This document shows positions 1-64,000 of a DNA stretch of 64,000 nucleotides, one piece after another. The stretch is from Halobacterium hubeiense (GTDB taxonomy: Archaea > Halobacteriota > Halobacteria > Halobacteriales > Halobacteriaceae), in NCBI RefSeq assembly GCF_001488575.1, contig NZ_LN831302.1, forward strand, positions 1,240,001 through 1,304,000, given 5' to 3'. The translations under genes and the position numbers were made by a program. The number at the start of each line of letters is the position of its first letter. Position 1 is the stretch's first letter. A model generated the notes under the pieces. The model was not told the origin of the DNA. It ran no database searches and saw only the letters and a program-made list of their open reading frames with translations.

Positions 1-1346
1 ACTGGGGCGCACAGACCCAGCGCGCGGTCGAGAACTTCCCCATCTCGGACGCGACGTTCGGGCGGCGCTTCGTGCGCGCGCTCGGCGTCGTGAAGAAGGC
101 CGCCGCGCAGGCGAACAACGACCTCGGCCTCCTCGACGACGAGCAGGCCGACGCCATCGTCGAGGCCGCCGACGAGGTCATCGCCGGCGAGCACGACGAC
201 CAGTTCCCGGTGGACGTCTTCCAGACGGGCAGCGGCACGTCCTCGAACATGAACGCCAACGAGGTCATCGCCAACCGCGCCGCCGAGATTCTCGGCGAGG
301 AGGTCGGCGCGCGCGTCGTCCACCCCAACGACCACGTCAACTACGGGCAGTCCAGCAACGACGTCATCCCGACCGCGATGCACGTCGCCGCCTTGGAGGC
401 CGTCGAGAAGGACGTCGAGCCCGCGCTCGAACTGCTCGCGGACGCCCTCGACGAGAAGGCCGAGGAGTTCGACGGCGTCGTCAAGACCGGCCGCACGCAC
501 CTCCAGGACGCGACGCCCGTCCGCCTCGGGCAGGAGTTCGGCGGCTACCGCACGCAGGTCGAGAAGGGCATCGAGCGCGTGCGCGACGTGAAGAGCCACC
601 TCTCGGAGCTCGCGCTCGGCGGTACCGCGGTCGGTACCGGGCTCAACACCCATCCCGAGTTCCCCGAGAAGGCGGCGTCGTACATCTCCGAGGAGACCGG
701 CGTCTCCTTCCGCGAGGCCGACGACCACTTCGAGGCGCAGGCCGCCCACGACGCGATGAACGAGGCCCACGGCGCGCTCCGCACGGTCGCGGGCTCGCTG
801 AACAAAATCGCCAACGACCTCCGCCTGCTCGCGTCCGGGCCGCGCAACGGCCTCGGCGAAATCGAGCAGCCCGAGAACCAGCCCGGCTCCTCCATCATGC
901 CCGGGAAAATCAACCCCGTCGTCGCCGAAGCCGTCAATCAGGTCCACAAGCAGGTCGTCGGCAACGACGCCGCCGTGAACGCCGGCGCCGTCGAGGGCCA
1001 GCTTGACCTCAACCTCTACAAGCCCGTCATCGCGCACAACTTCCTCGAATCCGCGAACGTCATCGCGAACGCCAGCGTCGCGTTCGCCGAGAAGTTCGTC
1101 GCGAAACTGGAAGCCAACGAAGAATACTGCGAGGAACAGGTCGAGCGCTCGATGGCGCTGGCGACCGCGCTCAACCCCGCCATCGGCTACGACAAGGCCA
1201 GCGAGGTCGCGAAGGCCGCGCTCAAGGAGGGCAAGTCCGTCAAGGAGGTCGTCGTCGAGAAGGGCTACCTCTCCGAGAGCGACGCCGAGGACGTCCTCGA
1301 CCCCGAGAAGATGACCCACCGCGGCATCCTCTCCGGCGACGACTGA
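1..1346 (+). CDS. fumC: Class II fumarate hydratase, 5' end outside the window
   Basis: Interconverts fumarate and malate in the TCA cycle; cytoplasmic homotetramer. The frame is open from base 3 and begins inside the conserved WGAQTQRAVENFPIS segment, so only about 20-25 N-terminal residues should be missing. The class II signature GSSIMPGKIN lies at 885-914 and the TGRTHLQDATP substrate-site segment lies near 484. The remaining length (447 residues) matches the family. It ends with TGA at 1344. The next gene on the same strand starts 61 bases later and is functionally unrelated. The partial state comes only from the window edge; no frameshift is visible. Confidence 0.95.
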   Translation, partial: WGAQTQRAVENFPISDATFGRRFVRALGVVKKAAAQANNDLGLLDDEQADAIVEAADEVIAGEHDDQFPVDVFQTGSGTSSNMNANEVIANRAAEILGEEVGARVVHPNDHVNYGQSSNDVIPTAMHVAALEAVEKDVEPALELLADALDEKAEEFDGVVKTGRTHLQDATPVRLGQEFGGYRTQVEKGIERVRDVKSHLSELALGGTAVGTGLNTHPEFPEKAASYISEETGVSFREADDHFEAQAAHDAMNEAHGALRTVAGSLNKIANDLRLLASGPRNGLGEIEQPENQPGSSIMPGKINPVVAEAVNQVHKQVVGNDAAVNAGAVEGQLDLNLYKPVIAHNFLESANVIANASVAFAEKFVAKLEANEEYCEEQVERSMALATALNPAIGYDKASEVAKAALKEGKSVKEVVVEKGYLSESDAEDVLDPEKMTHRGILSGDD

Positions 1347-1407
1347 ACCCGGCGCCCGCGGCGACGCCCCGCCTACCTTCTTGTACCCGCGTTTCGATGG
1401 CCGACGC

Positions 1408-1893
1408 ATGGAACGACTCGACTCTCGCGTCCGCTTCATCTGGCTCTTCCGCGTGTTCGTCGGCTCCGTGGTCGCCGGCGTCGTCGCCGCCGTCGCAGCG
1501 GGCGTCGTCGAGCGCGTGACCGTCTCGCCCGTCCTCGTCGGGGGCGGCGTGTTCGGTGCCATCCTCGTGCTCGGCGCCGTCCACGCCGTCCTCCGGTACC
1601 GGGCGTGGCGCTTCGAGGTCCGCGAGGACACGCTCTACATCGAGCGCGGCGTGCTCGTGAACGTCCGCACGGTCGTCCCGTACGTGCGCGTCCAGCACGT
1701 CGACGCGCGCCGCGGGCCCATCGAGCGCGCGCTCGGCCTGAGCAGCGTCGTCGTCTACACCGCGGGGTCGCGGGGCGCTGACGTCTCGATTCCCGGGCTG
1801 GTCGCCGAGCGCGCCGACGACGTCCAGGAGACGCTGCGGCGCCTCGCAATCGAGAGCGAGCCCGAGACCGGCGACGCCGGGGATGCGGTGTGA
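1408..1893 (+). CDS. Membrane PH-domain protein (YdbS-like)
   Basis: Small membrane protein with two hydrophobic helices in the first 60 residues (from about FIWLFRVFVG to FGAILVLGAVHAVL), followed by a bacterial-type PH (bPH_2) domain recognisable from the RYRAWRFEV..EDTLYIERG.....VRTVVPYVRVQHVD pattern. An upstream TTG at 1381 is possible, but ATG at 1408 is preferred. The stop overlaps the start of the next PH-domain gene (GTGA, 1890-1893), so the two are surely co-translated. Families of this kind come as YdbS/YdbT pairs in bacteria; the molecular role is unknown and I infer none. Confidence 0.85.
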   Translation: MERLDSRVRFIWLFRVFVGSVVAGVVAAVAAGVVERVTVSPVLVGGGVFGAILVLGAVHAVLRYRAWRFEVREDTLYIERGVLVNVRTVVPYVRVQHVDARRGPIERALGLSSVVVYTAGSRGADVSIPGLVAERADDVQETLRRLAIESEPETGDAGDAV

Positions 1894-3374
1894 AACTCCA
1901 CCCGCTGTCGATTCCCGTCCGCGCGGTGTCGCGGGCCGTCGGCGTCGCGTGGGCGTTCATCTTCGCGGGGTTCGCGTTCGCGGGCGGCGACCCGGTGTTG
2001 CTCAGCGGCGTCGTCGTGCTCGTGGTCCTCGTGCTGGCCGCCCTCGCGGGCTACGAGGTGGCGTACTACCGGCGCTTCGACTACGAGCTCACCGACGACA
2101 GCCTCGACATCGCCTCGGGGGTGTTCTCGCGGCGCGAGCGCGAGATTCCGCTGCGCCGCGTGCAGAACGTCGACGTCACGCGGTCGTTCGTCGCGCGCCT
2201 GCTCGGCATCGCGGTGGTCGACGTGGAGACGGCGGGCGGCGGCGGCACGGAGGCGAACCTGCGGTTCGTCGGCGGCGAGGAGGCCGACCGGCTGCAGGAG
2301 GCGATTCGGGAGAAGCGCGCGGCGCTCCAGCGAGAGGAGAGCGCAGAGGCCGCAAGCGAGGAAGCGGAAGCCGCAGAACCGACCGCGGGCGGCGAGACGC
2401 TGTTCGAGCTCTCGGACCGCGACCTCCTGTTGTACGGCGCGCTCTCCTTCGACCCGCGCTTGGCCTCGGGCGTGGTCGCGCTCGCGACGTTCCTCGCGCC
2501 GACGTTCGGTGACCGCGTCTCGCTGTCCGGGCTCGGCGTCGCCGCCGTCGTCGGCCTCGCAGTCGTGGCGGCGCTCGGGCTGTGGGCGGCGTCGGCGGTC
2601 GCGCGCATCGTCCAGTTCTACGGCTTCCGGCTGCGCCGCGTCGGCGACGACCTGCGCTACGAGCGCGGGCTGCTGTCGCGGCGGGACGGCACAATCCCGC
2701 TGTCGAAGCTCCAGACCGTCGCCGTCGAGGAGAACGTCCTGATGCGCCGGTGGGGATTCGCGTCGCTGGCCGTCGAGACCGCGGGCTACGCGCCCGGCAG
2801 CCAGCCCAGCGGCGGCTCTGAGGCGGCCATCCCCATCGCGCCCCGCGAGGACGTGCTGTCGCTGGCTCGCACGCTGGAGCCGTTCCACGACTTCGAGGTC
2901 GAACGGCCGCCCGAGCGCGCCCGCAAACGCTACGTCCGCCGGTACCTGCTCGCGGGCCTCGCGGTGGTCGCGGCGGGGTTCGCCGTCGACCAATTCCTCG
3001 CGAGCGTGCCGTGGTACGCGGCCGGCGTGTTGCTCCTGCTGGCGTGGCCCGCCGCGCGGCTCTCGCATCGCCACCGCGGCTACGAACTCGGCCCGGACCA
3101 CGTCGTCACGCAGGGCGGGTTCTGGAACCGCAGCACGCGCATCGTCCCCTACCGCCGCATCCAGACGGTCATCCGACGGCAGACCGTCTTCCAGCGGCGC
3201 TGGCGGCTCGCGACGGTCATCTTCGACACCGCCGGCTCGCGCTCGATATCGGCGGGCGACGCCGCGGCTTTGGACCGCGACGAGGACGACGCCGACGACG
3301 TCGCGGTGACCGTCCGCGACCGCGTGCTCGACGTCGTCTACGAGCGCGAGCACGACGACGGGACGACAGACTGA
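1890..3374 (+). CDS. Large membrane PH-domain protein (YdbT-like)
   Basis: Partner of the preceding gene, starting with GTG inside its stop. It is 494 residues with paired transmembrane helices near residues 10-55, 195-240 and 350-385. Each pair is followed by a PH-like domain carrying the motif pattern IPLRRVQNVD, IPLSKLQTVAVEENVLMRRWGFASL and IVPYRRIQTVIRRQTVFQRRW, giving three domains in total. This is the expected YdbT architecture. Residues about 150-170 are an acidic Glu/Ala-rich linker. Function is unknown; a membrane-associated complex with the 1408 product is the natural inference. Confidence 0.85.
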   Translation: MKLHPLSIPVRAVSRAVGVAWAFIFAGFAFAGGDPVLLSGVVVLVVLVLAALAGYEVAYYRRFDYELTDDSLDIASGVFSRREREIPLRRVQNVDVTRSFVARLLGIAVVDVETAGGGGTEANLRFVGGEEADRLQEAIREKRAALQREESAEAASEEAEAAEPTAGGETLFELSDRDLLLYGALSFDPRLASGVVALATFLAPTFGDRVSLSGLGVAAVVGLAVVAALGLWAASAVARIVQFYGFRLRRVGDDLRYERGLLSRRDGTIPLSKLQTVAVEENVLMRRWGFASLAVETAGYAPGSQPSGGSEAAIPIAPREDVLSLARTLEPFHDFEVERPPERARKRYVRRYLLAGLAVVAAGFAVDQFLASVPWYAAGVLLLLAWPAARLSHRHRGYELGPDHVVTQGGFWNRSTRIVPYRRIQTVIRRQTVFQRRWRLATVIFDTAGSRSISAGDAAALDRDEDDADDVAVTVRDRVLDVVYEREHDDGTTD

Positions 3375-3379
3375 ACGGT

Positions 3380-3411
3380 TTTTTATCGTTCGCCCGCACA
3401 CGACCACGTAA
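3380..3411 (+). promoter_or_regulatory. Promoter of gatE
   Basis: A T-rich TATA-like box (TTTTTTATC, about 3382-3390) sits 22-28 bases before the ATG at 3411, the spacing expected for a leaderless haloarchaeal transcript. It is nested in a short inverted repeat (GAACG/CGTTC, 3373-3392) directly behind the upstream stop, which could also serve to end the PH-domain transcript. Confidence 0.55.
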
Positions 3412-5279
3412 TGACCGAGTTCGACTACGACGAGCTGGGGCTCGTCGCCGGGCTGGAAATCCACCAGCAATTGGACACGGCGACGAAGCTGTTCTGCGAG
3501 TGCCCGACGGAGCTCCGCGAGCCCGAGGAGGCCGAGCGGACGTTCACGCGCTACCTCCACCCGACGCGCTCCGAATTGGGCGAAATCGACGAGGCCGCCC
3601 TCGAGGAGAGCAAGGTCGAACGGGAGTTCGAATACCTCGCGTACGACACGACGTGTCTCGTCGAGGAGGACGACGAGCCGCCCCACCGCCTCGACGAGGA
3701 AGCCCTCGCGACGGCGCTGGAAATCACGCAGCTGCTGGACATGGACCCGGTCGACCGCGCGCACGTGATGCGGAAGGTCGTCATCGACGGGTCGAACACG
3801 TCGGGGTTCCAGCGCTCGACGCTGATGGCTCACGACGGCGAAATCGAGACCAGCGAGGGGAGCGTCGGCATCGAGGATCTGATGCTCGAAGAGGAGTCCG
3901 CCCAGCGCGTCGAGGAACGGGAGGGCGGCGTGCAGTTCTCGCTGGACCGGCTGGGCATCCCGCTCGTGGAAATCGGCACGAAGCCGGACATCTCGACGCC
4001 CGAGCAGGCGCGGGAGGCCGCCGAGCGCATCGGAATGTTGCTGCGCTCGACGGGGAAAGTCAAGCGCGGGCTCGGGACGATTCGCCAAGACGTGAACGTC
4101 TCCATCGAGGAGGGCGCGCGCGTGGAGATGAAGGGCGTCCAGAGCCTCGACGACATCGACGACCTCGTGCGCGAGGAGGTCCGGCGGCAGGTCGAACTCG
4201 TGGACATCGCCGACGAACTCCAGTCTCGGGACGCCAGCGTCGGCGACACGCAGGACGTCACGGACGTCTTCGCCGATACCGACTCGGGCGTGATTCGCGG
4301 CGCACTAGACGCCGACGGCGTCGTCCACGCGGTGCCGCTGTACGGCTTCGACGGGCTAGTCGGCCGCGAACTGCAGGACGACCGCCGGCTCGGCACGGAG
4401 TTCTCCGACCACGCGAAGCGCCACGGCGCGGGCGGCATCTTCCACACGGACGAACTGCCGGCGTACGGCGTCACCGAGGCGGAGGTCGAGGCGCTCCGCG
4501 AGGCAGTCGGCGCGGGCGAGGACGACGCGGTCGCCATCGTCGCGGACGAGCCCGACGTGGCGACGGGCGCCATCGACGCGGTCGCGGAGCGAGCGCGCAC
4601 CGCAATCGAGGGCGTCCCGGAGGAGACCCGGGGCGCGAACGACGACGGTACCTCGGAGTACCTGCGCCCGCTGCCGGGCGCGGCGCGGATGTACCCCGAG
4701 ACAGACGTGCCGCCCGTCGACCCCGACCCTTCGGAGGTTGAGACCCCCGAACTCCTGACGGAGAAAGTCCAGCGGTATCAGGATGACTACGGCCTCGACG
4801 CGGGGCTCGCCGAGCAGGTGGCGTACGGCCGCCGGTGGCCGCTGTTCGAGGAGCGCGTCGAGGCGGGCGTGGACGCGACGCTCGCCGCGCAGACGCTCGA
4901 ATCAACCGTGACGGAGCTGCGCCGCGACGACGTGCCCGTCGAGAACCTCGGCGACGACCACTTCCGCGGCGTGCTCGACCTCGTGGCGGAGGGCGAACTC
5001 GCACAGGAGGGCGTGCCGGAACTGCTGGCGGCGCTGGCCGAACAGCCCGACCGGGAAGCCGCCGAGCTTGCCGAGGAACTGGGGCTCGGCTCCGCGGGCG
5101 AGGACGAGGTCCGCGAGGCGGTCGTGGAGGTCGTCGAGCGCAACAGCGAGCAGGTCGAGGAAGAGGGGATGGGCGCGTTCTCCGGGCTGATGGGCGAGTG
5201 CATGGGCGCGCTCCGCGGGAAGGCGGACGGCGACCTCGTCAGTGAGGTGCTGCGCGAGGAGATTCAGCAGCGCGCGTAA
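3411..5279 (+). CDS. gatE: Glu-tRNA(Gln) amidotransferase subunit E
   Basis: Archaea-specific subunit of GatDE, which converts Glu-tRNA(Gln) into Gln-tRNA(Gln). GatE binds the tRNA, activates Glu by ATP and receives ammonia from GatD. The protein (622 residues) starts with the GatB/E cradle motif GLVAGLEIHQQLDT, contains the VKRGLGTIRQDVNVSI segment of the kinase site, an AspRS-like GAD insertion in the middle and a helical YqeY-like tail ending in MGAFSGLMGECMGALRG. Full length for the family. gatD is not adjacent. The stop is immediately followed by the stop of a convergent Lrp gene. Confidence 0.96.
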   Translation: MTEFDYDELGLVAGLEIHQQLDTATKLFCECPTELREPEEAERTFTRYLHPTRSELGEIDEAALEESKVEREFEYLAYDTTCLVEEDDEPPHRLDEEALATALEITQLLDMDPVDRAHVMRKVVIDGSNTSGFQRSTLMAHDGEIETSEGSVGIEDLMLEEESAQRVEEREGGVQFSLDRLGIPLVEIGTKPDISTPEQAREAAERIGMLLRSTGKVKRGLGTIRQDVNVSIEEGARVEMKGVQSLDDIDDLVREEVRRQVELVDIADELQSRDASVGDTQDVTDVFADTDSGVIRGALDADGVVHAVPLYGFDGLVGRELQDDRRLGTEFSDHAKRHGAGGIFHTDELPAYGVTEAEVEALREAVGAGEDDAVAIVADEPDVATGAIDAVAERARTAIEGVPEETRGANDDGTSEYLRPLPGAARMYPETDVPPVDPDPSEVETPELLTEKVQRYQDDYGLDAGLAEQVAYGRRWPLFEERVEAGVDATLAAQTLESTVTELRRDDVPVENLGDDHFRGVLDLVAEGELAQEGVPELLAALAEQPDREAAELAEELGLGSAGEDEVREAVVEVVERNSEQVEEEGMGAFSGLMGECMGALRGKADGDLVSEVLREEIQQRA

Positions 5280-5765
5280 CTACTCGTCGGCCAGTTCTTC
5301 GAGCAGCGTCTCCAGTTCGTAGCTCTGGAGCGGGCGGGCGGTGTCTTTCTGCCGGGCGATGACGAACGTGGAGTTCGTGCGGTCGACCTCCGGAATCGCC
5401 TCGAAGTCGGAGATGAGCCGCTCGACGTCGTCGGAGTGCGGGAGCCGCGCCAGCACCATGAAGTCGGTCTCGCCCATCGTGAAGAACGTCTGCGTGACGC
5501 CCTCGACGCCGCTGATCTTCTCGCCGACGTCCTCGTAGCTGCCCTCGTAGGAGGTGAGGACTTCGAGGACGACGGTGACGCCCAGTCCGAGTTCGTCGAG
5601 GTCGAGGTCGTAGAGGTCGTTCTCGACGACGCCCTCCTCGCGGAGGTTGTTCAGCCGGTAGTGAATCGTGGAAACGGGGATGTCGGTGGCCTCGTGGAGT
5701 TCCTCGGGGCTGCTGGTGCCGAGGTCGGAGATGGCTTTCAGGAGCCGTACGTCGCGTTCGTCCAT
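5280..5765 (-). CDS. Lrp/AsnC family transcriptional regulator
   Basis: DNA-binding protein of about 161 residues. The N-terminal winged HTH (MDERDVRLLKAISDLG..SPEELHEATDIPVSTIHYRLNNL) is followed by a RAM-type ligand-binding domain. ATG at 5765 is chosen over one four codons upstream (5777) because family members start with the MDERD helix and a TTATCC box lies about 27-30 bases before it. It is divergent from an EamA exporter at 5935, the arrangement typical of a local regulator controlling an amino-acid or metabolite exporter. That link is inference from position. Confidence 0.9.
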   Translation of the reverse strand: MDERDVRLLKAISDLGTSSPEELHEATDIPVSTIHYRLNNLREEGVVENDLYDLDLDELGLGVTVVLEVLTSYEGSYEDVGEKISGVEGVTQTFFTMGETDFMVLARLPHSDDVERLISDFEAIPEVDRTNSTFVIARQKDTARPLQSYELETLLEELADE

Positions 5766-5889
5766 GCCTGTCGGCATCGACAGGCGCGAGGATAAGGCTG
5801 TGGGAGTCGGCTACAACCACTCCGGGCGTCGGTTGGCACAGACGACAATGAACGACCGTTATATTGGGTTGTGAGCCACCGACCCAGTC

Positions 5890-5934
5890 TTCTTTGAAGA
5901 AAACTCTAATATATCCGTAGCTGTTTGTAGAAAT
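5890..5934 (+). promoter_or_regulatory. Promoter and candidate Lrp operator of the EamA exporter
   Basis: TAATATAT at 5907-5914 is a good TATA box about 24 bases before the ATG at 5935 (leaderless). Directly upstream is an inverted repeat TTCTT-TG-AAGAA (5890-5901), positioned where the TFB recognition element should be, so a bound protein would interfere with initiation. The divergent Lrp gene is the obvious candidate ligand. Confidence 0.5.
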
Positions 5935-6867
5935 ATGAGCTACCAACGCCCCGGGTTGGGCGTCTCCCCCGCCGCGCTGATGTTCCTCGCGCTCGGCGCC
6001 ATCTGGGGGACGTCGTTCCCGGCCATCGAAATCGGGCTGCACGTCGTGCCGGCCCTCTCGTTCGCAGCCATCAGGTACAGCCTCGCCGGCCTCATCATCC
6101 TCGGCTACGCCGCCTACGCCACCGACCGCTGGCGGCCCCGCGGCACCGAGGAGTGGCTCGCGGTCAGCGTCGCCGGCCTCCTCGTCATCGCCGTCTACCA
6201 CGGCCTCCTCTACCTCGGGGAGCTCCGCGTCTCCGGCGCCGTCGCCGCCATCGTCGTCAGCCTCTCGCCCGTACTCACCGCCGGCCTCGCCGCTGTCCTC
6301 CTCGACGCAGACGTGGACCTCGTGGAGGGACTGGGCCTGCTCGCCGGCTTCGCGGGCGTCGTCATCGTCGCCTCCCCGGGCGGCGGGGGCACCGACTTGC
6401 TCGGCGTCGCGCTCGTGTTCGGCGGCGCCGTCGCGTTCGCGCTCGGCGCCGTGCTCGCGCGCCCGCTCTCCACGGACCTCCCCGTCGAGACGATGGAAGC
6501 GTGGGCGATGCTGCTCGGCTCGGGCGTCCTCTGGGTCGGCGCGGGCGCCCGCGGCGAATCCCTCGCCGGCGTCGAGTGGACGCTCCCCGCGCTCGCCAGC
6601 CTCGCGTACCTCACGCTGGTCGCGGGCTGCGTCGGCTTCCTGCTGTACTTCGAGCTACTCGACCGCATCGGCGCCACGGAACTGCACCTCGTCGGCTACC
6701 TCGAACCCGTCGTCGCCGCGCTGATGGCGTGGGCGCTGCTCGGGCAGGTCGTCGATTCGCAGGCGCTGGCGGGCTTCGCGGCCATCTTCCTCGGTTTCGC
6801 GCTGCTCGAACGCGACGTCATCTTCGAGGCCGTCGTCACCACCGCCGACGCCGTCCGCTCCCACTAG
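5935..6867 (+). CDS. EamA/DMT-family exporter
   Basis: Integral membrane protein of 310 residues with ten predicted hydrophobic helices in two EamA halves. The first half opens with LGAIWGTSFPAIEIGL; the second contains ALGAVLARPLS and ends with the AATELHL-like GYLEPVVAALMAW segment characteristic of the drug/metabolite transporter superfamily. Substrate cannot be read from sequence. The divergent Lrp regulator suggests an amino acid or related metabolite. Confidence 0.9.
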   Translation: MSYQRPGLGVSPAALMFLALGAIWGTSFPAIEIGLHVVPALSFAAIRYSLAGLIILGYAAYATDRWRPRGTEEWLAVSVAGLLVIAVYHGLLYLGELRVSGAVAAIVVSLSPVLTAGLAAVLLDADVDLVEGLGLLAGFAGVVIVASPGGGGTDLLGVALVFGGAVAFALGAVLARPLSTDLPVETMEAWAMLLGSGVLWVGAGARGESLAGVEWTLPALASLAYLTLVAGCVGFLLYFELLDRIGATELHLVGYLEPVVAALMAWALLGQVVDSQALAGFAAIFLGFALLERDVIFEAVVTTADAVRSH

Positions 6868-6916
6868 CCGGCCGCGTCCCCAACAGCTAACGCGGTCCAT
6901 TTCGAACTCCCCCGAC

Positions 6917-7369
6917 GTGACCGTCTACTTCGAAGACCTCGACGAGGGCGACGTCCTGGAGTTCGGCTCCTACGACGTCACCGAGGCCGAAATCGTGGAG
7001 TTCGCCGAGCGCTACGACCCCCAGTGGTTCCACACGCAGCCCGAGCGCGCCCGCGAGGAGTCGCACTTCGGCGACCTCGCGGCCTCCGGCTGGCACACCG
7101 CGTCGATGGCGATGCGGCTCGTCGTCGACGGCCACTTCAGCGAGGCCGCCGCGCTCGGCGCGCTCGGCATCGAAAAGCTCCGCTGGCCGAACCCGACCGT
7201 GCCCGGCGACTCGCTGTCCGTCCGCGTGGAGGTGCTGGAGACGCGGCGCTCGGAGAGCGACCCCAGCCGCGGCCTCGTCACGCTGAACCACACCGTCACC
7301 AACCAGGACGGCGAGGTCAAACTGGAGATGCGACCGACCGTGATGTACGAGTGCCGGAACAGCGAGTGA
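6917..7369 (+). CDS. MaoC-family (R)-specific hydratase
   Basis: A 150-residue single hot-dog-fold protein starting at GTG. The MaoC motif pattern is visible: an FAERYDPQWFHT segment carrying the catalytic Asp-His pair and the following LAASGWHTASMAMRLVVD helix. The family hydrates trans-2-enoyl-CoA in fatty-acid or polyester metabolism. No other acyl-CoA gene is adjacent, so the pathway is open; the acyl-CoA ligase at 13070 and thioesterase at 14726 are the nearest related functions. Confidence 0.88.
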   Translation: MTVYFEDLDEGDVLEFGSYDVTEAEIVEFAERYDPQWFHTQPERAREESHFGDLAASGWHTASMAMRLVVDGHFSEAAALGALGIEKLRWPNPTVPGDSLSVRVEVLETRRSESDPSRGLVTLNHTVTNQDGEVKLEMRPTVMYECRNSE

Positions 7370-7444
7370 TGGCGCGAACAGCGGGGAATAGCCACAATAG
7401 GTGAGATAGTCGGAGGCTGGAATCGTCGTACGTCGTCGTCCGGT

Positions 7445-7456
7445 GAGGCTAGCCTC
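7445..7456. promoter_or_regulatory. Perfect 12-bp palindrome upstream of a lipoprotein gene
   Basis: GAGGCTAGCCTC is a perfect palindrome about 85 bases before the lipoprotein start at 7542. Half of it (GGAGGCT) recurs at about 7414. The TATA-like T-run (GCTTTTTTCC, 7511-7520) is closer to the gene. A protein-binding site is possible; no regulator is assigned. Confidence 0.3.
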
Positions 7457-7541
7457 CGCGTTCGGCTGTACAGAATCGCCCACCGGGAAAGGACGTCCCA
7501 ACTCGCACAAGCTTTTTTCCCAGCGGACCAGACTCTCAACT

Positions 7542-8258
7542 ATGACCGGCCGCGCTTCGTGGTCCCTCCCAGTGGCACTGGCTTCCCTCCTCGTGCTCGC
7601 CGGCTGTGCCGGGCTCGCACCCGCGGGCCAGCAGGCGTCGACGCCCGAGACGACCGTCAAGAACTTCTCGTACCCGCCGGGGTGGTCGCAGGACGGCATC
7701 ACGGATATCGGGCTCCCCCAGCAGACCCACTCCGACACCGTGGAGAACGTCTCGCGGAGAACTCGGTTCGTCACCTCCGACGACGACGCAACGCGGACGA
7801 TAGTCAGGACCGTCGACGTGGAGGCGGGCACCGTCTCGGTGCGGTCGGAGGCCACGCTGTTCGGGACCACGTACGCGTACTACAGTCCGAACGGCGTCTT
7901 CGAGTACGACCCCGAGACCGAGGAGGTGACTCTCCGACCGGACGAGAACTGGACGACAGCCGGCGTCGCGGACGTCGAGCGACTGGACCGGCCGCTCCTC
8001 GACCTCGGACTCGCAGCCACCGAAATCGTCACCGTCGAAGGAGTGCCGGCGGTCCGGTACAACGTGACCGGCATCGCCAACCGTGACTTCGCGCCCGCGA
8101 CCGGCGCGAGCGGCTACGTCACTGTCAGCGAGACGGGCTACATCGCGGCGTACAACGTCACGCGAGGCAACGACGGCTTCACGCGACGGACCACGTACGA
8201 CCTCTCCGAGTTCGGGAACGCGACCGTCGAGCGGCCGTCGTGGCTGCCCGAGGAGTGA
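7542..8258 (+). CDS. Secreted lipoprotein, LolA/outer-membrane lipoprotein carrier-like size
   Basis: A protein of 238 residues. The signal peptide (hydrophobic stretch LPVALASLLVLAGC) ends in a lipobox with Cys22. The rest is beta-rich, with several N-glycosylation sequons (NVS, NWT, NVT) as in haloarchaeal surface proteins. The open frame extends upstream to 7443, but ATG at 7542 gives the signal peptide and lies about 25 bases after a T-rich promoter element. I do not recognise a specific family; a periplasmic-type carrier or adhesion function would be a guess. Confidence 0.75.
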   Translation: MTGRASWSLPVALASLLVLAGCAGLAPAGQQASTPETTVKNFSYPPGWSQDGITDIGLPQQTHSDTVENVSRRTRFVTSDDDATRTIVRTVDVEAGTVSVRSEATLFGTTYAYYSPNGVFEYDPETEEVTLRPDENWTTAGVADVERLDRPLLDLGLAATEIVTVEGVPAVRYNVTGIANRDFAPATGASGYVTVSETGYIAAYNVTRGNDGFTRRTTYDLSEFGNATVERPSWLPEE

Positions 8259-8264
8259 CGACCG

Positions 8265-8981
8265 CTACTCCATCTGGTTCTCGGCGCGGCGCAACAGCCC
8301 GAGCACGGTGTTGATTTCCCGACCCGTCGGGTGGGTGCGGCCGACCATCCGGCGGAGCATCCGCATCGCCTTGTCGCGTTTCTCCTCGGGGTAGTCTATC
8401 TCCGCGAGGAACGCCTCGGCGTGGTCGTAGAAGCGCTCGATTGACTCCTCCTCGGCGCGGTGGCGCTCGACGTCGGGCAGCTGGGTCTCGTTCATCGCGA
8501 GGTCGCGGAGCTCGTACAGCGCGACGGTGGCGGCCTGCCCGAGGTTCATCACGGGGTAGTCGTGGGAGGCGGGAATCGACGCCACCTCGTCGATTCGCGC
8601 GAGCTCGTCGTTCGTCAGGCCGACGCGCTCCCGGCCGAACACCAGCGCGGTGTCCGCCTCCACGTCCGCGAGGCTCGCCGATAGCTCGGCGGGCGTGCGG
8701 AACGGGAAGCGCACGTGCTTGGTGGCGTCCTCGTTCGTGATGGCGGTGAACCCGACCGTGTGGAACTCCGAGACGAGGTCGTCGAAGGAGAGCTCGCGGG
8801 CGTTGGGGAGCACGTCCTCGCGGGCCTGCCCCGCGAACCCGTAGGCTTCCGAGTCCCGGCCGAGGTACGGCGGGTCCACGAGCAGCAGCTCCTCGAAGCC
8901 GAAGTTCTTCATCGCTCGCGCGATGGTGCCGACGTTCCCCGAGGTCTTGGCGTCCACGACGGCGACGGCTGGCTTACTCAT
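8265..8981 (-). CDS. SPOUT-family RNA 2'-O-methyltransferase (TrmJ-like)
   Basis: A 238-residue SpoU/TrmH-type methyltransferase. Motif 1 appears as AVAVVDAKTSGNVGTIARAMKNFG, motif 2 as ALVFGRERVGLTNDEL and the knotted SAM site as YPVMNLGQAATVALYEL. The C-terminal helices match the archaeal TrmJ group, which methylates position 32 of tRNAs. ATG at 8981 is used because the frame further upstream has no family similarity and overlaps the gene before it. Start and the preceding stop overlap by 8 bases (8974-8981), implying co-translation with the zinc-site protein upstream. Confidence 0.9.
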   Translation of the reverse strand: MSKPAVAVVDAKTSGNVGTIARAMKNFGFEELLLVDPPYLGRDSEAYGFAGQAREDVLPNARELSFDDLVSEFHTVGFTAITNEDATKHVRFPFRTPAELSASLADVEADTALVFGRERVGLTNDELARIDEVASIPASHDYPVMNLGQAATVALYELRDLAMNETQLPDVERHRAEEESIERFYDHAEAFLAEIDYPEEKRDKAMRMLRRMVGRTHPTGREINTVLGLLRRAENQME

Positions 8982-9531
8982 CGCTCGTGGGGTAGTCGGC
9001 GTCCAGGTCCAAGTCGAGGTCGTCGGCGCCCTCCATCTCCGGCCGGAGGTCGATGCCGGCCTGCTCGTCCTCGGGCAACTCGACGTTGTGAATCTCGGGG
9101 TCCGGGATGTCCGGGTTCGGCGTCTCCTCGGGGTCGGTGGCGACGTGCTCGGGGCCGTCGTACCAGTCGGGCGCGCGCCCGCCGTCAGCGAACCACTCCC
9201 GGAACGCCTCCTGTAACTGTTCGGTGCCGCGGTACTGCTCACCGCCGTCCTCGAGGAACCAGTAGTAGAAGTCGACCTCGTGTTCGGCGCACAAAAGCAC
9301 TTCCGCGCGGGGCTCGCCGTAGACGGCGGCGGGCGTGTTCCGTGAGGTGTCGTCGTCGCCGTGGAGCAGATAGCAGGCGTCGCAGGGTCGGTCCATCAGC
9401 GCCGGCAGTCGGCGCAGGCGCGCGCTGGCGTCGTCGGGCATCTCGTCGAAGTCCCGGTAGTCGCCGCGCTCGTCGAAGACGTCGTCCTCCTCGAAGCGCC
9501 ACCCCCGGAAGCCGATGCTCACCTTGCTCAT
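8974..9531 (-). CDS. Uncharacterised haloarchaeal protein with CxxC/CxxH zinc site
   Basis: A 185-residue acidic protein. C50-x2-C53 and C81-x2-H84 form a plausible zinc site. The region between contains a conserved-looking aromatic stretch (DFYYWFLEDGG). The C-terminal 60 residues are highly acidic and low in complexity (DLDLDLDAD). It shares an 8-base overlap with the RNA methyltransferase behind it, so it may work with RNA modification; this is inference from operon position only. Promoter likely in the 116-base gap shared with the divergent pterin gene. Confidence 0.75.
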   Translation of the reverse strand: MSKVSIGFRGWRFEEDDVFDERGDYRDFDEMPDDASARLRRLPALMDRPCDACYLLHGDDDTSRNTPAAVYGEPRAEVLLCAEHEVDFYYWFLEDGGEQYRGTEQLQEAFREWFADGGRAPDWYDGPEHVATDPEETPNPDIPDPEIHNVELPEDEQAGIDLRPEMEGADDLDLDLDADYPTSDE

Positions 9532-9647
9532 TGGCGGCGCGTACGCGGCCGACGTACAAAAGTCGCGTGAAGGCTCCCGTCCCGCGGGAGGCGGCCGGCG
9601 TCCCCGGAACCGATTCGCCTTTGAGGGGCCAGCGCCGCCTTCGAGGC

Positions 9648-10760
9648 ATGCAGACGGTCGACGCCGCCGGCCTCCCGATCGGAGACGACCACCCGCCCCG
9701 CATCATGGGCGTGTTGAACGTCTCGAAGGAATCGCCGTACGACCCCAGCGTCTTCGACGACCCCGACGAGGCGGCCGCGTACGTCGACGAGGCGCTCGTC
9801 GGCGAGGGCGCGGACATCGTCGACGTCGGCCTCGAGTCCGCGAACAAGAAGTTCGACGTGCTCTCCGCCGAGCAGGAACTGGACCGCCTCGAAACCGCCG
9901 TCGAGACCATCGAGCGCGTGGAGGGGGACGCGGTGTTCTCCATCGAGACGCGGTACGCGGAGGTCGCCGACGAGGCGCTCTCGCGGGGCTTCGACATGGT
10001 CAACGACATCTGCGGGTTCGCCGACCCCGAGATGCCCGCGGTCTGTGAGGCCCACGACGTCGCCGTCGCGAAGATGGCGAGCCCGCCGGACCTCGAACGC
10101 CCCGGGGCCGTCGAAGACGTGGACGACATCTACGACGCGCTCGAACTGAACGGCTTCACGGACAAGACCATCGTGGACCCGGCGTTCGGCGGGTGGAGCG
10201 AGGCCAAGACCCTCGAAGACGACCGCGAGACCTTCGACCGCCTCCGGGAGTTCCGCGGGCACGGCTATCCCATCCTCGTCTCCATCAACCGCAAGAACTT
10301 CCTCCGGGAGGTCGCCGGCCGCTCCACGGAGGAGGCGCTGCCCGTCTCGCTGGCGGCGACGTCGATGGCCGTCGAGCGCGGCGCGCACGTGATTCGGACC
10401 CACGACGTCGCGGAGACGCGGGACGCCGCCCTCATCGGGTACGAGTTCCGCCGCGACCGCCACGACGACGGCCGCGTGGAGGAACTGGACGTGACGACCG
10501 TGCGGGAGGCCGAGCGCCACGTCGCGCGCCTCGACGGCGACCTCGACGGCGCCGGCGACGCGGCCGCTCGCGCGTACGAGGTCCACGGGCTCGGCGACGA
10601 CGAGCGCGCGGCGCTGGCGGCCGAGGGCGTCACCGTCACGGGCGGTGACCCGGCGTTCGTCGCGGCCCCCGTCAGTGTGCTCCGCGCAGCAGCCCGGTCG
10701 TTGGAATCCCGGGACGGCGTCCTCGCGGAGCTCGCCGCGGCGTGGGCGACCCGCACGTAA
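9648..10760 (+). CDS. Dihydropteroate synthase-like TIM-barrel protein
   Basis: A 370-residue protein. Residues 1-265 follow the pterin-binding TIM-barrel pattern: IMGVLNVSKESPYD (family IMGILNVTPDSFSDG), DIVDVGLES (DIIDIGGES), FDMVNDICGF, and IRTHDV near the end. The Ser-Arg-Pro loop that normally follows GGEST is changed to ANKKFD, so the p-aminobenzoate side differs from classical FolP. A C-terminal extension of about 100 residues has no family match I know. The frame extends upstream over another gene; ATG at 9648 is chosen because the family motif begins shortly after. It lies next to mptE, supporting a role in pterin cofactor synthesis. Confidence 0.8.
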   Translation: MQTVDAAGLPIGDDHPPRIMGVLNVSKESPYDPSVFDDPDEAAAYVDEALVGEGADIVDVGLESANKKFDVLSAEQELDRLETAVETIERVEGDAVFSIETRYAEVADEALSRGFDMVNDICGFADPEMPAVCEAHDVAVAKMASPPDLERPGAVEDVDDIYDALELNGFTDKTIVDPAFGGWSEAKTLEDDRETFDRLREFRGHGYPILVSINRKNFLREVAGRSTEEALPVSLAATSMAVERGAHVIRTHDVAETRDAALIGYEFRRDRHDDGRVEELDVTTVREAERHVARLDGDLDGAGDAAARAYEVHGLGDDERAALAAEGVTVTGGDPAFVAAPVSVLRAAARSLESRDGVLAELAAAWATRT

Positions 10761-10764
10761 CGGG

Positions 10765-10776
10765 AAAGCTTATACC
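10765..10776 (+). promoter_or_regulatory. Promoter of the structured element between the pterin genes
   Basis: GGGAAAG followed by CTTATACC gives a BRE-like purine run and a clean TATA box (10770-10774). Transcription should begin about 25 bases downstream, near 10795, exactly where the inverted-repeat structure at 10794-10861 begins. It follows the stop of the upstream gene by only 10 bases. Confidence 0.5.
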
Positions 10777-10793
10777 GGCGGGGCCAAAATCCG

Positions 10794-10861
10794 GGATTGG
10801 AAGCCGGACCCCCGCTGGGTAGGGGTACTTCGCGGGGCGTCCCGGCTCGAACCAGGAATCC
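10794..10861 (+). ncRNA. Candidate structured RNA or 5' leader before mptE
   Basis: A long hairpin reads from the sequence: GGATT (10794-10798) with AATCC (10857-10861), GG (10799-10800) with CC (10852-10853), AGCCGG (10802-10807) with CCGGCT (10842-10847), and CCCCGC (10810-10815) with GCGGGG (10832-10837), with a 16-base loop. In addition GGGCGTC (10835-10841) can pair perfectly with GACGCCC (10885-10891), the seven bases right before the mptE ATG. This would break the inner stem. It does not fold as a tRNA. It could be a stand-alone small RNA or a regulatory leader of mptE. Confidence 0.4.
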
Positions 10862-10865
10862 TTTC

Positions 10866-10891
10866 ATTTATTCAGCCGCGTAGCGACGCCC
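10866..10891 (+). promoter_or_regulatory. Proximal promoter of mptE
   Basis: ATTTATTC (10867-10874) is a TATA-like element 20-25 bases before the ATG at 10892, giving a leaderless transcript. If used, mptE would escape the hairpin upstream; if the distal promoter at 10770 is used, the transcript would carry a leader of about 95 bases. Confidence 0.45.
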
Positions 10892-11569
10892 ATGGAGTTC
10901 GCCGACTGGGCGCCGGTCTACGAGCGGATTCTCGCCGACTTCGGCTTCGAGCGGCGCGCCGACGAGCGGGCGCGGGACGTACTCGCTGAGTACGCCGAGC
11001 CGTTCGACCTGACGCGGCTCGACTGCGCGGGCCAGCGGGTCGCCATCGCCGGTGGCGCGCCGTCGCTGGCCGACGAGACCGCGATCGCGGCCGACGCGGA
11101 CGTGGTGTTCGCGGCGTCGACGGCCGTTGACGTGCTCGCCGACGCGGGCATCGACACCGACCTGATGGTGACCGACCTCGACAAGAACCCCGAGACGGCG
11201 CGCCGGCTCACGGAAGCGGGGACGCCGGTCGCGGCGCACGCCCACGGCGACAACGTGCCCGCCGTCCGCGAGTACGTCCCCGAGTTCGACCTCGCGCACG
11301 TCCTCGCGACGACGCAGGCCGAGCCCGCGGACGCGGTGTACGACTTCGGCGGGTTCACGGACGGCGACCGCGCGGCGTTCCTCGCGGACCACCTCGGCGC
11401 CGCCGAACTCGTCTTCCCCGGCTGGGACTTCGACGACCCCGCGGTCGGCGAGCAGAAAGCGAAGAAACTGGCGTGGGCGGAACGCCTCCTCTACTGGCTC
11501 GAACGCCGGCGCGGCGAGCGCTTCGACGTGCTTGACGGCCGCCGCGACGGCATCGACGCGCTCCCCTGA
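10892..11569 (+). CDS. mptE: 6-hydroxymethylpterin diphosphokinase, archaeal MptE type
   Basis: A 225-residue DUF115/MptE-family protein, which pyrophosphorylates 6-hydroxymethyl-7,8-dihydropterin for folate or methanopterin-type cofactors. The family features GGAPSLAD (nucleotide loop), DLMVTDLDKNPE and AHAHGDN with a following FGGFTDGDRAAFLADHLGA segment are all visible. Full length. It follows a dihydropteroate synthase-like gene, the next enzyme in the pathway. Its stop abuts the stop of a convergent lipoprotein gene without a gap. Confidence 0.93.
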   Translation: MEFADWAPVYERILADFGFERRADERARDVLAEYAEPFDLTRLDCAGQRVAIAGGAPSLADETAIAADADVVFAASTAVDVLADAGIDTDLMVTDLDKNPETARRLTEAGTPVAAHAHGDNVPAVREYVPEFDLAHVLATTQAEPADAVYDFGGFTDGDRAAFLADHLGAAELVFPGWDFDDPAVGEQKAKKLAWAERLLYWLERRRGERFDVLDGRRDGIDALP

Positions 11570-11935
11570 CTACCCGCCGACCGTGACCGTGGCGTCGTTG
11601 CCGACGCCGACGGAGACAGTGTCGTCGTCGCCGGTGAACTCGTAGGACTGCTCGGTCGTCTCCCCATCGACCGTGACGGCGACGGTGTACGTGCCGCTGC
11701 CCTCGAACGCCGGCAGCTCCGCGTCGGTCTCGGCGCCGACCGTCGCGTTCTCGCTGTAGACCGCGGCGCCGTCGTTCAGCACCTTGACGGTCACGTCGTG
11801 GCTCGTCTCGTCGTCGTTGACGACGAGGAGCGTCGTCGTCGCCGAACTCCCGAACCCGAGCGCGCTACAGCCCGCGGTCGCCGCGAGCGCGGCGACGGCG
11901 GCGGCCAACAGGACTCGCTTGCCTCGACTGTCCAT
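11570..11935 (-). CDS. Small secreted lipoprotein with Ig-like fold
   Basis: A 121-residue protein. The signal peptide LLAAAVAALAATAGC ends in a lipobox. The mature part is beta-strand rich with Thr/Val repeats (TTLLVVNDDETSHDVTVKV, YTVAVTVDG) like a CARDB or Ig-like domain. A longer open frame continues upstream over the oxidoreductase, but has no coding character there. No partner genes are evident. Confidence 0.75.
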   Translation of the reverse strand: MDSRGKRVLLAAAVAALAATAGCSALGFGSSATTTLLVVNDDETSHDVTVKVLNDGAAVYSENATVGAETDAELPAFEGSGTYTVAVTVDGETTEQSYEFTGDDDTVSVGVGNDATVTVGG

Positions 11936-11997
11936 ACGCCACCCTGACGGAGTGGACGTAAAGAACGCCTGATAGCTCAAAGAACGGTCGAAGTCTC

Positions 11998-12999
11998 TCA
12001 CTCGGGGGCGACGACCGCCAGCGTCTCGTCGATGACCGCGCGGTCGGCGGCTCGCGGGAACGAGACGGCGATGGCGTCGATGCCCTCGACGGCCGCGAAG
12101 TCGGCGACGCGCTCCCGGACCTGCTCGGGCGTGCCGGCGGCCGCCAGCGCGTCCAGCAAGTCGTCGGAGACGGCGGCGACCGCGCGCTCCTGGTCGCCGT
12201 CCTGCCACGCGCCGTGGATGGTCTCGGCGGCGTCCTCGTAGCCCTGCCGGGCGAGCGCGTCCCGGTAGAACGTCCCCATGCCGCCGACGTAGAACGCGAG
12301 GTGCTGGCGGGCGAGGTCGCGGGCGCGCTCGCCGTCGTCGAGCGCACAGCACGGCAGCACGAACGTCGTCTGGACGTCCTCGACGTCGCGGTCGCCGAGG
12401 TCCGCGCCGCGCTGGAGGTCCGCGTAGCGCTCCTCGAAGCCCGCCTGCGTGAACATCAGCGCGTGCCAGCCGTCCGCGAACCGGCCCGCGAGCTCGACCG
12501 CCTTCGGCCCCATGCCCGTCACGTCGATTTCGGGCGCGGGCTCGGGCGCTCCCTGTCGCAGCCGGAAGCCCCGCGTCTGGACGACGTCGCCGTCGTAATC
12601 GACCTGGTCGCCCGAGAGCACCTGCCGGACCACCTCGACGTACTCGCGGGTGCGCTTCAGGGGGTTCCCGAAGTCCTCGCCGTGCCAGCCCTCGATGACC
12701 GCGGGACCGCTCGGCCCGAGGCCGAGGCGGAACCGGCCGCCGGAGTGCTCTTGGAGCGTGGCGGCGGTCTGCCCGAGGAGCGCGGCGCTCCGCGAGTAGG
12801 TGTTCACGATGCTCGTCCCGACGCCGATGGTGTCGGTGCGGTCGGCGAGGGCGGCGAGCGTGGTGACGGCGTCCCGCCCCCACGTCTCCGGGAACCACAC
12901 GCGGTCGTAGCCCAGTCGTTCGGCGCGCTCCCCGATGCCGACGACGTCGTCGAGGGAGTCCTGTGCGGCGACCGGCAGGTGGACAGTGCGGCGAGTCAC
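11998..12999 (-). CDS. LLM-class F420-dependent oxidoreductase
   Basis: Luciferase-like monooxygenase-family protein (about 333 residues) that in Archaea normally uses coenzyme F420. Family marks are LGYDRVWFPETWGRDAVT, the GTSIVNTYSRSAALLGQTAATLQEHSGGR segment and GMGPKAVELAGRFADGWH. GTG at 12999 is preferred because a TTTTAT box lies 25-30 bases before it; ATG at 13026 is the alternative and would lie inside that promoter. Substrate is unknown. No F420 biosynthesis genes are in the window. Confidence 0.85.
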   Translation of the reverse strand: MTRRTVHLPVAAQDSLDDVVGIGERAERLGYDRVWFPETWGRDAVTTLAALADRTDTIGVGTSIVNTYSRSAALLGQTAATLQEHSGGRFRLGLGPSGPAVIEGWHGEDFGNPLKRTREYVEVVRQVLSGDQVDYDGDVVQTRGFRLRQGAPEPAPEIDVTGMGPKAVELAGRFADGWHALMFTQAGFEERYADLQRGADLGDRDVEDVQTTFVLPCCALDDGERARDLARQHLAFYVGGMGTFYRDALARQGYEDAAETIHGAWQDGDQERAVAAVSDDLLDALAAAGTPEQVRERVADFAAVEGIDAIAVSFPRAADRAVIDETLAVVAPE

Positions 13000-13069
13000 G
13001 CTCGCGGGTTCGGCACAGCACCGCATAAAACTCCGTCAACTCCCGACAACCCGCGGCGGGTTGGCCGGC

Positions 13070-14626
13070 CTACTCCTCGACGAGTTCGAACTTCTGGACC
13101 TTCCCGGTGGTCGTGCGCGGGAGCTCCTCGACGAACTCGATTTCGCGGGGGTGCTTGTACTCGGCGAGGCGCTCCAGGGAGTACTGCTTGATTTCGTCGG
13201 CGGTCACGTCGGCGTCCGGCGCCTTCACGACGAACGCCTTCACCGTCTCGCCGCGGCGCTCGTCCGGGATGCCGACGACCGCGGCGTCCGCAATCGCGTC
13301 GTGCTCGAACAGCAGCTCCTCGATTTCGCGGGGGTAGACGTTGTAGCCCGCGGTGTTGATCATGTGCTTCTTGCGGTCCGCGACGTAGAAGTAGCCGTCC
13401 TCGTCGTGGTAGCCGAGGTCACCCGTGTGGAACCACCGCTTCCCGTCGGCCTCGGTGAACGCCTCCTCGTTGGCCTCCGGCAGGCCCGAGTACCCCTTCA
13501 TCACGTTCGGGCCGGAGACGACCAGTTCGCCCGTGATGTCGTCCATGTCGGCGTCGTCCTCGTCGACCGGCCCGCGGTCTATCGGCGGCACCGTCTCGAA
13601 CTCCTCGGTGACGATGCGGGCGTCAATTCCTTCGAGGGGTTTCCCGATGGAGCCGACGCGGCGCCCCCACTTCGGCGTATTGAAGTGCGTCACCGGGCTG
13701 GTCTCCGTGAGCCCGTACCCCTCGTAGATTTTCACGGGGAATACCTCCTCGAAGCGCCGCAGCACCTCTACCGGGAGTCCGGACCCCCCGGCCGTGCACT
13801 GGCGCAGGCTGGAGAGGTCGAACTCCTCGGCGTTGGGCTGGTTCACGATGTCGTTGTACATCGCGGGGACGCCGTCGAACAGCGTGAGTTCCGCGTCCTC
13901 GACGAGCGACAGCGCCTCCTGGGCGTCCCACGCGGGCAGCGGGTAGAACGACGCCCCGGAGAACAGCGCGGCGTTCATCGCGACCGTCATCCCGTAGATG
14001 TGGAACAGCGGTAGCACGCCGATCTTGCTGTCGGAGGGCTGGACGCCGCCCTCGACGATGTCCTGGGACTGCTTGGCGTTGGACGCGAGGTTATGGTGGG
14101 TGAGCTGGACGCCCTTCGGTTTCCCGGTGGTGCCGGAGGTGTACGGCTGGACAGCGAGGTCGTCGTCCGCGCGCTCGGCGACGCTGTCGTCGCCGTCCGT
14201 CAGGAACGCTCGGAACGGCGTGCCAGTGTCGGCGTCTCCGCCGACGGTGACGACGCGCTCGACATCCGTGTCGTCGCGTACCTGCTCGACGAACGGCACG
14301 ACGTCGGCGAGCGCGACGACCGTCTCCGCGCCGGAGTCAGAGAGCAGGTGGCGGATTTCGCGGCTCTTGTACTGGGGATTCATCGGCACGACCGCACACC
14401 CCGCGCGCAGCGCGCCGTGGAAGGCGACGACGAACTGCGGGAGGTTCGGGAGGTAGATGCCGACGACGTCGCCGGCCTCGACGCCGCTCTCGCGGAGCGC
14501 GGCGGCGAACTGCCCGGTCTGCGCCCAGAACTCCCCGTAGGACAGCTCGGTGTCCTCGTAGACGACCGCGGGTCGCTCCGGCTGCTCGTCGACGACGTCC
14601 TCGATGTGTCGAACTAGATTCGTCAC
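13070..14626 (-). CDS. AMP-dependent long-chain acyl-CoA ligase
   Basis: A 518-residue ANL-family enzyme forming acyl-AMP and then acyl-CoA. It shows the P-loop YTSGTTGKPKGVQLTHHN, YGLTETSP, the hinge HTGDLGYHDEDGYF..DRKKHMINTAGYNVYPREIE and the C-terminal catalytic Lys in PRTTTGKVQK. Full length. Probably feeds fatty acids into beta-oxidation. A divergent PaaI-type thioesterase starts 100 bases away, which may balance the CoA-ester pool. Confidence 0.93.
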   Translation of the reverse strand: MTNLVRHIEDVVDEQPERPAVVYEDTELSYGEFWAQTGQFAAALRESGVEAGDVVGIYLPNLPQFVVAFHGALRAGCAVVPMNPQYKSREIRHLLSDSGAETVVALADVVPFVEQVRDDTDVERVVTVGGDADTGTPFRAFLTDGDDSVAERADDDLAVQPYTSGTTGKPKGVQLTHHNLASNAKQSQDIVEGGVQPSDSKIGVLPLFHIYGMTVAMNAALFSGASFYPLPAWDAQEALSLVEDAELTLFDGVPAMYNDIVNQPNAEEFDLSSLRQCTAGGSGLPVEVLRRFEEVFPVKIYEGYGLTETSPVTHFNTPKWGRRVGSIGKPLEGIDARIVTEEFETVPPIDRGPVDEDDADMDDITGELVVSGPNVMKGYSGLPEANEEAFTEADGKRWFHTGDLGYHDEDGYFYVADRKKHMINTAGYNVYPREIEELLFEHDAIADAAVVGIPDERRGETVKAFVVKAPDADVTADEIKQYSLERLAEYKHPREIEFVEELPRTTTGKVQKFELVEE

Positions 14627-14725
14627 GGCTACTGCGGCAAACGACGTCCATCATCAATAATTCTGGTGTTGGCGAAGTCGCGGCGACTCGGTGGCCTTTT
14701 GACGGGTGGCCGCACATCCGAACGC

Positions 14726-15169
14726 ATGACAGCCTTCGACGCCGATGACGTGCAGGCGTTCATCCAGTCGTACGTTGACGACCACGGCTTCCTCTCGTTT
14801 CTGGACCTCTCCGTGGAGCGCGTTGCGGACGGCGAGATGGCCCTGCGCATCCCCTACGACGAGAAGCTCACCAACCACGGTGCAGGCGAGGGGAACGTCC
14901 ACGGCGGCATCGCCGCCACCATCATCGACACCGCCGGCGGGCTCGCCGTCCGCACGACCCTCGACGAACCGGTCACCGCGGGCGTCGCCACCATCGACCT
15001 GAACGTCTCGTACCTCCGGCCCGCACGCGGCGACCTCGTCGCGGAAGCGGACGTCATCCGCGTCGGTTCCACGGTCGGCGTTGCTGAGGTGACGGTCACC
15101 TGCGAGGACGACGAAGGAGAGCGTGTGGAAGTCGCAGTCGGCCGCGGGTCGTTCCGCGTCTTCGAGTAG
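14726..15169 (+). CDS. PaaI-family hot-dog thioesterase
   Basis: A 147-residue hot-dog-fold protein with the family pattern NVHGGIAATIIDTAGGLAVRT and the strand pattern VATIDLNVSYLRPARGDLVAEADV. These proteins hydrolyse acyl- or phenylacetyl-CoA esters. ATG at 14726 is selected over an upstream in-frame start at 14666, because the family begins near the helix FDADDVQAFIQ. Its stop is directly followed by the stop of a convergent SDR. Confidence 0.88.
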   Translation: MTAFDADDVQAFIQSYVDDHGFLSFLDLSVERVADGEMALRIPYDEKLTNHGAGEGNVHGGIAATIIDTAGGLAVRTTLDEPVTAGVATIDLNVSYLRPARGDLVAEADVIRVGSTVGVAEVTVTCEDDEGERVEVAVGRGSFRVFE

Positions 15170-15970
15170 CTACTGTGGGGCCGTGTAGAGGTTCGGCGGA
15201 CCGGTCGGCGCGACAGTCTGGCCAGTGACGAACGACGCGGCGTCGCTGGCGAGGAAGCGGACGACGTCGGCGACTTCCTCGGTCGTTCCGACCTCGCGGT
15301 CGACGGTCTCGCGGTCCGGAATCCCCTCGATGCCGAGCCACTCGCGGACGCCCTCAGTCGCGATGAACCCGGGGTTGACGGCGTTCACGCGGACGTCGTC
15401 GGCCGCCCACTCGCTGGCGAGCGTGCGCGTCAGCGAGACGACGCCGGCCTTCGCGGCGCTGTACGGTCCCATCCCCGCGACGCCGTACCGGCCGGCCATA
15501 CTCGCCGTGTTGACGACCGCGCCGCCGTCCTCGCGGAGAGGGTCGGCAAACGCGTGCGTGACGTTGTAAGTGCCGGTGAGGTTCACGTCGACGACGCGCT
15601 CCCACTCCGCCGGCGACACCTCGTGGAGCGGCCCGCCTTCGCCGGCCCCGCCGGCGTTGTTCACGAGCACGTCGACGCCGCCGAACTCCTCGACGGTAGC
15701 GGTCGCGAGCGCGTCGACGTCGTCGCGGTCGGTGACGTCGCACTCGACGGGCAGCACCGACCCCGGCAGGTCCGCGTCGTTCAGTTCCTCGGCGACGGCG
15801 TCCACGTCGGCCTGCGTGCGCGAGCAGACGACGACGTCAGCGCCGTCGGCGACGAACGCCGCCGCGATGGCGCGCCCGATACCGCTGGACCCGCCGGTCA
15901 CGACGGCCGTCTTCCCCGCGACACTGCTCCGATTCCGGACGTCCTCGGTGGTTCGGATCTCGGCAGACAT
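15170..15970 (-). CDS. Short-chain dehydrogenase/reductase
   Basis: A classical SDR of 266 residues. NAD(P) motif TGGSSGIGRAIA, NNAGG, catalytic Ser in NTASM and YSAAKAGV with the YxxxK pair. The C-terminus FVTGQTVAPTGPP is family-typical. The first 15 residues before the Rossmann fold are slightly long. ATG at 15970 is the first possible start. Substrate is unknown. Divergent from the photolyase gene with a 128-base gap. Confidence 0.9.
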   Translation of the reverse strand: MSAEIRTTEDVRNRSSVAGKTAVVTGGSSGIGRAIAAAFVADGADVVVCSRTQADVDAVAEELNDADLPGSVLPVECDVTDRDDVDALATATVEEFGGVDVLVNNAGGAGEGGPLHEVSPAEWERVVDVNLTGTYNVTHAFADPLREDGGAVVNTASMAGRYGVAGMGPYSAAKAGVVSLTRTLASEWAADDVRVNAVNPGFIATEGVREWLGIEGIPDRETVDREVGTTEEVADVVRFLASDAASFVTGQTVAPTGPPNLYTAPQ

Positions 15971-16098
15971 CTACCCGGCTGTAGCGCCGGCGTCGGGAAA
16001 CACCCGACGGCCGCAGCGAGTCCCGCGCCGTCCGAAACCCGCGATTCGACGCTGGGGTCTCCGGTACTTTTTCGCAGTCCCCGGCCGACGAGTCGGGC

Positions 16099-17499
16099 AT
16101 GCAGCTGTTCTGGCACCGCCGCGACCTCCGCACGGCCGACAACCGCGGGCTCGCCGCGGCCGCCGAGTCGGGCGAGGTCGTTCCCGTGTTCTGCTTCGAC
16201 GACGTCGTCCTCGATCACGCGAGCCCGCCCCGTGTGGCGTTCATGCTGGACGCGCTCGCCGACCTCCGGGCGCGCTACCGCGACCTCAGTAGCGACCTGC
16301 TCGTGCGTCGCGGCGACCCGTCGGCGGTGCTATCCGACCTCGCCGAGGAGTACAGCGCCGACCGCGTCGTCTGGAACCACGACTACTCGGGGCTCGCCCG
16401 CGAGCGCGACGAAGCCGTCCGCGCCGCGCTCGGGGACGCGGACGTCGGTCACGAACAATACCACGACGCCGTCTTCCACGAGCCGGGCGCGATTCGCACG
16501 AACGCCGGCGACCCCTACTCCGTGTACACGTACTTCTGGAAGAAGTGGCGCGACCGCGAGAAACCCGACCCCGTCCCCGAGCCGTCGGCTGGCGACTTCG
16601 CGGACGTCTCCGGCGAAGAGTTGCCGACATTAGCGGACCTCGGATTCGCGGAGCCCGACGCAGCACTGCCGGACGCGGGCACCGAAGCGGCCCGCGAGCG
16701 CTTGGAAGACTTCTGCGAGGACGCCGTCTTCCGCTACGAGGAGGCCCGCGACTACCCCGCGGAAGCGGCGACGTCTCGCCTCTCCCAGGACCTCAAGTTC
16801 GGAACCATCGGCGTCCGCGAACTGTACGAGCGAACGGAGGACGCGATGGCCGAGGCGGACAACGACGAGGAGCGCGCGAGCGTTGAGGAGTACCAGGGGC
16901 AACTCGCGTGGCGGGAGTTCTACGCGCAAGTACTGTACTTCAACCCCGGCGTCGTCTCACAGAACTACAAGGAGTACGAGCAGCCAATCGAGTGGCGCGA
17001 GGACGACGCCGAACTGGCGGCGTGGAAGCGCGGGGAGACCGGCTACCCAATCGTCGACGCGGGGATGCGGCAACTCCGCGAGGAGGCGTATATGCACAAC
17101 CGCGTGCGGATGATCGTCGCGTCGTTCCTCACGAAGGACTTGCTGCAGGACTGGCGCGAGGGCTACGACCACTTCCGCGAGCACCTCGTCGACCACGACA
17201 CCGCCAACGACAACGGCGGCTGGCAGTGGGCGGCCTCCACGGGCACGGACGCCCAGCCGTACTTCCGCATCTTCAACCCCACGACGCAGGGCGAGCGCTA
17301 CGACCCGGACGCCGAGTACATCACCGAGTACGTCCCCGAGCTACGCGACGTGCCCGCAGAGAAGATTCACGCGTGGCCGGAGTTAGACGCCGACGAGCGC
17401 GCGGCGCTGGCGCCCGACTACCCGGACCCGATTGTGGACCACGGCGAGCGCCGCGAGCAGGCGATTTCGATGTTCGAGCGGGCGCGCGGCGACGACTGA
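16099..17499 (+). CDS. phr: Deoxyribodipyrimidine photolyase
   Basis: A 466-residue class I photolyase/cryptochrome repairing UV-induced pyrimidine dimers with light and FADH. The N-terminal antenna domain starts with LFWHRRDLRTADN; the FAD domain contains RLSQDLKFGTIGVREL, YQGQLAWREFYAQVL, TGYPIVDAGMRQL, HNRVRMIVASFLTKDLL and NDNGGWQWAASTGTDAQPYFRIFNP. Full length with a short tail. It belongs with the CPD photolyases rather than with the sensory cryptochromes, judged from the intact WxxxTGxDxxPYFRIFNP region. Confidence 0.95.
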   Translation: MQLFWHRRDLRTADNRGLAAAAESGEVVPVFCFDDVVLDHASPPRVAFMLDALADLRARYRDLSSDLLVRRGDPSAVLSDLAEEYSADRVVWNHDYSGLARERDEAVRAALGDADVGHEQYHDAVFHEPGAIRTNAGDPYSVYTYFWKKWRDREKPDPVPEPSAGDFADVSGEELPTLADLGFAEPDAALPDAGTEAARERLEDFCEDAVFRYEEARDYPAEAATSRLSQDLKFGTIGVRELYERTEDAMAEADNDEERASVEEYQGQLAWREFYAQVLYFNPGVVSQNYKEYEQPIEWREDDAELAAWKRGETGYPIVDAGMRQLREEAYMHNRVRMIVASFLTKDLLQDWREGYDHFREHLVDHDTANDNGGWQWAASTGTDAQPYFRIFNPTTQGERYDPDAEYITEYVPELRDVPAEKIHAWPELDADERAALAPDYPDPIVDHGERREQAISMFERARGDD

Positions 17500-17678
17500 G
17501 CGTCGTCGGTAGTACGGGTTCTCTGTTCGGTGAAAGCGGTGAAACGCCAAGTCAGTACAGGGACAGGCCTTAGCTTGCTGTTGGTTGCGAACGCTCGTCG
17601 TACCCGTCCGGGGTGTCGTCCGTTCGGCAGTGTCGGTCGCCAAACCGACTAAGTACGTGTGCGTGTAGACGTACACGT
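17500..17678. other. Intergenic region before vapBC
   Basis: About 180 bases between photolyase and the antitoxin gene. It holds no convincing reading frame. The last 30 bases contain the antitoxin operator described separately and a weak TATA-like ACTAAGTAC. Confidence 0.4.
17662..17677. promoter_or_regulatory. Candidate VapB operator
   Basis: CGTGTA-GACG-TACACG is a perfect inverted repeat with a four-base spacer ending two bases before the antitoxin ATG. A wider repeat TACGTGT/ACACGTA encloses it (17654-17679). Position over the start of a leaderless gene fits conditional autorepression by VapB or VapBC. Confidence 0.5.
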
Positions 17679-17903
17679 ATGGGGACGAAGAGCCTCACAA
17701 TCACCGAAGAGGCCTACGAGCGCCTGAAAGAACACAAGCGGGACGACGAGAGCTTCACCGATACCATTCTTCGGCTCGCGGGCGGCGACCGCGACCTCAT
17801 GTCGGGCTTCGGGTCGATGCAGGACGTCGACGGGTTCCGCGACGCCGTCGAAGACACACGGGGCGAGCTGGACGCCGACCTGCGAGCGCGAGGCGAGCGG
17901 TAG
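17679..17903 (+). CDS. VapB-like antitoxin
   Basis: A 74-residue protein with an N-terminal ribbon-helix-helix-like segment (KSLTITEEAYERLKEHKRDDESFTDTILRLA), the standard haloarchaeal antitoxin fold, and a charged C-terminal tail that would wrap the toxin. ATG at 17679 lies directly after a perfect inverted repeat. The stop TAG is followed with no gap by the ATG of the PIN-domain toxin. Confidence 0.85.
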   Translation: MGTKSLTITEEAYERLKEHKRDDESFTDTILRLAGGDRDLMSGFGSMQDVDGFRDAVEDTRGELDADLRARGER

Positions 17904-18287
17904 ATGCTCGTCTTCGACACGACGTTCCTGCTCGACTACCTCGATGGCGTTGACGCGACGGCGGACTACCTCGCAGCGAACGAGGCGAAGCCGTTCCACG
18001 CGGTGTCGCTGTCGCTGTTCGAGGTGTACCGTGGCGCCGCGCAGGCAGGCGGCAGCGACCAACTGGAGACGGCGGCGGACGGCTTGGCGTGGCTGGACGC
18101 GCTGCCGTTGACCGAGCCGGCAGCGCGGGAGGCCGCGCTGATTGAGGCGTCACTGCTCGACGACGGTGCCTGCGTCAATCTCGGCGACACGCTGATTGCG
18201 GGCGTCTGCCGGCACCACGACGCGCGGATTGTCACGCGCGACGACCACTTCGACCGCGTCCCCGGCCTCGACGTCGAGACCTACTGA
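17904..18287 (+). CDS. vapC: VapC PIN-domain ribonuclease toxin
   Basis: A 127-residue PIN protein. Acidic catalytic residues are visible in FDTTFLLDYLDG (Asp5), SLSLFEVYRG (Glu), NLGDTLIAGVCR (Asp) and ARIVTRDDHFDRV (Asp pair). VapC enzymes cut tRNA or rRNA when the antitoxin is degraded. Immediately downstream of the antitoxin, so co-translated. No mobile genes surround the pair. Confidence 0.92.
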   Translation: MLVFDTTFLLDYLDGVDATADYLAANEAKPFHAVSLSLFEVYRGAAQAGGSDQLETAADGLAWLDALPLTEPAAREAALIEASLLDDGACVNLGDTLIAGVCRHHDARIVTRDDHFDRVPGLDVETY

Positions 18288-18330
18288 CGAACCCCTGAAC
18301 GAAATTCCAGTAGCCGAAGCGGAGTTGCTC

Positions 18331-18380
18331 GTTGCGACTGGATTGTGTCTCCTACCGATAGGCCACTGTCCGGTCGCAAC
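18331..18380. terminator. Long inverted repeat between convergent vapC and MFS genes
   Basis: GTTGCGACTGG (18331-18341) pairs with CCGGTCGCAAC (18370-18380) with one wobble, an 11-bp stem and a 28-base loop. It stands between two convergent stop codons, so a bidirectional terminator is the simplest reading. No T-run is present. Confidence 0.35.
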
Positions 18381-18410
18381 CAGTCTGAGCGGGAAATCGC
18401 GCGGCGACGA

Positions 18411-19577
18411 CTAAGCCCGCCGTGCGACCTGCGTCCAGACGACGACGGCGCCGACGGCGGTGACGGCGGCGGCGAGCGTCCACGCGATGTCGTAACTGAA
18501 GCCGTCCACGACGAATCCGAACAGCGGCGGCGCGGCGATGCCGCCGAGGTTCAGCGTGGTCTGGCCGCCGGCGGTGGCGGCGCCGACCTCGTCGTCGTCC
18601 ACGATGGCGGTCATCGTGGCGTAGTAGACGCCGGGGAACCCAAGGATGAACAGGCCCAGTAGCGCGAACGCGACCGCGGACGTCCACGGCGTCTCCGCGA
18701 CGGTGACGCCGAGGAAGCAGACGGCGGCGAGGACGCCCTGCGCGGTCAACACGAGCGCGGGGCCGCGTGACGGCGCGCCGCTCATCCGGTCGGAGAGCGC
18801 GCCGCCGACGAGGCGGCCGACGCTGCCCGAGACCTGCACGCCGGCGAGGACGGCGCCAGCGAAGCCCGCGGCGACCGCGACGGATTCGGTCATGTGGAGG
18901 ACGACGTAGCCCGTGGTCGTGAACACCGCCGCGCCGAGGAACAGACCGGCGAGAACGAGCCCGCGGTACGCGGGGTCGTCGAGGAGGCCGCGGACGTCCG
19001 GCATCGAGAGCGTGCCGGAGCCGGTCGTCCCCTCGTAGCCGGCGGCGAACGCCGCGGCGACGACGACGGCCGCGCCGGCGACGACGAGGAAGCCGCCGCG
19101 CCAGCCGAAGCGGGTGGCAGCGACGGCGGTGACGAGGAGCGCGCCGAGACCGGAACCGGCGGTGACGCCGACTTGCTTGACGTTCATCGCGAGGTTCCGG
19201 CTGTCCCGCGGGGAGACGGCGACGATGGCGCGGTTGGTGGCGGGCATCGCGGTGGCGTACGCGAACCCGAGGACGACGAGCGCGGCGAGCAACAGCGGGA
19301 ACGTCGGCGCGAACGCGACGCCGACGCAGCCGACCGCCATCCCGAGCAGTCCGACGACCATCACGGGACGCTCGCCGTAGCCGTCGACGGCGGCGCCCGT
19401 CCCGAACAGGAGGACGGTGTAGCCGAGCATGATGGCGGTGACGACGGTGCCGGTGAGCGCGCGGGAGATGCCGAAGTCCTCGCGCACGAACGCCGTCGAC
19501 GCGAAGATGGCGTAGAACGCGAGGCTCGCCGTGAACTGCCACCCGGTCACGAGGCCGACGCCGCGCCACGAGCGCAT
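18411..19577 (-). CDS. MFS transporter
   Basis: Major facilitator protein of about 388 residues with twelve hydrophobic helices. The helix 2-3 loop reads DGYGERPVMV and the central loop is short. ATG at 19577 is preferred over the in-frame ATG at 19631 because the first helix begins soon after it and a TATA-like CACATACG lies about 28 bases upstream. The oxalate/formate or monocarboxylate-type MFS group is the closest I can suggest; substrate is unknown. Confidence 0.88.
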   Translation of the reverse strand: MRSWRGVGLVTGWQFTASLAFYAIFASTAFVREDFGISRALTGTVVTAIMLGYTVLLFGTGAAVDGYGERPVMVVGLLGMAVGCVGVAFAPTFPLLLAALVVLGFAYATAMPATNRAIVAVSPRDSRNLAMNVKQVGVTAGSGLGALLVTAVAATRFGWRGGFLVVAGAAVVVAAAFAAGYEGTTGSGTLSMPDVRGLLDDPAYRGLVLAGLFLGAAVFTTTGYVVLHMTESVAVAAGFAGAVLAGVQVSGSVGRLVGGALSDRMSGAPSRGPALVLTAQGVLAAVCFLGVTVAETPWTSAVAFALLGLFILGFPGVYYATMTAIVDDDEVGAATAGGQTTLNLGGIAAPPLFGFVVDGFSYDIAWTLAAAVTAVGAVVVWTQVARRA

Positions 19578-19729
19578 ACGCGTGGGTCGAAGCTCCCGAC
19601 GTATGTGACTGACCATCCAAACCGCCGGCAAGCGGCGTCACTCGCCGGTTTTTCGTGTTGTGTGCTAGCATAGACGCCACAAACGTTTAACACGAACCGC
19701 TACGATGGTACTTCCCGGGAGACCGCACC

Positions 19730-20332
19730 ATGAGTGACTACGAACTTCCACCGCTTCCGTACGACTACGACGCACTCGAACCGCACATCTCCGAGCAGGT
19801 GCTGACGTGGCATCACGACACTCACCACCAGGGCTACGTCAACGGCTGGAACAGCGCCGAGGAGACCCTCGAAGCCAACCGCGAGGAGGGTGACTTCTCC
19901 TCGTCGGCGGGCGCCATCGGCAACGTGACCCACAACGGCTCCGGGCACATCCTGCACTCCATCTTCTGGAACAACATGAGCCCGAACGGCGGCGGCGAAC
20001 CCGCCGGCGCCCTCGCCGCGCGCATCGAGGAGGACTTCGGCTCCTACGAGGCGTGGAAGGGCGAGTTCGAGGCCGCCGCGTCCGCCGCGGGTGGCTGGGC
20101 GCTCCTCGTGTACGACAGCCACTCCGAGCAGCTCCGCAACGTCGTCGTCGACAAGCACGACCAGGGCGCTCTCTGGGGCTCCCATCCCATCCTCGCGCTG
20201 GACGTCTGGGAGCACTCCTACTACTACGACTACGGCCCCGACCGCGGCGACTTCGTCGACAACTTCTTCGAGGTCGTCGACTGGGACGACGTCGCGGACC
20301 GCTACGAAGAGGTCGCTGCGCGCTTCGAGTAG
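19730..20332 (+). CDS. sod: Fe/Mn superoxide dismutase
   Basis: A 200-residue enzyme that detoxifies superoxide in the cytoplasm. Metal ligands by family alignment are His28 (in TWHHDTHH), His76 (in HILHSIFW), Asp158 and His162 (DVWEHSYY). Family N-terminus LPPLPYDYDALEPHIS. Residues near the Gln/Gly switch do not let me choose iron or manganese with certainty; known haloarchaeal enzymes use Mn. A TATA-like GTTTAAC lies about 45 bases upstream, so a short leader is likely. Confidence 0.95.
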   Translation: MSDYELPPLPYDYDALEPHISEQVLTWHHDTHHQGYVNGWNSAEETLEANREEGDFSSSAGAIGNVTHNGSGHILHSIFWNNMSPNGGGEPAGALAARIEEDFGSYEAWKGEFEAAASAAGGWALLVYDSHSEQLRNVVVDKHDQGALWGSHPILALDVWEHSYYYDYGPDRGDFVDNFFEVVDWDDVADRYEEVAARFE

Positions 20333-20361
20333 CGCCGCACATCCGCCGTTTTTCTTTCGCG

Positions 20362-20817
20362 CTACGCGTCGTCGGGAGCCACGGGTGCGAGCGCTTTTAC
20401 GCCGTACTCGGCGGCGAGGTCGTGGACAGTGTCGGTGAGCGCGCCGAAGTCGTAGTTGGCGTCGTTTGCGTCCACGCCGACGACGACGCCGACCTGCGCG
20501 TCGTCCTCGGAGACGAACGTCCGGAACAGTTCCCACGTGTCAAACCCGCGGTGCGTGTACCGGAACTCCGAGTAGTGGAGGCGGTTGTACGTCTGTCGCG
20601 TGACGAAGCCGTAGCGCTCGTTGTCGAGGTGTTTCTCCACGTCGACGTCCTCGATTCGGTCGGCGACGTCCTCGCGGAGGTACAGCGACTGCTGGGTGTG
20701 TTGGTCGAGCACCCAGACGTCGCGGAGGTTGTCGCCGAGCGCGTCGCGGAGGGCGTCGACCAGCGCCGCCTTCGCGTCGTCGAGAGCCGACTGCGGCTGC
20801 GTGTCGTGCGTTGTCAT
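20362..20817 (-). CDS. Uncharacterised haloarchaeal protein
   Basis: A 151-residue acidic protein without signal peptide or membrane segment. The first half has an amphipathic helix (ALVDALRDALGDNLRDV) followed by alternating beta strands; the middle segment YNRLHYSEFRYTHRGFDTWELFRTF is rich in aromatics and looks conserved. ATG at 20817 is chosen; the open frame upstream is Arg-rich and unlike coding. The fold suggests a small sensor or stress domain but I do not recognise it. Convergent with sod. Confidence 0.7.
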   Translation of the reverse strand: MTTHDTQPQSALDDAKAALVDALRDALGDNLRDVWVLDQHTQQSLYLREDVADRIEDVDVEKHLDNERYGFVTRQTYNRLHYSEFRYTHRGFDTWELFRTFVSEDDAQVGVVVGVDANDANYDFGALTDTVHDLAAEYGVKALAPVAPDDA

Positions 20818-20920
20818 GCGGACCGCTCGTCCGTGGTTGCGACAGACGCCCGGATAAGCGTTCCCCAACCCGGGGCACCGCCACCGGGGGTTTTTTCGTC
20901 GCGACGCCCGACCGTCGGGT

Positions 20921-21196
20921 ATGCCCGTTCCCAAGGACGACTTCGAGGCGCTCCACCCGTGTGACTTCTACACGCCCGCGGAGCTCCTCGACGCCGACGA
21001 GATGTACACCGTCTACGAAATCGCGCGGCTCCTCCAGGACCTGGAGGCGGACGCGGAGCTGGACCCGAACACGGAGAACGTCCTCCTCGACTGGGCGATT
21101 CCGTGGATTATGCGCCACAGCGACGACCTCGTCGTCGCCGAACCGCGCGAGGACGACGAGCCCGGCTACTACGGCGTGAAACCCGACGACGCCTGA
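20921..21196 (+). CDS. Small acidic haloarchaeal protein
   Basis: 91 residues, acidic, no membrane segment. The centre contains ELLDADEMYTVYEIARLLQDLEAD, which reads like an HTH or helical scaffold, and an aromatic DWAIPWIMRHSDDLVVAEP stretch. A T-rich GGGTTTTTTCG lies about 30 bases upstream, consistent with a leaderless promoter. Family unknown to me. Confidence 0.7.
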   Translation: MPVPKDDFEALHPCDFYTPAELLDADEMYTVYEIARLLQDLEADAELDPNTENVLLDWAIPWIMRHSDDLVVAEPREDDEPGYYGVKPDDA

Positions 21197-21241
21197 CGCG
21201 CTTTCTCCGCACCGGTACGCCGAGTTTTGGAGGGGTAGAAA

Positions 21242-21814
21242 CTACTGTCGGGCGGCCCGCGCCGCCAACTCCACGTTCTCGATTGCGCCGTCCGTGACGC
21301 TCGGGCCGTGGCCGGCGTGCATCACGTCGAGGTCGCCGACGACGTCGAGCACGCGCTCGATGCTTCGCACGAGCGTCGCGCGGTCGCCACCCTCCAGGTC
21401 GGTGCGGCCGAACGCGCCGTGCGCGAACACGAGGTCCGCGGCGAACAGCACGCCCGCGTCCCGCGAGTAGAACACGAGGTGGTGTGGCTCGTGGCCGGGC
21501 GTGTGCAGGGCCTCGTAGTCGTGGTCGCCGATGGTGACCGTGTCGCCGTCCGCGAGTTCGTGGTCCACGCTGTCGATGTTCGCGTCGAACCCCCAAGCGT
21601 CCACGTCAAAGGCGGCTTTCACGTCGTCGAGGTTGCCGACGTGGTCGGGGTGGGGATGCGTGAGAAGCACCGCGTCGAGGTCGTCAACGCGCTCGCGGAC
21701 GGCACCAACGGCGTCGAAGTTCGCGCCGGGGTCCACGAGGACGGTGCGTTCGCCCTCCACGAGGAAGGCGTTGCTCGTGAACGCGTCGACGCCGGCGGCG
21801 AGATTCGTGACCAT
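21242..21814 (-). CDS. MBL-fold metallohydrolase
   Basis: A 190-residue metallo-beta-lactamase-fold protein. Metal-binding HxHxDH is in LTHPHPDHVGN, with the next His in HTPGHEPHH, Asp in FAADLVF and final His in MHAGHGPS. The short length and GEPHH-type loop resemble the glyoxalase II/hydroxyacyl-glutathione hydrolase-like group. Substrate is unresolved. Confidence 0.88.
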   Translation of the reverse strand: MVTNLAAGVDAFTSNAFLVEGERTVLVDPGANFDAVGAVRERVDDLDAVLLTHPHPDHVGNLDDVKAAFDVDAWGFDANIDSVDHELADGDTVTIGDHDYEALHTPGHEPHHLVFYSRDAGVLFAADLVFAHGAFGRTDLEGGDRATLVRSIERVLDVVGDLDVMHAGHGPSVTDGAIENVELAARAARQ

Positions 21815-21874
21815 ACTCCGGCTACGCCGTCGCGCACTTAGACGTTGCCGGGACGAGAGCGCAGGCGGAGGCGG

Positions 21875-22213
21875 TCAGCGCGGCGCGCCGACGAGCACGA
21901 GCTCGGAGTAGTGGTCGCGGTTGCGAATCTGTCGGGTCTCCTCGGCGTCGATGCGGAGGGCTTCGCGCTCGTCCAGGGAGACCGTCTCGCCGCCGAACTC
22001 CACGTCCACGCCGCCCTCGACGACGTAGTAGACTTCCTCCTGGCCGGAGTCGCGGTGGTCGTGTTCCATCCCCTCGGCGTTGGGCTCCATCGTGAACAGC
22101 GTGAACGCCACCTCGTCGGTGTCGAGGGGGTCTTTCATGCGGAACATCTTCGCGCGGGCGTCGTCCGGCAGCGCCGATTCGGCGTCAGCTATCGTCGCCT
22201 TCTCGTAGGGCAT
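21875..22213 (-). CDS. Cupin-domain protein
   Basis: A 112-residue single cupin barrel. Motif 1 is visible as GMEHDHRDSGQEEVYYVVEGGVDVEFGG; motif 2 as LRIDAEETRQIRN. Metal ligands His-His-Glu are present in the first motif. Function of small cupins ranges from enzymes to binding proteins and cannot be given here. It lies upstream of and divergent from thyX with an 88-base gap. Confidence 0.88.
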   Translation of the reverse strand: MPYEKATIADAESALPDDARAKMFRMKDPLDTDEVAFTLFTMEPNAEGMEHDHRDSGQEEVYYVVEGGVDVEFGGETVSLDEREALRIDAEETRQIRNRDHYSELVLVGAPR

Positions 22214-22301
22214 GGGGGAAGCTGCGACGGGCCGACACTTCTTGCTGGTGGCCGCGCGCTTCGGAGCGTTTTAGTCCGCGGCGCGAGCATCCACGTCCAG
22301 T

Positions 22302-23045
22302 ATGCGAGTACGCCTTCTGGACGCGACCGACGACCCCGAGGAGCTCATCTGCCAGGGCGCGCGCAACGACTACATGAGCGAGTGGGTGGCCGAACAGGAC
22401 TTCGAGGAAGCGATGGACGGCGTGGAGGGCGACGACGTCGAGGAGCAGAAGGCGAACTTCCTCGCGAAGCTCCTCAAGCGCGGGCACTACGGACCCTTCG
22501 AGCACCCGAGCGCGACGTTCGCCATCGAGGGGATGAGCCGGTCGTGCATGGCCCAGCTCACTCGCCACCGCCACGCGAGCTTCGACGTGCAGTCGATGCG
22601 CTACGTCGCCTTCGACGAGGTGGACCCCGCGGACGTCGAGGACGGCGAGATGGTGGTGACGCCGCCGTCCGCCACGGACCCGGACTGGGTCGGCCGCAAC
22701 CAGAAGGCCGACGACTTCGACGAGGAGGACGTCGAGAAGCGCGAGGAAATCTTCCAGCGGTCGGTCCGCCAGTCCGTCGAGGACTACCAGGAGCTACTGG
22801 AGCTCGGGATGCCGCCTGAGGACGCGCGGTTCGTCCTCCCCATCGGTACCGAGGTGAACGTCGTCGTCACGCTGAACCCGCGGTCGCTGATGCACATCGC
22901 GGACATGCGCGCGGCGGCGGACGCCCAGTGGGAGATTCGCGACCTCACCGAGCAGCTACTGGACCTCGCCGCCGAGTGGTGCCCGCACACCTTCGACTAC
23001 TACGAGGCGGAGATGAAACACCGGAAGAACCGGCTCGCGCCCTAG
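22302..23045 (+). CDS. thyX: FAD-dependent thymidylate synthase
   Basis: A 247-residue ThyX, which makes dTMP from dUMP with methylene-tetrahydrofolate and FAD/NADPH. The diagnostic RHRx7S motif is Arg88-His89-Arg90 through Ser98; the FEH segment (Phe66-Glu67-His68) and the LPIGTEVNVVVTLNPRSLMH region are present. Full length. It is the main folate consumer in the window, while pterin synthesis genes are 11 kb away. It overlaps the convergent GH3 fragment stop by four bases. Confidence 0.96.
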   Translation: MRVRLLDATDDPEELICQGARNDYMSEWVAEQDFEEAMDGVEGDDVEEQKANFLAKLLKRGHYGPFEHPSATFAIEGMSRSCMAQLTRHRHASFDVQSMRYVAFDEVDPADVEDGEMVVTPPSATDPDWVGRNQKADDFDEEDVEKREEIFQRSVRQSVEDYQELLELGMPPEDARFVLPIGTEVNVVVTLNPRSLMHIADMRAAADAQWEIRDLTEQLLDLAAEWCPHTFDYYEAEMKHRKNRLAP

Positions 23046-23887
23046 TCGTCGCCGCGGAGCCGCCCGACGACGCTCGCGGTGACCGCCGCGGCCGCCGCGA
23101 CCACGCCGAACCCGGGCGCGCTCCCGGCCGACTCTGATTCCGTCTCCGTCCCGGTTTCGCTCTCGGTCTCGGTCGTCGTCCCCGCCGACTGTTGGACGGA
23201 CTCTCTGAGTTCGATTCGTTCGGTCGCGTGCACGTCCCGCGAGGACGCCGCAACCGAAACCTCGTACTCGCCGTAGTCGACCGCCCACTCGTCGGCCTCC
23301 TCGTCCCAGTAGCGGAACGCCTCCCGGTCGATGTCCACGGAGACGGTCTCGGTCTCGCCGGCCGCCACGTCCACCTTCTGGAACCCTGCGAGTTCTTTCG
23401 GCGGGCGTTCGACGCTCGAATCGACTGCGCCGACGTACACTTGGACGGCTTCCGCGCCGTCCCGGTCGCCGGTGTTGGTCACGTCCACGCTCACGGTGAG
23501 GCCGTCCTCGGGGGTCGTCGCGGCCCTCGAGACGGACGCGTTCTCGTACTCGAAGTCGGTGTAGCTGAGGCCGTGGCCGAACGGGAACAGCGGCTCCACG
23601 TCGTTCGCGTCGAAGTGCCGGTAGCCCGCGAACACGCCTTCGTCGTAGTGGACGGTGCCGTCCACGCCCGGGAAGCCGCGCGCGCCGTCCGGCAGCGACG
23701 CCACCTCCTGCGGGAGGTAGTCTTCGAGGGATTCAGCGAACGTGACCGGCGTCTTCCCGGAGGGGTTTGTCTCGCCAAATAGGACGTTCGCGAGCGCGCG
23801 GCCGCCTTCCTGCCCCGGGAACCACAGTTGGAGCACGGCGGGCACGGCCGACAGCCACGGCATCGCCACCGGCGACCGAACCGTCAC
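23042..23887 (-). pseudogene. 5'-truncated GH3 beta-glucosidase with PGF-CTERM anchor
   Basis: Only the C-terminal part of a family 3 glycoside hydrolase is left: the end of the GH3 C domain (SPVAMPWL, LQLWFPGQEGGRALANVLFGE, NPSGKTPVTF), the PLFPFGHGLSYT segment, the fibronectin III-like domain and then a Thr/Glu/Ser linker and PGF-CTERM anchor (APGFGVV, hydrophobic helix, Arg-rich end). The N-terminal catalytic TIM barrel carrying the nucleophile, about 400-450 residues, is absent, so no glucosidase activity is expected. The break falls near 23885. The first in-frame ATG at 23887 is not a native start. Confidence 0.8.
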
Positions 23888-23957
23888 CGTCGGAATGGTC
23901 GGCGCGTTCCTCGAAGACTACGAGGCGACGAACGTGGTGCTGCGCGACGGCGAGTGA
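23888..23957 (+). pseudogene. Remnant of a plus-strand coding 3' end
   Basis: From about 23886 a plus-strand frame ends in MVGAFLEDYEATNVVLRDGE and TGA at 23955. It looks like a real protein C-terminus, but the frame upstream is antisense to the GH3 fragment. The native gene 5' end appears replaced at the same junction that truncates GH3. The family is not recognised. Confidence 0.4.
23895..23913. repeat. 19-bp direct repeat, copy 1
   Basis: ATGGTCGGCGCGTTCCTCG; identical to the copy at 24209-24227. It starts about ten bases after the point where GH3 homology ends. The two copies lie on either side of tRNA-Glu. Confidence 0.7.
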
Positions 23958-24088
23958 ACGCGCCGACAGCCCGGCACCCGGTTGCGACCGCCCGAACGGA
24001 GCACCCCCGACGCGTGTGTGGGACTCTGCCAGCGCGACGCCGAGACGAAACCGTTATTTGTACCTCGCGGCTACGAAGGAGTGGACGC

Positions 24089-24163
24089 GCTCCGTTGGTG
24101 TAGTCCGGCCAATCATCTTGCCCTCTCACGGCAAGGACCAGGGTTCGAATCCCTGACGGAGCA
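24089..24163 (+). tRNA. tRNA-Glu (anticodon CTC)
   Basis: GCTCCGT (24089-24095) pairs with ACGGAGC (24156-24162), with discriminator A. The anticodon stem TTGCC/GGCAA holds loop CTCTCAC, anticodon CTC, reading GAG. The T arm CAGGG-TTCGAAT-CCCTG is canonical. No intron. CCA is not encoded. tRNA genes are common integration sites, and the flanking sequences here look disturbed. Confidence 0.97.
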
Positions 24164-24208
24164 CTCCCTTCCTCTCGCCGGTTCCGAAGTGGTCAGCCGC
24201 GGCTTCTG

Positions 24209-24227
24209 ATGGTCGGCGCGTTCCTCG
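24209..24227. repeat. 19-bp direct repeat, copy 2
   Basis: Same sequence as 23895-23913, located 45 bases downstream of the tRNA. It also reads MVGAFL in the same strand sense, followed by unrelated sequence ending in a stop after about 26 codons, so this copy is not part of a gene. Confidence 0.7.
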
Positions 24228-24415
24228 TGAGCGTCGCGGTCAGGGCGTGTTTCGAGTGGGTGACGTGGGTAGGTAACCGAATCACCTGACCGGGGAGTCG
24301 CTTCTCGTGGTCGCACTTAGACTGGGGGTCGAATATGTTCCCACGAACCTCCTTTTGGGTCGTCCGGCTAGGCGGTGGTAGACCGCGACTCTCGCGAGCC
24401 CTCTCCACCAAACGC

Positions 24416-25078
24416 ATGCCATACGTGAAACTCAGTATTACCATCCCGGATCTGGTCTGGATGAGCGACCTCTCACAGGCGTTCCCCGAGACGGTGTTCC
24501 GCGTCACCGCCGCCACCGTGAACGACGACGTCGGCGTCGCGCACATCGACGTTCACGGCGAAGAGAGCACGGCCGTCGTGGAGTCGTTCCGCGACTACGA
24601 CGCCGTGACCGACCTCACGGTGCTGGACGACGGGCCGAAGGCGACCCGGGTCCAACTCGAAACCACGTCCCCGCTCATGCTGCGGTCGATACAGGACTCC
24701 GGCGTGCCGCTGCAACTGCCGTTCGAGGTCCAGGACGGCGAACTGCTCTTGGAGCTCACCGTCCCGTCGGGCACGATGACGGACCTGACCGAGACGCTCG
24801 GCGACTACGGCATCCCCTACACCGTCGAACGCGTCAGCCAAGACACGGACTCCGGGTCGCTTCTGACCGAGCGCCAAGCGTGGGTGCTCGACAGGGCCGT
24901 CGAGCGAGGGTACTACGACACGCCCCGCGAGACGACGCTCGCCGAACTCGCCGACGACCTCGGGATGGCGAAGTCGACGTGCAGCGAACTCCTCCACCGT
25001 GCCGAGGGACACGTCATCAAGGACTACCACACCGACACCGAGACCACCGAGACGGAGACGCCCGCGCTCTCGGACTGA
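24416..25078 (+). CDS. Bat-type HTH transcriptional regulator
   Basis: A 220-residue protein of the bacterio-opsin activator (HTH_10) family. The N-terminal part is a beta-rich domain with a VKLSITIPD start; the C-terminal HTH is LTERQAWVLDRAVERGYYDTPRETTLAELADDLGMAKSTCSELLHRAEG. ATG at 24416 replaces an earlier in-frame start at 24335. Ligand is unknown. A second family member lies at 27339, with a peroxiredoxin and a PAS kinase between them. Confidence 0.9.
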   Translation: MPYVKLSITIPDLVWMSDLSQAFPETVFRVTAATVNDDVGVAHIDVHGEESTAVVESFRDYDAVTDLTVLDDGPKATRVQLETTSPLMLRSIQDSGVPLQLPFEVQDGELLLELTVPSGTMTDLTETLGDYGIPYTVERVSQDTDSGSLLTERQAWVLDRAVERGYYDTPRETTLAELADDLGMAKSTCSELLHRAEGHVIKDYHTDTETTETETPALSD

Positions 25079-25150
25079 CGAGTCGGAGCGAGATACCGCC
25101 GCTCGTCTGGGAGTCGGGTTCGGATGCGGCGGCGCTCGCTCGTGACCTCG

Positions 25151-25642
25151 TCACGTGACTGGGTCCTCCACGAGTGAACGCACGCTCTGGATGAGTTCGT
25201 CGTAGTTGGGGGCGGTGTAGGCGTCTTCCGTGTGCCACTTGTAGCGGATGTCGTGTGACTCGTCGAGCGTGAGCAGCGCTCGCTTGGGGACCCCGGAGTG
25301 GTGTTCCCACTCGTCGTACGCGAGGTCGAACTGCTCGACGACGTCGCCCTCGGTGTCGCTGAGCAGCGGGAACGGCAGGTCGTACTCCTGAATGAACTGC
25401 TTGTGGGCGTAACAGGAGTCCCGCGAGATGCCGAGGACGTCGACGTTCTCGGTGAACGTGAGGTACTCGGCGTCCCGGAACTGGCAGAAGACCTCGGTGC
25501 AGACGGGGCTGAAGTCGAACGGGTAGAACACGAGGACGGCCGCGCCCTCGTTCGTGTGGTCGCTCAGCCGGTACTTCCTGATTTCCTTGCCTTCCGTACC
25601 CGGCAACGCGAAGTCGAAGGCCGACTTTCGGTCACTAATCAC
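25151..25642 (-). CDS. Peroxiredoxin (AhpC/TSA, BCP-like)
   Basis: A 163-residue thioredoxin-fold peroxidase. Peroxidatic Cys is in FDFSPVCTEVF, followed by a second Cys five residues later (VFCQF), and VDVLGISRDSCYAHKQF follows. The family reduces H2O2 and alkyl hydroperoxides. A three-Cys arrangement is visible but the resolving Cys is not certain. The second peroxiredoxin in this window is at 53078. Confidence 0.9.
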   Translation of the reverse strand: MISDRKSAFDFALPGTEGKEIRKYRLSDHTNEGAAVLVFYPFDFSPVCTEVFCQFRDAEYLTFTENVDVLGISRDSCYAHKQFIQEYDLPFPLLSDTEGDVVEQFDLAYDEWEHHSGVPKRALLTLDESHDIRYKWHTEDAYTAPNYDELIQSVRSLVEDPVT

Positions 25643-25793
25643 AGTATCATGTTGTCTTGGTACCAGTTAGCACTCGTGGCTGGTCAACAATGACACTTAT
25701 CTACCACCGCGGGAGGGAAGCGACCGTCGCCCGGGATTGCGGCGGCTCCGTGCGAACGCCGGCGGCTCGCGCGACCGCCCGCCCCAGTCCCGG

Positions 25794-26846
25794 TCAGCAG
25801 AGGAACTCGATGCCCGTGATTTCGAATCGCGCGCCGCCCGTCTCGGCGTCAGCGGCCGTTACGTCCCAGCCGTGGGCGTTCACAATCGTGCGGACGACCG
25901 AGAGGCCGTATCCGTGGCCGTCGTCTCGCGTGGTGAACCCGTGGTCGAACACCTGCTCTTTGTGTTCGTCGGCAATCCCCGGGCCGTCGTCCTCGACGTA
26001 GAAGCCGTTGTCGAGCTGGCCGACGCGCACCGTCACGTCGGTGCCGCCGTGTTCGATGGCGTTCCGGAAGAGGTTCTCGAACAGCTCGCAGAGCCTGTCC
26101 GGGTCGCTGCTCACCGACTGAATCGGCTCGTAGTGGAGGGTCGCACTGGGGGTGGTAGACAGCGTCTGCCACGCCATGTCGACGACGTCACCGATGTCGG
26201 TCGGGTCCGGGTCGGTGACGACGTCTCCCTGTCGCGCCACCCGGAGCAGGTCTTCGACGAGTCGCTCCATCCGGTCGGTCGTCTCCTCGATGGTTTCGAG
26301 GTGTTTCTCGTCGCCGGTCTCCTCGTATCGCTGGAGATACCCGTCGATGATGCTCAGCGGGTTCCTGAGGTCGTGCGCGAGGATGTCGGTGAACTCCTTG
26401 AGGCGGTCGTTCTGCCGCTCTAGCATTCGCTCGTACTCTTTGGTGGTCGTGGTGTCCTGGCTGATGGCAGCGTAGCCGTCGAACGTCTCGTTCCACAGCG
26501 GCGACAGCGTCAGCGTCCCCCAGAAGACCGAGTCGTCCGCGCGCCGATGCCAGTGTTCGACTTCGACGGTGTCAGTGGCCGGCCGCTCGAAGAAGTCCGC
26601 CGGGAGCGAGTTCGAGTCACCGCTCTCCTTGTCGGCGAACAGCGTGCGCACGTGGCGGCCGAGCGCCGTCTCCGTGTCGTATCCGTAGAGCGCTTCGGCG
26701 GGCGCAGACCACGTGGTAATCTCTCCGTCGGCGTCGAGCATGAAAATCGCGTGCGTGGCCGCGCCTTCGATGAGGTGGCGAGCGACCGTGTCGCTCGGTT
26801 CGGACCCATCGGCCCTGGGGGCGTGCGGACCGGGTGAATCCGTCAT
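25794..26846 (-). CDS. PAS-domain sensor histidine kinase
   Basis: A 350-residue soluble kinase. A PAS domain spans about residues 28-135 (AIFMLDADGEITTWSAPAEALYGY), HisKA about 145-210 with phosphoacceptor His in DILAHDLRNPL, and HATPase_c about 240-350 with N box FENLFRNAIEHGG, G1 YVEDDGPGI and G2 HGYGLSVV. No response regulator is adjacent, as usual for haloarchaeal orphan kinases. The N box runs straight into TDVTVRV, unlike the expanded one at 52604. Confidence 0.92.
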   Translation of the reverse strand: MTDSPGPHAPRADGSEPSDTVARHLIEGAATHAIFMLDADGEITTWSAPAEALYGYDTETALGRHVRTLFADKESGDSNSLPADFFERPATDTVEVEHWHRRADDSVFWGTLTLSPLWNETFDGYAAISQDTTTTKEYERMLERQNDRLKEFTDILAHDLRNPLSIIDGYLQRYEETGDEKHLETIEETTDRMERLVEDLLRVARQGDVVTDPDPTDIGDVVDMAWQTLSTTPSATLHYEPIQSVSSDPDRLCELFENLFRNAIEHGGTDVTVRVGQLDNGFYVEDDGPGIADEHKEQVFDHGFTTRDDGHGYGLSVVRTIVNAHGWDVTAADAETGGARFEITGIEFLC

Positions 26847-26936
26847 ACGGACATATTGCCCCCCGCCGGAGAACGGTTTCGGGTTGGCGTGCCATGGGGT
26901 TCAAACCGGTTCGCGTCCCGTCACTTCAGTCGCGCG

Positions 26937-27116
26937 CTACTCGGCGAGTTCGACGACCACGACTTCCACGTCCGGGCCGGGGTCGTCGCTGCGGTACTCC
27001 CACGCTCCTCGTGGGTCGATGTCGTTCCGGCGCGCGGCGAGAAGTACTCGGCCGAGTGCCGCCTCGAAGTCGGCCGTGTTCGATAGCCCGTCGTCGGGAG
27101 TGAAGTCGGTTGTCAT
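26937..27116 (-). CDS. Small haloarchaeal protein, HalOD1-like size
   Basis: A 59-residue acidic protein beginning at ATG 27116; the frame upstream has no coding look. It contains ADFEAALGRVLLAARRNDIDPRGAWEYRSDD followed by a strand VEVVVVELAE. Its small alpha/beta shape and position between a kinase and a Bat-type regulator suggest a signalling output domain, but this is inference. Confidence 0.6.
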   Translation of the reverse strand: MTTDFTPDDGLSNTADFEAALGRVLLAARRNDIDPRGAWEYRSDDPGPDVEVVVVELAE

Positions 27117-27338
27117 GAGTGGTGGACACGCGCCGACTGCGAGGTGCTGGCGTGGGGTTCGGGGGTCGCAGTGGTGTGTCTCGGTATCGTCTGGTACGCC
27201 CTCGCACGGGAAAACACCACCGAAACCCATGGTACACCATGCCCAAAATATCCGGCGGGCTCGGCCACCTCGGTCGTTGACTCAGTTCCGGGTGAACGGG
27301 CGTCTTTACGCGACTGCGGGCGAATGGGGAGGTATCTA

Positions 27339-27992
27339 ATGAGCGTCATCGTCGAGTTGGTCGTTCCGTCTGACGCGTTCGAGCTGGGGCAGATTCTCCG
27401 GGTCGAGGAGCCGACGCAGGTCACGGTGGAGACGATGGTGCCGCTGGGCGGGAGACCGACGCCGTTCGTTCGAGTCCGAAACGACGCGCGTGGGAGCTTC
27501 GAGCGGTCCGTCCGCGAGCACGCCTCGGTCAACGAGGTGCAGCTCGTCAACATCCACGACGACGAATCGCTGTACGCGCTGAACTGGGAGCCCTCGGAGT
27601 CGTCGCTCCTAGCGATGGTTCTCGAACTGGACGCAGTGCTGCTCGGCGCGACCGGGACCGCGGACACGTGGGGGCTCGAAATCAGGTTCCCGTCACACGA
27701 CGCGCTCTCGGAGTTCCAGCAGTACTACGTTGGAGCGAACATCGACGTGTCAGTCGAACGCATCTACAATCCCACGAAGCCGGACGCCGGCCCCTGGTAC
27801 GGGCTGACCGCGACCCAGCGCGAGACGCTCATGCGCGCCGTGGAAGCGGGCTACTACTCGCTGCCGCGCCAGCTGTCCACCCAAGACCTCGCGGACACCT
27901 TCGACGTCTCCGACCAGGCGGTCACCGAGCGGCTCCGGCGGGGCATCGAAACCCTGGTAATGAACACGCTGTTGGTCGACGAGCAATCCTGA
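27339..27992 (+). CDS. Bat-type HTH transcriptional regulator
   Basis: A 217-residue bacterio-opsin activator-like regulator. Beta-rich N-terminal sensor half (MSVIVELVVPSDAFELG), C-terminal HTH_10 domain LTATQRETLMRAVEAGYYSLPRQLSTQDLADTFDVSDQAVTERLRRG. ATG at 27339 is preferred since the longer frame from 27144 adds a Cys/Pro-rich segment not found in the family. The gap upstream (27117-27338) contains an AAAATAT box about 90 bases before the start. Confidence 0.88.
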   Translation: MSVIVELVVPSDAFELGQILRVEEPTQVTVETMVPLGGRPTPFVRVRNDARGSFERSVREHASVNEVQLVNIHDDESLYALNWEPSESSLLAMVLELDAVLLGATGTADTWGLEIRFPSHDALSEFQQYYVGANIDVSVERIYNPTKPDAGPWYGLTATQRETLMRAVEAGYYSLPRQLSTQDLADTFDVSDQAVTERLRRGIETLVMNTLLVDEQS

Positions 27993-28168
27993 GCCCCGAG
28001 CCTACTGTGGGTGGTGGATAGGCTGCTTGGTGTACGAGGGTGTAATAAATTGTCGTCTCGGAACAATGTACGTAGTGTGCGTGGTCCGGGCGATTAGCGA
28101 GCACGAGAGAGCGTCCCAGCGCCCACCGCGAAGCGAGTACCACGACCACCGTACCGGAGCCCACTACC

Positions 28169-28369
28169 ATGGCCAAACCAACCCCCGCGGACGACGCCAT
28201 CCGAGAACAGTGTACGACCTGTGAGAAGACCCGTCCACACGACGTCACCATCGAACTACTGACCGAGAGCGGGAAAGACACGAACCGGAAGTTCTTCAGG
28301 GAGCCCTACCACATCGCCGAATGCCGCAACTGCGGGACGACGACGAAACTCCGGCTCAACAACGCCTGA
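28169..28369 (+). CDS. Small zinc-ribbon protein
   Basis: A 66-residue protein with two CxxC knuckles: Cys15/Cys18 (QCTTCEK) and Cys52/Cys55 (ECRNCGT), spaced like a small zinc-ribbon. Such tiny zinc-finger proteins are abundant in haloarchaea and often regulatory. Its role here is unknown. A TAATAAA box lies about 130 bases upstream, and the intervening sequence has no reading frame of its own. Confidence 0.75.
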   Translation: MAKPTPADDAIREQCTTCEKTRPHDVTIELLTESGKDTNRKFFREPYHIAECRNCGTTTKLRLNNA

Positions 28370-28469
28370 GGCCGGTCCGCCGCCACGCGCGCCCCCACGG
28401 ACGACCCGATTCGTAGTTTCTCGCCCGAAGCGACGTCCGATTCGACCCCCAGAGGACGTAGCCGTGCGC

Positions 28470-28565
28470 ATGTCGACCGCTGTCGGCGGTCGCCAGATAG
28501 CGATTCTCGCGGCGGGCATCGCGGTGATTCTCGGCGGCCTGCTCGGCCCCGCCGGCGGCCTCTAG
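28470..28565 (+). CDS. 31-residue single-helix membrane protein
   Basis: An ATG frame encodes a short polar start (MSTAVGGRQ) and a continuous hydrophobic helix (IAILAAGIAVILGGLLGP) ending in TAG. The codon bias matches the neighbours. It precedes the PH-domain pair at 28639 on the same strand. No known function. Confidence 0.5.
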   Translation: MSTAVGGRQIAILAAGIAVILGGLLGPAGGL

Positions 28566-28638
28566 GGACTGCCCGCACCGCGATTCAGTGCGTGCGTGAC
28601 GGGCGAACCTTCTTGCCAGCGGCCCGGGAAGGACGAGT

Positions 28639-29262
28639 ATGTCCCAGCCCTCCCAGTCGGACGCCGCCGAGATGGACTGGCTGACCCTCGACGACGGCGA
28701 GGAAGTCGTCTGGTCGGGGAAGCCCCACAAGAGTAGCCTCGTCCCTGCACTCATCGTCGGCGTCCCGCTGTCGATTATCCTCGTCGGACTGCTCATCATC
28801 GGGTCGGCGTACCTCTACCGCGAGAACACGCGGTACGTCGTCACGACAGACGCGCTCTACCGGAAGTCCGGCGTGCTGTCCCGGGACGTCCAGCGCATCG
28901 ACTTCGGGAAAGTCCAGAACACGTCGTACAGTCAGGGCTTCTTCGGCACGCGGTTCGGGTACGGCAACGTCGACGTCTCCACCGCGGGCGGCTCCGGGGT
29001 CGAGATGCAGTTCCAGTCCGTCCCCGACCCCCGGCACGTGCAGGAGACCATCAACAAGCGCGTGAAGGCGACTCGGGGCGACGCGGGTTCGGAGTCCGAG
29101 GAGACGAAGGCGGACGTACTCGACGAGATTCTCGACGAGCTCCGCGGCATCCGAGCGACGCTGGAAACCCGAGAGCGCGCCGACACGACTGGTGACGCCG
29201 GTAAGTCCCCGGACGAAACGCTGTTCGAGGAGGACTCGAACACTGGTCCGCTCGACGAATGA
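28639..29262 (+). CDS. Membrane PH-domain protein
   Basis: A 207-residue protein. One or two hydrophobic helices (VPALIVGVPLSIILVGLLIIGSAYLY) are followed by a bPH_2 domain (TRYVVTTDALYRKSGVLSRDVQRIDFGKVQNTSY, FGYGNVDVSTAG). The C-terminus is an acidic helix. Its stop overlaps the ATG of the next PH gene by four bases (ATGA). Confidence 0.85.
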   Translation: MSQPSQSDAAEMDWLTLDDGEEVVWSGKPHKSSLVPALIVGVPLSIILVGLLIIGSAYLYRENTRYVVTTDALYRKSGVLSRDVQRIDFGKVQNTSYSQGFFGTRFGYGNVDVSTAGGSGVEMQFQSVPDPRHVQETINKRVKATRGDAGSESEETKADVLDEILDELRGIRATLETRERADTTGDAGKSPDETLFEEDSNTGPLDE

Positions 29263-29855
29263 ACGGGGAGCGAGCGACCGAGCCCGTCGATGCGGCGATT
29301 CCAATCGGCGAGTCCGAGACCGTCGTCTGGACCGGGCGACCGCGCGTCACCGTCGTGCTGCCGGCGGTCGTCGTCGGTCTCACGCTGGTCGTCGCCGGGC
29401 TCGCCGGCGCCATCCTGAGCGACTCGTGGCTGCCCGCCGCGCTGGTGCCGGTCGGCGTGGCCGTCCCGGGGTGGCGGTACCTCCGGAACCGGCGCACGCA
29501 GTACGTGATTACTGACGACGCCCTCTACAAGAAGACGGGCGTGTTCTCGCGGGCCGTGGCACAGGCCACGCTGCGCACCGTGCAGAACAGCGCGTTCTCC
29601 CAGTCGCTGACCGGGTCAGTGTTCGGCTACGGCTCCGTCGAGTTCGAAATCGCCGGCGGCGGCCGGTTCACGTACCGGCGAATCGGCGACCCCCGGGAGG
29701 TCCGCGCGCTCGTGGACGAAGCCGCCGGCGACACCGACGCCGTCTCCGGCACCGGGCGCGTCGAGCAATCGGTTCCGGGCAGCATCGAACAGTGGCGGGC
29801 CGTCCGCGAGGAAGTCCGCGCGCTCGGCCGACTCGTTGACCGGCGCGCGGAGTGA
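29259..29855 (+). CDS. Membrane PH-domain protein, partner
   Basis: A 198-residue paralogue of the preceding product. Shared motif pattern: TQYVITDDALYKKTGVFSRAV.QATLRTVQNSAFSQS and FGYGSVEFEI. Two hydrophobic helices near residues 30-75. Translationally coupled to its partner. Together with 1408-3374 this gives two separate PH-domain pairs in one 64-kb window. Confidence 0.85.
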   Translation: MNGERATEPVDAAIPIGESETVVWTGRPRVTVVLPAVVVGLTLVVAGLAGAILSDSWLPAALVPVGVAVPGWRYLRNRRTQYVITDDALYKKTGVFSRAVAQATLRTVQNSAFSQSLTGSVFGYGSVEFEIAGGGRFTYRRIGDPREVRALVDEAAGDTDAVSGTGRVEQSVPGSIEQWRAVREEVRALGRLVDRRAE

Positions 29856-29873
29856 ATCGGTCGCGCGGGATAG

Positions 29874-32381
29874 CTACGCGTCGGACTCGACGCCGGTGAC
29901 TTCGAACCGCGCGCCGCCGTCGCCTTCGGTCGCCTCGACCCGCCAGCCGTGCGCCTCCGCGACCTGCTCGACGATGCTCAACCCGAATCCCGTCCCGTCC
30001 GGGTCCTCGGAGTAGCCGGCTTCGAAGACGTCCACGTCGTCACCAGTGGGAATCCCCGCGCCGTCGTCCTCGACGTAGAAGCCGTCCGCGAGGTCGCCGA
30101 CGGTGACAGTGACGTCGCTCCCGCCGTGTTCGGTGGCGTTCGCGAGGAGGTTCTCCACGAGCTGCTGGAGGCGACTGCGGTCCGCGAGGATTCGCCGCGT
30201 GGTCTCGACGCGGAGCGTGGCGTCGGCGGTCGCGACGTGGCGCCACGCCTCCTCGATTAGGTCGCCGAGCTCGACCGGTTCCCAGTCGCGGACCGCCTCG
30301 CCCTTGCGCGCCAGCGTCAGCAGGTCCTCGATGAGGCCGTCCATCCGCGCGAGCGACTCGGCGGCCTGTTCGAGGTTCTCGCTGTCCCGGTCGGCGCGCA
30401 CGAGCTTCACGCGGCCCTTCGCGACGGCCAGCGGGTTGCGGAGGTCGTGGCTGACCACGGACGCGAACTGTTCGAGGCGCTGTTCGCGGTGTTTCCGGTC
30501 CGTGATGTCCCGTGCGATGCTCAGCGCCGCCGCCTCGCCGCGGTACGAGACGACGCTGGAGTTGATTTCGACGGGAATCTCGCGGCCGTCGCTGGTCTCG
30601 TGGACGGTCTCGAACACCTGCGTCTCGTCCTCGGGCAGCCGCTCGATGAGTTCCAACACCTCGCTCTCGCCGTGGCTGGCGTCGATGTCGGCCGGACTCA
30701 TCGACAGCAGTTCGTCCCGCGAGTACCCCGTCTTCTCCACGGCGGCGTCGTTGGCGGCGACGAACTGGCCGTCCGTGTCCATCACCCACGCCATGTCGTT
30801 CATCCCGTTGAACAGCGTCTCGTAGTCCTGTCGCGCCTGCTCTAGCTCTCGCTCGCGGGTCTGCTGTACGGTCACGTCCTGGACGGCGCCGCGAACCGAC
30901 ACCACCTCGCCGTCCTCGACGACGGGCCGGCCCTGACTGCGCACCCACCGGAGTTCACCGTCCGGCCGCCGGAGCCGGACGGTCACGTCGAAGCTCTCGC
31001 CGTCTTCGAGCGCGCGGTGCAGCGCGTCCTCGACGATTTCACGGTCGTCCTCGTGGTAGACGTCGAGGGACTCGTCCAGCGACGGCGCTCGTTCGCAGTC
31101 GACGCCGAGGAGGTCGTAGAGGTGGTCTGTCCAGTACATCTCCATCGTCTCCGTGTCGAGCTCCCAGCCGCCGACGCCCGCGATTTCCTTCGCCTGCCCG
31201 AGGAGATCGTGGGCGCGTTCGAGCTCCGCTTCGCGGGCGTGCTTCCCGGAGATGTCGCGGCCGATGCTGGCGAACCCGAGGTCGTCGCCCTCGTCGTCGA
31301 CGAGCCGCGTGAGGACGAACTCGTAGGGGACGCGCTCGCCGTCGGCCGCGAGGACGTCCACCTGTACCGTCGCCGTGCCCGTCTCCAGCACCGCGTCGAG
31401 GGCGTCGGACACCTCGGCTCGCTGGTCTTCGGGGACGAACGCGGTCGGCTTCGCTCCCGTGACGTCGTCGGCCGCGGAGCCGGTCACGTCGAGGACTTGC
31501 TCGTTCCAGCGATGGAGCCGGAACTCCGTGTCGAAGACGAGGAAGATGTCGTCGAGCGCGTCGAGGGTCTGCTCGACGAACGCTCGCTCCTCGCGGAGTT
31601 CGCGCTCGTGGGCCTTCCGGTCGGTGATGTCGCGGACGAACCCGACGATGCGGTCGACGTTCCCGTCGGCGTCGAGCACCGGCTTGCTGTCCGCGCGCAC
31701 CCAGCGCTGTTGGCCGTCCGGGCGAATCACGCGGTACTCGACATCCCCGACGGTGCCCGCGGAGACCTGATTCATCGCCTGCTGCACGTCGTCCCGGTCC
31801 TCGGGATGTACGTGTTCCATGAACGCGGTCGCGTCGGCTTCCAGTTCGTCCGTGGGCAGCCCCCAGATGTCTTCGAACGCGGAGTTGACGAACAGGAGTT
31901 CGCTCCAGTCCGCGGAGAACATGTAGAGGATGTCGTCGGTCTTCTCCGCGAGCTGGGTGAGCTTCTGCTCGGTCTCGTCGACCCGTCGCCGGGCGCGCGT
32001 CTGCTCGACGGCGTTGACGATGCGGTTCGCGAGCACGGCGTACTGGCTGGTGCCGCCTTCCTTCTGGAGGTAGTCGGTGACGCCGGCGGAGATGGCGTCG
32101 CTGGCGACTTCCTCGGAGCCCTTCCCGGTGAAGAGGATAAAGGGGAGGTCGGGGTACTGTTCGCGGACGGCTTCGAGGAACTCGATGCCGTTCTTCCCCG
32201 GCATGTCGTGGTCGGAGACCACGCAGTCAACCTGATTGTCGCGGAGGTACGACATCGCCTCCTCGGGGTTCGTGGTCGTGTGGACGGTGAAGCGGTCGTC
32301 TCGACGAGTGAGGAATTCGCTGGCCATCTCCGCGAACCCCGGCTCGTCGTCGACGTGGAGAATCTCCATCCCGGCGGCCAT
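29874..32381 (-). CDS. Receiver-PAS4 hybrid histidine kinase
   Basis: An 835-residue soluble sensor kinase. An N-terminal REC domain has phosphoacceptor Asp in VVSDHDMPGKNG and the conserved Lys in DYLQKEGG. It is followed by four PAS/PAC repeats (about 145-255, 265-385, 395-510, 520-635), HisKA with His in VVSHDLRNPLAVAKG, and HATPase_c with N box LLANATEHGGSDVTV, G1 EDDGAGI and G2 GTGFGLSIV. No transmembrane segment. No cognate regulator is adjacent. Closely related in its REC part to the kinase at 50594. Confidence 0.93.
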   Translation of the reverse strand: MAAGMEILHVDDEPGFAEMASEFLTRRDDRFTVHTTTNPEEAMSYLRDNQVDCVVSDHDMPGKNGIEFLEAVREQYPDLPFILFTGKGSEEVASDAISAGVTDYLQKEGGTSQYAVLANRIVNAVEQTRARRRVDETEQKLTQLAEKTDDILYMFSADWSELLFVNSAFEDIWGLPTDELEADATAFMEHVHPEDRDDVQQAMNQVSAGTVGDVEYRVIRPDGQQRWVRADSKPVLDADGNVDRIVGFVRDITDRKAHERELREERAFVEQTLDALDDIFLVFDTEFRLHRWNEQVLDVTGSAADDVTGAKPTAFVPEDQRAEVSDALDAVLETGTATVQVDVLAADGERVPYEFVLTRLVDDEGDDLGFASIGRDISGKHAREAELERAHDLLGQAKEIAGVGGWELDTETMEMYWTDHLYDLLGVDCERAPSLDESLDVYHEDDREIVEDALHRALEDGESFDVTVRLRRPDGELRWVRSQGRPVVEDGEVVSVRGAVQDVTVQQTRERELEQARQDYETLFNGMNDMAWVMDTDGQFVAANDAAVEKTGYSRDELLSMSPADIDASHGESEVLELIERLPEDETQVFETVHETSDGREIPVEINSSVVSYRGEAAALSIARDITDRKHREQRLEQFASVVSHDLRNPLAVAKGRVKLVRADRDSENLEQAAESLARMDGLIEDLLTLARKGEAVRDWEPVELGDLIEEAWRHVATADATLRVETTRRILADRSRLQQLVENLLANATEHGGSDVTVTVGDLADGFYVEDDGAGIPTGDDVDVFEAGYSEDPDGTGFGLSIVEQVAEAHGWRVEATEGDGGARFEVTGVESDA

Positions 32382-32654
32382 TGGTCACTGTCAATCTCGC
32401 GGACACGTAAAATTATTCATCATTCGCCCGGAGTGGCCTCGCACACCGCCGACAGCCGCGAGCAGTCCGGCGACGCGTCACTAGCCTGTTCGCTGAGGCC
32501 CACAATTCCCGGCGCGTGTCCCCTCGCTGGCGGTGGACTAGGGGCGGGAACGTCGCCCCGGGTTTGGTGAGCAATATAGCACTACCGAATAGTTGCAATC
32601 GATACGTGTCCCTCATATAAGCATTCTTCCGGTGGTACAGTCCTGCACTACCTG
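32382..32654. promoter_or_regulatory. Divergent promoter region of the kinase and the ABC importer
   Basis: About 270 bases. On the plus strand CATATAAG (32614-32621) is a good TATA box for the importer, about 40 bases before its ATG, giving a short leader. Right after it lies an imperfect inverted repeat GGTGGTACAG/CTGCACTACC (32630-32651), a candidate operator. An AT-rich AATTATTCATCATTC (32411-32425) could be the kinase promoter on the minus strand. Confidence 0.45.
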
Positions 32655-34049
32655 ATGCAACACCCCAAGCGGGTAACAGGTGACGGCGTGTCGCGTCGAC
32701 GATTCATCGCGGGCACGGGCGCGGCCGGACTCGGCGCGCTCGCGGGCTGCAACGGCCTCAACGCCATCACCAGCGGCGGGTCGAACAGCTCAAGCGGCGA
32801 CCTCACGCTGGACTTCTGGCACATCTTCGGCGACGAACTCGGCGCCACACTCGAGGAGATGGCCGCGGAGTTCTCCGACCAGACCGACGGCGTAACCATC
32901 AACGCCGTCAACAACGGCGGCTACCGCGACAACCTCAATCAGGCGCTCCAGGCCTCGCGCGCCGGCGACCCGCCGGGCATCGTCCAGATTTTCGAAATCG
33001 GGACGCGGCTCGCGCTCGACAGCGACGCGTTCACGCCAATCGGCGACCTGCTCCCCGAGGACGAAATCGACTTCGACGACTTCCTGCCGTCGGTGCTCAA
33101 CTACTACCGCATCGATGGCACGCTGAACTCGATGCCGTTCAACTCCTCGAACACCATCATGCTCTACAACAAGACCGCGTTCGAGGAGGCCGGCCTGAAC
33201 CCCGAGTCGCCGCCGCGGAGCCTCGCCGAAGTCCGGTCGGCCGCCGAGACCATCGTCGACCAGACGGACATGGAGCAGGGCATCACGTGGCCGAACCACA
33301 CGTGGATGCAGGTCGAACAGCAGTTCGCGAAACAGGACCAGGTGCTGGTGAACAACGAGAACGGGCGCGCCGGCCGCCCGACGGAGACGAACTTCAACAC
33401 CGAGGCGGGGCGGAACGTCTACGAGTGGTGGAAGGGGATGGCCGACGCCGGCCTCTACCTCAACCCCGGCATCGAGGCGTGGGGGGAAGCCCGGCAGGCG
33501 TTCCTCACCGGGAAAGTCCCGATGCTGTGGGACTCCACGTCGAACATGGTGTCGATGCGGACCGGCGCCGAGGAGAACGGCTTCGAACTCGGGTCGGCGT
33601 ACCTCCCGACGCCGAACGGGGACAACACCGGCGTCGTCATCGGCGGCGGGTCGCTGTGGGTACCCGACGCCCTCTCCGACGCCAAGAAGGAGGCCGCCGG
33701 CGAGTTCGTCGCGTACCTCACGCAGACCGAACAGCAGGCGCGCTGGCACCGCAACAGCGGCTACTTCCCGGTCCGACAGAGCGCAATCGACCAGCTCACC
33801 GAGAACGGCTGGTTCGACGAGAACCCGAACTTCCGCACGGCCTTCGACCAGCTACAGGACACCGAGGACACGCCCGCGACACGGGGCGCCGTCATGGGCG
33901 TCTTCCCCGAAGCGCGCACCATCAACGAGGAGCTCTCGGTGAGCATCGTCAACGGCGAAGTGAGCGTCGAAGAGGGGCTCTCCCGGATGGACACGCAAGT
34001 GCAGGAGGCCCTGAACAGCTACAGCGGCTCCTACGACGGGAGCGAGTGA
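32655..34049 (+). CDS. ugpB: ABC transporter substrate-binding protein, UgpB-like
   Basis: A 464-residue Tat-exported lipoprotein: twin-arginine motif SRRRFIAG (Arg14-Arg16), then lipobox LAGC (Cys32). The mature domain is a family 1 binding protein, with UgpB-like blocks LDFWHIFGDELGATLE, PFNSSNTIMLYNKTAFEEAGLNPE and WAGYF-type Trp residues. UgpB binds sn-glycerol-3-phosphate; a disaccharide or other sugar cannot be excluded. It heads a four-gene operon in ugpBAEC order. Confidence 0.8.
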   Translation: MQHPKRVTGDGVSRRRFIAGTGAAGLGALAGCNGLNAITSGGSNSSSGDLTLDFWHIFGDELGATLEEMAAEFSDQTDGVTINAVNNGGYRDNLNQALQASRAGDPPGIVQIFEIGTRLALDSDAFTPIGDLLPEDEIDFDDFLPSVLNYYRIDGTLNSMPFNSSNTIMLYNKTAFEEAGLNPESPPRSLAEVRSAAETIVDQTDMEQGITWPNHTWMQVEQQFAKQDQVLVNNENGRAGRPTETNFNTEAGRNVYEWWKGMADAGLYLNPGIEAWGEARQAFLTGKVPMLWDSTSNMVSMRTGAEENGFELGSAYLPTPNGDNTGVVIGGGSLWVPDALSDAKKEAAGEFVAYLTQTEQQARWHRNSGYFPVRQSAIDQLTENGWFDENPNFRTAFDQLQDTEDTPATRGAVMGVFPEARTINEELSVSIVNGEVSVEEGLSRMDTQVQEALNSYSGSYDGSE

Positions 34050-34056
34050 CGACGCC

Positions 34057-34950
34057 ATGTCGACGCAACCAAAGCCGTTCGACTCGACGCGGCAAGCGGC
34101 GCTGTTGTTGCTCCCGACAGTCGTCGTGCTCGTCGCGTTCCTCTACTACCCCGGGCTGGAGACGTTCAGGCTGAGCCTCTACAGGACGCTGTTCCTCGGC
34201 CAGCAGACCACGTGGGTCGGGCTCGGGAACTTCGCGGAGCTGGCGACCTCTGCGGCCTACCGGCACAGCTTCCTCGTCTCGATTCTGTTCGCCGCCGTCG
34301 TCGTCGCCGGCACGCTGGCGGTGTCGCTGGCGGTCAGTTACATGGTGTTCACCGTCGAGGTCGGCTCCTCGACGTACCTGATTGCGGCCATCTGGCCGTA
34401 CGCGCTCCCGCCGGCGGTCGCCGCCATCCTGCTGAACTTCATCCTCCACCCGAACCTCGGCATCTTCACGCACTACCTGGAGGTGTTCACGCCGTTCACG
34501 CTCGACTGGTTCAACAGCGGGCCGCAGGCGTTCGCGGTCGTCGCGGTCGTGGCAATCTGGAAGCAACTGGGGTACAACATCATCTTCCTCGTCGCCGCAC
34601 TCAACAACGTCCCCGAGACGCTCACCGAGAACGCGAAACTCGACGGCGTCGGCCACCTCCGGCTCCTCCGGAAGGTCTACCTCCCGCTGGTCGCCCCGAC
34701 GATGGTGTTCCTCGTCGTGATGAACACCATCTACTCGTTCTTCTCGACGTTCCCGCTAGTCGATTTGATGACCAGCGGCGGCCCCGGCGACGCCACGAAC
34801 CTCCTGATATTCAAGCTCTACCGCGACGCCTTCGAGTTCAGTAGTCTCGGACTCGCGTCCGCCGAATCCGTGGTGCTGTTCGTGCTGGTGGCCGTGCTGA
34901 TGTACGTCCAGATTCGCGTGACCGAGGGCTACGCCCACTACGGAGCCTGA
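34057..34950 (+). CDS. ugpA: ABC transporter permease, UgpA/MalF-like
   Basis: A 297-residue permease with six hydrophobic helices. The EAA loop is recognisable as NVPETLTENAKLDGVGHLRLLRKVYLPLVAPT. Seven bases after the binding-protein stop, and six bases before the next permease. Family assignment is strong; substrate follows from the binding protein. Confidence 0.88.
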   Translation: MSTQPKPFDSTRQAALLLLPTVVVLVAFLYYPGLETFRLSLYRTLFLGQQTTWVGLGNFAELATSAAYRHSFLVSILFAAVVVAGTLAVSLAVSYMVFTVEVGSSTYLIAAIWPYALPPAVAAILLNFILHPNLGIFTHYLEVFTPFTLDWFNSGPQAFAVVAVVAIWKQLGYNIIFLVAALNNVPETLTENAKLDGVGHLRLLRKVYLPLVAPTMVFLVVMNTIYSFFSTFPLVDLMTSGGPGDATNLLIFKLYRDAFEFSSLGLASAESVVLFVLVAVLMYVQIRVTEGYAHYGA

Positions 34951-34955
34951 TACCC

Positions 34956-35822
34956 ATGGCGACCGAGACAGACCAACCGACGGCGCGCTCGGCGCGGTTC
35001 ACAGACCGGCTCCCCGACCACGTGCCGATGCACCTCGGGCTCGTCGCCGCAATCGCGCTGATGGCGTCGCCGCTCGTGCTCGCGGTCGTGATGAGCACGC
35101 AGACCACGACGGAGGTCTACCAAGTGACGAACGTCGGCATCGGCAGTCAGGGCCTCAGCAACTATCAGGCCGCGCTCACGGAGTACAACTTCACCACGTA
35201 CATGGTCAACTCCCTCGTGATGAGCGTCGTCATCGTCGTCGCGAAGGTCGCGCTCTCGTTGCTCGCGGCGCTCGCGCTCGTCTACTACGAGCTCCCCTAC
35301 GAGCGCGCCATCTTCATGTTCATCCTCCTCACGCTGCTGTTGCCGGTGCCGGTCCGCATCGTCCCCCTGTTCCAGCTGATGGCGGACCTCGGGTGGACGA
35401 ACACGCTGCTGGCGTTGACCGGACCGTACGTCGCCAGCGCCACCGCGGTCTTCCTCTTCCGCCAGCACTTCATGTCGATTCCCGACTCGCTGATCGAGAC
35501 CGCGCGCGTCGACGGCGTCGGCCCGCTGCGGTTCCTGTTCGGCGTGCTCGTCCCGATGTCCCGGGGCATGATTGCCGGCGTCTGCGTCATCACGTTCATC
35601 TACGCGTGGAACCAGTTCCTCTGGCCGCTGGTCGCAGTCACCAACAAGAGCAGTCAAGTCGTCCAGGTCGGCATCCGCTACATCCAGGGGTCTGCGCAGG
35701 CCGGCCTCACGCAGTGGGGTCTGATTATGGCCGCCGCTGTCCTCGCGTTGCTCCCGCCGCTGTTCGTGTTGCTCGCGCTGCACCGCCCGCTCCTCGAAAC
35801 GTTCGCCATTCAACAGAAGTGA
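34956..35822 (+). CDS. ugpE: ABC transporter permease, UgpE/MalG-like
   Basis: A 288-residue permease, six helices. EAA loop: DSLIETARVDGVGPLRFLFGVLVPMSRG. The extracellular TTTEVYQVTN segment after helix 1 is typical of MalG-like subunits. The ATPase gene starts five bases after its stop, so co-translation is likely. Confidence 0.88.
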   Translation: MATETDQPTARSARFTDRLPDHVPMHLGLVAAIALMASPLVLAVVMSTQTTTEVYQVTNVGIGSQGLSNYQAALTEYNFTTYMVNSLVMSVVIVVAKVALSLLAALALVYYELPYERAIFMFILLTLLLPVPVRIVPLFQLMADLGWTNTLLALTGPYVASATAVFLFRQHFMSIPDSLIETARVDGVGPLRFLFGVLVPMSRGMIAGVCVITFIYAWNQFLWPLVAVTNKSSQVVQVGIRYIQGSAQAGLTQWGLIMAAAVLALLPPLFVLLALHRPLLETFAIQQK

Positions 35823-35827
35823 CCGAG

Positions 35828-36961
<1,134 letters not shown>

Positions 36962-36990
36962 GCCAAGGACTCTTCGACGGTCGAAGCAGG

Positions 36991-37009
36991 TCACTGGGTG
37001 GGACAGTGA
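36991..37009 (+). terminator. Short hairpin after the ABC operon
   Basis: TCACTG (36991-36996) pairs with CAGTGA (37004-37009), loop seven bases, 30 bases after the ugpC stop. A T-run is missing, so its role as terminator is only suggested. Confidence 0.3.
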
Positions 37010-37095
37010 ACGTGCGCCGGCCAGAGGAGGGCGAACGGACGTGCAGGTGGATGTCAGAGGCCGCCTGCGGGAGCCGACGCACTCGGAGGGAGCCA

Positions 37096-37118
37096 CCCCA
37101 CGGAGATAATCGGTGGGG
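37096..37118 (+). terminator. GC-rich hairpin downstream of the ABC operon
   Basis: CCCCAC (37096-37101) pairs with GTGGGG (37113-37118) around an 11-base loop. It lies between the operon and a convergent HTH gene and may end transcripts from either side. The rest of 36962-37241 shows no gene. Confidence 0.35.
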
Positions 37119-37241
37119 CGGAGTTGCAGACCCTGCGACAAGCGGATAATGTTGCTGGATGGGGGACGGTGCGTCGGTCACCCGACGGAACCGGCTGTCG
37201 TCGCACTGCGAGCGTGGTCGCGGCGCGGAGTCGCGAACGCC

Positions 37242-37754
37242 TTACGAGGTCAGTGGCGCTTCGAGTCGGCCGACATCGAGTTCCAGTTCATTCGCCTCGT
37301 GGTCGATAGCCTCGATTTCGCCGCCGACGACGAGAGCGGTCTTCGGCGTCGGGCCGACCAGAATCGGGTCGCCGGTGCCGAACTCGTCGATGGAGTCGGC
37401 GAACGCCACGCGGGCGCGGCACTGCTCGGGGTGGTTCACGGCCGTGAAGTCGATTTCGGTGACGGTGACGTCGGTGCGGGCGTAGTCGTGGGCGAGCGTC
37501 AGGTCCGCCGTGCCGTCGCGCGACTGGTCGTCGAGCGCGCGGTAGGCCTCGGCGGTCGGCTTGTACCCGCCCTTCGGGCCGGTGATGCCCTCGACCAGGT
37601 CGAGCGCGCTCAGGCCCTGCAGGTCGCTCCTGACCGTTCCCGGGTGACAGCCGACGGCGTCGGCGATGTCGTCGCCGGAGATTGGCGATTCCTCGCTCTG
37701 GTAGTGGCTGACGATGCATTCGAGGACGTCCGTTTGCCGGTCGGTCAACTCCAT
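37242..37754 (-). CDS. HTH transcriptional regulator with C-terminal sensor domain
   Basis: A 170-residue protein. An N-terminal winged helix (LTDRQTDVLECIVSHYQSEESPISGDDIADAVGCHPGTVRSDLQGL) resembles HrcA/Rrf2-type HTH. The C-terminal half is a beta-rich domain with LTLAHDYARTDVTVTEIDF. ATG at 37754 is selected because a GCATATC box lies about 28 bases before it; the longer frame to 37844 adds a region lacking family similarity. Convergent with the ABC importer, so control of it is possible but not shown. Confidence 0.8.
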   Translation of the reverse strand: MELTDRQTDVLECIVSHYQSEESPISGDDIADAVGCHPGTVRSDLQGLSALDLVEGITGPKGGYKPTAEAYRALDDQSRDGTADLTLAHDYARTDVTVTEIDFTAVNHPEQCRARVAFADSIDEFGTGDPILVGPTPKTALVVGGEIEAIDHEANELELDVGRLEAPLTS

Positions 37755-38062
37755 CCCAATCGTATCGGACCGAGGCGCGGCGGGGAGATATGCGTTTGGT
37801 CCGACCCGGCTCGCGCGCCGACCCACAGTCGCCGCCGGTGCCACCGGCCGGCGACTCCCCCGTCGTGCTCGTCACCGGCTAAACAGACGAGTGCCGGGAC
37901 CGCACACGCCCGCGAAGCAGCCAGTGTTGTATTAATCTCACACTACCTGTCGGTGGGCAGCCGGTCGCCGGAGCGGAACCACGGTCGTCAGTCAGCGTTC
38001 CCCCACCGGAGAAAACCGCGAGAACGCCCGTGGACTCCGCGGGACAGGTGCTTTCGCGCGGG
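37755..38062. other. Intergenic region with an inverted repeat around an AT-rich core
   Basis: About 300 bases without a credible gene. AGTGT (37923-37927) and ACACT (37940-37944) flank the AT-rich core TGTATTAATCTC. This looks like an isolated promoter or operator, but no gene starts nearby on the plus strand. The rest is GC-rich and unstructured. Confidence 0.35.
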
Positions 38063-38467
38063 TTAGCTCTCCGCGGACTGCGGGGCGCCGTCGGCCTGCT
38101 CGTACTTGGTTTCGAACTCCTGGATGAGTTGCCCCATCTTCGCGTACCAGTCGTTGAGCATCCGCTGCATGTCGTCGGTGATTTGGGCGGGGTCGTTCGG
38201 CGAGTAGACGTGGTAGTAGCCGCCCTGCTCGTAGTTGACCTGCTCTTTCTCGATGAATCCGGTCTGGAGGAGCCGCTGAACGGCTCGATAGGCCGTCGAG
38301 CGTTCGCGGTCGACGACGTCCGCGAGCTCGTCGACGGTCATCGGCTCGTCCGCCTCGACCAGCGCCTGGAAGCACTCCTTGTCCAGTTCCTTGAGGCCGT
38401 GGAAACACTCCAGCAGCCCCTCGCACTCCATGTCCCGACGGAGCTGCTCGGACATCGAATCTGGCAT
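38063..38467 (-). CDS. HTH transcriptional regulator (TrmB-like)
   Basis: A 134-residue protein with a winged HTH at residues about 30-100 (DKECFQALVEADEPMTVDELADVVDRERSTAYRAVQRLLQTGFIEKEQVNYEQGGYYHVY) and a helical tail that probably dimerises. ATG at 38467; a second ATG four codons later is possible. A TTATCC box lies 30-36 bases upstream. The frame from 38713 has no coding look. A two-Cys pair (Cys15/Cys21 by this start) near the N-terminus could sense redox state. Confidence 0.85.
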   Translation of the reverse strand: MPDSMSEQLRRDMECEGLLECFHGLKELDKECFQALVEADEPMTVDELADVVDRERSTAYRAVQRLLQTGFIEKEQVNYEQGGYYHVYSPNDPAQITDDMQRMLNDWYAKMGQLIQEFETKYEQADGAPQSAES

Positions 38468-38783
38468 TAGTATCACGCGGACGTAGTGACCGTGCAGGGA
38501 TAAGATTTTTGTATAGATTGCACAATCTCGCGCTATCAGGGCCCGAGCTCCGGGAACTCGTGGGCGGAGTGTCCCGGAGACCCGCCGCCGCCCGGCACCC
38601 GGCCGATCTTGGAACAGATACACGAGGCGTAATGGGACTCCGCGCGCCGCTGGCCGCCGCCGAGTGACTGGGCGGCCTACTCGCGGCAACCAATCACCGC
38701 TCCATCGTAGCAAGACTTGCTGTGCTTCGCCCGCGTCCAGTCGAAGAAGTTTTGTCCTCTACGCCCAATACCCTACACGAACA

Positions 38784-39221
38784 ATGATCCCTATCGACCC
38801 CGCAGACATCGACCCCGAGGACTACGGCGAGGCCCAGACGACGCTGGAGATGGACCACGAGGCGGCAGTCGAACACGTCCGCGAGGTGTTCGCGGACGCG
38901 GGCTTCGGCGTCCCCGTGGAGTTCTCCCCCTCGGAGATGCTCAACGAGAAAATCGACGCGGACCGCGACCCCTACTACGTGCTCGGCGCGTGCAACCCCG
39001 AGTTCGCGGACCGCGCGCTCGACGCGACCGACAACCGCCTCGGCGCGCTGATGCCGTGCAACGTCGTCGTCTGGGAGGAGGAGCCCGGCCGACAGCGCGT
39101 CTACCACGTCTCCATCATGCGCATCGCGCGGCTGCTTGGCCTCGACGCCGACGAGGACGCCATGGCGGACATCGTCGCCGAGACCGGCGAACTCGTCGAC
39201 GAGGCCTTCGAGAACCTCTGA
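38784..39221 (+). CDS. DUF302-domain protein
   Basis: A 145-residue protein. The DUF302 pattern is visible as EHVREVFADAGFGVPVEFSPSEMLNEKI and YYVLGACNPEFADRAL.ATDNRLGALMPCNVVVWEE. DUF302 proteins are found beside redox and stress genes; biochemical role is unknown. Its stop TGA shares one base with the start of the methyltransferase that follows, indicating co-translation. Confidence 0.9.
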   Translation: MIPIDPADIDPEDYGEAQTTLEMDHEAAVEHVREVFADAGFGVPVEFSPSEMLNEKIDADRDPYYVLGACNPEFADRALDATDNRLGALMPCNVVVWEEEPGRQRVYHVSIMRIARLLGLDADEDAMADIVAETGELVDEAFENL

Positions 39222-39781
39222 TGGGCCACCACACGTTCGACGCGTCGCGCGCCGACAAGCTCGAAGACGCCGCGCGCCGATACCGGTTCCTCTCCGCGGA
39301 GGAACTACTGGGCGCGCTCGCACTCGACCCCACCGACGCCGTCGTTGACCTCGGCAGCGGAACCGGCTTCTACACCGACGACGTCGCGCCACACGCCGGA
39401 CAGGTGTACGCGGTGGACGTTCAGGAAGCGATGCACGACTACTACCGACAGAAGGGCGTCCCCGACAAGGTCGAACTCGTGACCGGCGGCGTAGATGACC
39501 TCCCGTTCGAGACCGGCAGCCTCGACGCGGCGTTCGCTACGATGACCTACCACGAGTTCGCGAGCGCCGCGGCGCTCGCGGAAGTCGCGCGAGTGCTGGA
39601 CGACGCCGCGACGCTGGTCGTCGCCGACTGGGCGGCCAGCGGGAGCGGCGATGTCGGCCCGCCGGTCGCGGAGCGATACACTGCCGACGACGCGGCGGAC
39701 GCGCTCCGCGACAGCGGCTTCGACGTCGAAACGCGGGCCGTGCGACCGGAGACCTTCGTCGTGGTCGCGACCCCGGGCTGA
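39221..39781 (+). CDS. Class I SAM-dependent methyltransferase
   Basis: A 186-residue Rossmann methyltransferase. Motif I is VVDLGSGTGFYTDDVAPH, post-I acidic residue in VYAVDVQEAM, and motif II near LDAAFATMTYHEF. Similar small enzymes are arsenite or ubiquinone-type methyltransferases, but the substrate is not readable. Coupled to DUF302. Confidence 0.88.
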   Translation: MGHHTFDASRADKLEDAARRYRFLSAEELLGALALDPTDAVVDLGSGTGFYTDDVAPHAGQVYAVDVQEAMHDYYRQKGVPDKVELVTGGVDDLPFETGSLDAAFATMTYHEFASAAALAEVARVLDDAATLVVADWAASGSGDVGPPVAERYTADDAADALRDSGFDVETRAVRPETFVVVATPG

Positions 39782-40418
39782 GGGCGGAGTTCCGCCGTGG
39801 TCGCTCCGTTCTACGAGCGATTAGTTCGACGGTCACGCGACGCGACCCCACCCAACGCTCCTCGCCGTGAAGAAATATACGAAAGCATAGATGACTAGCG
39901 TTCAGTCAGATACTAATTGTGAAAATCGGAAGCGGTTCGGTGGGTGGGACCGCACGTTCGAGCGGCGGGGTCTTCGAGAGCCGCGCCTCTCGCGCGGTAG
40001 GAGTGAATCAGTCGATTAGCCCCTCGTGTTCCGGTTTCGTGTACTTTGTCACTCGCCGAGTCGCTGTCACCGGTTCTCCGCAGAGCCGAATCCACGATGG
40101 GAAAGTCTGCGAGAGAACGAGCATCTGAATGCCCCAATTTCCGGCACAGCAACGATTTTCTCGGGTATTACGTGCTGTAGTGGTCGCGTGTCCACGGCCT
40201 CGGTCGTCAAAGTCCGACGACAGACCGCGACCGTCACCGAACGAGGTTTGAACGGGAAACTACCAGTATTCTTTGTATTCTCTGTATTCGATAGGACTGG
40301 TAATCATACCGTGAGTCGGGACGCCTCGTCGCGGTTCGGCGTCCGACTGTAAGGGACCAGCTCACTCGCAGAGTATTACACCGATACAGTTGTAACGATG
40401 GAGCGAGTGGGTTGACGC
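39782..40418. other. Long AT-enriched intergenic region upstream of rdfA
   Basis: About 640 bases, markedly lower in GC than its surroundings, with no frame of coding quality. It contains a repeat-bearing hairpin at 40261-40302. Several TATA-like stretches (AAATATACG near 39873, GTATTACACC near 40373) occur; the latter is about 45 bases from the rdfA start. Confidence 0.5.
40261..40302. repeat. Three GTATTC repeats enclosed in an inverted repeat
   Basis: GTATTC occurs at 40266, 40275 and 40284 at exact nine-base spacing. The array is enclosed by the inverted repeat TACCAGT (40261-40267) and ACTGGTA (40296-40302). It is about 120 bases before the rdfA start. Iteron-like binding sites or a structured operator are both possible. 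Confidence 0.6.
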
Positions 40419-41021
40419 ATGAGTGAGTCGTCGCGGCCCAACAGCAAGGTCGCACGCGTCATCGAGCAGTACGACCTCGGCGGCATGGGCGAACAACTGG
40501 AAGTCGCGTGGACGGGCGAGCACGGCGAGCGGACGAGCCTCCGCGACCTCGCCGACGAGTTCAACCGCGCGGTACTGGACGCGGCCATCCGGCGCTCGGA
40601 CGGCGCCGTCCCGGAGACGGACGTGCAGAGCGCCTACCAGACGCTAACCGGCGACGACGTCTCCAGCGCCGACCGGATGCGCAAGCAGCGCGAACTCGAA
40701 TCCATGGGCGTGGACGTCGACGCCGTCCAGTCGGACTTCGTCACCCACCAGGCGATTCACACGTACCTCACGGAGTACCGGGAGGCCGAGCTCCCCGACC
40801 AGTCCAGCGATCCCGACCAGAAGGCCGAGATGCTCGAACGCCTCCGCGGCCGGACCGCCGCGGTCACCGAGTCGACCGTCGCAGCGCAGGTGTCAAGCGG
40901 CGAACTCAGCAAGCGCGACTACGACGTCATCGTGGACGTCCGAGTCATCTGCGGGGACTGCGGCACCGACTACGCCGCCGGCGAACTCGTCCGGCAGGGC
41001 GGCTGCGACTGCACCGTGTGA
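40419..41021 (+). CDS. rdfA: Rod-determining factor RdfA
   Basis: A 200-residue haloarchaeal protein. It fits the RdfA family known for controlling the rod/disk cell-shape transition in Haloferax volcanii: the N-terminus SKVARVIEQYDLGGMGEQLEVAWTG, an HTH-like middle with TSLRDLADEFNRAVLDAAI, and the conserved C-terminal zinc-ribbon-like Cys pattern ICGDCGTDYAAGELVRQGGCDC. The ATG follows a GTTGTAACG run. It precedes the SMC-related gene by 51 bases on the same strand, an arrangement also seen in other haloarchaea as I recall. Confidence 0.85.
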   Translation: MSESSRPNSKVARVIEQYDLGGMGEQLEVAWTGEHGERTSLRDLADEFNRAVLDAAIRRSDGAVPETDVQSAYQTLTGDDVSSADRMRKQRELESMGVDVDAVQSDFVTHQAIHTYLTEYREAELPDQSSDPDQKAEMLERLRGRTAAVTESTVAAQVSSGELSKRDYDVIVDVRVICGDCGTDYAAGELVRQGGCDCTV

Positions 41022-41072
41022 CCCGAGACGGGAGACAACACTTAAGCCGCGCTCGCGTCTGATACACACTCA

Positions 41073-43019
41073 ATGGGATCAGAGCAGTCTCTCGAGCGCG
41101 ACGTCCACGTCCGCGCTCGGAACGTCGGCGGCATCGACGAGGCGGAAGTGTCGCTTCCCCCGGGCGTGACCGTGCTGACCGGGCGGAACGCGACCAACCG
41201 AACGTCGTTCCTGCAGTCGATTATGGCCGGGCTCGGCAGCGAGCGCGCCACCCTGAAAGGCGACACCGACGAGGGCGAAGTCGAACTCCGCGTGGACGGC
41301 GAGACGTACACGCGAACACTCACGCGCAACGGCGACACCGTCGTCTACGGCGGCGACCCCTACCTCGACGACCCCGCGGTCGCCGACCAGTTCGCGTTCC
41401 TCCTGGAGAACACGGAAGTCCGACGCGCCGTGGCGCGCGGCGACGACCTCCGGGAGATCATCATGGACCCGGTGGACACCGACGAGATCGAAGCGCAGAT
41501 TCGGGACCTCGAGAACGAGAAGCGCGACCTCGACGACCAGATAGAGGAGCTGGAGCGAATCGAGGACGAACTTCCGGAGCTGGAAGCCGAGAAGCGCGAC
41601 CTCGAAGCCGACATCGAGGACGCCCGCGAGGAGCTCGCCGATGTCGAGGACGAAATCGAGTCGCGTGACGTCAGCCTCGAACAGAGCCGCTCGCAGAAGG
41701 AAGCCATCGAGGAGGCCTTCGAGGCCCTGCGGGACGCCCGCGCCGACCTCGAAGACGTCGAGTTCGAACTGGAGACCGAACGGCAGACCCTCGAGGACCT
41801 CCGCGAGGAGCGCGACCGACTCGAATCAGAGCTGGCGGACGCCGACGAGCACGACGAGAACCCCGACCAGCTCGCCGGCCGCATCGACGAACTGCGCGAG
41901 CGCAAGCGCGCGCTCGACGACACCATCAGCCAGCTCGGCAGCGTCATCAGCTTCAACGAGGAGATGCTCGACGGCGAGGGGCTGGACCTCGACGAGTTCG
42001 GGGACGACTCGAACGCCGACCCGACCGAGCAGCTGCTGGACGAGACCGAGGACGTGGTCTGCTGGACGTGCGGGTCGGAGGTCGAACGCGACCGCATCGA
42101 GGGCACCGTCGACCACCTCCGCGAGCTGCGCGCGGAGAAGCTCGACGAGCGCAGCGACCTCGACGACCAGATAGAGGAGCTGTCGGCGACGCGCTCGGAG
42201 ATTCAGCGCCAGCAGCGCGAGCGCGAGCGCACCCAGCGACGCCTCTCGGAGGTCGAGAGCGAAATCGAAGCCACGGAGGGACGCATCGAGTCGCTGGAGG
42301 AGTCGCTGGCGGACCAGCAGGAGGAAGTAAAGCGGCTGGAGGCCGAGACCGAGGACGCCGGCACGGGCGGCGACTACGACGAGGTGCTGGAGCTCCACCG
42401 GGAGTCCAACGAGATCGAACTGCGCATCGAGCGCCTCGAGAGCGACCTCGCGGACGTCGAGGCCGAAATCGAGGACCACGAGGAGACGCTCCGGGAGCGC
42501 GACGACCTCTCGGAGCGCCGCGAGGAAATCGACGACGAGCTCACCGACCTCCGCACGAAAGTCGACCGCATCGAGGCGGAGGCCGTCGAGGAGTTCAACG
42601 ACCACATGGAGTCCGTGCTCGCGGTGCTGGAGTACGACAACATCGAGCGCATCTGGGTGGAGCGCCGCGAGCGCGAGGTCCGCGAGGGCCGCCGCAAGGT
42701 CGAGAAGACGACCTTCGACCTCCACGTCATCCGCGCGACCGACGACGGCACCTCCTACCGCGACACTATCGACCACCTCTCGGAGAGCGAGCGCGAGGTG
42801 ACCGGCCTCGTGTTCGCGCTGGCGGGCTACCTCGTCCACGAGGTCTACGAGGACGTCCCGTTCATGGTGCTGGACTCGCTAGAGGCCATCGACTCCGACC
42901 GCATCGCGCGCGTCGTCGACTACTTCAGCGACTACGCTGACTACCTCGTCGTCGCCCTCCTCCCGGAGGACGCGCAGGCGCTCTCCGAGGAGTACACGTA
43001 CGTCGAGCAGATCGACTGA
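41073..43019 (+). CDS. Archaea-specific SMC-related protein (Sph/ASRP)
   Basis: A 648-residue protein with Rad50/SMC shape: N-terminal ATPase part (1-150), a long antiparallel coiled coil (about 160-320 and 340-510), a hinge CWTC (Cys330/Cys333) like a zinc hook, and a C-terminal part. The ATPase motifs are altered: the P-loop is GRNATNRTS (37-45) with Arg instead of Lys, the signature is LSESER (569-574) and Walker B is FMVLDSLEAID (597-607) with Ser instead of the catalytic Glu. This pattern is known for archaea-specific SMC-related proteins. Probably scaffolds DNA or shape factors; it follows rdfA. Confidence 0.88.
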   Translation: MGSEQSLERDVHVRARNVGGIDEAEVSLPPGVTVLTGRNATNRTSFLQSIMAGLGSERATLKGDTDEGEVELRVDGETYTRTLTRNGDTVVYGGDPYLDDPAVADQFAFLLENTEVRRAVARGDDLREIIMDPVDTDEIEAQIRDLENEKRDLDDQIEELERIEDELPELEAEKRDLEADIEDAREELADVEDEIESRDVSLEQSRSQKEAIEEAFEALRDARADLEDVEFELETERQTLEDLREERDRLESELADADEHDENPDQLAGRIDELRERKRALDDTISQLGSVISFNEEMLDGEGLDLDEFGDDSNADPTEQLLDETEDVVCWTCGSEVERDRIEGTVDHLRELRAEKLDERSDLDDQIEELSATRSEIQRQQRERERTQRRLSEVESEIEATEGRIESLEESLADQQEEVKRLEAETEDAGTGGDYDEVLELHRESNEIELRIERLESDLADVEAEIEDHEETLRERDDLSERREEIDDELTDLRTKVDRIEAEAVEEFNDHMESVLAVLEYDNIERIWVERREREVREGRRKVEKTTFDLHVIRATDDGTSYRDTIDHLSESEREVTGLVFALAGYLVHEVYEDVPFMVLDSLEAIDSDRIARVVDYFSDYADYLVVALLPEDAQALSEEYTYVEQID

Positions 43020-43475
43020 CCGCCGCGCCGCCGTGCCGCCACGTCCCCCGGTCGGCGTTCGTTCGGCCGCCCCACGAACCGAAGTTCACGAAGTTGGTAC
43101 GTTTCCGTTTGTGATTAGTTTCGAATCAATTCTAGGAGCTGCTGCGTACGTCTTCGTCGCCGACGAGTGAACGCCGGAATGGCAGAGAGTCGAGAGGAAA
43201 CGAAATTCGGCTATCACGCGTCTAATCGCTTCTCGTATCGTTTCACCGCTCTTTCGAAAGCCATTCCAGAGCTGGAGCGGAACACCGGATGCCCACATCC
43301 GCGGAAGTCGAGCGTGAGCGTCCGAGGCGCGGTTTAATGAACATTCAATCACGGGACGACGAACTCGCAGCGAGTCCGCGAACGCACCGGCGTCAGAATC
43401 GAAAACGGCCTGTCGAGGACGGAATCATCGAAGTAGTGTACTGTTTTCGAATCCGAGTGGTCGCGCTCACGCAGG
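43020..43475. other. AT-enriched intergenic region after the SMC-related gene
   Basis: About 450 bases, lower GC, no gene of coding quality. A plus-strand fragment near 43135-43170 reads AAAYVFVADE then stop, which looks like a remnant C-terminus. A GATTAGTTTCGAATCAATT palindrome-like run sits at about 43111. No other structure seen. Confidence 0.45.
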
Positions 43476-44156
43476 TCAGTCGTCGGGTCGCGCGAACAAC
43501 CCCAGCGCCATCACCGCGGACGCCGCGACGACGGCGACGGTCGACCAGAGGAGGAGTTGCCGCGTCGCGCCCGGGGCGGTGGCCGCGAGGTCGACGAACA
43601 CGCGGACGTCGAGCGCGACGACGAGGAGTGCGCCGACGACGTCGAAGACGAGGTCGTAGGCGGTGTCCTTCCAGCCGTAGTACACCAGCACGGGTTCGAC
43701 GTCGTAGCGCTCGCCGACGGCGCGCGCGACGAGTTCGCCGAGTTCCCAGCAGACGCCCGCGAGGACCGTGTAACCCACGGCGGCGACGGCGACAACTGTC
43801 TGCGACGTGGATTCGCCCGCGACGACGAGCAGACCAGCGTACGCGAGCGCGGTCAACAGCGACGCCGAGAGCGCGTGCGTCAGGTGGTCCCACCACCACA
43901 CCGAGTCGTAGGGGCCGAGCATCCCGATAGAGTGTAGCAGGCCCGCGACCGCCGTCCAGAACGCCAGCTCCGGCGCGACGAACCCGCTCCCGGCGAACTC
44001 GAACCCGGCTGCAGCGGCGACGGCGACGCCGGCGACGGCCAGCGAGACGACGGCGTTGACTGCCGCCGCGACGTTCCCGCGGTGGACGGCGAGCGCGAGC
44101 ACGAGCGCGATGGCGGCGAGCAACGCGGTCAGGAGTGCAATCGCGGCGCTGTTCAT
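43476..44156 (-). CDS. Multi-pass membrane protein (DUF2238-like)
   Basis: A 226-residue protein with six or seven hydrophobic helices. The segment VWWWDHLTHALSASLLTALAY is typical of the DUF2238/YjdF-like family, with Asp-His and a following CWELGELVARAVGERYDVEPVLVYYGWKDTAYDLVFDVVGAL containing acidic and Tyr residues within the membrane. Function unknown. Confidence 0.75.
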   Translation of the reverse strand: MNSAAIALLTALLAAIALVLALAVHRGNVAAAVNAVVSLAVAGVAVAAAAGFEFAGSGFVAPELAFWTAVAGLLHSIGMLGPYDSVWWWDHLTHALSASLLTALAYAGLLVVAGESTSQTVVAVAAVGYTVLAGVCWELGELVARAVGERYDVEPVLVYYGWKDTAYDLVFDVVGALLVVALDVRVFVDLAATAPGATRQLLLWSTVAVVAASAVMALGLFARPDD

Positions 44157-44231
44157 CGGCGTGGGGAAGATACCGGCACCGGGCTATGATTCCTTCGGCT
44201 CGCGCCCGGCGCGGCGGCGCCGCGCGTATAT

Positions 44232-45008
44232 GTGGCTGGAGCACCTACGGGACGTATCTTGCACTCGGACTCCACCGGCCTCCACAAGGCGCCCCGCACG
44301 AACGTCTCCCAGAACCAGGGGAAGTTCCGCATCCACCTCAACTTCCCCGGGCGGAACCTCCCGGACCACGACGACCACGGCTACGGGCCGCTGGCGACCG
44401 TCGTGGAGTCGTTCATGGACCCGGATACGCTGATTTCGATGCACCAGCACCGCAACGAGGAGATAATCTCGTGGGTGCCCGCGGGCGTGATGCGCCACGA
44501 CGACGGCGAGGGCAACAAGCTCGTCACCGACCCCGACCACCTGATGGTGATGGGCGCCGGTGACGGCTTCTGGCACGAGGAGCGCACGCTCGCCGACGAC
44601 CCGCCGCTGCGCATGCTCCAGATATTCGTGCGGCCCCACAGCCTCGACCTCCCGGCGACCATCCAGCACGAGCCGATTCCCGACCCCGTCGCCGGCGAGT
44701 GGCGCCACCTCTTCGGCCCGGAGGCGTCGGACGCGCCCCTCACGGTTCGCAACGAGGTGGACTTCTACGATGTCCGCCTCGACGCGGGGAGTCGCGTCGC
44801 CATCCCATCGAAGGCGGGCCGGGACGTCTACTTCTACGTCTTCGACGGCGAAGTCACCGCGGACGGCACGCGCTTCGACGCGACGGAGAGCGGCCTGCTC
44901 GTCGGCGGCGACGCGGTGACGGTCACGGCAGAAACAGACGCGGTGCTCGTCGCGTTCCTCGTGGACCCCGACGCCCCCGTCACGCGGCAGGGAACCGTCG
45001 GTCGCTGA
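44232..45008 (+). CDS. Pirin-family bicupin protein
   Basis: A 258-residue pirin (YhaK-like) protein. Metal motif 1 (HQHRNEEIISWVPAGVMRHDDGEGN) gives two His and one Glu; the second His follows in DGFWHEE. The second cupin covers residues 165-250. Pirins are iron proteins; some bacterial ones are quercetinases, others act with transcription factors. No ATG fits: GTG at 44232 is the listed start, but the TATA box GTATATG at 44226-44232 argues for initiation further in, possibly TTG at 44259. Confidence 0.8.
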   Translation: MAGAPTGRILHSDSTGLHKAPRTNVSQNQGKFRIHLNFPGRNLPDHDDHGYGPLATVVESFMDPDTLISMHQHRNEEIISWVPAGVMRHDDGEGNKLVTDPDHLMVMGAGDGFWHEERTLADDPPLRMLQIFVRPHSLDLPATIQHEPIPDPVAGEWRHLFGPEASDAPLTVRNEVDFYDVRLDAGSRVAIPSKAGRDVYFYVFDGEVTADGTRFDATESGLLVGGDAVTVTAETDAVLVAFLVDPDAPVTRQGTVGR

Positions 45009-45041
45009 GCAAAGCCACCGCGACACCGGCGCGTCCGGCGT

Positions 45042-45512
45042 TCAGTTGACGTCGACGATTTCGACGTCGAACGCCAGCGTCTCGCCGGCGAGCTCGTGGT
45101 TGAAGTCCACGCGAATCTCCTCGTCGCCGGCGTGGACGACCTCGCCGAGCTGGCCGTTCTGGGCTTCCAGGTACTCGCCCTCCTCGGGCGTCTGCCCGCC
45201 GAGCATCTCGCGGAGTTCGGCGGTCTCAAACGACTGCACTTCCTCCTCGCTCCACTCGCCGTAGCCCTTCTCGGGCGGCACTTCGATGGTCGTCGACTCG
45301 CCCGCTTCGAGGCCGAGCAGCCCCTCCTCCATTCCCTCGATGACCTGCTGTGCGCCGATGTCCACCGTCAGCGGGCCGTACTCGCGCTCGCCCTCGGCCT
45401 CGGTGAGGCCCGCGTCCTCGGCGACCGCTTCCCGGGACGTGTCGAAGACGGTCCCGTCGTCGGTTCGGCCGGTGTACTCCAGTGTCACAGAATCGCCGGT
45501 AGCGATTGTCAT
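45042..45512 (-). CDS. slyD: SlyD-like FKBP peptidyl-prolyl isomerase
   Basis: A 156-residue FKBP with a chaperone flap. The FKBP half starts with VTLEYTGRTDDGTVFDTSRE; the Ala/Glu flap insert follows; the C-terminal half has IEGMEEGLLGLEAGESTTIEVPPEKGYGEW and FNHELAGETLAFDVEIVDV. ATG at 45512 is chosen because the 44 residues upstream are Cys/Arg-rich. No His-rich SlyD tail is present. Roles include protein folding and, in bacteria, metal delivery. Confidence 0.9.
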   Translation of the reverse strand: MTIATGDSVTLEYTGRTDDGTVFDTSREAVAEDAGLTEAEGEREYGPLTVDIGAQQVIEGMEEGLLGLEAGESTTIEVPPEKGYGEWSEEEVQSFETAELREMLGGQTPEEGEYLEAQNGQLGEVVHAGDEEIRVDFNHELAGETLAFDVEIVDVN

Positions 45513-45670
45513 ACACGAACGAGTGCCGACGCCCGGAAAACACCTTGCATCGGCGCACGACTCCCCGCACCGGGCACTTGGAGAGCGGCACGCGAGCGTC
45601 GGCTCCTTCCCGAACGCTTTTGCCGGACTGCTCGGTACGCTCACACACGAGACAGACGCCCGCTAACACG

Positions 45671-46471
45671 ATGACCGAACTCTCGCCCTCCGAACGCCGG
45701 ACCGAACTCAACCGCCGCCTCGACGCGACGCTGGCGTCGGCCGACGCCGGCGGCCTGTCGCTGGCGCGCTCGACCGTGCTGGAGTGCCCCGACCGCTGGT
45801 TCGGCCAGCTCGTCGCGCTCTCCTACGACGCGGCCGCCGATGCGCCCGACGCCGACGCCGCGCTCCCCGCGGCGACCGCCGTCGAACTGCTCCGCGGGTA
45901 CTGCCGGCTCCGGTACGACCTCCTGACCGACCGCGACGACCACGCGGCCGCGACGGACCGCGACACCACCGCGGTGCTGCTCGCGGGCGACTACCTCAAC
46001 TCCGCGGCGTACGCGGCGTTCAGCCGGGTCGAGGACGGCCCGCCGCGGGACGGCTTCGACGCGCTCACCGCCGCGCTCCAGACGATTGTCGAGGGGTTCG
46101 ACGCCGCGTACGCGCGCTCGGCCGCCGAGAGCGAGTCCCTGCTCGACGACACCGTCGGCGCGCTCGGCGAGGGCGCCGCCGTCGTCGGCGCGACCATCGC
46201 GGGCATCGACGACCCGGGCCGCGAGCCGTTCGCGGACCTCGGCCGCGGATTCAGCGCCGCGCGCCACGTCCAGCGGGTCCTCGACTCGGCTGGTCCGGAC
46301 TCGCTGCTGCCGCTGGACGTCGAGGAGCGAGACCTCCGCCGGTACGGCGCGAAGCGCCTGCGGGAAGCGGAAGCCGGCCTCGACCGGCTGGCGGGGAGCG
46401 CGGACGCGGCGTCGCTGCGGTCGTTCCTCGCGGAGCGCGCACCCGACGCCATTCGCTCGGAGCCTCAGTAG
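45671..46471 (+). CDS. Haloarchaeal protein related to prenyl synthases
   Basis: A 266-residue all-helical acidic protein. The segment YDLLTDRDDHAAATDRDTTAVLLAGDYLNSAAYAAF resembles the GDYLL helix of isoprenyl diphosphate synthases, but the aspartate-rich DDxxD pair is incomplete, so catalysis as a synthase is doubtful. Without a search I assign only an uncharacterised haloarchaeal family with a possible prenyl-synthase fold. It converges on an aminotransferase with a 7-base overlap of the stops. Confidence 0.7.
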   Translation: MTELSPSERRTELNRRLDATLASADAGGLSLARSTVLECPDRWFGQLVALSYDAAADAPDADAALPAATAVELLRGYCRLRYDLLTDRDDHAAATDRDTTAVLLAGDYLNSAAYAAFSRVEDGPPRDGFDALTAALQTIVEGFDAAYARSAAESESLLDDTVGALGEGAAVVGATIAGIDDPGREPFADLGRGFSAARHVQRVLDSAGPDSLLPLDVEERDLRRYGAKRLREAEAGLDRLAGSADAASLRSFLAERAPDAIRSEPQ

Positions 46472-47622
46472 GTGTCCGCGACGAACGCCTCGAAGCGGTC
46501 CAGCCCCGCTTCGAGGTTGTCGAGGCTGTTCGCGAACGACAGCCGGAGGTTCCCTGCGCCGCCCGGCCCGAACCCGCTGCCGGGCGTGAGCACGACGCCG
46601 TAGTCGTCGCAGAGCTCTTTCGCGATTTCGAAGTCGTCACCGAGCTCGGAGACGTCGATGAACGCGTAGAACGCGCCGTCGGGCGTCGGCGCCGTGACGC
46701 CCTCGATGTCCGCGATGCGGTCGGCGACGTAGTTGCGGCGTTCGAGGAACGCGTCGTACATCGCCTCGATTGGTTCTTGGTCGCCCGTGAGCGCTCGCGT
46801 GGCGGCGGCCTGCGCGACGCTGGACGGGCAGGCAGTCGTCGCCTCGTGAATCTTCGTCGTCTCCGAAATCAAGTGTTCCGGGCCGGCGAGCCAGCCGACC
46901 CGCCACCCCGTCATCGCGTACTGCTTGGAGACGGAGTCCACGACGAGGACGTTGTCCGTCTCCGCGTCCGCGGCGAGGCTGCGCGTCGGCCCGTCGTAGG
47001 TCAGTCCCATGTAAACCTCGTCGGAGACGACCCACGCGTCGTGCTCGGCGGCGGCTTCGACGACGTCGAGGGCGGCGTCCCGGTCGAACACCTGCCCGGT
47101 CGGGTTCGCGGGCGAGTTCAACACGACCGCCGACGTCTCCGCGGAGAGCGCCTCGCGGACGGCCTCGACGTCGAGCGCGTAGCCGGCGTCGGCGTCCAGC
47201 GGGACGTTCACGGGCGTGGCGTCCGCGAGCTTCGCCTGCGCCTCGTAGTTCGGGTAGACGGGCGACGGGATGAGGACCTCCTCGCCGGCCTCGGCGGTCG
47301 CCAGCAGCGCGAGGTGCAGCGCCTCCATCCCGCCGACTGTCGCCATAATCTCGGAGTCGGGGTCGAAGCTCGCGCCGCGCTCGCGCTCGAACTTCCCGGC
47401 GACGGCCTCCCGGAGTTCCAGCGTGCCCGCGTTGGGCGTGTAGTGCGTGTCCCCGCCGCGGGCCGCGTCCACGGCGGCCTCGACGACGTGCTCGGGCGTG
47501 TCGAAGTCCGGTTCGCCAACCTCTAGTCGGACGAGGTCGCCGTCGTGTCGCTCGGCTCTGTCGAACATCATGCGGATACGTGAGCGCTCAACGCCGCGCA
47601 CCCGGTCGGTAACCTCGGGCAT
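46465..47622 (-). CDS. Class I/II PLP-dependent aminotransferase
   Basis: A 385-residue fold-type I aminotransferase. PLP Lys is in SVSKQYAMTGWRVGW, Asp-Tyr pair in VLNSPANPTGQ and YMGLTYDG. The N-terminus RMMFDRAERHDGDLVRLEVGEPDFDTP and the RLSFANS end match the AspC/ArAT group. Amino-acid specificity is not determinable. Its promoter region is shared with the divergent oxidoreductase at 47813. Confidence 0.9.
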   Translation of the reverse strand: MPEVTDRVRGVERSRIRMMFDRAERHDGDLVRLEVGEPDFDTPEHVVEAAVDAARGGDTHYTPNAGTLELREAVAGKFERERGASFDPDSEIMATVGGMEALHLALLATAEAGEEVLIPSPVYPNYEAQAKLADATPVNVPLDADAGYALDVEAVREALSAETSAVVLNSPANPTGQVFDRDAALDVVEAAAEHDAWVVSDEVYMGLTYDGPTRSLAADAETDNVLVVDSVSKQYAMTGWRVGWLAGPEHLISETTKIHEATTACPSSVAQAAATRALTGDQEPIEAMYDAFLERRNYVADRIADIEGVTAPTPDGAFYAFIDVSELGDDFEIAKELCDDYGVVLTPGSGFGPGGAGNLRLSFANSLDNLEAGLDRFEAFVADTY

Positions 47623-47690
47623 AGCCCCACCGACACCACCCGACTGCTTACGGCTAGTGGTTGCGGCGACCTGTGACTGCCGCTATCCCT

Positions 47691-47719
47691 ATGACGGCAG
47701 ACAGGATGAACTGCGTCAT
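47691..47719. promoter_or_regulatory. Inverted repeat between divergent genes
   Basis: ATGAC-G-GCAG (47691-47700) pairs with CTGC-GTCAT (47711-47719), nine pairs with one bulge around a ten-base spacer. It lies between the divergent aminotransferase and MDR oxidoreductase genes, 70 and 95 bases from their starts. Candidate operator or hairpin. Confidence 0.4.
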
Positions 47720-47812
47720 CTCTGTGTGCGGCGACACTCTCGAACAAATCGCTGCAGCGGAAGGCCCTGCTGGAAGCGTAACCGTCGTCCGTTCCCGGCG
47801 AGACTACGAGAT

Positions 47813-48829
47813 ATGCGCAACTCCAACCGCGAGTGGGTGTTCGCCGAGCGCCCCGACGGCGAGCCGGACATGGACAGCTTCGAACTCCGCGAGGGCGACG
47901 TGCCGAGCCCGAAACACGGCGAACTGCTCGTTCGCGTGCGCTACCTCTCCGTGGACCCCTACATGCGGGGCCGGATGCGCGACGCCGAGTCGTACGCCGA
48001 GCCGTGGACGGTCGGCGAGCCGATGGAGGGCGCGGTGGTCGGCGAGGTCGTCGAGAGCGAGAGCGACGCCTTCGACGCCGGCGACCTCGTGACCGGCAAC
48101 GGCACGTGGGCGGACTACACCGTGCTGGACGCCGGCGAGGTCGCGCCCGTGGACCCCTCGATTGCCGACCCCGAGGCGTACCTCGGTGTTCTCGGGATGC
48201 CCGGCCGGACCGCGTACTTCGGCCTGCTGGACGTCGGCGAGCCCAAGCCCGGCGACACGGTCGTCGTCTCCGGCGCGGCGGGTGCGGTCGGCTCCGTCGT
48301 CGGCCAGATTGCGAAGCTCAACGGCTGCCGCGTCGTCGGCTTCGCGGGCACCGACGAGAAGGTCGCGTGGCTCACCGACGACCTCGGCTTCGACGCCGCA
48401 ATCAACTACAAGGACGTCGACGACTATCGGAGCGCGCTCGACGACGCCGCGCCCAGCGGCGTGGACGTCTACTTCGACAACGTCGGCGGCCCCATCACGG
48501 ACGCCGTGTTCACGAAGCTGAACCTCGACGCGCGCGTCGCCGTCTGCGGCCAAATCGCCCACTACAACGACGAGGGCGTGCCGACCGGCCCGCGGAAGCT
48601 CCCGCAGCTCATCGCGCCCCGGGCGAAGGTGCAGGGGCTGCTCGTCGGCGACTACGCCACGCGGTTCGGCGAGGCCAGCGAGCAGCTCGGCGAGTGGGTC
48701 GCGACCGGCGAGCTCGTCCACCGCGAGACCGTCGTGGACGGCCTCGAAGACGCGCCGGACGCGTTCCTCGGGCTGTTCTCCGGCAACAACATCGGCAAGC
48801 AGGTCGTCGCCGTCGCCGACGCCGAGTAG
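47813..48829 (+). CDS. NADP-dependent MDR oxidoreductase (CurA/PTGR-like)
   Basis: A 338-residue zinc-free medium-chain reductase. The start NREWVFAERPDGEPDMDSFELRE is typical of the PTGR/CurA/leukotriene B4-dehydrogenase-like group. It has VDPYMRGRM, the NADP loop SGAAGAVGSVVGQIAKLNGC, and YFDNVGG. It reduces alpha,beta-unsaturated ketones/aldehydes with NADPH. ATG at 47813 is chosen over longer frames. Zinc-binding Cys are absent, as expected. Confidence 0.92.
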   Translation: MRNSNREWVFAERPDGEPDMDSFELREGDVPSPKHGELLVRVRYLSVDPYMRGRMRDAESYAEPWTVGEPMEGAVVGEVVESESDAFDAGDLVTGNGTWADYTVLDAGEVAPVDPSIADPEAYLGVLGMPGRTAYFGLLDVGEPKPGDTVVVSGAAGAVGSVVGQIAKLNGCRVVGFAGTDEKVAWLTDDLGFDAAINYKDVDDYRSALDDAAPSGVDVYFDNVGGPITDAVFTKLNLDARVAVCGQIAHYNDEGVPTGPRKLPQLIAPRAKVQGLLVGDYATRFGEASEQLGEWVATGELVHRETVVDGLEDAPDAFLGLFSGNNIGKQVVAVADAE

Positions 48830-48848
48830 CGCACGACGCCAGCGGGCG

Positions 48849-49994
48849 TCAGTCGATGAATTCCTCGATGCGGGCGAGCGCCTCCTTGAGGTCGCCCAGC
48901 CCCGTCGCGTACGTGACCCGCAGGTGGCCCTCGCCGCCGGCGCCGAAGACGCCGCCCGGAACGACCGCGACGCCCTGTTCCTCGATGAGCGCTTCGGCGA
49001 ACGCCTCGCTGTCGTCCCACGGGCACTCCGGGAAGACGTAGAACGCGCCCGACGCGGGGAAGCAGTCGATGCCCATCTCCTCGAAGCGCGAGAGCACGAA
49101 GTTCCGGCGGCGGTCGTACTGCGCGCGCATCTCCGCGACGTCGTCCCCGCAGTTGCGAAGCGCCTCGATGGCGGCGTGCTGGGCGGTCGTCGGCGCTGAC
49201 AGCATCGTGTACTGGTGGATGCGGTTCATCGACTCGATGGCTTCCGGCGGCGCGAGCGCGTACCCCAGCCGCAGCCCAGTCATCGCGTACGCCTTCGAGA
49301 AGCCGTTGAACACGACCGTTCGCTCCCGCATCCCCGGCAGCGTCGCGATGGAGGTGTGGTCGTGCTCGTAGGACAGCGCGGCGTAGATTTCGTCCGAGAA
49401 CACCCGGAGGTCGTGTTCGCGCACGAACTCGGCGATTGGCTCCAGTTCCTTGCGAGTCATCGTCGCGCCGGTCGGATTGTTCGGGTAGCACAGCACCAGC
49501 GTGTCCGCGTCGGCGGCGCCGGAGGCCTCCAGCACCTCGCGCGTGAGCTTGAACTCGTCCTCGCGGCGCGTCGGCACCTCGACGACGTCGGCGCCCGCGA
49601 GCCGTGCCGCCGGCACGTAGGAGAGGTACGACGGCTGCGCGACCGCGACTGCGTCGCCGGGGTCGTGGAACGCGCGGAACGCGAGGTCCACGGCCTCGCT
49701 GGCGCCCGCCGTGACCAGGACCTCCTCGTCGGCGTCGTAGTCGAGGTCGTAGCTGTCCGCGACGTGCGCGGTGATTTCCTCGCGGAGCTCGCGCAGCCCG
49801 CGGTTCGGCGTGTACGACGTCTGCCCGCGCTCCAGCGACGAGATGGCGGCGTCGCGGGCCGCCCACGGCGGCGCGAAGTCGGGCTCGCCGACGCCCAGCG
49901 AGATGATGTCGTCTTGCTCCTCGGCGAGCTCGAAGTACCGCCGGATGCCCGACGGCGGGACGGTTTCGAGGCGCTCGGACTCCTCGAAGCTCAT
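48849..49994 (-). CDS. PLP-dependent aminotransferase
   Basis: A 381-residue aminotransferase. PLP Lys is in FNGFSKAYAMTGLRLG, Asn-Pro in LCYPNNPTGATM, and LGVGEPDFAPP near the start. The ATG at 49994 overlaps the stop of an Lrp gene by four bases (ATGA), so the regulator and enzyme are co-translated. The Lrp-coupled arrangement suggests amino-acid catabolism control. Substrate is unknown; aspartate or aromatic amino acids are the common ones. Confidence 0.9.
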   Translation of the reverse strand: MSFEESERLETVPPSGIRRYFELAEEQDDIISLGVGEPDFAPPWAARDAAISSLERGQTSYTPNRGLRELREEITAHVADSYDLDYDADEEVLVTAGASEAVDLAFRAFHDPGDAVAVAQPSYLSYVPAARLAGADVVEVPTRREDEFKLTREVLEASGAADADTLVLCYPNNPTGATMTRKELEPIAEFVREHDLRVFSDEIYAALSYEHDHTSIATLPGMRERTVVFNGFSKAYAMTGLRLGYALAPPEAIESMNRIHQYTMLSAPTTAQHAAIEALRNCGDDVAEMRAQYDRRRNFVLSRFEEMGIDCFPASGAFYVFPECPWDDSEAFAEALIEEQGVAVVPGGVFGAGGEGHLRVTYATGLGDLKEALARIEEFID

Positions 49995-50479
49995 GGCGAG
50001 ACCGAGAGCCGGTCGTCGTCGTCGCCGTCCTCGAACTCCACGCCGCCCTCCTTGTACGTCTCCATGATGTAGTGGGTGACAGTCTGGGTAATCTCGGGGA
50101 CGGGCGCGACCTGCTCGCTGATGAAGTTCGACACCTCGCTCATCGAGTCGCCCTCGACATCCATCGCGAAGTCGTAGTCGCCGCTGACCAGCCGCAGCCC
50201 CTCCACTTCGGGGAACTTCGCGAGGCGCTCGGCGATGTCGTCGTAGCCGGTCTCGCGGTCGAGCGTGACGTTCAACTCCACGGACGCCCGCACGCGCTCG
50301 GGGTCGATTTGATTGCGGTCCACGATGGCGCGGTAGCCCCGCACCACGCCGTCGCTCTCTAGCTCCCGAATCGTCGCTTCGACCTCCTCGACGTCGAGGC
50401 CGGTCTGTCGGGCGAGGTCTTCGTTGGAGTAGCGGGCGTTCTCTCGCAACAACGGGAGTAGCTTCTCGCGACTGCTCAT
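49991..50479 (-). CDS. Lrp/AsnC regulator coupled to an aminotransferase
   Basis: A 162-residue Lrp-type protein: HTH at 1-60 (SSREKLLPLLRENARYSNEDLARQTGLDVEEVEATIRELESDG), RAM domain at about 70-150 with LVSGDYDFAMDVEGDS. ATG at 50479; the frame before it is Trp/Pro-rich. A CCTTTTGTCC element lies about 27-33 bases upstream. Its stop overlaps the downstream aminotransferase start, giving a clear feedback unit. Confidence 0.92.
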   Translation of the reverse strand: MSSREKLLPLLRENARYSNEDLARQTGLDVEEVEATIRELESDGVVRGYRAIVDRNQIDPERVRASVELNVTLDRETGYDDIAERLAKFPEVEGLRLVSGDYDFAMDVEGDSMSEVSNFISEQVAPVPEITQTVTHYIMETYKEGGVEFEDGDDDDRLSVSP

Positions 50480-50593
50480 GCGTACCCTCCACGGCATCAG
50501 GACAAAAGGATTTCTCACCCACGGCAGATACTGACACGGGGCCGGGGGCCGCCACCACAATGGCTATCCTGATTGGCCGACGAACGCATAGTA

Positions 50594-52981
50594 ATGGACG
50601 GTGCGATTCGCGTCCTCCACGTCGACGACGAACCGGGGTTCGCCGAGATGACCGGCGAGTTCCTCGAACGGGCCGACGGCCAGTTCGTCGTCGAAACGGC
50701 CGCGCGGACGGCCGCGGCGCTGGACGCGCTCGCGGCACGCGACTACGACTGCGTGGTCTCCGACTACGACCTGCCCGAGCAGAACGGCATCGAGTTCCTC
50801 GAAGCCGTCCGCGAAGACTACCCCGACCTCCCCTTTATCCTCTTCACCGGGAAGGGCTCCGAGGAGGTCGCCAGCGACGCCATCTCCGCGGGCGTCACCG
50901 ACTACCTCCAGAAGCAGTCGGGCACCGACCACTACGAGCTGCTCGCGAACCGCATCGCCAACGCCGTCGGGCAGCGGGAGACCGAGCGCGACGCCGAGGA
51001 CACCGAACAGCAGCTCGCGGAGCTGGCCGCCCACACCCACGACGTCCTCTGGACGTTCTCCGCGGACTGGGAGGAGCTTCTGTTCGTCAACGACGCCTAC
51101 GAGGACATCTGGGGGCGGTCCGTGGAGTCCCTCGAAGACGACCCGCGGAGCTTCCTCGACGGGGTCCACCCCGAGGACCGCGAGCGCGTCGAGGCGGCGA
51201 TGGACGAGCTGGCCGCGGGCGAACACCTCGACGTCGAGTACCGCGTCAACGAGGCCGAGGACTACGGCCGCTGGGTGTGGGCGCGCGGCGAGCCGGTCGC
51301 GGACGACGACGGCAACGTCGTCCGCGTCACCGGGTTCTCGCGGGACGTCACCGAGCGGAAGGCCCGCGAGCGCGAACTCCACGACAGGGAGCGGCAGTAC
51401 CGCGCTATCTTCGAGGACCCGAACATCCTGGTGGGGCTGCTGGACACCGACGGCACGGTCCGGGACATCAACCAGACCGCCTTCGAGTACGTCAACAGCG
51501 ACGTCGAGAGCGTGACCGGCGAGCCGTTCTGGGAGACGCCGTGGTTCGCGCACTCGGCGGACGCGCGGGCGTCGGTCGCCGAGTGGGTCGAGCGCGCCGC
51601 CGACGGCGAGTACGTCGAGTTCCAGCTCGACCTCGTGGACGGCGACGGGGAGCCGTACGCCGTCGAGGGCGTGTTCCGGCCGGTCACGGACGACGACGGC
51701 GACGTCGTCTCCATCGTCGTCTCCGACCGCGAGGTCACCGACCGGAAGCGCCGCGAGCGGCGCCTCCGGGCGCTGAGCGAGACGACGCGGAGTCTGCTGG
51801 CCGCCGACAGCCGCGAGGCGGTCGCGGAGACGGCCGTGGCGGCCACGCGCGACATCCTCGGGCTGAACGCGAACGCGATTCACCTCTACGACAGCGAGCA
51901 GAACGCGCTCGTGCCCGCGGCGATTTCCGACGCCGCGCGGGACATCATCGACGAGCCGCCGACGTTCCGGCCCGGCAGCAGCATCGCGTGGCGGGTCTTC
52001 GAGGACGGCGAGCCGCTGGCGCTGGACGACGTGCACAGCGACGCCGACGTCTACCGCCCGGACTCGCCCGTGCGGAGCGAAATTTTCCTGCCGCTGGGCG
52101 ACCACGGGATTCTCCTCGTGGGGTCGCCGTCGCCGTCGGCGTTCGACGAACACGACATCGCGCTCGGGGAGGTGTTCGCCGAGAACGTCGTCACCGCGCT
52201 CGAACAGGTCGAGCGGACCGCGGAGCTGCGCGTCCGCGAGCGCGAGCTCTCCGCGCAGAACGAGCGCCTCTCGGAGTTCGCCAGCGTCGTCAGCCACGAC
52301 CTCCGCAATCCCCTGAACGTCGCCGAGGGCCGGCTGGAGTTGGCGCGCGAGACCGGCGACGACCGCCACTTCGAGGAGGTCACGGCGGCCCACGAGCGGA
52401 TGCAGGCGCTCATCGACGACCTGCTTGCGCTCACGCGGGAGGGAAGCGGCGTCGGCGACGTCACGACAATCGGGCTCCGGTCGCTCGTCGAGGACTGCTG
52501 GGCGACCGTGGACACCGGGAACGCGACGCTGGCTGGCGACGCCGCGGCGTCGATTCGGGGCGACGAGAGCCGCGTCCGCCAGCTGTTCGAGAACCTGTTT
52601 CGTAATGCTGTGGAACACGGTTCCATAGACCCCCAGAGCGCTTCGCGTTCTGAGGATGCTGTGGAACACAGCGCCGCGAACCCCCGCTCGGCCGCTCGCG
52701 AGGACGGCGGCGACGTCACCGTCACCGTCGGTCTGCTCGACGACGGCTCGGGGTTCTACGTGGAAGACGACGGCCCCGGCGTCCCCGAGGGCGACCGCGA
52801 GAAGGTCTTCGAGTACGGCTACTCGACGGTGGACGACGGCACGGGGTTCGGCCTGAACATCGTCCAACAGGTCGCCGAGGCGCACGGCTGGACGGTGCGC
52901 GTCACCGACGGCGAGGCCGGCGGCGCGCGATTCGAGGTGACGGGCGTCGAAGTCGTCGAGCCGCAGTCCACGCAAGAATAG
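50594..52981 (+). CDS. Receiver-PAS-PAS-GAF hybrid histidine kinase
   Basis: A 795-residue soluble kinase. REC at 1-120 (Asp in VVSDYDLPEQNG), PAS at about 140-250 and 260-385, a GAF domain at about 395-545 (ILGLNANAIHLYDSEQNALVP), HisKA with His in VVSHDLRNPLNVAEG, and HATPase_c. The N box is NLFRNAVEHG, then a 34-residue insertion of two 17-residue repeats (residues 671-704) separates it from VTVTVGLLDD, G1 EDDGPGV and G2 GTGFGLNIV. ATG at 50594 is chosen over TTG at 50573 because the homology starts there. The partner is unknown. Confidence 0.92.
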   Translation: MDGAIRVLHVDDEPGFAEMTGEFLERADGQFVVETAARTAAALDALAARDYDCVVSDYDLPEQNGIEFLEAVREDYPDLPFILFTGKGSEEVASDAISAGVTDYLQKQSGTDHYELLANRIANAVGQRETERDAEDTEQQLAELAAHTHDVLWTFSADWEELLFVNDAYEDIWGRSVESLEDDPRSFLDGVHPEDRERVEAAMDELAAGEHLDVEYRVNEAEDYGRWVWARGEPVADDDGNVVRVTGFSRDVTERKARERELHDRERQYRAIFEDPNILVGLLDTDGTVRDINQTAFEYVNSDVESVTGEPFWETPWFAHSADARASVAEWVERAADGEYVEFQLDLVDGDGEPYAVEGVFRPVTDDDGDVVSIVVSDREVTDRKRRERRLRALSETTRSLLAADSREAVAETAVAATRDILGLNANAIHLYDSEQNALVPAAISDAARDIIDEPPTFRPGSSIAWRVFEDGEPLALDDVHSDADVYRPDSPVRSEIFLPLGDHGILLVGSPSPSAFDEHDIALGEVFAENVVTALEQVERTAELRVRERELSAQNERLSEFASVVSHDLRNPLNVAEGRLELARETGDDRHFEEVTAAHERMQALIDDLLALTREGSGVGDVTTIGLRSLVEDCWATVDTGNATLAGDAAASIRGDESRVRQLFENLFRNAVEHGSIDPQSASRSEDAVEHSAANPRSAAREDGGDVTVTVGLLDDGSGFYVEDDGPGVPEGDREKVFEYGYSTVDDGTGFGLNIVQQVAEAHGWTVRVTDGEAGGARFEVTGVEVVEPQSTQE
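52605..52706 (+). repeat. Tandem 51-bp repeat inside a kinase ATPase domain
   Basis: ATGCTGTGGAACAC occurs at 52605-52618 and again at 52656-52669, starting two diverged copies of a 51-base unit. In protein the copies are NAVEHGSIDPQSASRSE and DAVEHSAANPRSAARED. The first copy is noticeably richer in A/T than its surroundings. It is in frame, so the protein stays intact. Confidence 0.75.
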
Positions 52982-53006
52982 GTACCTATTCTTTCGTAGG
53001 TGCCTA
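52977..53006. promoter_or_regulatory. Paired palindromes before a peroxiredoxin gene
   Basis: AATAGGTACCTATT (52977-52990) is a perfect 14-bp palindrome that includes the kinase stop codon; TAGGTGCCTA (52997-53006) is a near-copy 18 bases away centre to centre. They lie about 70-100 bases before the peroxiredoxin start, ahead of its TATA-like CTTAATG (about 53047-53053). A tandem operator is likely. Confidence 0.55.
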
Positions 53007-53077
53007 TCTGAGTCGTTTCGGCGAACTCGGCTGTGTTCGAACCTACCTTAATGTGGCCGCACGACGTACGACCTGTC

Positions 53078-53551
53078 ATGGTATCTACCGGAGATTCCGC
53101 ACCGCGGTTCGAGGCGACGCTCGGGACCAGCGACCACGAGGACTTCGCCCTCGACGACTACCTCGGCGACGGGCCGGTCGTGTTGGCGTTCTTCCCCGGC
53201 GCGTTCACGCCGCCGTGCACGAACGAGATGGTCGCGTTCCAGGACCGCCTCGACGACTTCGAGGACGCCGGTGCGACTCTCCTCGGCGTGAGCGCGGACT
53301 CGCCGTTCTCGCAGGGCGCGTTCCGCGAGGAGCACGGCATCGAGTTCGACCTCGTCAGCGACATGGCCGGCGACGCTATCCGCGCCTACGACCTCGAAAT
53401 CGACATCGAGGACCTCGGACTCTACGGCATCGCCAACCGCGCGGTGTTCGTGCTCGACGACGACGGCGAAATCACGTACGCGTGGGTCGCCGACGACCCT
53501 ACCAACGAGCCCGACTACGACGAAGTGCTGGACGCCGTGAAGTCGGCCTGA
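53078..53551 (+). CDS. Peroxiredoxin
   Basis: A 157-residue AhpC/TSA-family protein. Peroxidatic Cys is in FPGAFTPPCTNEM and the Thr/Arg environment is conserved. No clear second Cys is present, so it is a 1-Cys type. ATG at 53078 is used because the family start (STGDSAPRFEATLG) follows and CTTAATG lies 25-31 bases before. It reduces peroxides. The paired palindromes upstream suggest inducible expression. Confidence 0.9.
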   Translation: MVSTGDSAPRFEATLGTSDHEDFALDDYLGDGPVVLAFFPGAFTPPCTNEMVAFQDRLDDFEDAGATLLGVSADSPFSQGAFREEHGIEFDLVSDMAGDAIRAYDLEIDIEDLGLYGIANRAVFVLDDDGEITYAWVADDPTNEPDYDEVLDAVKSA

Positions 53552-53632
53552 CCGGCGCAGACACTCCCCGTTTTTCGCTGCGACGGCGCCGCAAAGAAGA
53601 ACGAGCGTAGCCGAAGGTACGACCGGCGCGGG

Positions 53633-56038
53633 CTACGAGCCCTGCGACGGCGCGGTCTCGTTCGTCACTTCGACCGTAATCGTCCGCTCGTCCGGTATCG
53701 CGTACGGGGTGCCGTCCCCGTCGACAACCCAGTCGAGCCCGAACGTGACCGTCTGGGTCGCGTTACCCTCGACGTCGACCATGCGCTCGTCGGCGCTCAC
53801 CGAGAGGTCGCCGACGGCGACGGTTCCTTCGCTGGTGTTGCCCTCGAAGCCGGCGGCGCTGGCGGTCGCCTCGCGGTCGGACCACATCCCGTGGCCCTCG
53901 CCGCGGCTGGCGTGGATATTGACGTCGGCTTCGAGACTGATGGCGGGCTGGCCGCCGCGCCGGGCGCTCATCGACATCGCGCCGACGCCGTCGTCGAGCC
54001 CCGACACCGTGACGTTCGTGGCGGACTCGTTGCCCACCGACACGTTCAGCGAGTCGGTTTCGAGCGTGACGTTCAGCGGCTCGTCGGTGGACTTCCCGAC
54101 GACGAGCCGCGTCGTCGCGGTCGCGCCGCCGTCGCGGGTGTCGGCGCCCGCGACGCGAACGCGGTAGAGGCCGGCGTCGAGCGCGTCAGCCGAGAACGCG
54201 ACCTGCTCGTTCCAGCGGGCGTGGCGGCCGTCCATCGTCGCCTCGTGCGCCGATCCGAGGTCCACGCGCGCGACCGGGCGGCCGTCCACGCGTTCGACGC
54301 CGGCGAACCCGGGCGTGTCCGCGAACGCGTCGCGGAGCGCGTCGGCGCCGGCCGCGTCGCCGTGGAAGCGATCCACGCTGACGTGCACCGAGAAGTTAGA
54401 GCGCTGCGAGGACAGCGAGACAGTGGCGTTCGCGTCCCTGGTCGTCGCGTCCACGTACGTCGAGTTCATCTCGGCGTCGAGGTCGTGGCGCGTCACCTCG
54501 AAGGCGGCGGTCTCGTTGCCCGTCGCGGGCACTAGCGTCCCGTTCTCGACGGCGAGCGCGTCGCCGGCCGGCGTTTCGAGGACGTACTCGCCGAGCGGGA
54601 GCGTCGCGGACTCGACGACCGCCTCGCCGTCCGCTTCGAGGGCGACGCGGCGCTCGACGTGCCGCTGGAAGTCGTCGTGTTTGCCGGGCACCGCGACGAC
54701 GTCGAGCGCGTCGGCGCTCGCGTTCGGGTACTCGAAGCCGAGCGCCTGTCCGCGGTAGACCGACTCGTTGGACGTCGGCGCGGCCTCCGCGTCGAGCGTC
54801 GTCCCGGCGGTGGCGTCGGGGAGCTCCACCGACCAGACGTTCGTCGAGGCGTTCCGCCCGCGGTAGTTCATCGTCGCGGCGGTCGCCCCGTCACCGTCGC
54901 CGACTGCGGCGAGGACGCGGGACGTGTTCGTCCGGTTCGCCTGGAACTGCTCGGTGCCGTTGGCCGCGACGCCGACGAACCGTGTCGTGGTGTTGTCGGC
55001 CCACTCCGTGCGGTCGGACCCGACGAGCACCACGCCATCGTCGGTGTTGAGGACGTCCCTGACGCGCGTCTCGCCGGCCGTCGGGTAGACGCGGTTCCAC
55101 TCGGGGACACCGTCCGGGCCGACGCGCGCGACCCACGGCGTGAACTGGGTGCCGATGAACCCGGGCTGGAACGTCCCGGCCACCAGCAGGTCGCCGTCGT
55201 CGGTGGGCTTCACGCCGGCGACGCGGCCGCCCGCGGCGTCGCTGTACGTCTCGTTCAGCACAAGCGCGCCGGTCTCGTTCGCGCGCGCCACCCACGGCGA
55301 GTCGAACGAGCCGGTGCCCGCGAGGACGAAGCCGTCGTCGGTCGTCCGCAGCGCGGTCGGCCTCGCCTCGACGCCGTAGGCGCGTTCGAGCGTCACGTTG
55401 CCGGCGTCGTCGTAGCGCGCGAGCCGCACCTCGCGGTCCGGGTGGGGGTACGCGACGGCCACGCCGTCGTCGGCCTGCGCGAGCGCGAGTCCGCGCGCGA
55501 CGTAGCCGGTGGCGTTCAGCGAGTCAGCCCACTGGCGCTCGCCGTCGGGGCCGAGCCGGACGAGCGAAACGCTGACGTTCCACTGCGAGGCGTTCTCGGG
55601 CTGGCGTCGATCGGTCCGAACGACGTACGCGCCGCCGTCGCCGCTTGGCGCGATGGCCGCGATGCCCGTCCGGTTCGCGGACGCGTACTCGCGGGTCCAG
55701 TCGGTCGTGTCGTTCGCGCCGACGCGGAGCACCGTCGCGTTCGACGCGCGCAGGCCGATCGCCCCCGCTACGAGCGTGCCGCCGTCATCGCTTTCCGCGA
55801 GCGCGCTGACGGTGAAGCGGTCCGCCGTGTGGTTCTCGACGACGTCGCCCACGCTGGGCGCGTCGTCCGTGCTGTTCGACTGGTTCGGAGTGCTCGTCGT
55901 GCTGTCGACGGTGCCACCGGGCTGACCGGTGGTCGCCGTCGGGGTCTGCTCGCCGCCGGTGAACGGGCCGCCGGCACAGCCGGCGGTCAGGAGGACCACG
56001 GCGACGAGCACGCACGCGAGGACCAATCGTCGGTGCAT
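53633..56038 (-). CDS. Large surface lipoprotein with propeller repeats
   Basis: An 801-residue secreted lipoprotein. Signal peptide with lipobox LTAGC (Cys21), then a Thr/Ser/Asn-rich linker of about 45 residues. Residues about 75-400 contain six or more repeats with the pattern DDG-x3-VAG (e.g. TDDGFVLAGTG, TDDGDLLVAGT, TDDGVVLVGSD), spaced about 45-55 residues, indicating a beta-propeller. The C-terminal half has beta-sandwich segments reminiscent of halophile surface glycoproteins (YRGQALGFEYP, LGEYVLETPAGDA). There are many N-glycosylation sequons. Function unknown; a cell-surface sensor or adhesin is inferred. Confidence 0.8.
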   Translation of the reverse strand: MHRRLVLACVLVAVVLLTAGCAGGPFTGGEQTPTATTGQPGGTVDSTTSTPNQSNSTDDAPSVGDVVENHTADRFTVSALAESDDGGTLVAGAIGLRASNATVLRVGANDTTDWTREYASANRTGIAAIAPSGDGGAYVVRTDRRQPENASQWNVSVSLVRLGPDGERQWADSLNATGYVARGLALAQADDGVAVAYPHPDREVRLARYDDAGNVTLERAYGVEARPTALRTTDDGFVLAGTGSFDSPWVARANETGALVLNETYSDAAGGRVAGVKPTDDGDLLVAGTFQPGFIGTQFTPWVARVGPDGVPEWNRVYPTAGETRVRDVLNTDDGVVLVGSDRTEWADNTTTRFVGVAANGTEQFQANRTNTSRVLAAVGDGDGATAATMNYRGRNASTNVWSVELPDATAGTTLDAEAAPTSNESVYRGQALGFEYPNASADALDVVAVPGKHDDFQRHVERRVALEADGEAVVESATLPLGEYVLETPAGDALAVENGTLVPATGNETAAFEVTRHDLDAEMNSTYVDATTRDANATVSLSSQRSNFSVHVSVDRFHGDAAGADALRDAFADTPGFAGVERVDGRPVARVDLGSAHEATMDGRHARWNEQVAFSADALDAGLYRVRVAGADTRDGGATATTRLVVGKSTDEPLNVTLETDSLNVSVGNESATNVTVSGLDDGVGAMSMSARRGGQPAISLEADVNIHASRGEGHGMWSDREATASAAGFEGNTSEGTVAVGDLSVSADERMVDVEGNATQTVTFGLDWVVDGDGTPYAIPDERTITVEVTNETAPSQGS

Positions 56039-56084
56039 GCACCGACAGCGTCGTCGCCGACCCCGTAATAGGTTTCGTTCGAGG

Positions 56085-57050
56085 TCAGGGCGTGACCGCG
56101 AGCTTCCCGAGGTAGCTCTCGGTGAGCACGTCGCGGTGGGCGGCGGCGGCCTCCTCGAGATCGTACGTCGCCGCGAGTTCGATTGAGAGCTCGTCGGTCG
56201 CCATCAGGTGGGCGACGCCGCGCAGCGGCACGCGCAGGTCCGGCGTGTTGAACATGCTCATGAACTGGTAGGTGACGTCCTTCGAGCGCGCGGCGCCGTC
56301 GTCGGTGAAGCCCGGGTCTGGGCTGTTCTCACCGATGCCGACGACGCGGGCGTTCTGTGCGGCGACGTTCGCGTCGAACTGGAGGTAGTCGTCAAGGCGG
56401 TGGTCGAGGACGACGTCGACGCCGCCGTCGGACACCGACAGGACCGCGTCTTCGAGGTCGTGGCGCGTGTAGTCGAGGACGGCGTCGGCGCCGAGCGCGG
56501 CGACGCCGTCATGGTACTCGGGCCGCGCGGTCGTGAGCACGCGCGCGCTCACTGCGTCCGCAATCTGGACGGCGGCGTGGCCGACGCCCCCGGAGCCGCC
56601 GTGGACGAGCGCGTACTCCGCGGGGTCAAGGGCCGCGTGGTCGACGAGCGCGCGCCACGCCGTGACCGCCGCGACGCCTGCCGCGCCGGCTTCCACGAGA
56701 TCGGCATCGTCCGGCAGTGCGACCGTGCGGTCCGTCGGAACCGTGGCGTACTCGGCGTACGCGCCCTGGTGCGCGCCGTTCCCGATGCCCGTGCCGTAGA
56801 CGCGGTCGCCGACCGCGAAGGTATCGACGCCCTCGCCGACCTCGACGACGGTGCCCGCGTAGTCCACGCCGGGCGTGAACGGGAGGCCGACCGGCTCGTA
56901 GGACCCCTCGCGGAAGTACGTGTCCACGGGGTTGACGCCCGCGGCGGCGACTTCCAAGAGGAGTTCGCCCACGCCGGGGGACGGTCGGTCAACGTCTTCG
57001 ACGTGCATGACTTCGGGTTCGCCGTGTTTCTGTAAGCGGACTGCTCGCAT
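56085..57050 (-). CDS. NADPH:quinone reductase (MDR family)
   Basis: A 321-residue zinc-free medium-chain reductase. The start MRAVRLQKHGEPEVMHVEDVDRPSPGVGELLLEV and VNPVDTYFREGSY are typical of quinone oxidoreductases; the NADP loop is VHGGSGGVGHAAVQIA, and no zinc Cys set is present. Reduces quinones with NADPH. Next to DoxX on the same strand (57108), 58 bases apart, so possibly linked. Confidence 0.9.
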   Translation of the reverse strand: MRAVRLQKHGEPEVMHVEDVDRPSPGVGELLLEVAAAGVNPVDTYFREGSYEPVGLPFTPGVDYAGTVVEVGEGVDTFAVGDRVYGTGIGNGAHQGAYAEYATVPTDRTVALPDDADLVEAGAAGVAAVTAWRALVDHAALDPAEYALVHGGSGGVGHAAVQIADAVSARVLTTARPEYHDGVAALGADAVLDYTRHDLEDAVLSVSDGGVDVVLDHRLDDYLQFDANVAAQNARVVGIGENSPDPGFTDDGAARSKDVTYQFMSMFNTPDLRVPLRGVAHLMATDELSIELAATYDLEEAAAAHRDVLTESYLGKLAVTP

Positions 57051-57107
57051 ACTTCGTGGTCACGGCGGACGCGGGGATAACAGTACGGCCTCCGGCGGGC
57101 CGCAGTC

Positions 57108-57521
57108 CTAGAAGAAGCTGACGCCGATGCTGAGCGGCCAACCGCCGCTGGCGACCGCGGCGACGACGAGCGACCCGCCCGCCAGCGAGACGTTCTTCAG
57201 GAAGCTGTTCACCTCGTCCTGTCGCTGGTCGTCAGGCACCGCCCAGAAGTCGTGCATGATGACCGCGGAGACGAGGAGGAACGCCGCGAGCGCGATTGCG
57301 GCGACGACCGGGAAGACGCCGACGATGACGCCGAGGCCGCCGAGGATGAGGAGCGCGCCCGACGCGAGCACCGAGAACTTCGGCGCGGGGAGGCCCTTGT
57401 ACTCGGCGTAGCCGGCCATCTGTTCGGTCTGCGTGAAGTGGTTGAGTCCGGTGAACGCGAGGACGCCCCCGAAGAGGACGCGCCCGACGACGAGCAACAC
57501 GGCGTCGAGTGCGAGCGCCAT
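57108..57521 (-). CDS. DoxX-family membrane protein
   Basis: A 137-residue protein with four hydrophobic helices. Family features: LLVVGRVLFGGVLAFTGLNHF at the start, a YAEYKGLPAP loop and HDFWAVPDDQRQDEVNSFLKNVSLAGG. DoxX proteins relate to thiosulfate:quinone oxidoreductase subunits or to unknown redox roles. The neighbour quinone reductase supports a membrane redox function, by inference. Confidence 0.9.
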   Translation of the reverse strand: MALALDAVLLVVGRVLFGGVLAFTGLNHFTQTEQMAGYAEYKGLPAPKFSVLASGALLILGGLGVIVGVFPVVAAIALAAFLLVSAVIMHDFWAVPDDQRQDEVNSFLKNVSLAGGSLVVAAVASGGWPLSIGVSFF

Positions 57522-57796
57522 CAGGCGCTCACCTCAGTGAGTGCTGTCGTGCTGACAGTGGGTGTTCGGTTCGTCATAGCGGTGGTACGGCGGGGCGACG
57601 GATAGGTCCGTTGACCAGCCGGTAAACGACGCACTGAAACGTTCCGAGAAAACGCGGGACAGGGTACGGGCTCGGCGGGCGCGGACGAGTTCGCGTGAGA
57701 CCGTTTGCTGGGGTTTCTTCCGGCAGTCTGTCGGCGAATCAAGCGGCGGCCACCGGTTCCCGGACGTTTAACGGTGTGTCGGCCTTTTGATACGGT

Positions 57797-58534
57797 ATGC
57801 TCGACGACAACGTCGCACTCGTCACGGGAGCGTCCTCCGGCATCGGCGCCGAAACGGCCGTCCAGCTCGCCGAGGAAGGCGCGGACGTCGCGGTTGCCGC
57901 GCGTCGCGAGGAGCGCCTCGAAGACGTGGCGTCCCGAATCGAAGCGACGGGCAGCGAAGCGCTCGTCGTGCCGACCGACGTCAGCGAATCCGAGGAAGTC
58001 GAAGCGATGATTTCCGAGACCGTCGAGGAACTCGGCGGGCTCGACGTCCTCGTGAACAACGCGGGCGTCATGCTGCTGGAGAGCGTCGCCGACGCCGACC
58101 CCGAGAACTGGCGGACGATGGTGGAAGTGAACCTGCTCGGAGTGATGAACGCGACGAAGGCGGCGCTCCCGCACCTCCGCGACGGCGGGCACGTCGTCAA
58201 CGTCTCGTCGGTCGCCGGCCGCGTCGCCGGCGCGACATCCAGCGGGTACAACGCCACGAAGTTCGGCGTCAACGCGTTCACAGAGGCGTTCCGGCAGGAG
58301 GAGACCGAGAACGGCGTGCGGACGACCCTCGTCGAACCGGGGTTCGTCGCCACCGAACTCGCAGAGCACATCCCCGACGAGGAGATTCGGGAGCGCTCCG
58401 AGCAGATGACCGAGCAGATGGACGTCCTCCAGCCCGAGGACATCGCGCGCTCCATCGTGTTCGCGGCGTCCCAGCCCGAGCACGTCAGCGTCAACGAACT
58501 CCTCGTCCGGCCGACCGACCAGCAGGCGCCGTAA
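57797..58534 (+). CDS. Short-chain dehydrogenase/reductase
   Basis: A 245-residue classical SDR. NADP motif TGASSGIGAETA with Arg at the end of strand 2 (AARREER), NNAGVM, catalytic Ser in NVSSVAG, YNATKFGV with Tyr and Lys. The C-terminus VNELLVRPTDQQAP is common in the YdfG-like group. A CCTTTTGATACG box lies about 15-20 bases before the ATG. Substrate unknown. Confidence 0.92.
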   Translation: MLDDNVALVTGASSGIGAETAVQLAEEGADVAVAARREERLEDVASRIEATGSEALVVPTDVSESEEVEAMISETVEELGGLDVLVNNAGVMLLESVADADPENWRTMVEVNLLGVMNATKAALPHLRDGGHVVNVSSVAGRVAGATSSGYNATKFGVNAFTEAFRQEETENGVRTTLVEPGFVATELAEHIPDEEIRERSEQMTEQMDVLQPEDIARSIVFAASQPEHVSVNELLVRPTDQQAP

Positions 58535-58588
58535 CGACTCCGGCCCGCGACGGCGACTGTTAAGTTCCAGCCGCCGCGTACGTCACGT

Positions 58589-59650
58589 ATGCGCGCAGCA
58601 GTTCTACGCGAGTACGGGGAGCCGATGGCCGTCGAGGAGGTGCCGGACCCCGAGCCGGCGCCCCACGGCGTCGTCGTCTCGGTGGAAGCGTGTGGCATCT
58701 GTCGCAGTGACTGGCACGCGTGGAAGGGCCACGGCGAGTGGGCCGACGACCGCGTGGACCGCGGACAGATTCTCGGCCACGAGCCAGCCGGCACCGTCGT
58801 CGAAGTCGGGGGCGACGTGGACAGCGTCGCCGTCGGCGACCGCGTCGCCGTCCCGTTCAACCTCGGGGAGGGCGCGTGCCCGCAGTGCCGGCGCGGCCAC
58901 GGGAACGTCTGCGAGGACGGCTACGCGCTCGGCTTCGAGCAGGACGCGCAGGGCGCGTTCGCCGAGCGCGTCCGCGTCCCGCACGCGGACTTCAACGCCA
59001 CCGTCGTCCCCGACGGCGTGCCGATGGAGGCGGTGGCCGCGCTGGGCTGTCGGTACGCGACGGCGTTCCACGCGCTCGCGCACCGCGCGGACGTCGCGGG
59101 CGGCGACTGGGTGGCCGTCCACGGCTGCGGCGGCCTCGGCCTCGCCGGCGTCCAGATTGCGGACGCGCTCGGCGCGGGCGTCGTCGCTGTGGACGTGCGC
59201 GAGGACCCGCTCGAACTGGCCGAGCGCGTCGGCGCGGACGAAACATTGCGCTCGGACCAAGTCGACTCCGTGCCCGAGACCATCGCGGACGTGACCGACG
59301 GCGGCGCGCACGTCTCGATGGACGCGCTCGGCCGCGCCGAGACCTGCCGGAACAGCGTGGACTGCCTCCGCACGCGCGGCACGCACGTCCAAGTCGGCTT
59401 GACGACCGACGCCGAGAAGGGCGAGGTGTCGCTGCCCGTGGACGAAATCACGCGCTGGGACGTCTCCGTGCTCGGCTCCCGCGGGATGCCGCCGTCGCGG
59501 TACGACGAACTCCTGCGGATGATTTCCTCGGGGAGCCTGCGGCCCAGCGAACTCGTCACCGAGCGAGTGGCTCTCGAAACCGTCTCCGAGCGGCTGGCCG
59601 CGATGACCGACTACGAGACCAGCGGCATCGAACTCGTCACCGAGTTCTAA
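58589..59650 (+). CDS. Zinc-dependent alcohol dehydrogenase (MDR)
   Basis: A 353-residue MDR. Catalytic zinc ligands in ACGICRSDWHAWKG, GHEPAG and the third Cys (GCRYATAFHAL). The NAD motif is HGCGGLGLAGVQIA. The structural zinc loop reads GACPQCRRGHGNVC with only three of the four usual Cys, so the structural zinc may be incomplete or lost. It follows the SDR gene on the same strand after 54 bases. Substrate unknown. Confidence 0.9.
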   Translation: MRAAVLREYGEPMAVEEVPDPEPAPHGVVVSVEACGICRSDWHAWKGHGEWADDRVDRGQILGHEPAGTVVEVGGDVDSVAVGDRVAVPFNLGEGACPQCRRGHGNVCEDGYALGFEQDAQGAFAERVRVPHADFNATVVPDGVPMEAVAALGCRYATAFHALAHRADVAGGDWVAVHGCGGLGLAGVQIADALGAGVVAVDVREDPLELAERVGADETLRSDQVDSVPETIADVTDGGAHVSMDALGRAETCRNSVDCLRTRGTHVQVGLTTDAEKGEVSLPVDEITRWDVSVLGSRGMPPSRYDELLRMISSGSLRPSELVTERVALETVSERLAAMTDYETSGIELVTEF

Positions 59651-59725
59651 CAGTAGTTGCTAGCGCAGTTCCTCCATTCAGGACGGATGCTGGAACTGGA
59701 TCGACTCAATCGGAAGTGGGGTTGC

Positions 59726-59899
59726 TCACTGACCGGCAGTGTACACGTGCACCCACAGATACGCGACTCCAACCACGGCATAGAGAACGCCCAAAGCCGC
59801 GGGTGTCCACTCGCTTTGCAGGGCGTAGACTCCCGTCTGGAGGGCTCCGACACCAACCATCGCGAGCCCGACGAGAGTATTGAGCCGTCGCCGCTCCAT
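59726..59899 (-). CDS. Small two-helix membrane protein
   Basis: An ATG frame of 57 residues. It begins with MERRRLN and has two hydrophobic helices (TLVGLAMVGVGALQTGVYAL and AALGVLYAVVGVAYLWVHVY), positive-inside at the start. The codon use matches haloarchaeal genes, though with more T and A than usual. A CTTACC element lies about 30 bases upstream. No family recognised. Confidence 0.65.
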   Translation of the reverse strand: MERRRLNTLVGLAMVGVGALQTGVYALQSEWTPAALGVLYAVVGVAYLWVHVYTAGQ

Positions 59900-60056
59900 G
59901 CGTGTCGAGTGGCCGTCGTCTCGGTAAGTGCTTTCTCTCTACTGACCGACTGTTGCAACACTCACTCCGAATACAAAACCGTAGTTTCAACTACTGTTAA
60001 GCTCCTCACGAGAGTGAGACTCGGAAACACGAGTGGGGTCACTCCGAGGTAGAGCC
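59900..60056. promoter_or_regulatory. Intergenic promoter region, AT-enriched
   Basis: About 157 bases between a small minus-strand gene and the membrane protein at 60057. ACTGTTAAGC (about 59992-60001) is a TATA-like site for the plus-strand gene. No other structure. Confidence 0.3.
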
Positions 60057-60560
60057 ATGGAACTCGAAACCACTGCACAACTCGGTGAGCACATTATCGA
60101 CGAAGACGGCGGCAAACTGTCCGTTACGGACGATGCAATCAGCTACGACGGCTCTGAGCAGCTAACCATCCCGCGCGAGGACATCACGAACGTGTCCCGG
60201 AACACGCTCACCGGGTTCGCCGTGATGACCTCCGTACTGGCACTCACCTCGATATGTATGACCGCTCTCGGGGTCTACGTCTACTTCACCGGGTGGTCCG
60301 GATTCAGCCCGATAGCCGGTCGTGCACCGCTCCACTTCGGCTCCTCGGCCGGAGTGGAACCCGGGTTCAACCCGGTGAGCGGTGGTGGGATTCTCTCCGG
60401 TGTCCTCTCTGGGCTGGGAACTATCGTGTTCGCCCGTGCAGAACACGGAACCGTGGAAATCCTGCACGTCGAGACCGCAGAAGAGACCTACCGGTTCACC
60501 GAGCGGGGCGTCGCCGGAGACTACGACAGTATCGCTGACCACCTTCGCAGCACCGAGTAG
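60057..60560 (+). CDS. Membrane protein with PH-like N-terminal domain
   Basis: A 167-residue protein. The N-terminal 55 residues (KLSVTDDAISYDGSEQLTIPREDITNVSRN) resemble a PH-like beta domain; two hydrophobic helices follow at about 60-90 and 110-135; the C-terminus has an ETYRFTERG strand set. ATG at 60057 is preferred over the frame start at 60033. Family not recognised. Confidence 0.65.
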   Translation: MELETTAQLGEHIIDEDGGKLSVTDDAISYDGSEQLTIPREDITNVSRNTLTGFAVMTSVLALTSICMTALGVYVYFTGWSGFSPIAGRAPLHFGSSAGVEPGFNPVSGGGILSGVLSGLGTIVFARAEHGTVEILHVETAEETYRFTERGVAGDYDSIADHLRSTE

Positions 60561-60690
60561 CACGACCCCTTCGCGACGATTCTACCACCACCTGTCTGTT
60601 TCGCAGGCGTGACGGGGCAATGCGACACCTCACGTATCTCATCCCACTTCACCTCATCTACTGAATAAGGAACCGTACTGACGACTGCTG

Positions 60691-60915
60691 CTACACGAAG
60701 CGTTCGAGCAGGAAGTACGTGGCCGCGACCCCGACGCCGAAGAGAACTCCCTCAGTGAGTGTCACCGTCGAAGTCCCGCCCGTGGCGACCACGCCGAACA
60801 GGAGCCGGCCAGCGGTGAGGAACGCGGCGAACAGCAGATACCAGACGAACGGGTGCGACTGGAGCCACGCGTCCGCTCGCGACGCGCTCGCTCGGACCGA
60901 CGGCGCACTGACCAT
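60691..60915 (-). CDS. Small membrane protein
   Basis: A 74-residue protein with two helices (FVWYLLFAAFLTAGRLLFGVV, LTEGVLFGVGVAATYFLLERFV). ATG at 60915 is chosen because an AACTATG box lies about 25 bases upstream and the frame further out is of no coding quality. Function unknown. Divergent from the aldo/keto reductase. Confidence 0.65.
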   Translation of the reverse strand: MVSAPSVRASASRADAWLQSHPFVWYLLFAAFLTAGRLLFGVVATGGTSTVTLTEGVLFGVGVAATYFLLERFV

Positions 60916-61045
60916 ACCGACGCGTTCGTCGCGAGCAACATAGTTCATTTCCCGTCGATTGTAGGTGTCGCGCCCGACGACGAACCGAGCGCGCTTGCCG
61001 CTTGGCGCACGCTTTTTCGGCCGGTGGACGTAGCCACTAGCGACT

Positions 61046-62053
61046 ATGAGTGACTCCGACGATGGACTCGGGTTCGTGCAGTTCGGCGACACGGGCCTGC
61101 AGACCAGCGAGCTGCAGTTCGGGACGTGGCGATTCGGCAAAGAAACTGAGGAAGGCGACATCGAAATCGGGGAGAAGCGCGCGAAGAAGCTGCTTGACGC
61201 GTACGCCGACGCGGGCGGCCGCTACATCGACACTGCGGACGTCTACGGCGGCGGGAAGAGCGAGGAGTGGATCGGCGACTGGCTCGCCGACCGCGACCGC
61301 GAGCGCTACACCATCGCCTCGAAGGTCTACTGGCAGATTCGGGACGGCGACCCGAACAGCCGCGGGAACAACCGGAAGAACGTCCGCGACCGCGTGGACG
61401 CCATCCTCGACCGCCTCGGCACCGACTACATCGACGTCCTCTACATCCACCGCTGGGACGACCAGACGCCCACGCGGGAGCTGATGCGGACGCTGAACGG
61501 CCTCGTCGAGGAGGGGAAGGTCCACTACATCGGCGCGTCGACGCTGCGCCCGAACGCGTGGAAGGTCGCGCGGGCGAACGAACTCGCGCGCAGCGAGGGC
61601 TGGGAGCCGTTCACAGTCGTCCAGCCGCGGTACAACCTCGTGGACCGCGAAATCGAGGGCGACTACCTGGAAATGGCCCGCAGCGAGGGGCTGGCGGTCT
61701 GCCCGTGGAGCCCGCTCGGACAGGGCTTCCTCACCGGGAAGTACGACCGCGAGGACGGCCTCACCGGCGAGTCGAAGGCCAGCGAGTCCTCGCGCTGGGA
61801 GGAGAGCTACCTCACCGAGGAGAACTTCGACCTCCACGACGTCCTCGACGAGGTCGCCGACGAAGTGGACGCCTCGCCCGCGCAGGTCGCGCTCACGTGG
61901 CTGACCCACCGCGACGGCGTCACCGCGCCCATCGTCGGCGCGCGCACCGTCGACCAGCTGGAGGAGAACCTCGCGGCCGCCGACATCGACCTCTCCGACG
62001 AGCAGGTCGAACGGCTCACCGAGGCCAAAGAAGGGCCGTACGCCGGCCTGTAA
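61046..62053 (+). CDS. Aldo/keto reductase
   Basis: A 335-residue AKR with TIM barrel. Catalytic Asp and Tyr in YIDTADVYGGGKSEEWIG, Lys in ASKVYW, His in YIHRWDD. NADP-binding LPWSPLGQGFLTG and PIVGARTVDQLEENLAA. Reduces aldehydes or ketones with NADPH; closest to the YajO/IolS-type group. Full length. Confidence 0.92.
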   Translation: MSDSDDGLGFVQFGDTGLQTSELQFGTWRFGKETEEGDIEIGEKRAKKLLDAYADAGGRYIDTADVYGGGKSEEWIGDWLADRDRERYTIASKVYWQIRDGDPNSRGNNRKNVRDRVDAILDRLGTDYIDVLYIHRWDDQTPTRELMRTLNGLVEEGKVHYIGASTLRPNAWKVARANELARSEGWEPFTVVQPRYNLVDREIEGDYLEMARSEGLAVCPWSPLGQGFLTGKYDREDGLTGESKASESSRWEESYLTEENFDLHDVLDEVADEVDASPAQVALTWLTHRDGVTAPIVGARTVDQLEENLAAADIDLSDEQVERLTEAKEGPYAGL

Positions 62054-62274
62054 CGCCGTAGCTCGCCCCGCCCGCCGAACTGTTTTTCGCGCCGCCGCCG
62101 AGCCGTCAGATATGTTTGGTTATTCATGGCGTAGCAAAGGCTATTGCGCACGCATATGTATCCCGATTTGCGAAATTGAGCTCGGTAAAGGACAACTATG
62201 GAGAGAAATACTAAACGTACGTCCATTCGTATAGCCGGGCTCTCGCCGGGCGTGAACAGCGGGGGCGGTCGCCG

Positions 62275-63033
62275 GTGAAGCGCTCGCTGGACACGCCGCT
62301 GCGCGCGGTCGTCCGCCGGCAACTCCTCCGCCAGCTACTGCGGCCGGTCGCGGCGTTCGCCGCGGCCGTCGCAATCGGCGTCGCCGGATTCGTCTCCATG
62401 GGCGGCGTCGGCGTCGTCGACGCGCTGTTCTGGCTGCTGGACCCCACGAGCATCGAACTCCACTTCGAGGCCCACGAGGGGCCGGAAACGCTCGTGAAGG
62501 CGTACGCGGTCGTGGTGCTCTCCGGGCTCGTCGTCGCCGGCCTCTGGATCGGCGAGACGGTGTTCTCGGCGGCGTTCGGCGGGCAGATCCAGACGGAACT
62601 CAAACACATGCAAATCGAGCAAGCAGTCGCGGACCTCCGCGGCCACGTCATCATCTGCGGGTACGGCACGTTCGGGAAAACCATCGCGCGGGCGCTCAAG
62701 CCGACCGACCGAGACGTCGTCGTCATCGAGTCCCAGGACGCCGAGTTCCAGCGGGCGCTCGACGACGACCTGCTCGCGATTCAGGGAAACGCCCGCCGCG
62801 AGGAGACGCTGCGGGACGCCGGCGTCGAGCGCGCCGGCGTCGTCGTCGGCGCCATCGACGACTCGAACGCGAACATCCAAATCGCGATGAACGCCAGCCA
62901 AATCGCGCCCAGCGTCCGGCTTGTCGTGCGCGTCGGCGACGAGACCTACGAGCAGCTCGCGCGCCGCGCCGGCGCCGACCGCGTCATCATCCCGGAGGTC
63001 GCCAGCGCCGAACAGGTCACGTCGATGCTCTAG
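62275..63033 (+). CDS. RCK/TrkA-N ion-channel-like protein
   Basis: A 252-residue membrane protein starting at GTG. Two hydrophobic helices (about 22-45 and 78-105) flank a loop LFWLLDPTSIELHFEAHEGPE. A C-terminal TrkA-N/RCK domain follows with GHVIICGYGTFGKTIARAL, VVIESQD and the NAD-binding tail. The loop lacks the TVGYG potassium filter and resembles the pore region of CASTOR/POLLUX-type channels instead. ATG-like starts are absent upstream. The stop overlaps a convergent gene by four bases. Confidence 0.8.
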   Translation: MKRSLDTPLRAVVRRQLLRQLLRPVAAFAAAVAIGVAGFVSMGGVGVVDALFWLLDPTSIELHFEAHEGPETLVKAYAVVVLSGLVVAGLWIGETVFSAAFGGQIQTELKHMQIEQAVADLRGHVIICGYGTFGKTIARALKPTDRDVVVIESQDAEFQRALDDDLLAIQGNARREETLRDAGVERAGVVVGAIDDSNANIQIAMNASQIAPSVRLVVRVGDETYEQLARRAGADRVIIPEVASAEQVTSML

Positions 63034-63668
63034 TAGCCGGTGCCGAGGTAGGTGTGGACGTGGTCGCCGGATTCGAGTTCGTCGGCGAACGCCACCGCGA
63101 AGTCCTCCATCGAAATGTAGCTGTCACCCTCTTCGTCGGCGACGAGTTCGCCCTCCGCGGTCCGGTACTCGCCGGTGCGCTCGCCGGGCTCGATGAGCGC
63201 CGCGGGTGCGACGTACGTCCAGTCGAGGTCGTCGGCGTCCTCGAACACCTCGTAGGCCTCGATGGCCGCGCGCGCCACGGGCTCCCAGTCCTCGGGGAAG
63301 TCCTCGGTCTCGATGAGGCGCGTGTCGGGGCCGACGTGGAGCCCGCCCGCGCCGCCCGTCCACACCAGCCGGTCGACGTCCGCGTCCCGCATCCCCTCGA
63401 CGACGGCTTCCGCCATCTCCACGAGCACGGTGACGTCCTCGTCCTCGCTGGGACCGAGGGCGGACGCGACCGCGTCGTGGCCCTCCGCGAGGTCCGCGAC
63501 GTCCACCGCGTTGGTGGCGTCGCCGGCGACCGCTTGGAAGTCGGGGTCGTCGATGCCCTCGACATCGCCGCTGCGGGAGACGCCCGTGACCGCGTGCCCG
63601 CGGTCGAGGAGTTCGTTCGCGATTCGGTGCCCGATACGGCCGCTCGCGCCGAGTAGAAGCACGTCCAT
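63030..63668 (-). CDS. NAD(P)-binding NmrA-like reductase
   Basis: A 212-residue Rossmann protein of the SDR_a5/NmrA-like group (YwnB-like). Nucleotide motif LLGASGRIGHRIANELL at the start, VAGDATNAVDVADL, SALGPSEDEDVTVL and VDRLVWTGGAGGLHVGP. Function unknown; relatives respond to redox or nucleotide state. Overlaps the upstream convergent gene stop by four bases. Confidence 0.88.
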   Translation of the reverse strand: MDVLLLGASGRIGHRIANELLDRGHAVTGVSRSGDVEGIDDPDFQAVAGDATNAVDVADLAEGHDAVASALGPSEDEDVTVLVEMAEAVVEGMRDADVDRLVWTGGAGGLHVGPDTRLIETEDFPEDWEPVARAAIEAYEVFEDADDLDWTYVAPAALIEPGERTGEYRTAEGELVADEEGDSYISMEDFAVAFADELESGDHVHTYLGTGY

Positions 63669-63772
63669 GTCAGTCTCGACGTTAGTCGGTCAGCGGCATA
63701 TGGTTTTGCGAAGGGGCACTCCCCGGCGGAACCCCCGGACAGTCGGCGAGTTCGACCGCGAACCGGCGCGGG

Positions 63773-64000
63773 CTACCGGACGGCTTCGACGGCGGCCTCC
63801 ATCGCCGCGTCCTCGTCGCCGAGGTCGGCGTACGCGGTCACGTAGTGGGTCGCGAACGCCAGCGCGCGCTCGAACGCCTCGTCTTGGTCGTCGAACGTCG
63901 CTATCGGTTCCTCGCGGTCGAACTCGTCGCGGTTCCCGCGAATCGCGGCCGCGCGGTACTCCTCGGGGTCGTGCGGCGACGACGTGGAGACGGGAAGGAC
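63773..64000 (-). CDS. Uncharacterised protein, 5' part outside the window
   Basis: Only the last 75 residues and stop (TAG at 63773-63775) are visible. The segment reads as an acidic helical protein: HDPEEYRAAAIRGNRDEFD, DQDEAFERALAFATHYV, ending EAAVEAVR. No motif identifies a family. Likely complete outside the window. Confidence 0.6.
   Translation of the reverse strand, partial: VLPVSTSSPHDPEEYRAAAIRGNRDEFDREEPIATFDDQDEAFERALAFATHYVTAYADLGDEDAAMEAAVEAVR

Follow-up and report, generated by a model that had tools for sequence, protein, structure and literature searches.

Genes and repeats at the thyX-tRNA-Glu(CTC) locus

We analysed a 64,000-nucleotide stretch of the Halobacterium hubeiense genome (the whole of which we call the window), in which an intact tRNA-Glu(CTC) gene lies downstream of thyX and of two gene remnants and is flanked by a 19-bp direct repeat. 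The features of the locus are as follows.

22302-23045, + strand: thyX (flavin-dependent thymidylate synthase; Pfam Thy1, 7.4e-61), the left anchor of the locus
23042-23876, - strand: GH3 glycosidase remnant, C-terminal part (Pfam GH3_C, profile positions 119-200 of 200, plus an Fn3-like domain)
23868-23876, no strand: probable deletion junction in the short homology ACCGGCGAC, which in the sister genome G011 is exact at the GH3 end and has one mismatch at the TrmB end
23868-23957, + strand: 3' remnant of a TrmB-type regulator gene, comprising its final 29 codons and the stop (intact 353-aa homologues in G011 and G009)
23895-23913, + strand: repeat copy 1, native TrmB coding sequence (G009 and G011 each share 16 of its 19 bases)
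24089-24164, + strand: tRNA-Glu(CTC), intact (ARAGORN; Rfam tRNA, 53.5 bits)
24209-24227, + strand: repeat copy 2; relatives have no homologous DNA at the corresponding place

The initial annotation had described 19-bp direct repeats around tRNA-Glu at the site of a gene truncation, with one copy continuing a coding 3' end and the other in unrelated sequence, and each of these observations was borne out. The 19-mer ATGGTCGGCGCGTTCCTCG is present in two exact copies on the plus strand, at 23895 and 24209, with a start-to-start spacing of 314 bp; identity extends over exactly 19 bp, as the adjoining base differs at both ends. The open reading frame at 23042-23887, which extends to a GTG at 23887, retains just the end of the GH3 C-terminal domain together with the Fn3-like domain, and both the N-terminal catalytic domain and the start of the gene are missing. 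Positions 23868-23957, which include copy 1, encode TGDRTVTVGMVGAFLEDYEATNVVLRDGE followed by a stop codon. The DNA around copy 2 (24168-24430) is without a homologue beside tRNA-Glu(CTC) in 19 other loci.

A deletion of about 3.05 kb probably fused the GH3 and TrmB remnants

The window region was searched against 59 genomes, and two of these from the same genus, G009 and G011, were used as sister references. In G009, thyX is followed by a complete GH3 gene on the minus strand (899 aa, with GH3 N- and C-terminal Pfam domains), which stands back to back with a complete gene for a 353-aa TrmB-type regulator on the plus strand, and the tRNA-Glu gene comes next. G011 has its GH3 region and TrmB gene in the same places (Pfam Regulator_TrmB, 1.3e-39, in the TrmB protein), together with a further ORF before the tRNA that resembles the transcription factor B of the corresponding interval in G003, where the protein matches Pfam TFIIB. 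The G011 GH3 gene is full length, yet no single ORF spans it and it may be frameshifted, so that G009 was taken as the clean reference for the ancestral locus. The intact 353-aa TrmB genes of G011 and G009 end in ...TVGAVGAFLEDYEATNVVLRDGE or ...SVGAVGAFLEDYEATNVVLRDGD; they supply the full gene for which the initial annotation had recommended a search, and the protein tails at two loci of other families (L202 and L204) differ from their GAFLEDYEA stretch. The possibility that the window shows a normal arrangement conserved across species is contradicted by the same genomes, since both genes are complete in G009 and, in G011, TrmB is complete and GH3 full-length.

At the DNA level, the end of thyX and the GH3 remnant are 82-84% identical to G009 and G011 up to about 23876, and after a gap the TrmB tail and the tRNA align again to both, in collinear order. 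In the window alignment the GH3 side runs to 23876 and the TrmB side begins at about 23863, with 23868-23876 common to both. Homology common to the two parental ends is present in both sisters: G011 has ACCGGCGAC on the GH3 side and ACTGGCGAC on the TrmB side, and G009 has ACCGGCGCT and ACCGGCGAA, respectively, with 7 bases shared. The ancestral continuous version of the stretch between these ends is present in both genomes, measuring 3,066 bp in G011 and about 3,047 bp in G009. By this comparison, one deletion of about 3.05 kb removed the front parts of both divergent genes. Lost with it were the GH3 front, which encodes the catalytic N-terminal domain, the promoter region common to both genes, and TrmB except for its last 29 codons. 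Both remnants are still open, which suggests that the deletion is young. H. hubeiense keeps other GH3-like genes, with open frames of 730, 851, and 699 aa, so the loss would be bearable on the glycosidase side; no close TrmB of the same type was found in this genome, where the nearest one shares 28% identity across residues 13-348.

Comparison of the loci shows an ancestor that carried thyX, a GH3 gene, a divergent TrmB-type regulator gene, and then tRNA-Glu(CTC). A single event between two short ACCGGCGAC-type matches fused the C-terminal part of GH3 to the end of TrmB and, in doing so, took the promoter region along with the front parts of GH3 and TrmB. Microhomology end joining or replication slippage would be the likely mechanism, and the scar is of the type that we take to be a microhomology-mediated or slippage deletion, that is, a deletion between short homologies. 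The earlier suggestion of a recombination scar therefore holds as far as a deletion of about 3.05 kb is present; the 19-bp repeats did not make the scar, since the junction lies to the left of copy 1, which itself belongs to the native coding sequence of the remaining TrmB end. Taken alone, the event amounts to the ordinary loss of a glycosidase gene and a neighbouring regulator in one species.

The surroundings of the deletion vary between species. The end of thyX lies upstream of tRNA-Glu(CTC) in all 18 placed loci, which comprise the window (22302-24164) and 17 orthologous loci drawn from L038-L056, with G005 left out. The interval between thyX and the tRNA measures 90 to 5,294 bp in these loci, which indicates that gains and losses are common at this place, and its content differs in many species (GH3 and TrmB, transcription factor B, others). 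There is thus a variable spot on the 5' side of the tRNA gene, besides the usual one on the 3' side.

Frequency of shared 19-mers in the H. hubeiense genome

A third exact copy of the 19-mer was not found in the H. hubeiense genome (3.13 Mb); 13 sites match it with at most two mismatches, both copies included, and the same pattern read backwards, as a control, gave no match there. Dinucleotide shuffles of the window gave a mean of 0.15 matches at up to three mismatches, compared with 5 observed, though the coding DNA of H. hubeiense is more repetitive than such shuffled sequence. Across 400 kb of the chromosome we counted six exact, non-overlapping direct repeats of at least 19 bp within 400 bp, which is roughly one in every 64 kb. 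Two of the six repeat the end of an adjacent tRNA; the other four, judged by their letters alone, are a 50-bp repeat resembling rRNA promoters, a triplet run, and two plain repeats. When the DNA was cut into 300-bp tiles, 116 of 870,540 pairs shared a 19-mer (1.3e-4), compared with 6 of 2,580 neighbouring pairs (2.3e-3). For about 426 neighbouring pairs, the expectation per 64 kb is thus about 0.06 at the random rate and 1 at the local rate, the latter including repeats with a known cause. A species-wide collection contains the 19-mer in no fewer than 120 stretches, and 78 of the 80 listed bear bacterial titles. The shared 19-mer is therefore unusual by the measure of shuffles, and weakly so by the genome's own habits.

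Other repeats were met in the course of this survey. An exact 29-bp direct repeat lies at 41524-41552 and 42154-42182 of the window, 630 bp apart, inside an ORF (41073-43019) that by sequence impression encodes a putative SMC-type coiled-coil protein. Elsewhere in the genome, L209:13776-13958 holds a 50-bp exact direct repeat, 133 bp apart and about 1.8 kb upstream of tRNA-Ala(TGC), which we presume to be akin to tandem rRNA promoters.

Origin of the two repeat copies

Copy 1 starts 19 bp to the right of the last junction base, within the TrmB tail (VGMVGAFLEDYEA). At this position G009 has GCCGTCGGCGCGTTCCTCG and G011 has GCGGTCGGTGCGTTCCTCG, each identical at 16 of 19 bases; copy 1 is therefore native sequence, and neither a breakpoint nor an attachment site. 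Its first codon is ATG, as in copy 2, and the sisters have GCG and GCC. Copy 2 starts 45 bp past the tRNA gene. Direct comparison of 24168-24430 with 19 other loci of the same tRNA region returned nothing at E 0.01 in 14 of them and a single match of 16-36 bp in each of the other five, the one in G009 being 16 bp of the TrmB tail. In a search of 293 genomes in which two candidates were scored per genome, the matches listed were short pieces at unrelated places, most of them on 24206-24251. Elsewhere in the H. hubeiense genome, two further weak matches were obtained at E up to 1; the listed one spans 33 bp. Searches with 23850-24430 gave no match in phages, and the best places in 14 plasmid records were pieces of 69-89 bp over the tRNA. 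Copy 2 was also considered as a piece of a membrane-protein gene, an idea with little support, the longest open frame over the match being hydrophobic in 4 of the 19 matching loci inspected and the longest frame not always being the true one. Among seven H. hubeiense proteins chosen downstream of the tRNA, two signal-transduction proteins have relatives, 37-43% identical, among 84 downstream proteins taken from the other loci. This is no evidence of shared gene order; downstream genes are common to other pairs of species, for instance G001 with G010 and G011 with G012.

On this reading, copy 1 would be the regular coding sequence at the TrmB 3' end, and copy 2, in the unrelated DNA that follows the tRNA, would happen to resemble it over a short length. 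In a GC-rich genome with codon bias, such a match between two words is most likely coincidental, and it would have had no part in the deletion. We consider it probable that a deletion between short homologies and an unrelated, chance-like 19-bp repeat stand here side by side. Against it, the rate for random tiles, about 0.06 per window, makes pure chance somewhat unlikely, the ATG codon that both copies have and the sisters lack also counts against chance, and the figure of roughly one local repeat per 64 kb takes in repeats that have a cause. A tentative alternative, to which we give a clearly smaller share of belief, is template switching in the repair of a break around the tRNA: it would have copied 19 bp of the TrmB 3' end into the place of copy 2, or converted copy 1 to the sequence of copy 2, perhaps as part of the event that caused the deletion. 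Copying in either direction would better explain the exact identity, with its lineage-specific ATG codon, and it fits both the short distance of 314 bp and the excess of shared 19-mers between neighbouring over random tiles. However, the homology stops at 19 bp on either side, and the stretch around copy 2 has short matches at many unrelated haloarchaeal sites, which marks the copy 2 word as one of a common kind. Between these two accounts we favour chance, as somewhat more than twice as probable as a short copying event. Direct repeats that enclose a short segment, with a weak inverted repeat at 24224-24241 and 24381-24398, would also be expected of an IS or MITE remnant with a 19-bp target duplication around the tRNA region. 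We regard this as extremely unlikely, because the enclosed DNA is mostly ancestral (the TrmB end, the tRNA promoter, and the tRNA follow in the same order in G009), only 44 bp after the tRNA are unmatched between the copies, and the genome holds only the two weak matches to 24168-24430 mentioned above.

tRNA-Glu(CTC) as an integration site

The initial annotation had also read the repeats as the footprint of an excised or decayed element at the tRNA, that is, of a lost integrated element that used tRNA-Glu(CTC) as its attachment site. The same tRNA gene is indeed an integration site in relatives, where an integrase-type gene lies at most 250 bp away in 5 of the 18 placed loci; G002, G003, G008, and G024 have a Phage_integrase domain, and G025 has a 220-aa fragment just under the Pfam cut-off. 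True duplications of the tRNA end exist at this gene too: in G024 a 43-bp copy lies 3.1 kb away with an integrase gene between, and in G011 a 23-bp copy lies at a distance of about 100 bp. The G024 case (L056:1582-4780) is a compact integrated element with the complete tRNA-Glu(CTC), the integrase gene, and the 43-bp copy of the tRNA end. The repeats of the window look different from these duplications, as the 19-mer is without any tRNA sequence. The end of tRNA-Glu(CTC) is not duplicated in the window or the genome, the tRNA-Glu(TTC) gene at two mismatches excepted. Integrase domain PF00589 has nine matches in the whole genome, none in the window, the nearest being 77 kb from the tRNA, and Pfam searches of seven ORFs around the tRNA revealed no integrase or element genes between or beside the repeats. 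Occupied versions of the site were seen in relatives, and among these none has an element bounded by the 19-mers. On this sequence evidence a tRNA-site footprint appears disfavoured as the origin of the 19-bp repeats, and we give it very little credence.

A hairpin family downstream of haloarchaeal tRNA genes

Hairpin elements directly 3' of tRNA genes occur across the order of haloarchaea and are absent from the window. They came to our attention through the tRNA-end repeat in G011, a background repeat at tRNA-Val (L222), and a 16-bp repeat beside tRNA-Pro (L225). Examples are located as follows.

L222:15309-15533, H. hubeiense: hairpin example
L225:6891-7115, H. hubeiense: hairpin example
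L049:6659-6863, G011: hairpin example
L235-L266 and L267-L316: further loci

Each element has a fixed core, either GCGCGCAGCGnnGCGAGCACGTC or a longer form of it, and a stem in which the 3' strand copies the end of the same host tRNA and the 5' strand is its inverted T-arm. The core pattern (gap 0-20) is present in 113 of 195 haloarchaeal genomes, and the reversed control gave 0 in each row. We found that 29 of 32 fetched pattern loci lie no more than 400 bp 3' of a same-strand tRNA gene, and in 24 of these the distance is at most 103 bp; no tRNA gene was found near the core at the other three. Host copying was assessed in 30 loci, these 29 and the one in G011. The direct copy scored on average 18.2 against its own tRNA and 8.6 (sd 0.5) against re-dealt tRNAs, and the inverted copy 10.0 and 7.3 (sd 0.3), with 0 of 5000 permutations reaching the observed value in either case; in four loci (L237, L255, L262, and L264) the direct copy fails to beat all other tRNAs. 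In an alignment of 25 sequences, the named stem pairs in 91.2% of cells, compared with 20-38% when slid. The covariation score of this alignment was 0.260, against 0.132 (sd 0.013) in shuffles, in tests weakened by the relatedness of the sequences and of the T-arms; the count of pairs with double changes was not beyond shuffles (79 of 500 reach it). RNAalifold, unaided, recovered no more than the nine inner pairs. Folded singly, four copies gave better structures than their shuffles (z -2.5 to -5.6); one of the four (L219) is not a model match.

With an E limit of 0.001, a covariance model detected between 4 and 34 copies per genome in 19 of 20 genomes, including 15 in H. hubeiense, with at most 150 candidates scored per genome. 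Hairpin copies are often in tandem. In 49 loci, 30 given by the search tool and 19 picked from its list, 56 of 64 model matches lie within 600 bp 3' of a tRNA and 8 do not. Two duplications of a tRNA end begin 4 bases inside the tRNA, one of them beside tRNA-Glu(TTC). There, at L219:14876-15097 of the H. hubeiense genome, a second copy of 20 bp from the 3' part of the tRNA lies about 130 bp further downstream, in surroundings that resemble a hairpin; lacking a model match at E 0.01, this locus was left out of the family. Three viral contigs match the hairpin core, so that the core is not strictly confined to the neighbourhood of tRNAs; no tRNA was found on them, the model matches them in part (E 3.8e-10, 6.1e-07, and 1.1e-04), and they too were left out. 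The first of these partial matches, at L318:10852-10888, has the exact core in a different hairpin. A plasmid record of Haloarcula halophila matches 39% of one hairpin element. Rfam, on the hairpin loci tried, gave only tRNA and below-threshold matches, and a limited search by words and letters of open-licence literature, with passages of PMC3119063 and PMC8371274, returned no recognised description of the element. The family may be a miniature mobile element that uses tRNA ends, or an RNA of the tRNA trailer.

The example at the orthologous tRNA in G011 would allow the window's tRNA-Glu(CTC) to be a vacated site of such an element, the unique DNA with copy 2 having been left or filled in at its loss. 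We hold this to be highly improbable. The model has no match at the tRNA-Glu(CTC) of H. hubeiense or of G009. Its matches in the window, which count against the integrated-element footprint, are weak, the best (E 0.12) falling over the tRNA itself. The window case is useful as a contrast, as real tRNA-end duplications of haloarchaea belong in part to the hairpin family. If the family is confirmed, it would pose a testable question, namely by what route such hairpins reach so many tRNA genes or in what way they influence the transcripts of these genes.

Comparison with known systems

Mobile elements integrate into tRNA genes by means of tyrosine recombinases; PMC8371274 deals with attachment sites and tRNA genes. 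The locus resembles such systems in that it adjoins a tRNA gene used for integration in relatives; it differs in that the tRNA end is unduplicated, the nearest integrase is distant, and the repeats lie outside the tRNA. With deletions between short homologies it shares a junction that lies in a short sequence found at both ends of the lost stretch, and flanks that keep their order. Against that class nothing here is special, apart from the fact that the tails of two divergent genes have been fused.

Follow-up and report, generated by a model that had tools for sequence, protein, structure and literature searches.

A tandem insert behind the N box of a haloarchaeal sensor kinase probably consists of copies of a dispersed twin-hairpin palindromic DNA element

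The window, a stretch of 64,000 nucleotides from Halobacterium hubeiense (contig NZ_LN831302.1, positions 1,240,001 to 1,304,000), contains a sensor histidine kinase in which two repeat units follow the N box in frame. Its features are given below, with E-values from two models, R1, made from kinase units only, and R3, a general model made from 20 copies, of which three come from kinases, and used at a threshold of E 0.001.

50573-52981, + strand: sensor histidine kinase open reading frame, 802 aa, with domains REC-PAS-PAS-GAF-HisKA-HATPase_c
52589..52618, + strand: N box ENLFRNAVEH, the last four codons of which double as the left H1 arm of unit 1
52604-52606, + strand: codon of the N-box Asn, with the insert units directly 3'
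52607-52657, + strand: unit 1, 51-bp class, AVEHGSIDPQSASRSED (R1 E 4.8e-6; R3 E 6.1e-6)
52658-52705, + strand: unit 2, decayed 48-bp class, AVEHSAANPRSAARED (R1 E 6.5e-7; R3 E 1.2e-7)
52608..52628, + strand: hairpin H1 of unit 1, CTGTGGAAC-ACG-GTTCCATAG, Watson-Crick at 8 of 9 pairs (from sequence, single-strand fold and family covariation)
52634..52652, + strand: hairpin H2 of unit 1, CAGAGCGC-TTC-GCGTTCTG, Watson-Crick at 7 of 8 pairs plus one G.T (from sequence, single-strand fold and family covariation)

After the N-box Asn the reading is AVEHGSIDPQSASRSED / AVEHSAANPRSAARED / GGDVTVTV, with GGCGGC following unit 2, in which several H1 pairs are gone. A preliminary description had proposed an in-frame insert of two 51-bp units at this point. 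The insert is real, both in the sequence and by a covariance model, and the length is right for unit 1, but unit 2 measures 48 bp. The covariance model, built from the 48-bp units of other kinases with the window units left out, has two matches in the 64 kb, namely both units (next best E 0.07); Tandem Repeats Finder at score 40 leaves them uncalled, the DNA copies being too diverged. The window's two other kinases (25794-26846 and 29874-32381, both on the - strand) were said to lack the insert, and their N-box readings, NAIEHGGTDVTV and NATEHGGSDVTV, bear this out. Across the host genome the insert is present in 3 of 28 HATPase_c genes. The 12-mer GCTGTGGAACAC occurs five times in that genome, each time on a histidine kinase N box (reversed control, 0). 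Insert-bearing kinases share the codons AAT GCT GTG GAA CAC GGT TCC, whereas kinases without the insert mostly use AAC GCC GTC GAR CAC GGC GGC, a difference that pointed to an origin at the DNA level.

The H, N and G boxes of the host kinase are intact and its HisKA and HATPase_c domains are present. The catalytic boxes are likewise conserved in HATPase_c kinases without the insert, from which the host differs in having 33-35 additional loop residues behind the N box. Searches of solved structures with the host protein returned a kinase match and nothing beyond it. In an AlphaFold2 model of the insert-bearing kinase the kinase fold is normal, and the insert, modelled at low confidence, forms a loop that joins the N-box helix (model 117-135) to the next strand (168-173). 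Given this low-confidence loop, the normal fold and the conserved catalytic boxes, we think that the insert is tolerated by the kinase rather than used; as modelled, the part of each unit beyond the AVEHGST segment would be a flexible loop ahead of the next strand. When the window insert is folded as single-stranded DNA, both hairpins are visible at an overall stability that is ordinary (z -1.2), so that the case stands on covariation and not on stability.

Recurrence of such repeats in haloarchaeal kinases, which had been put forward earlier, is confirmed. Gapped-pattern searches of a set with one genome per species found GTG-form units in 91 of 391 Halobacteria genomes (35 of 86 genera) and GTC-form units in 35 of 194 Halobacteria genomes, with zero matches for either reversed control. 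There are 195 distinct units: 73 of 45 bp, 97 of 48 bp, 22 of 51 bp and three of 42, 54 or 63 bp. Although the pattern permitted any spacing, all 195 have a length that is a multiple of 3 and contain no in-frame stop. Arrays hold from 1 to 8 units per kinase, in keeping with the earlier idea of an expanding element, mix the size classes and always sit in the N-box loop. Exact 17-mer matches in a further genus (g11; L006-L010) were rejected as chance matches lying antisense within another gene.

Constancy of site and frame, the expansion of arrays and the well-conserved AVEHGST peptide would also be expected if slippage had duplicated the N box together with a low-complexity Ser/Arg linker, the product being retained because, as a spacer in the protein, it tunes the kinase. 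The residue in front of AVEH argues against this: among 39 kinases it is N in 39/39 first copies and D in 69/76 later ones. The catalytic Asn thus stands only before the first AVEH, and the N box proper occurs just once; of the proposed unit, an N-box duplicate with a Ser/Arg linker, the AVEH start holds and the copying of the catalytic Asn does not. Taken with the covariation at synonymous sites and the copies between genes and in unrelated genes described below, this makes a slippage-born spacer very improbable. As a separate observation, consecutive AVEH copies favour opposite synonymous codons, with Val3 and Glu3 anti-correlated (V 0.25-0.34), a pattern that avoidance or loss of exact direct repeats might leave.

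There are two hairpins in each unit. H1 covers AVEHGST, and its variable pairs fall on third codon positions: Ala3-Thr3, Val3-Ser3 and Glu3-Gly3. All four H1 forms (GTGGAAC/GTTCCAC, GTGGAGC/GCTCCAC, GTCGAAC/GTTCGAC and GTCGAGC/GCTCGAC) therefore spell one peptide. Over the 195 units, with kinship ignored, Cramer's V is 0.90 for Val3-Ser3 and 0.87 for Glu3-Gly3 (p ~1e-33), compared with 0.12 and 0.14 for mispaired site combinations; with one unit per genome the values are 0.79 and 0.86. Glu3 and Gly3 show no such coupling in insert-free kinases (V 0.11, Fisher p 0.49). H2 sits in the linker. Its stem length depends on class (6, 7 or at most 10 bp), and its Watson-Crick pairs lie well above what independence would give, in one case 83 of 97 where 32 are expected (kinship again ignored). 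In alignments A1 and A2, 94-96% of cells are paired, as against 80-83% on shuffling and 27-44% after displacement of the partners by 1-3 columns. Because the linker amino acids vary along with the stem, it is the nucleic acid and not the peptide that is conserved; what had been taken for a simple Ser/Arg linker is a hairpin with covarying arms. In both hairpins, synonymous and compensatory changes preserve the palindrome at the nucleic-acid level.

Twin hairpins that are stable and show compensatory changes, present in the messages of many kinases, might also mark an RNA regulon, in which the hairpins function in the mRNA through protein binding, processing or translation control. Selection on mRNA would predict common G.U and rare A.C mismatches, and the counts are the opposite, which weakens the RNA reading. 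On the coding strand of H2 in kinase units G.T is not favoured over A.C (35 vs 49), and units with exactly one H2 mismatch have 6 G.T against 25 A.C. The general, mostly non-coding family described below behaves alike, with 2 G.T and 5 A.C among 234 pairs, and copies in genes also occur antisense. We regard a regulon as improbable. The general family is Watson-Crick at 96.6% of pairs vs 47% on shuffling, with about 20 different arm pairs. This scarcity of intermediates agrees with one arm serving as template for the other, or with a DNA palindrome under strict selection. It may be remarked that the excess of A.C in H2 on the coding strand corresponds to G.T on the opposite strand.

The element is not confined to kinases. 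Model R1 also detects intergenic copies as well as in-frame copies, of either orientation, within unrelated genes:

L104, L107, L108, L111, L122, L133 and L143, and L115 in the host genome: intergenic copies (R1)
L117 and L118, sense: in-gene copies in rhodanese-MBL hydrolases
L121, sense: in-gene copy in a MenB homolog
L110, sense: in-gene copy in a DUF6735 protein
L136, sense: in-gene copy in a DNA methylase
L126, antisense but in frame: TPP enzyme
L135, antisense but in frame: acyl-CoA ligase
L105, antisense but in frame: protein with a glutamine-amidotransferase-like motif
L134, antisense but in frame: Dna2-like helicase

The two hydrolases, 43% identical, form reciprocal empty sites, each with a 16-residue insert absent from the other, and the MenB homolog and the ligase have extra loops at the element relative to solved homologs. 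Genes thus contain in-frame copies of both orientations, and the unit, rather than being a mere N-box copy as first described, belongs to a family of DNA palindromes. The non-kinase copies share the frame RCCG-stem-loop-stem-CGAGC-CCT-stem-TCGC...GCTC-stem-AGGAC; many start RCCGTC, with other starts elsewhere, and in-gene copies are mostly preceded by GAC. Two further points concern individual hosts. The acyl-CoA ligase (L135:619-2307) has an apparent second insert, DSAERSSVDRSDADGPPQDED, that looks unrelated to the element-encoded one, and the DUF6735 protein (L110:1650-2339) contains the consecutive element-like stretches SEPSLTDGREGA, SNPRSTSSHEDA and GEPSLADAREDA.

Kinase units might nevertheless have been born independently within kinases and have come to resemble the others through a palindrome-perfecting process in GC-rich haloarchaeal DNA. 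Their H1 does have its own loop and codons, and the 45-bp linker frame AGNCGGAC-NNN-GTCCGNC contrasts with the intergenic form CCTNNNTCGC. Against such convergence, 48-bp kinase units and non-kinase copies have in common the frame CGAGC CCT-NNN-TCGC...GCTC-NNN-AGGAC and the RAC boundary, and R1, for all that it was made from kinases only, scores non-kinase copies at E 1e-6 to 1e-8. The kinase units are linked to the general family by some 21 fixed bases of frame that both have, and by model scores, for which the E-values are rough and R3 includes three kinase units. We judge convergence unlikely.

R3 matches 163 of 194 Halobacteria genomes (56 of 65 genera). Several genomes have at least about 31 scored R3 candidates, with equal scores at different places, and four copies from one genome whose sequences were read are identical. 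Among strict-pattern copies, 62 of 70 that could be classified are non-coding on both sides. The species collection holds at least 80 pattern loci, and among the matches listed all are from Halobacteria; in a phylum sample with one mismatch allowed, the strict pattern was found in 17 of 43 Halobacteria and was absent from all 204 genomes outside the class. The host genome lacks the strict general pattern at 0-1 mismatches and has one clear intergenic R3 copy, at C1:2157117. A search of viral contigs for the element gave none, and an Rfam search returned tRNA only. No description of the family was found in the literature searched; most subscription journals lie outside that set, so no claim of priority can be made. 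A survey of archaeal two-component systems (PMC5847659) leaves repeats or insertions unmentioned.

Units are far more alike than the kinases carrying them. The unit at L053, in the host genome, is 98% identical to that at L155, in the kinase of another species, with flanks at only 70%, close to the background identity among these kinases (mean 69%); the units at L064 and L073 are 100% identical, with flanks at 71%. The window kinase's orthologs in the genus differ in unit number and class: at 69% and 62% identity to it, they have one 51-bp and one 48-bp unit, whose sequences are different. These identities and differences indicate a turnover of units that is faster than, and independent of, that of the genes. 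An insert unique to this gene and fixed, which had been named as the contrary outcome, is not what is seen; units recur and vary. Overall, the interpretation in the preliminary description is partly supported.

For movement, one comparison lies in the PATEs and SMRs of Haloquadratum walsbyi, transposase-free palindromic short repeats, some near 52 bp, of which the PATEs are tied to IS605-type ends (PMC3119063). The present element is similarly haloarchaeal, short, palindrome-bearing and without transposase; in-frame coding insertion, which it has, was not found in the parts of the PATE description consulted. It might accordingly be a terminal-only remnant of IS605-type transposons moved by TnpA in trans. 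The same source describes an absence of target duplication and 52-bp forms that may be mobile, and coding copies of the present element tend to follow GAC or AAC, which resembles a targeting oligonucleotide. Yet no copy lies at any of 16 Y1-transposase loci in four genomes, and five copy-rich genomes (G161, G146, G164, G072 and G135) are devoid of Y1 transposase. A PATE-type remnant is, on these counts, quite unlikely, and the REPtron arrangement, with copies flanking a Y1/RAYT transposase gene, was seen at 0 of 16 loci.

The best explanation, which we consider likely, is that the insert represents two tandem copies of a dispersed, Halobacteria-specific palindromic element of 45-57 bp with twin hairpins, which has colonised the N-box loop. 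Since H1 of one sub-family spells AVEHGST, a copy can overlay the N box without disrupting the catalytic motif. A dispersed repeat would have entered a kinase and then spread across kinase paralogs and species. Copy number may since have changed through recombination, as the N-box sequence at the borders of each unit matches that of empty kinases, so that recombination with any of these could add or remove units. Arm complementarity would be maintained by a process at the DNA level and not for folding of the kinase mRNA, either selection on a hairpin needed in movement or the copying of one arm from the other. It is possible, although we hold it doubtful, that the family is still active throughout the class as a bare twin hairpin of 45-57 bp without Y1 transposase, with arm-to-arm copying and with codon mimicry of the kinase motif permitting harmless landing and multiplication among sensor kinases.

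By analogy, the element looks like an archaeal counterpart of the Rickettsia palindromic elements. These and the intragenic REPs are short dispersed palindromes, many in frame in unrelated genes and some in tandem pairs (PMC3733652, PMC10969869). Such in-frame-inserting elements are known in Rickettsia and some other bacteria, and their mechanism of movement is unsettled. By description, the present element is likewise palindromic, dispersed between and within genes, and inserted in frame opposite homologs with empty sites. It differs in its 45-57 bp and two hairpins, its restriction to Halobacteria, and its preference for the kinase N box, which its own codons mimic. REP superfamilies have the tetranucleotide GTAG or CGTC at one end (PMC3733652); many copies here start RCCGTC and others do not. 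The link to Y1 transposase is absent among the 16 loci. PARCELs, coding repeats of 25 amphipathic residues in membrane-type proteins of bacteria and eukaryotes (PMC2996958), are similar in being tandem coding repeats with dyad symmetry, patchy distribution and variable number; the present units differ in encoding 15-17 hydrophilic residues inside an enzyme and in occurring also in non-coding DNA. The haloarchaeal family offers very many natural copies, empty sites that are reciprocal, a catalytic motif with synonymous covariation, and hosts that are tractable, such as Haloferax, and would make the mechanism testable. The length variation of haloarchaeal kinases would be at least partly authored by a DNA element, and adaptation at the protein level should thus not be the default interpretation of such repeats.

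Some surroundings of the non-kinase copies are of interest in themselves. Copies at L193 (near 2011), L189 (near 2051) and L125 (near 2067) abut tRNA-like T-arm/anticodon sequence (GGTTCGAATCC and others) in which ARAGORN calls no tRNA; these sites may represent insertion in tRNA genes, fragments or introns. Intergenic copies often lie inside longer genome-specific repeats (L106:2091-2139 and 5735-5782, L179-L182, L144), so that the twin hairpin is possibly the core of larger elements; the longer repeats contain more hairpins and A/T tracts (AAAAAGCTACGCC...GCTAAAAAC).
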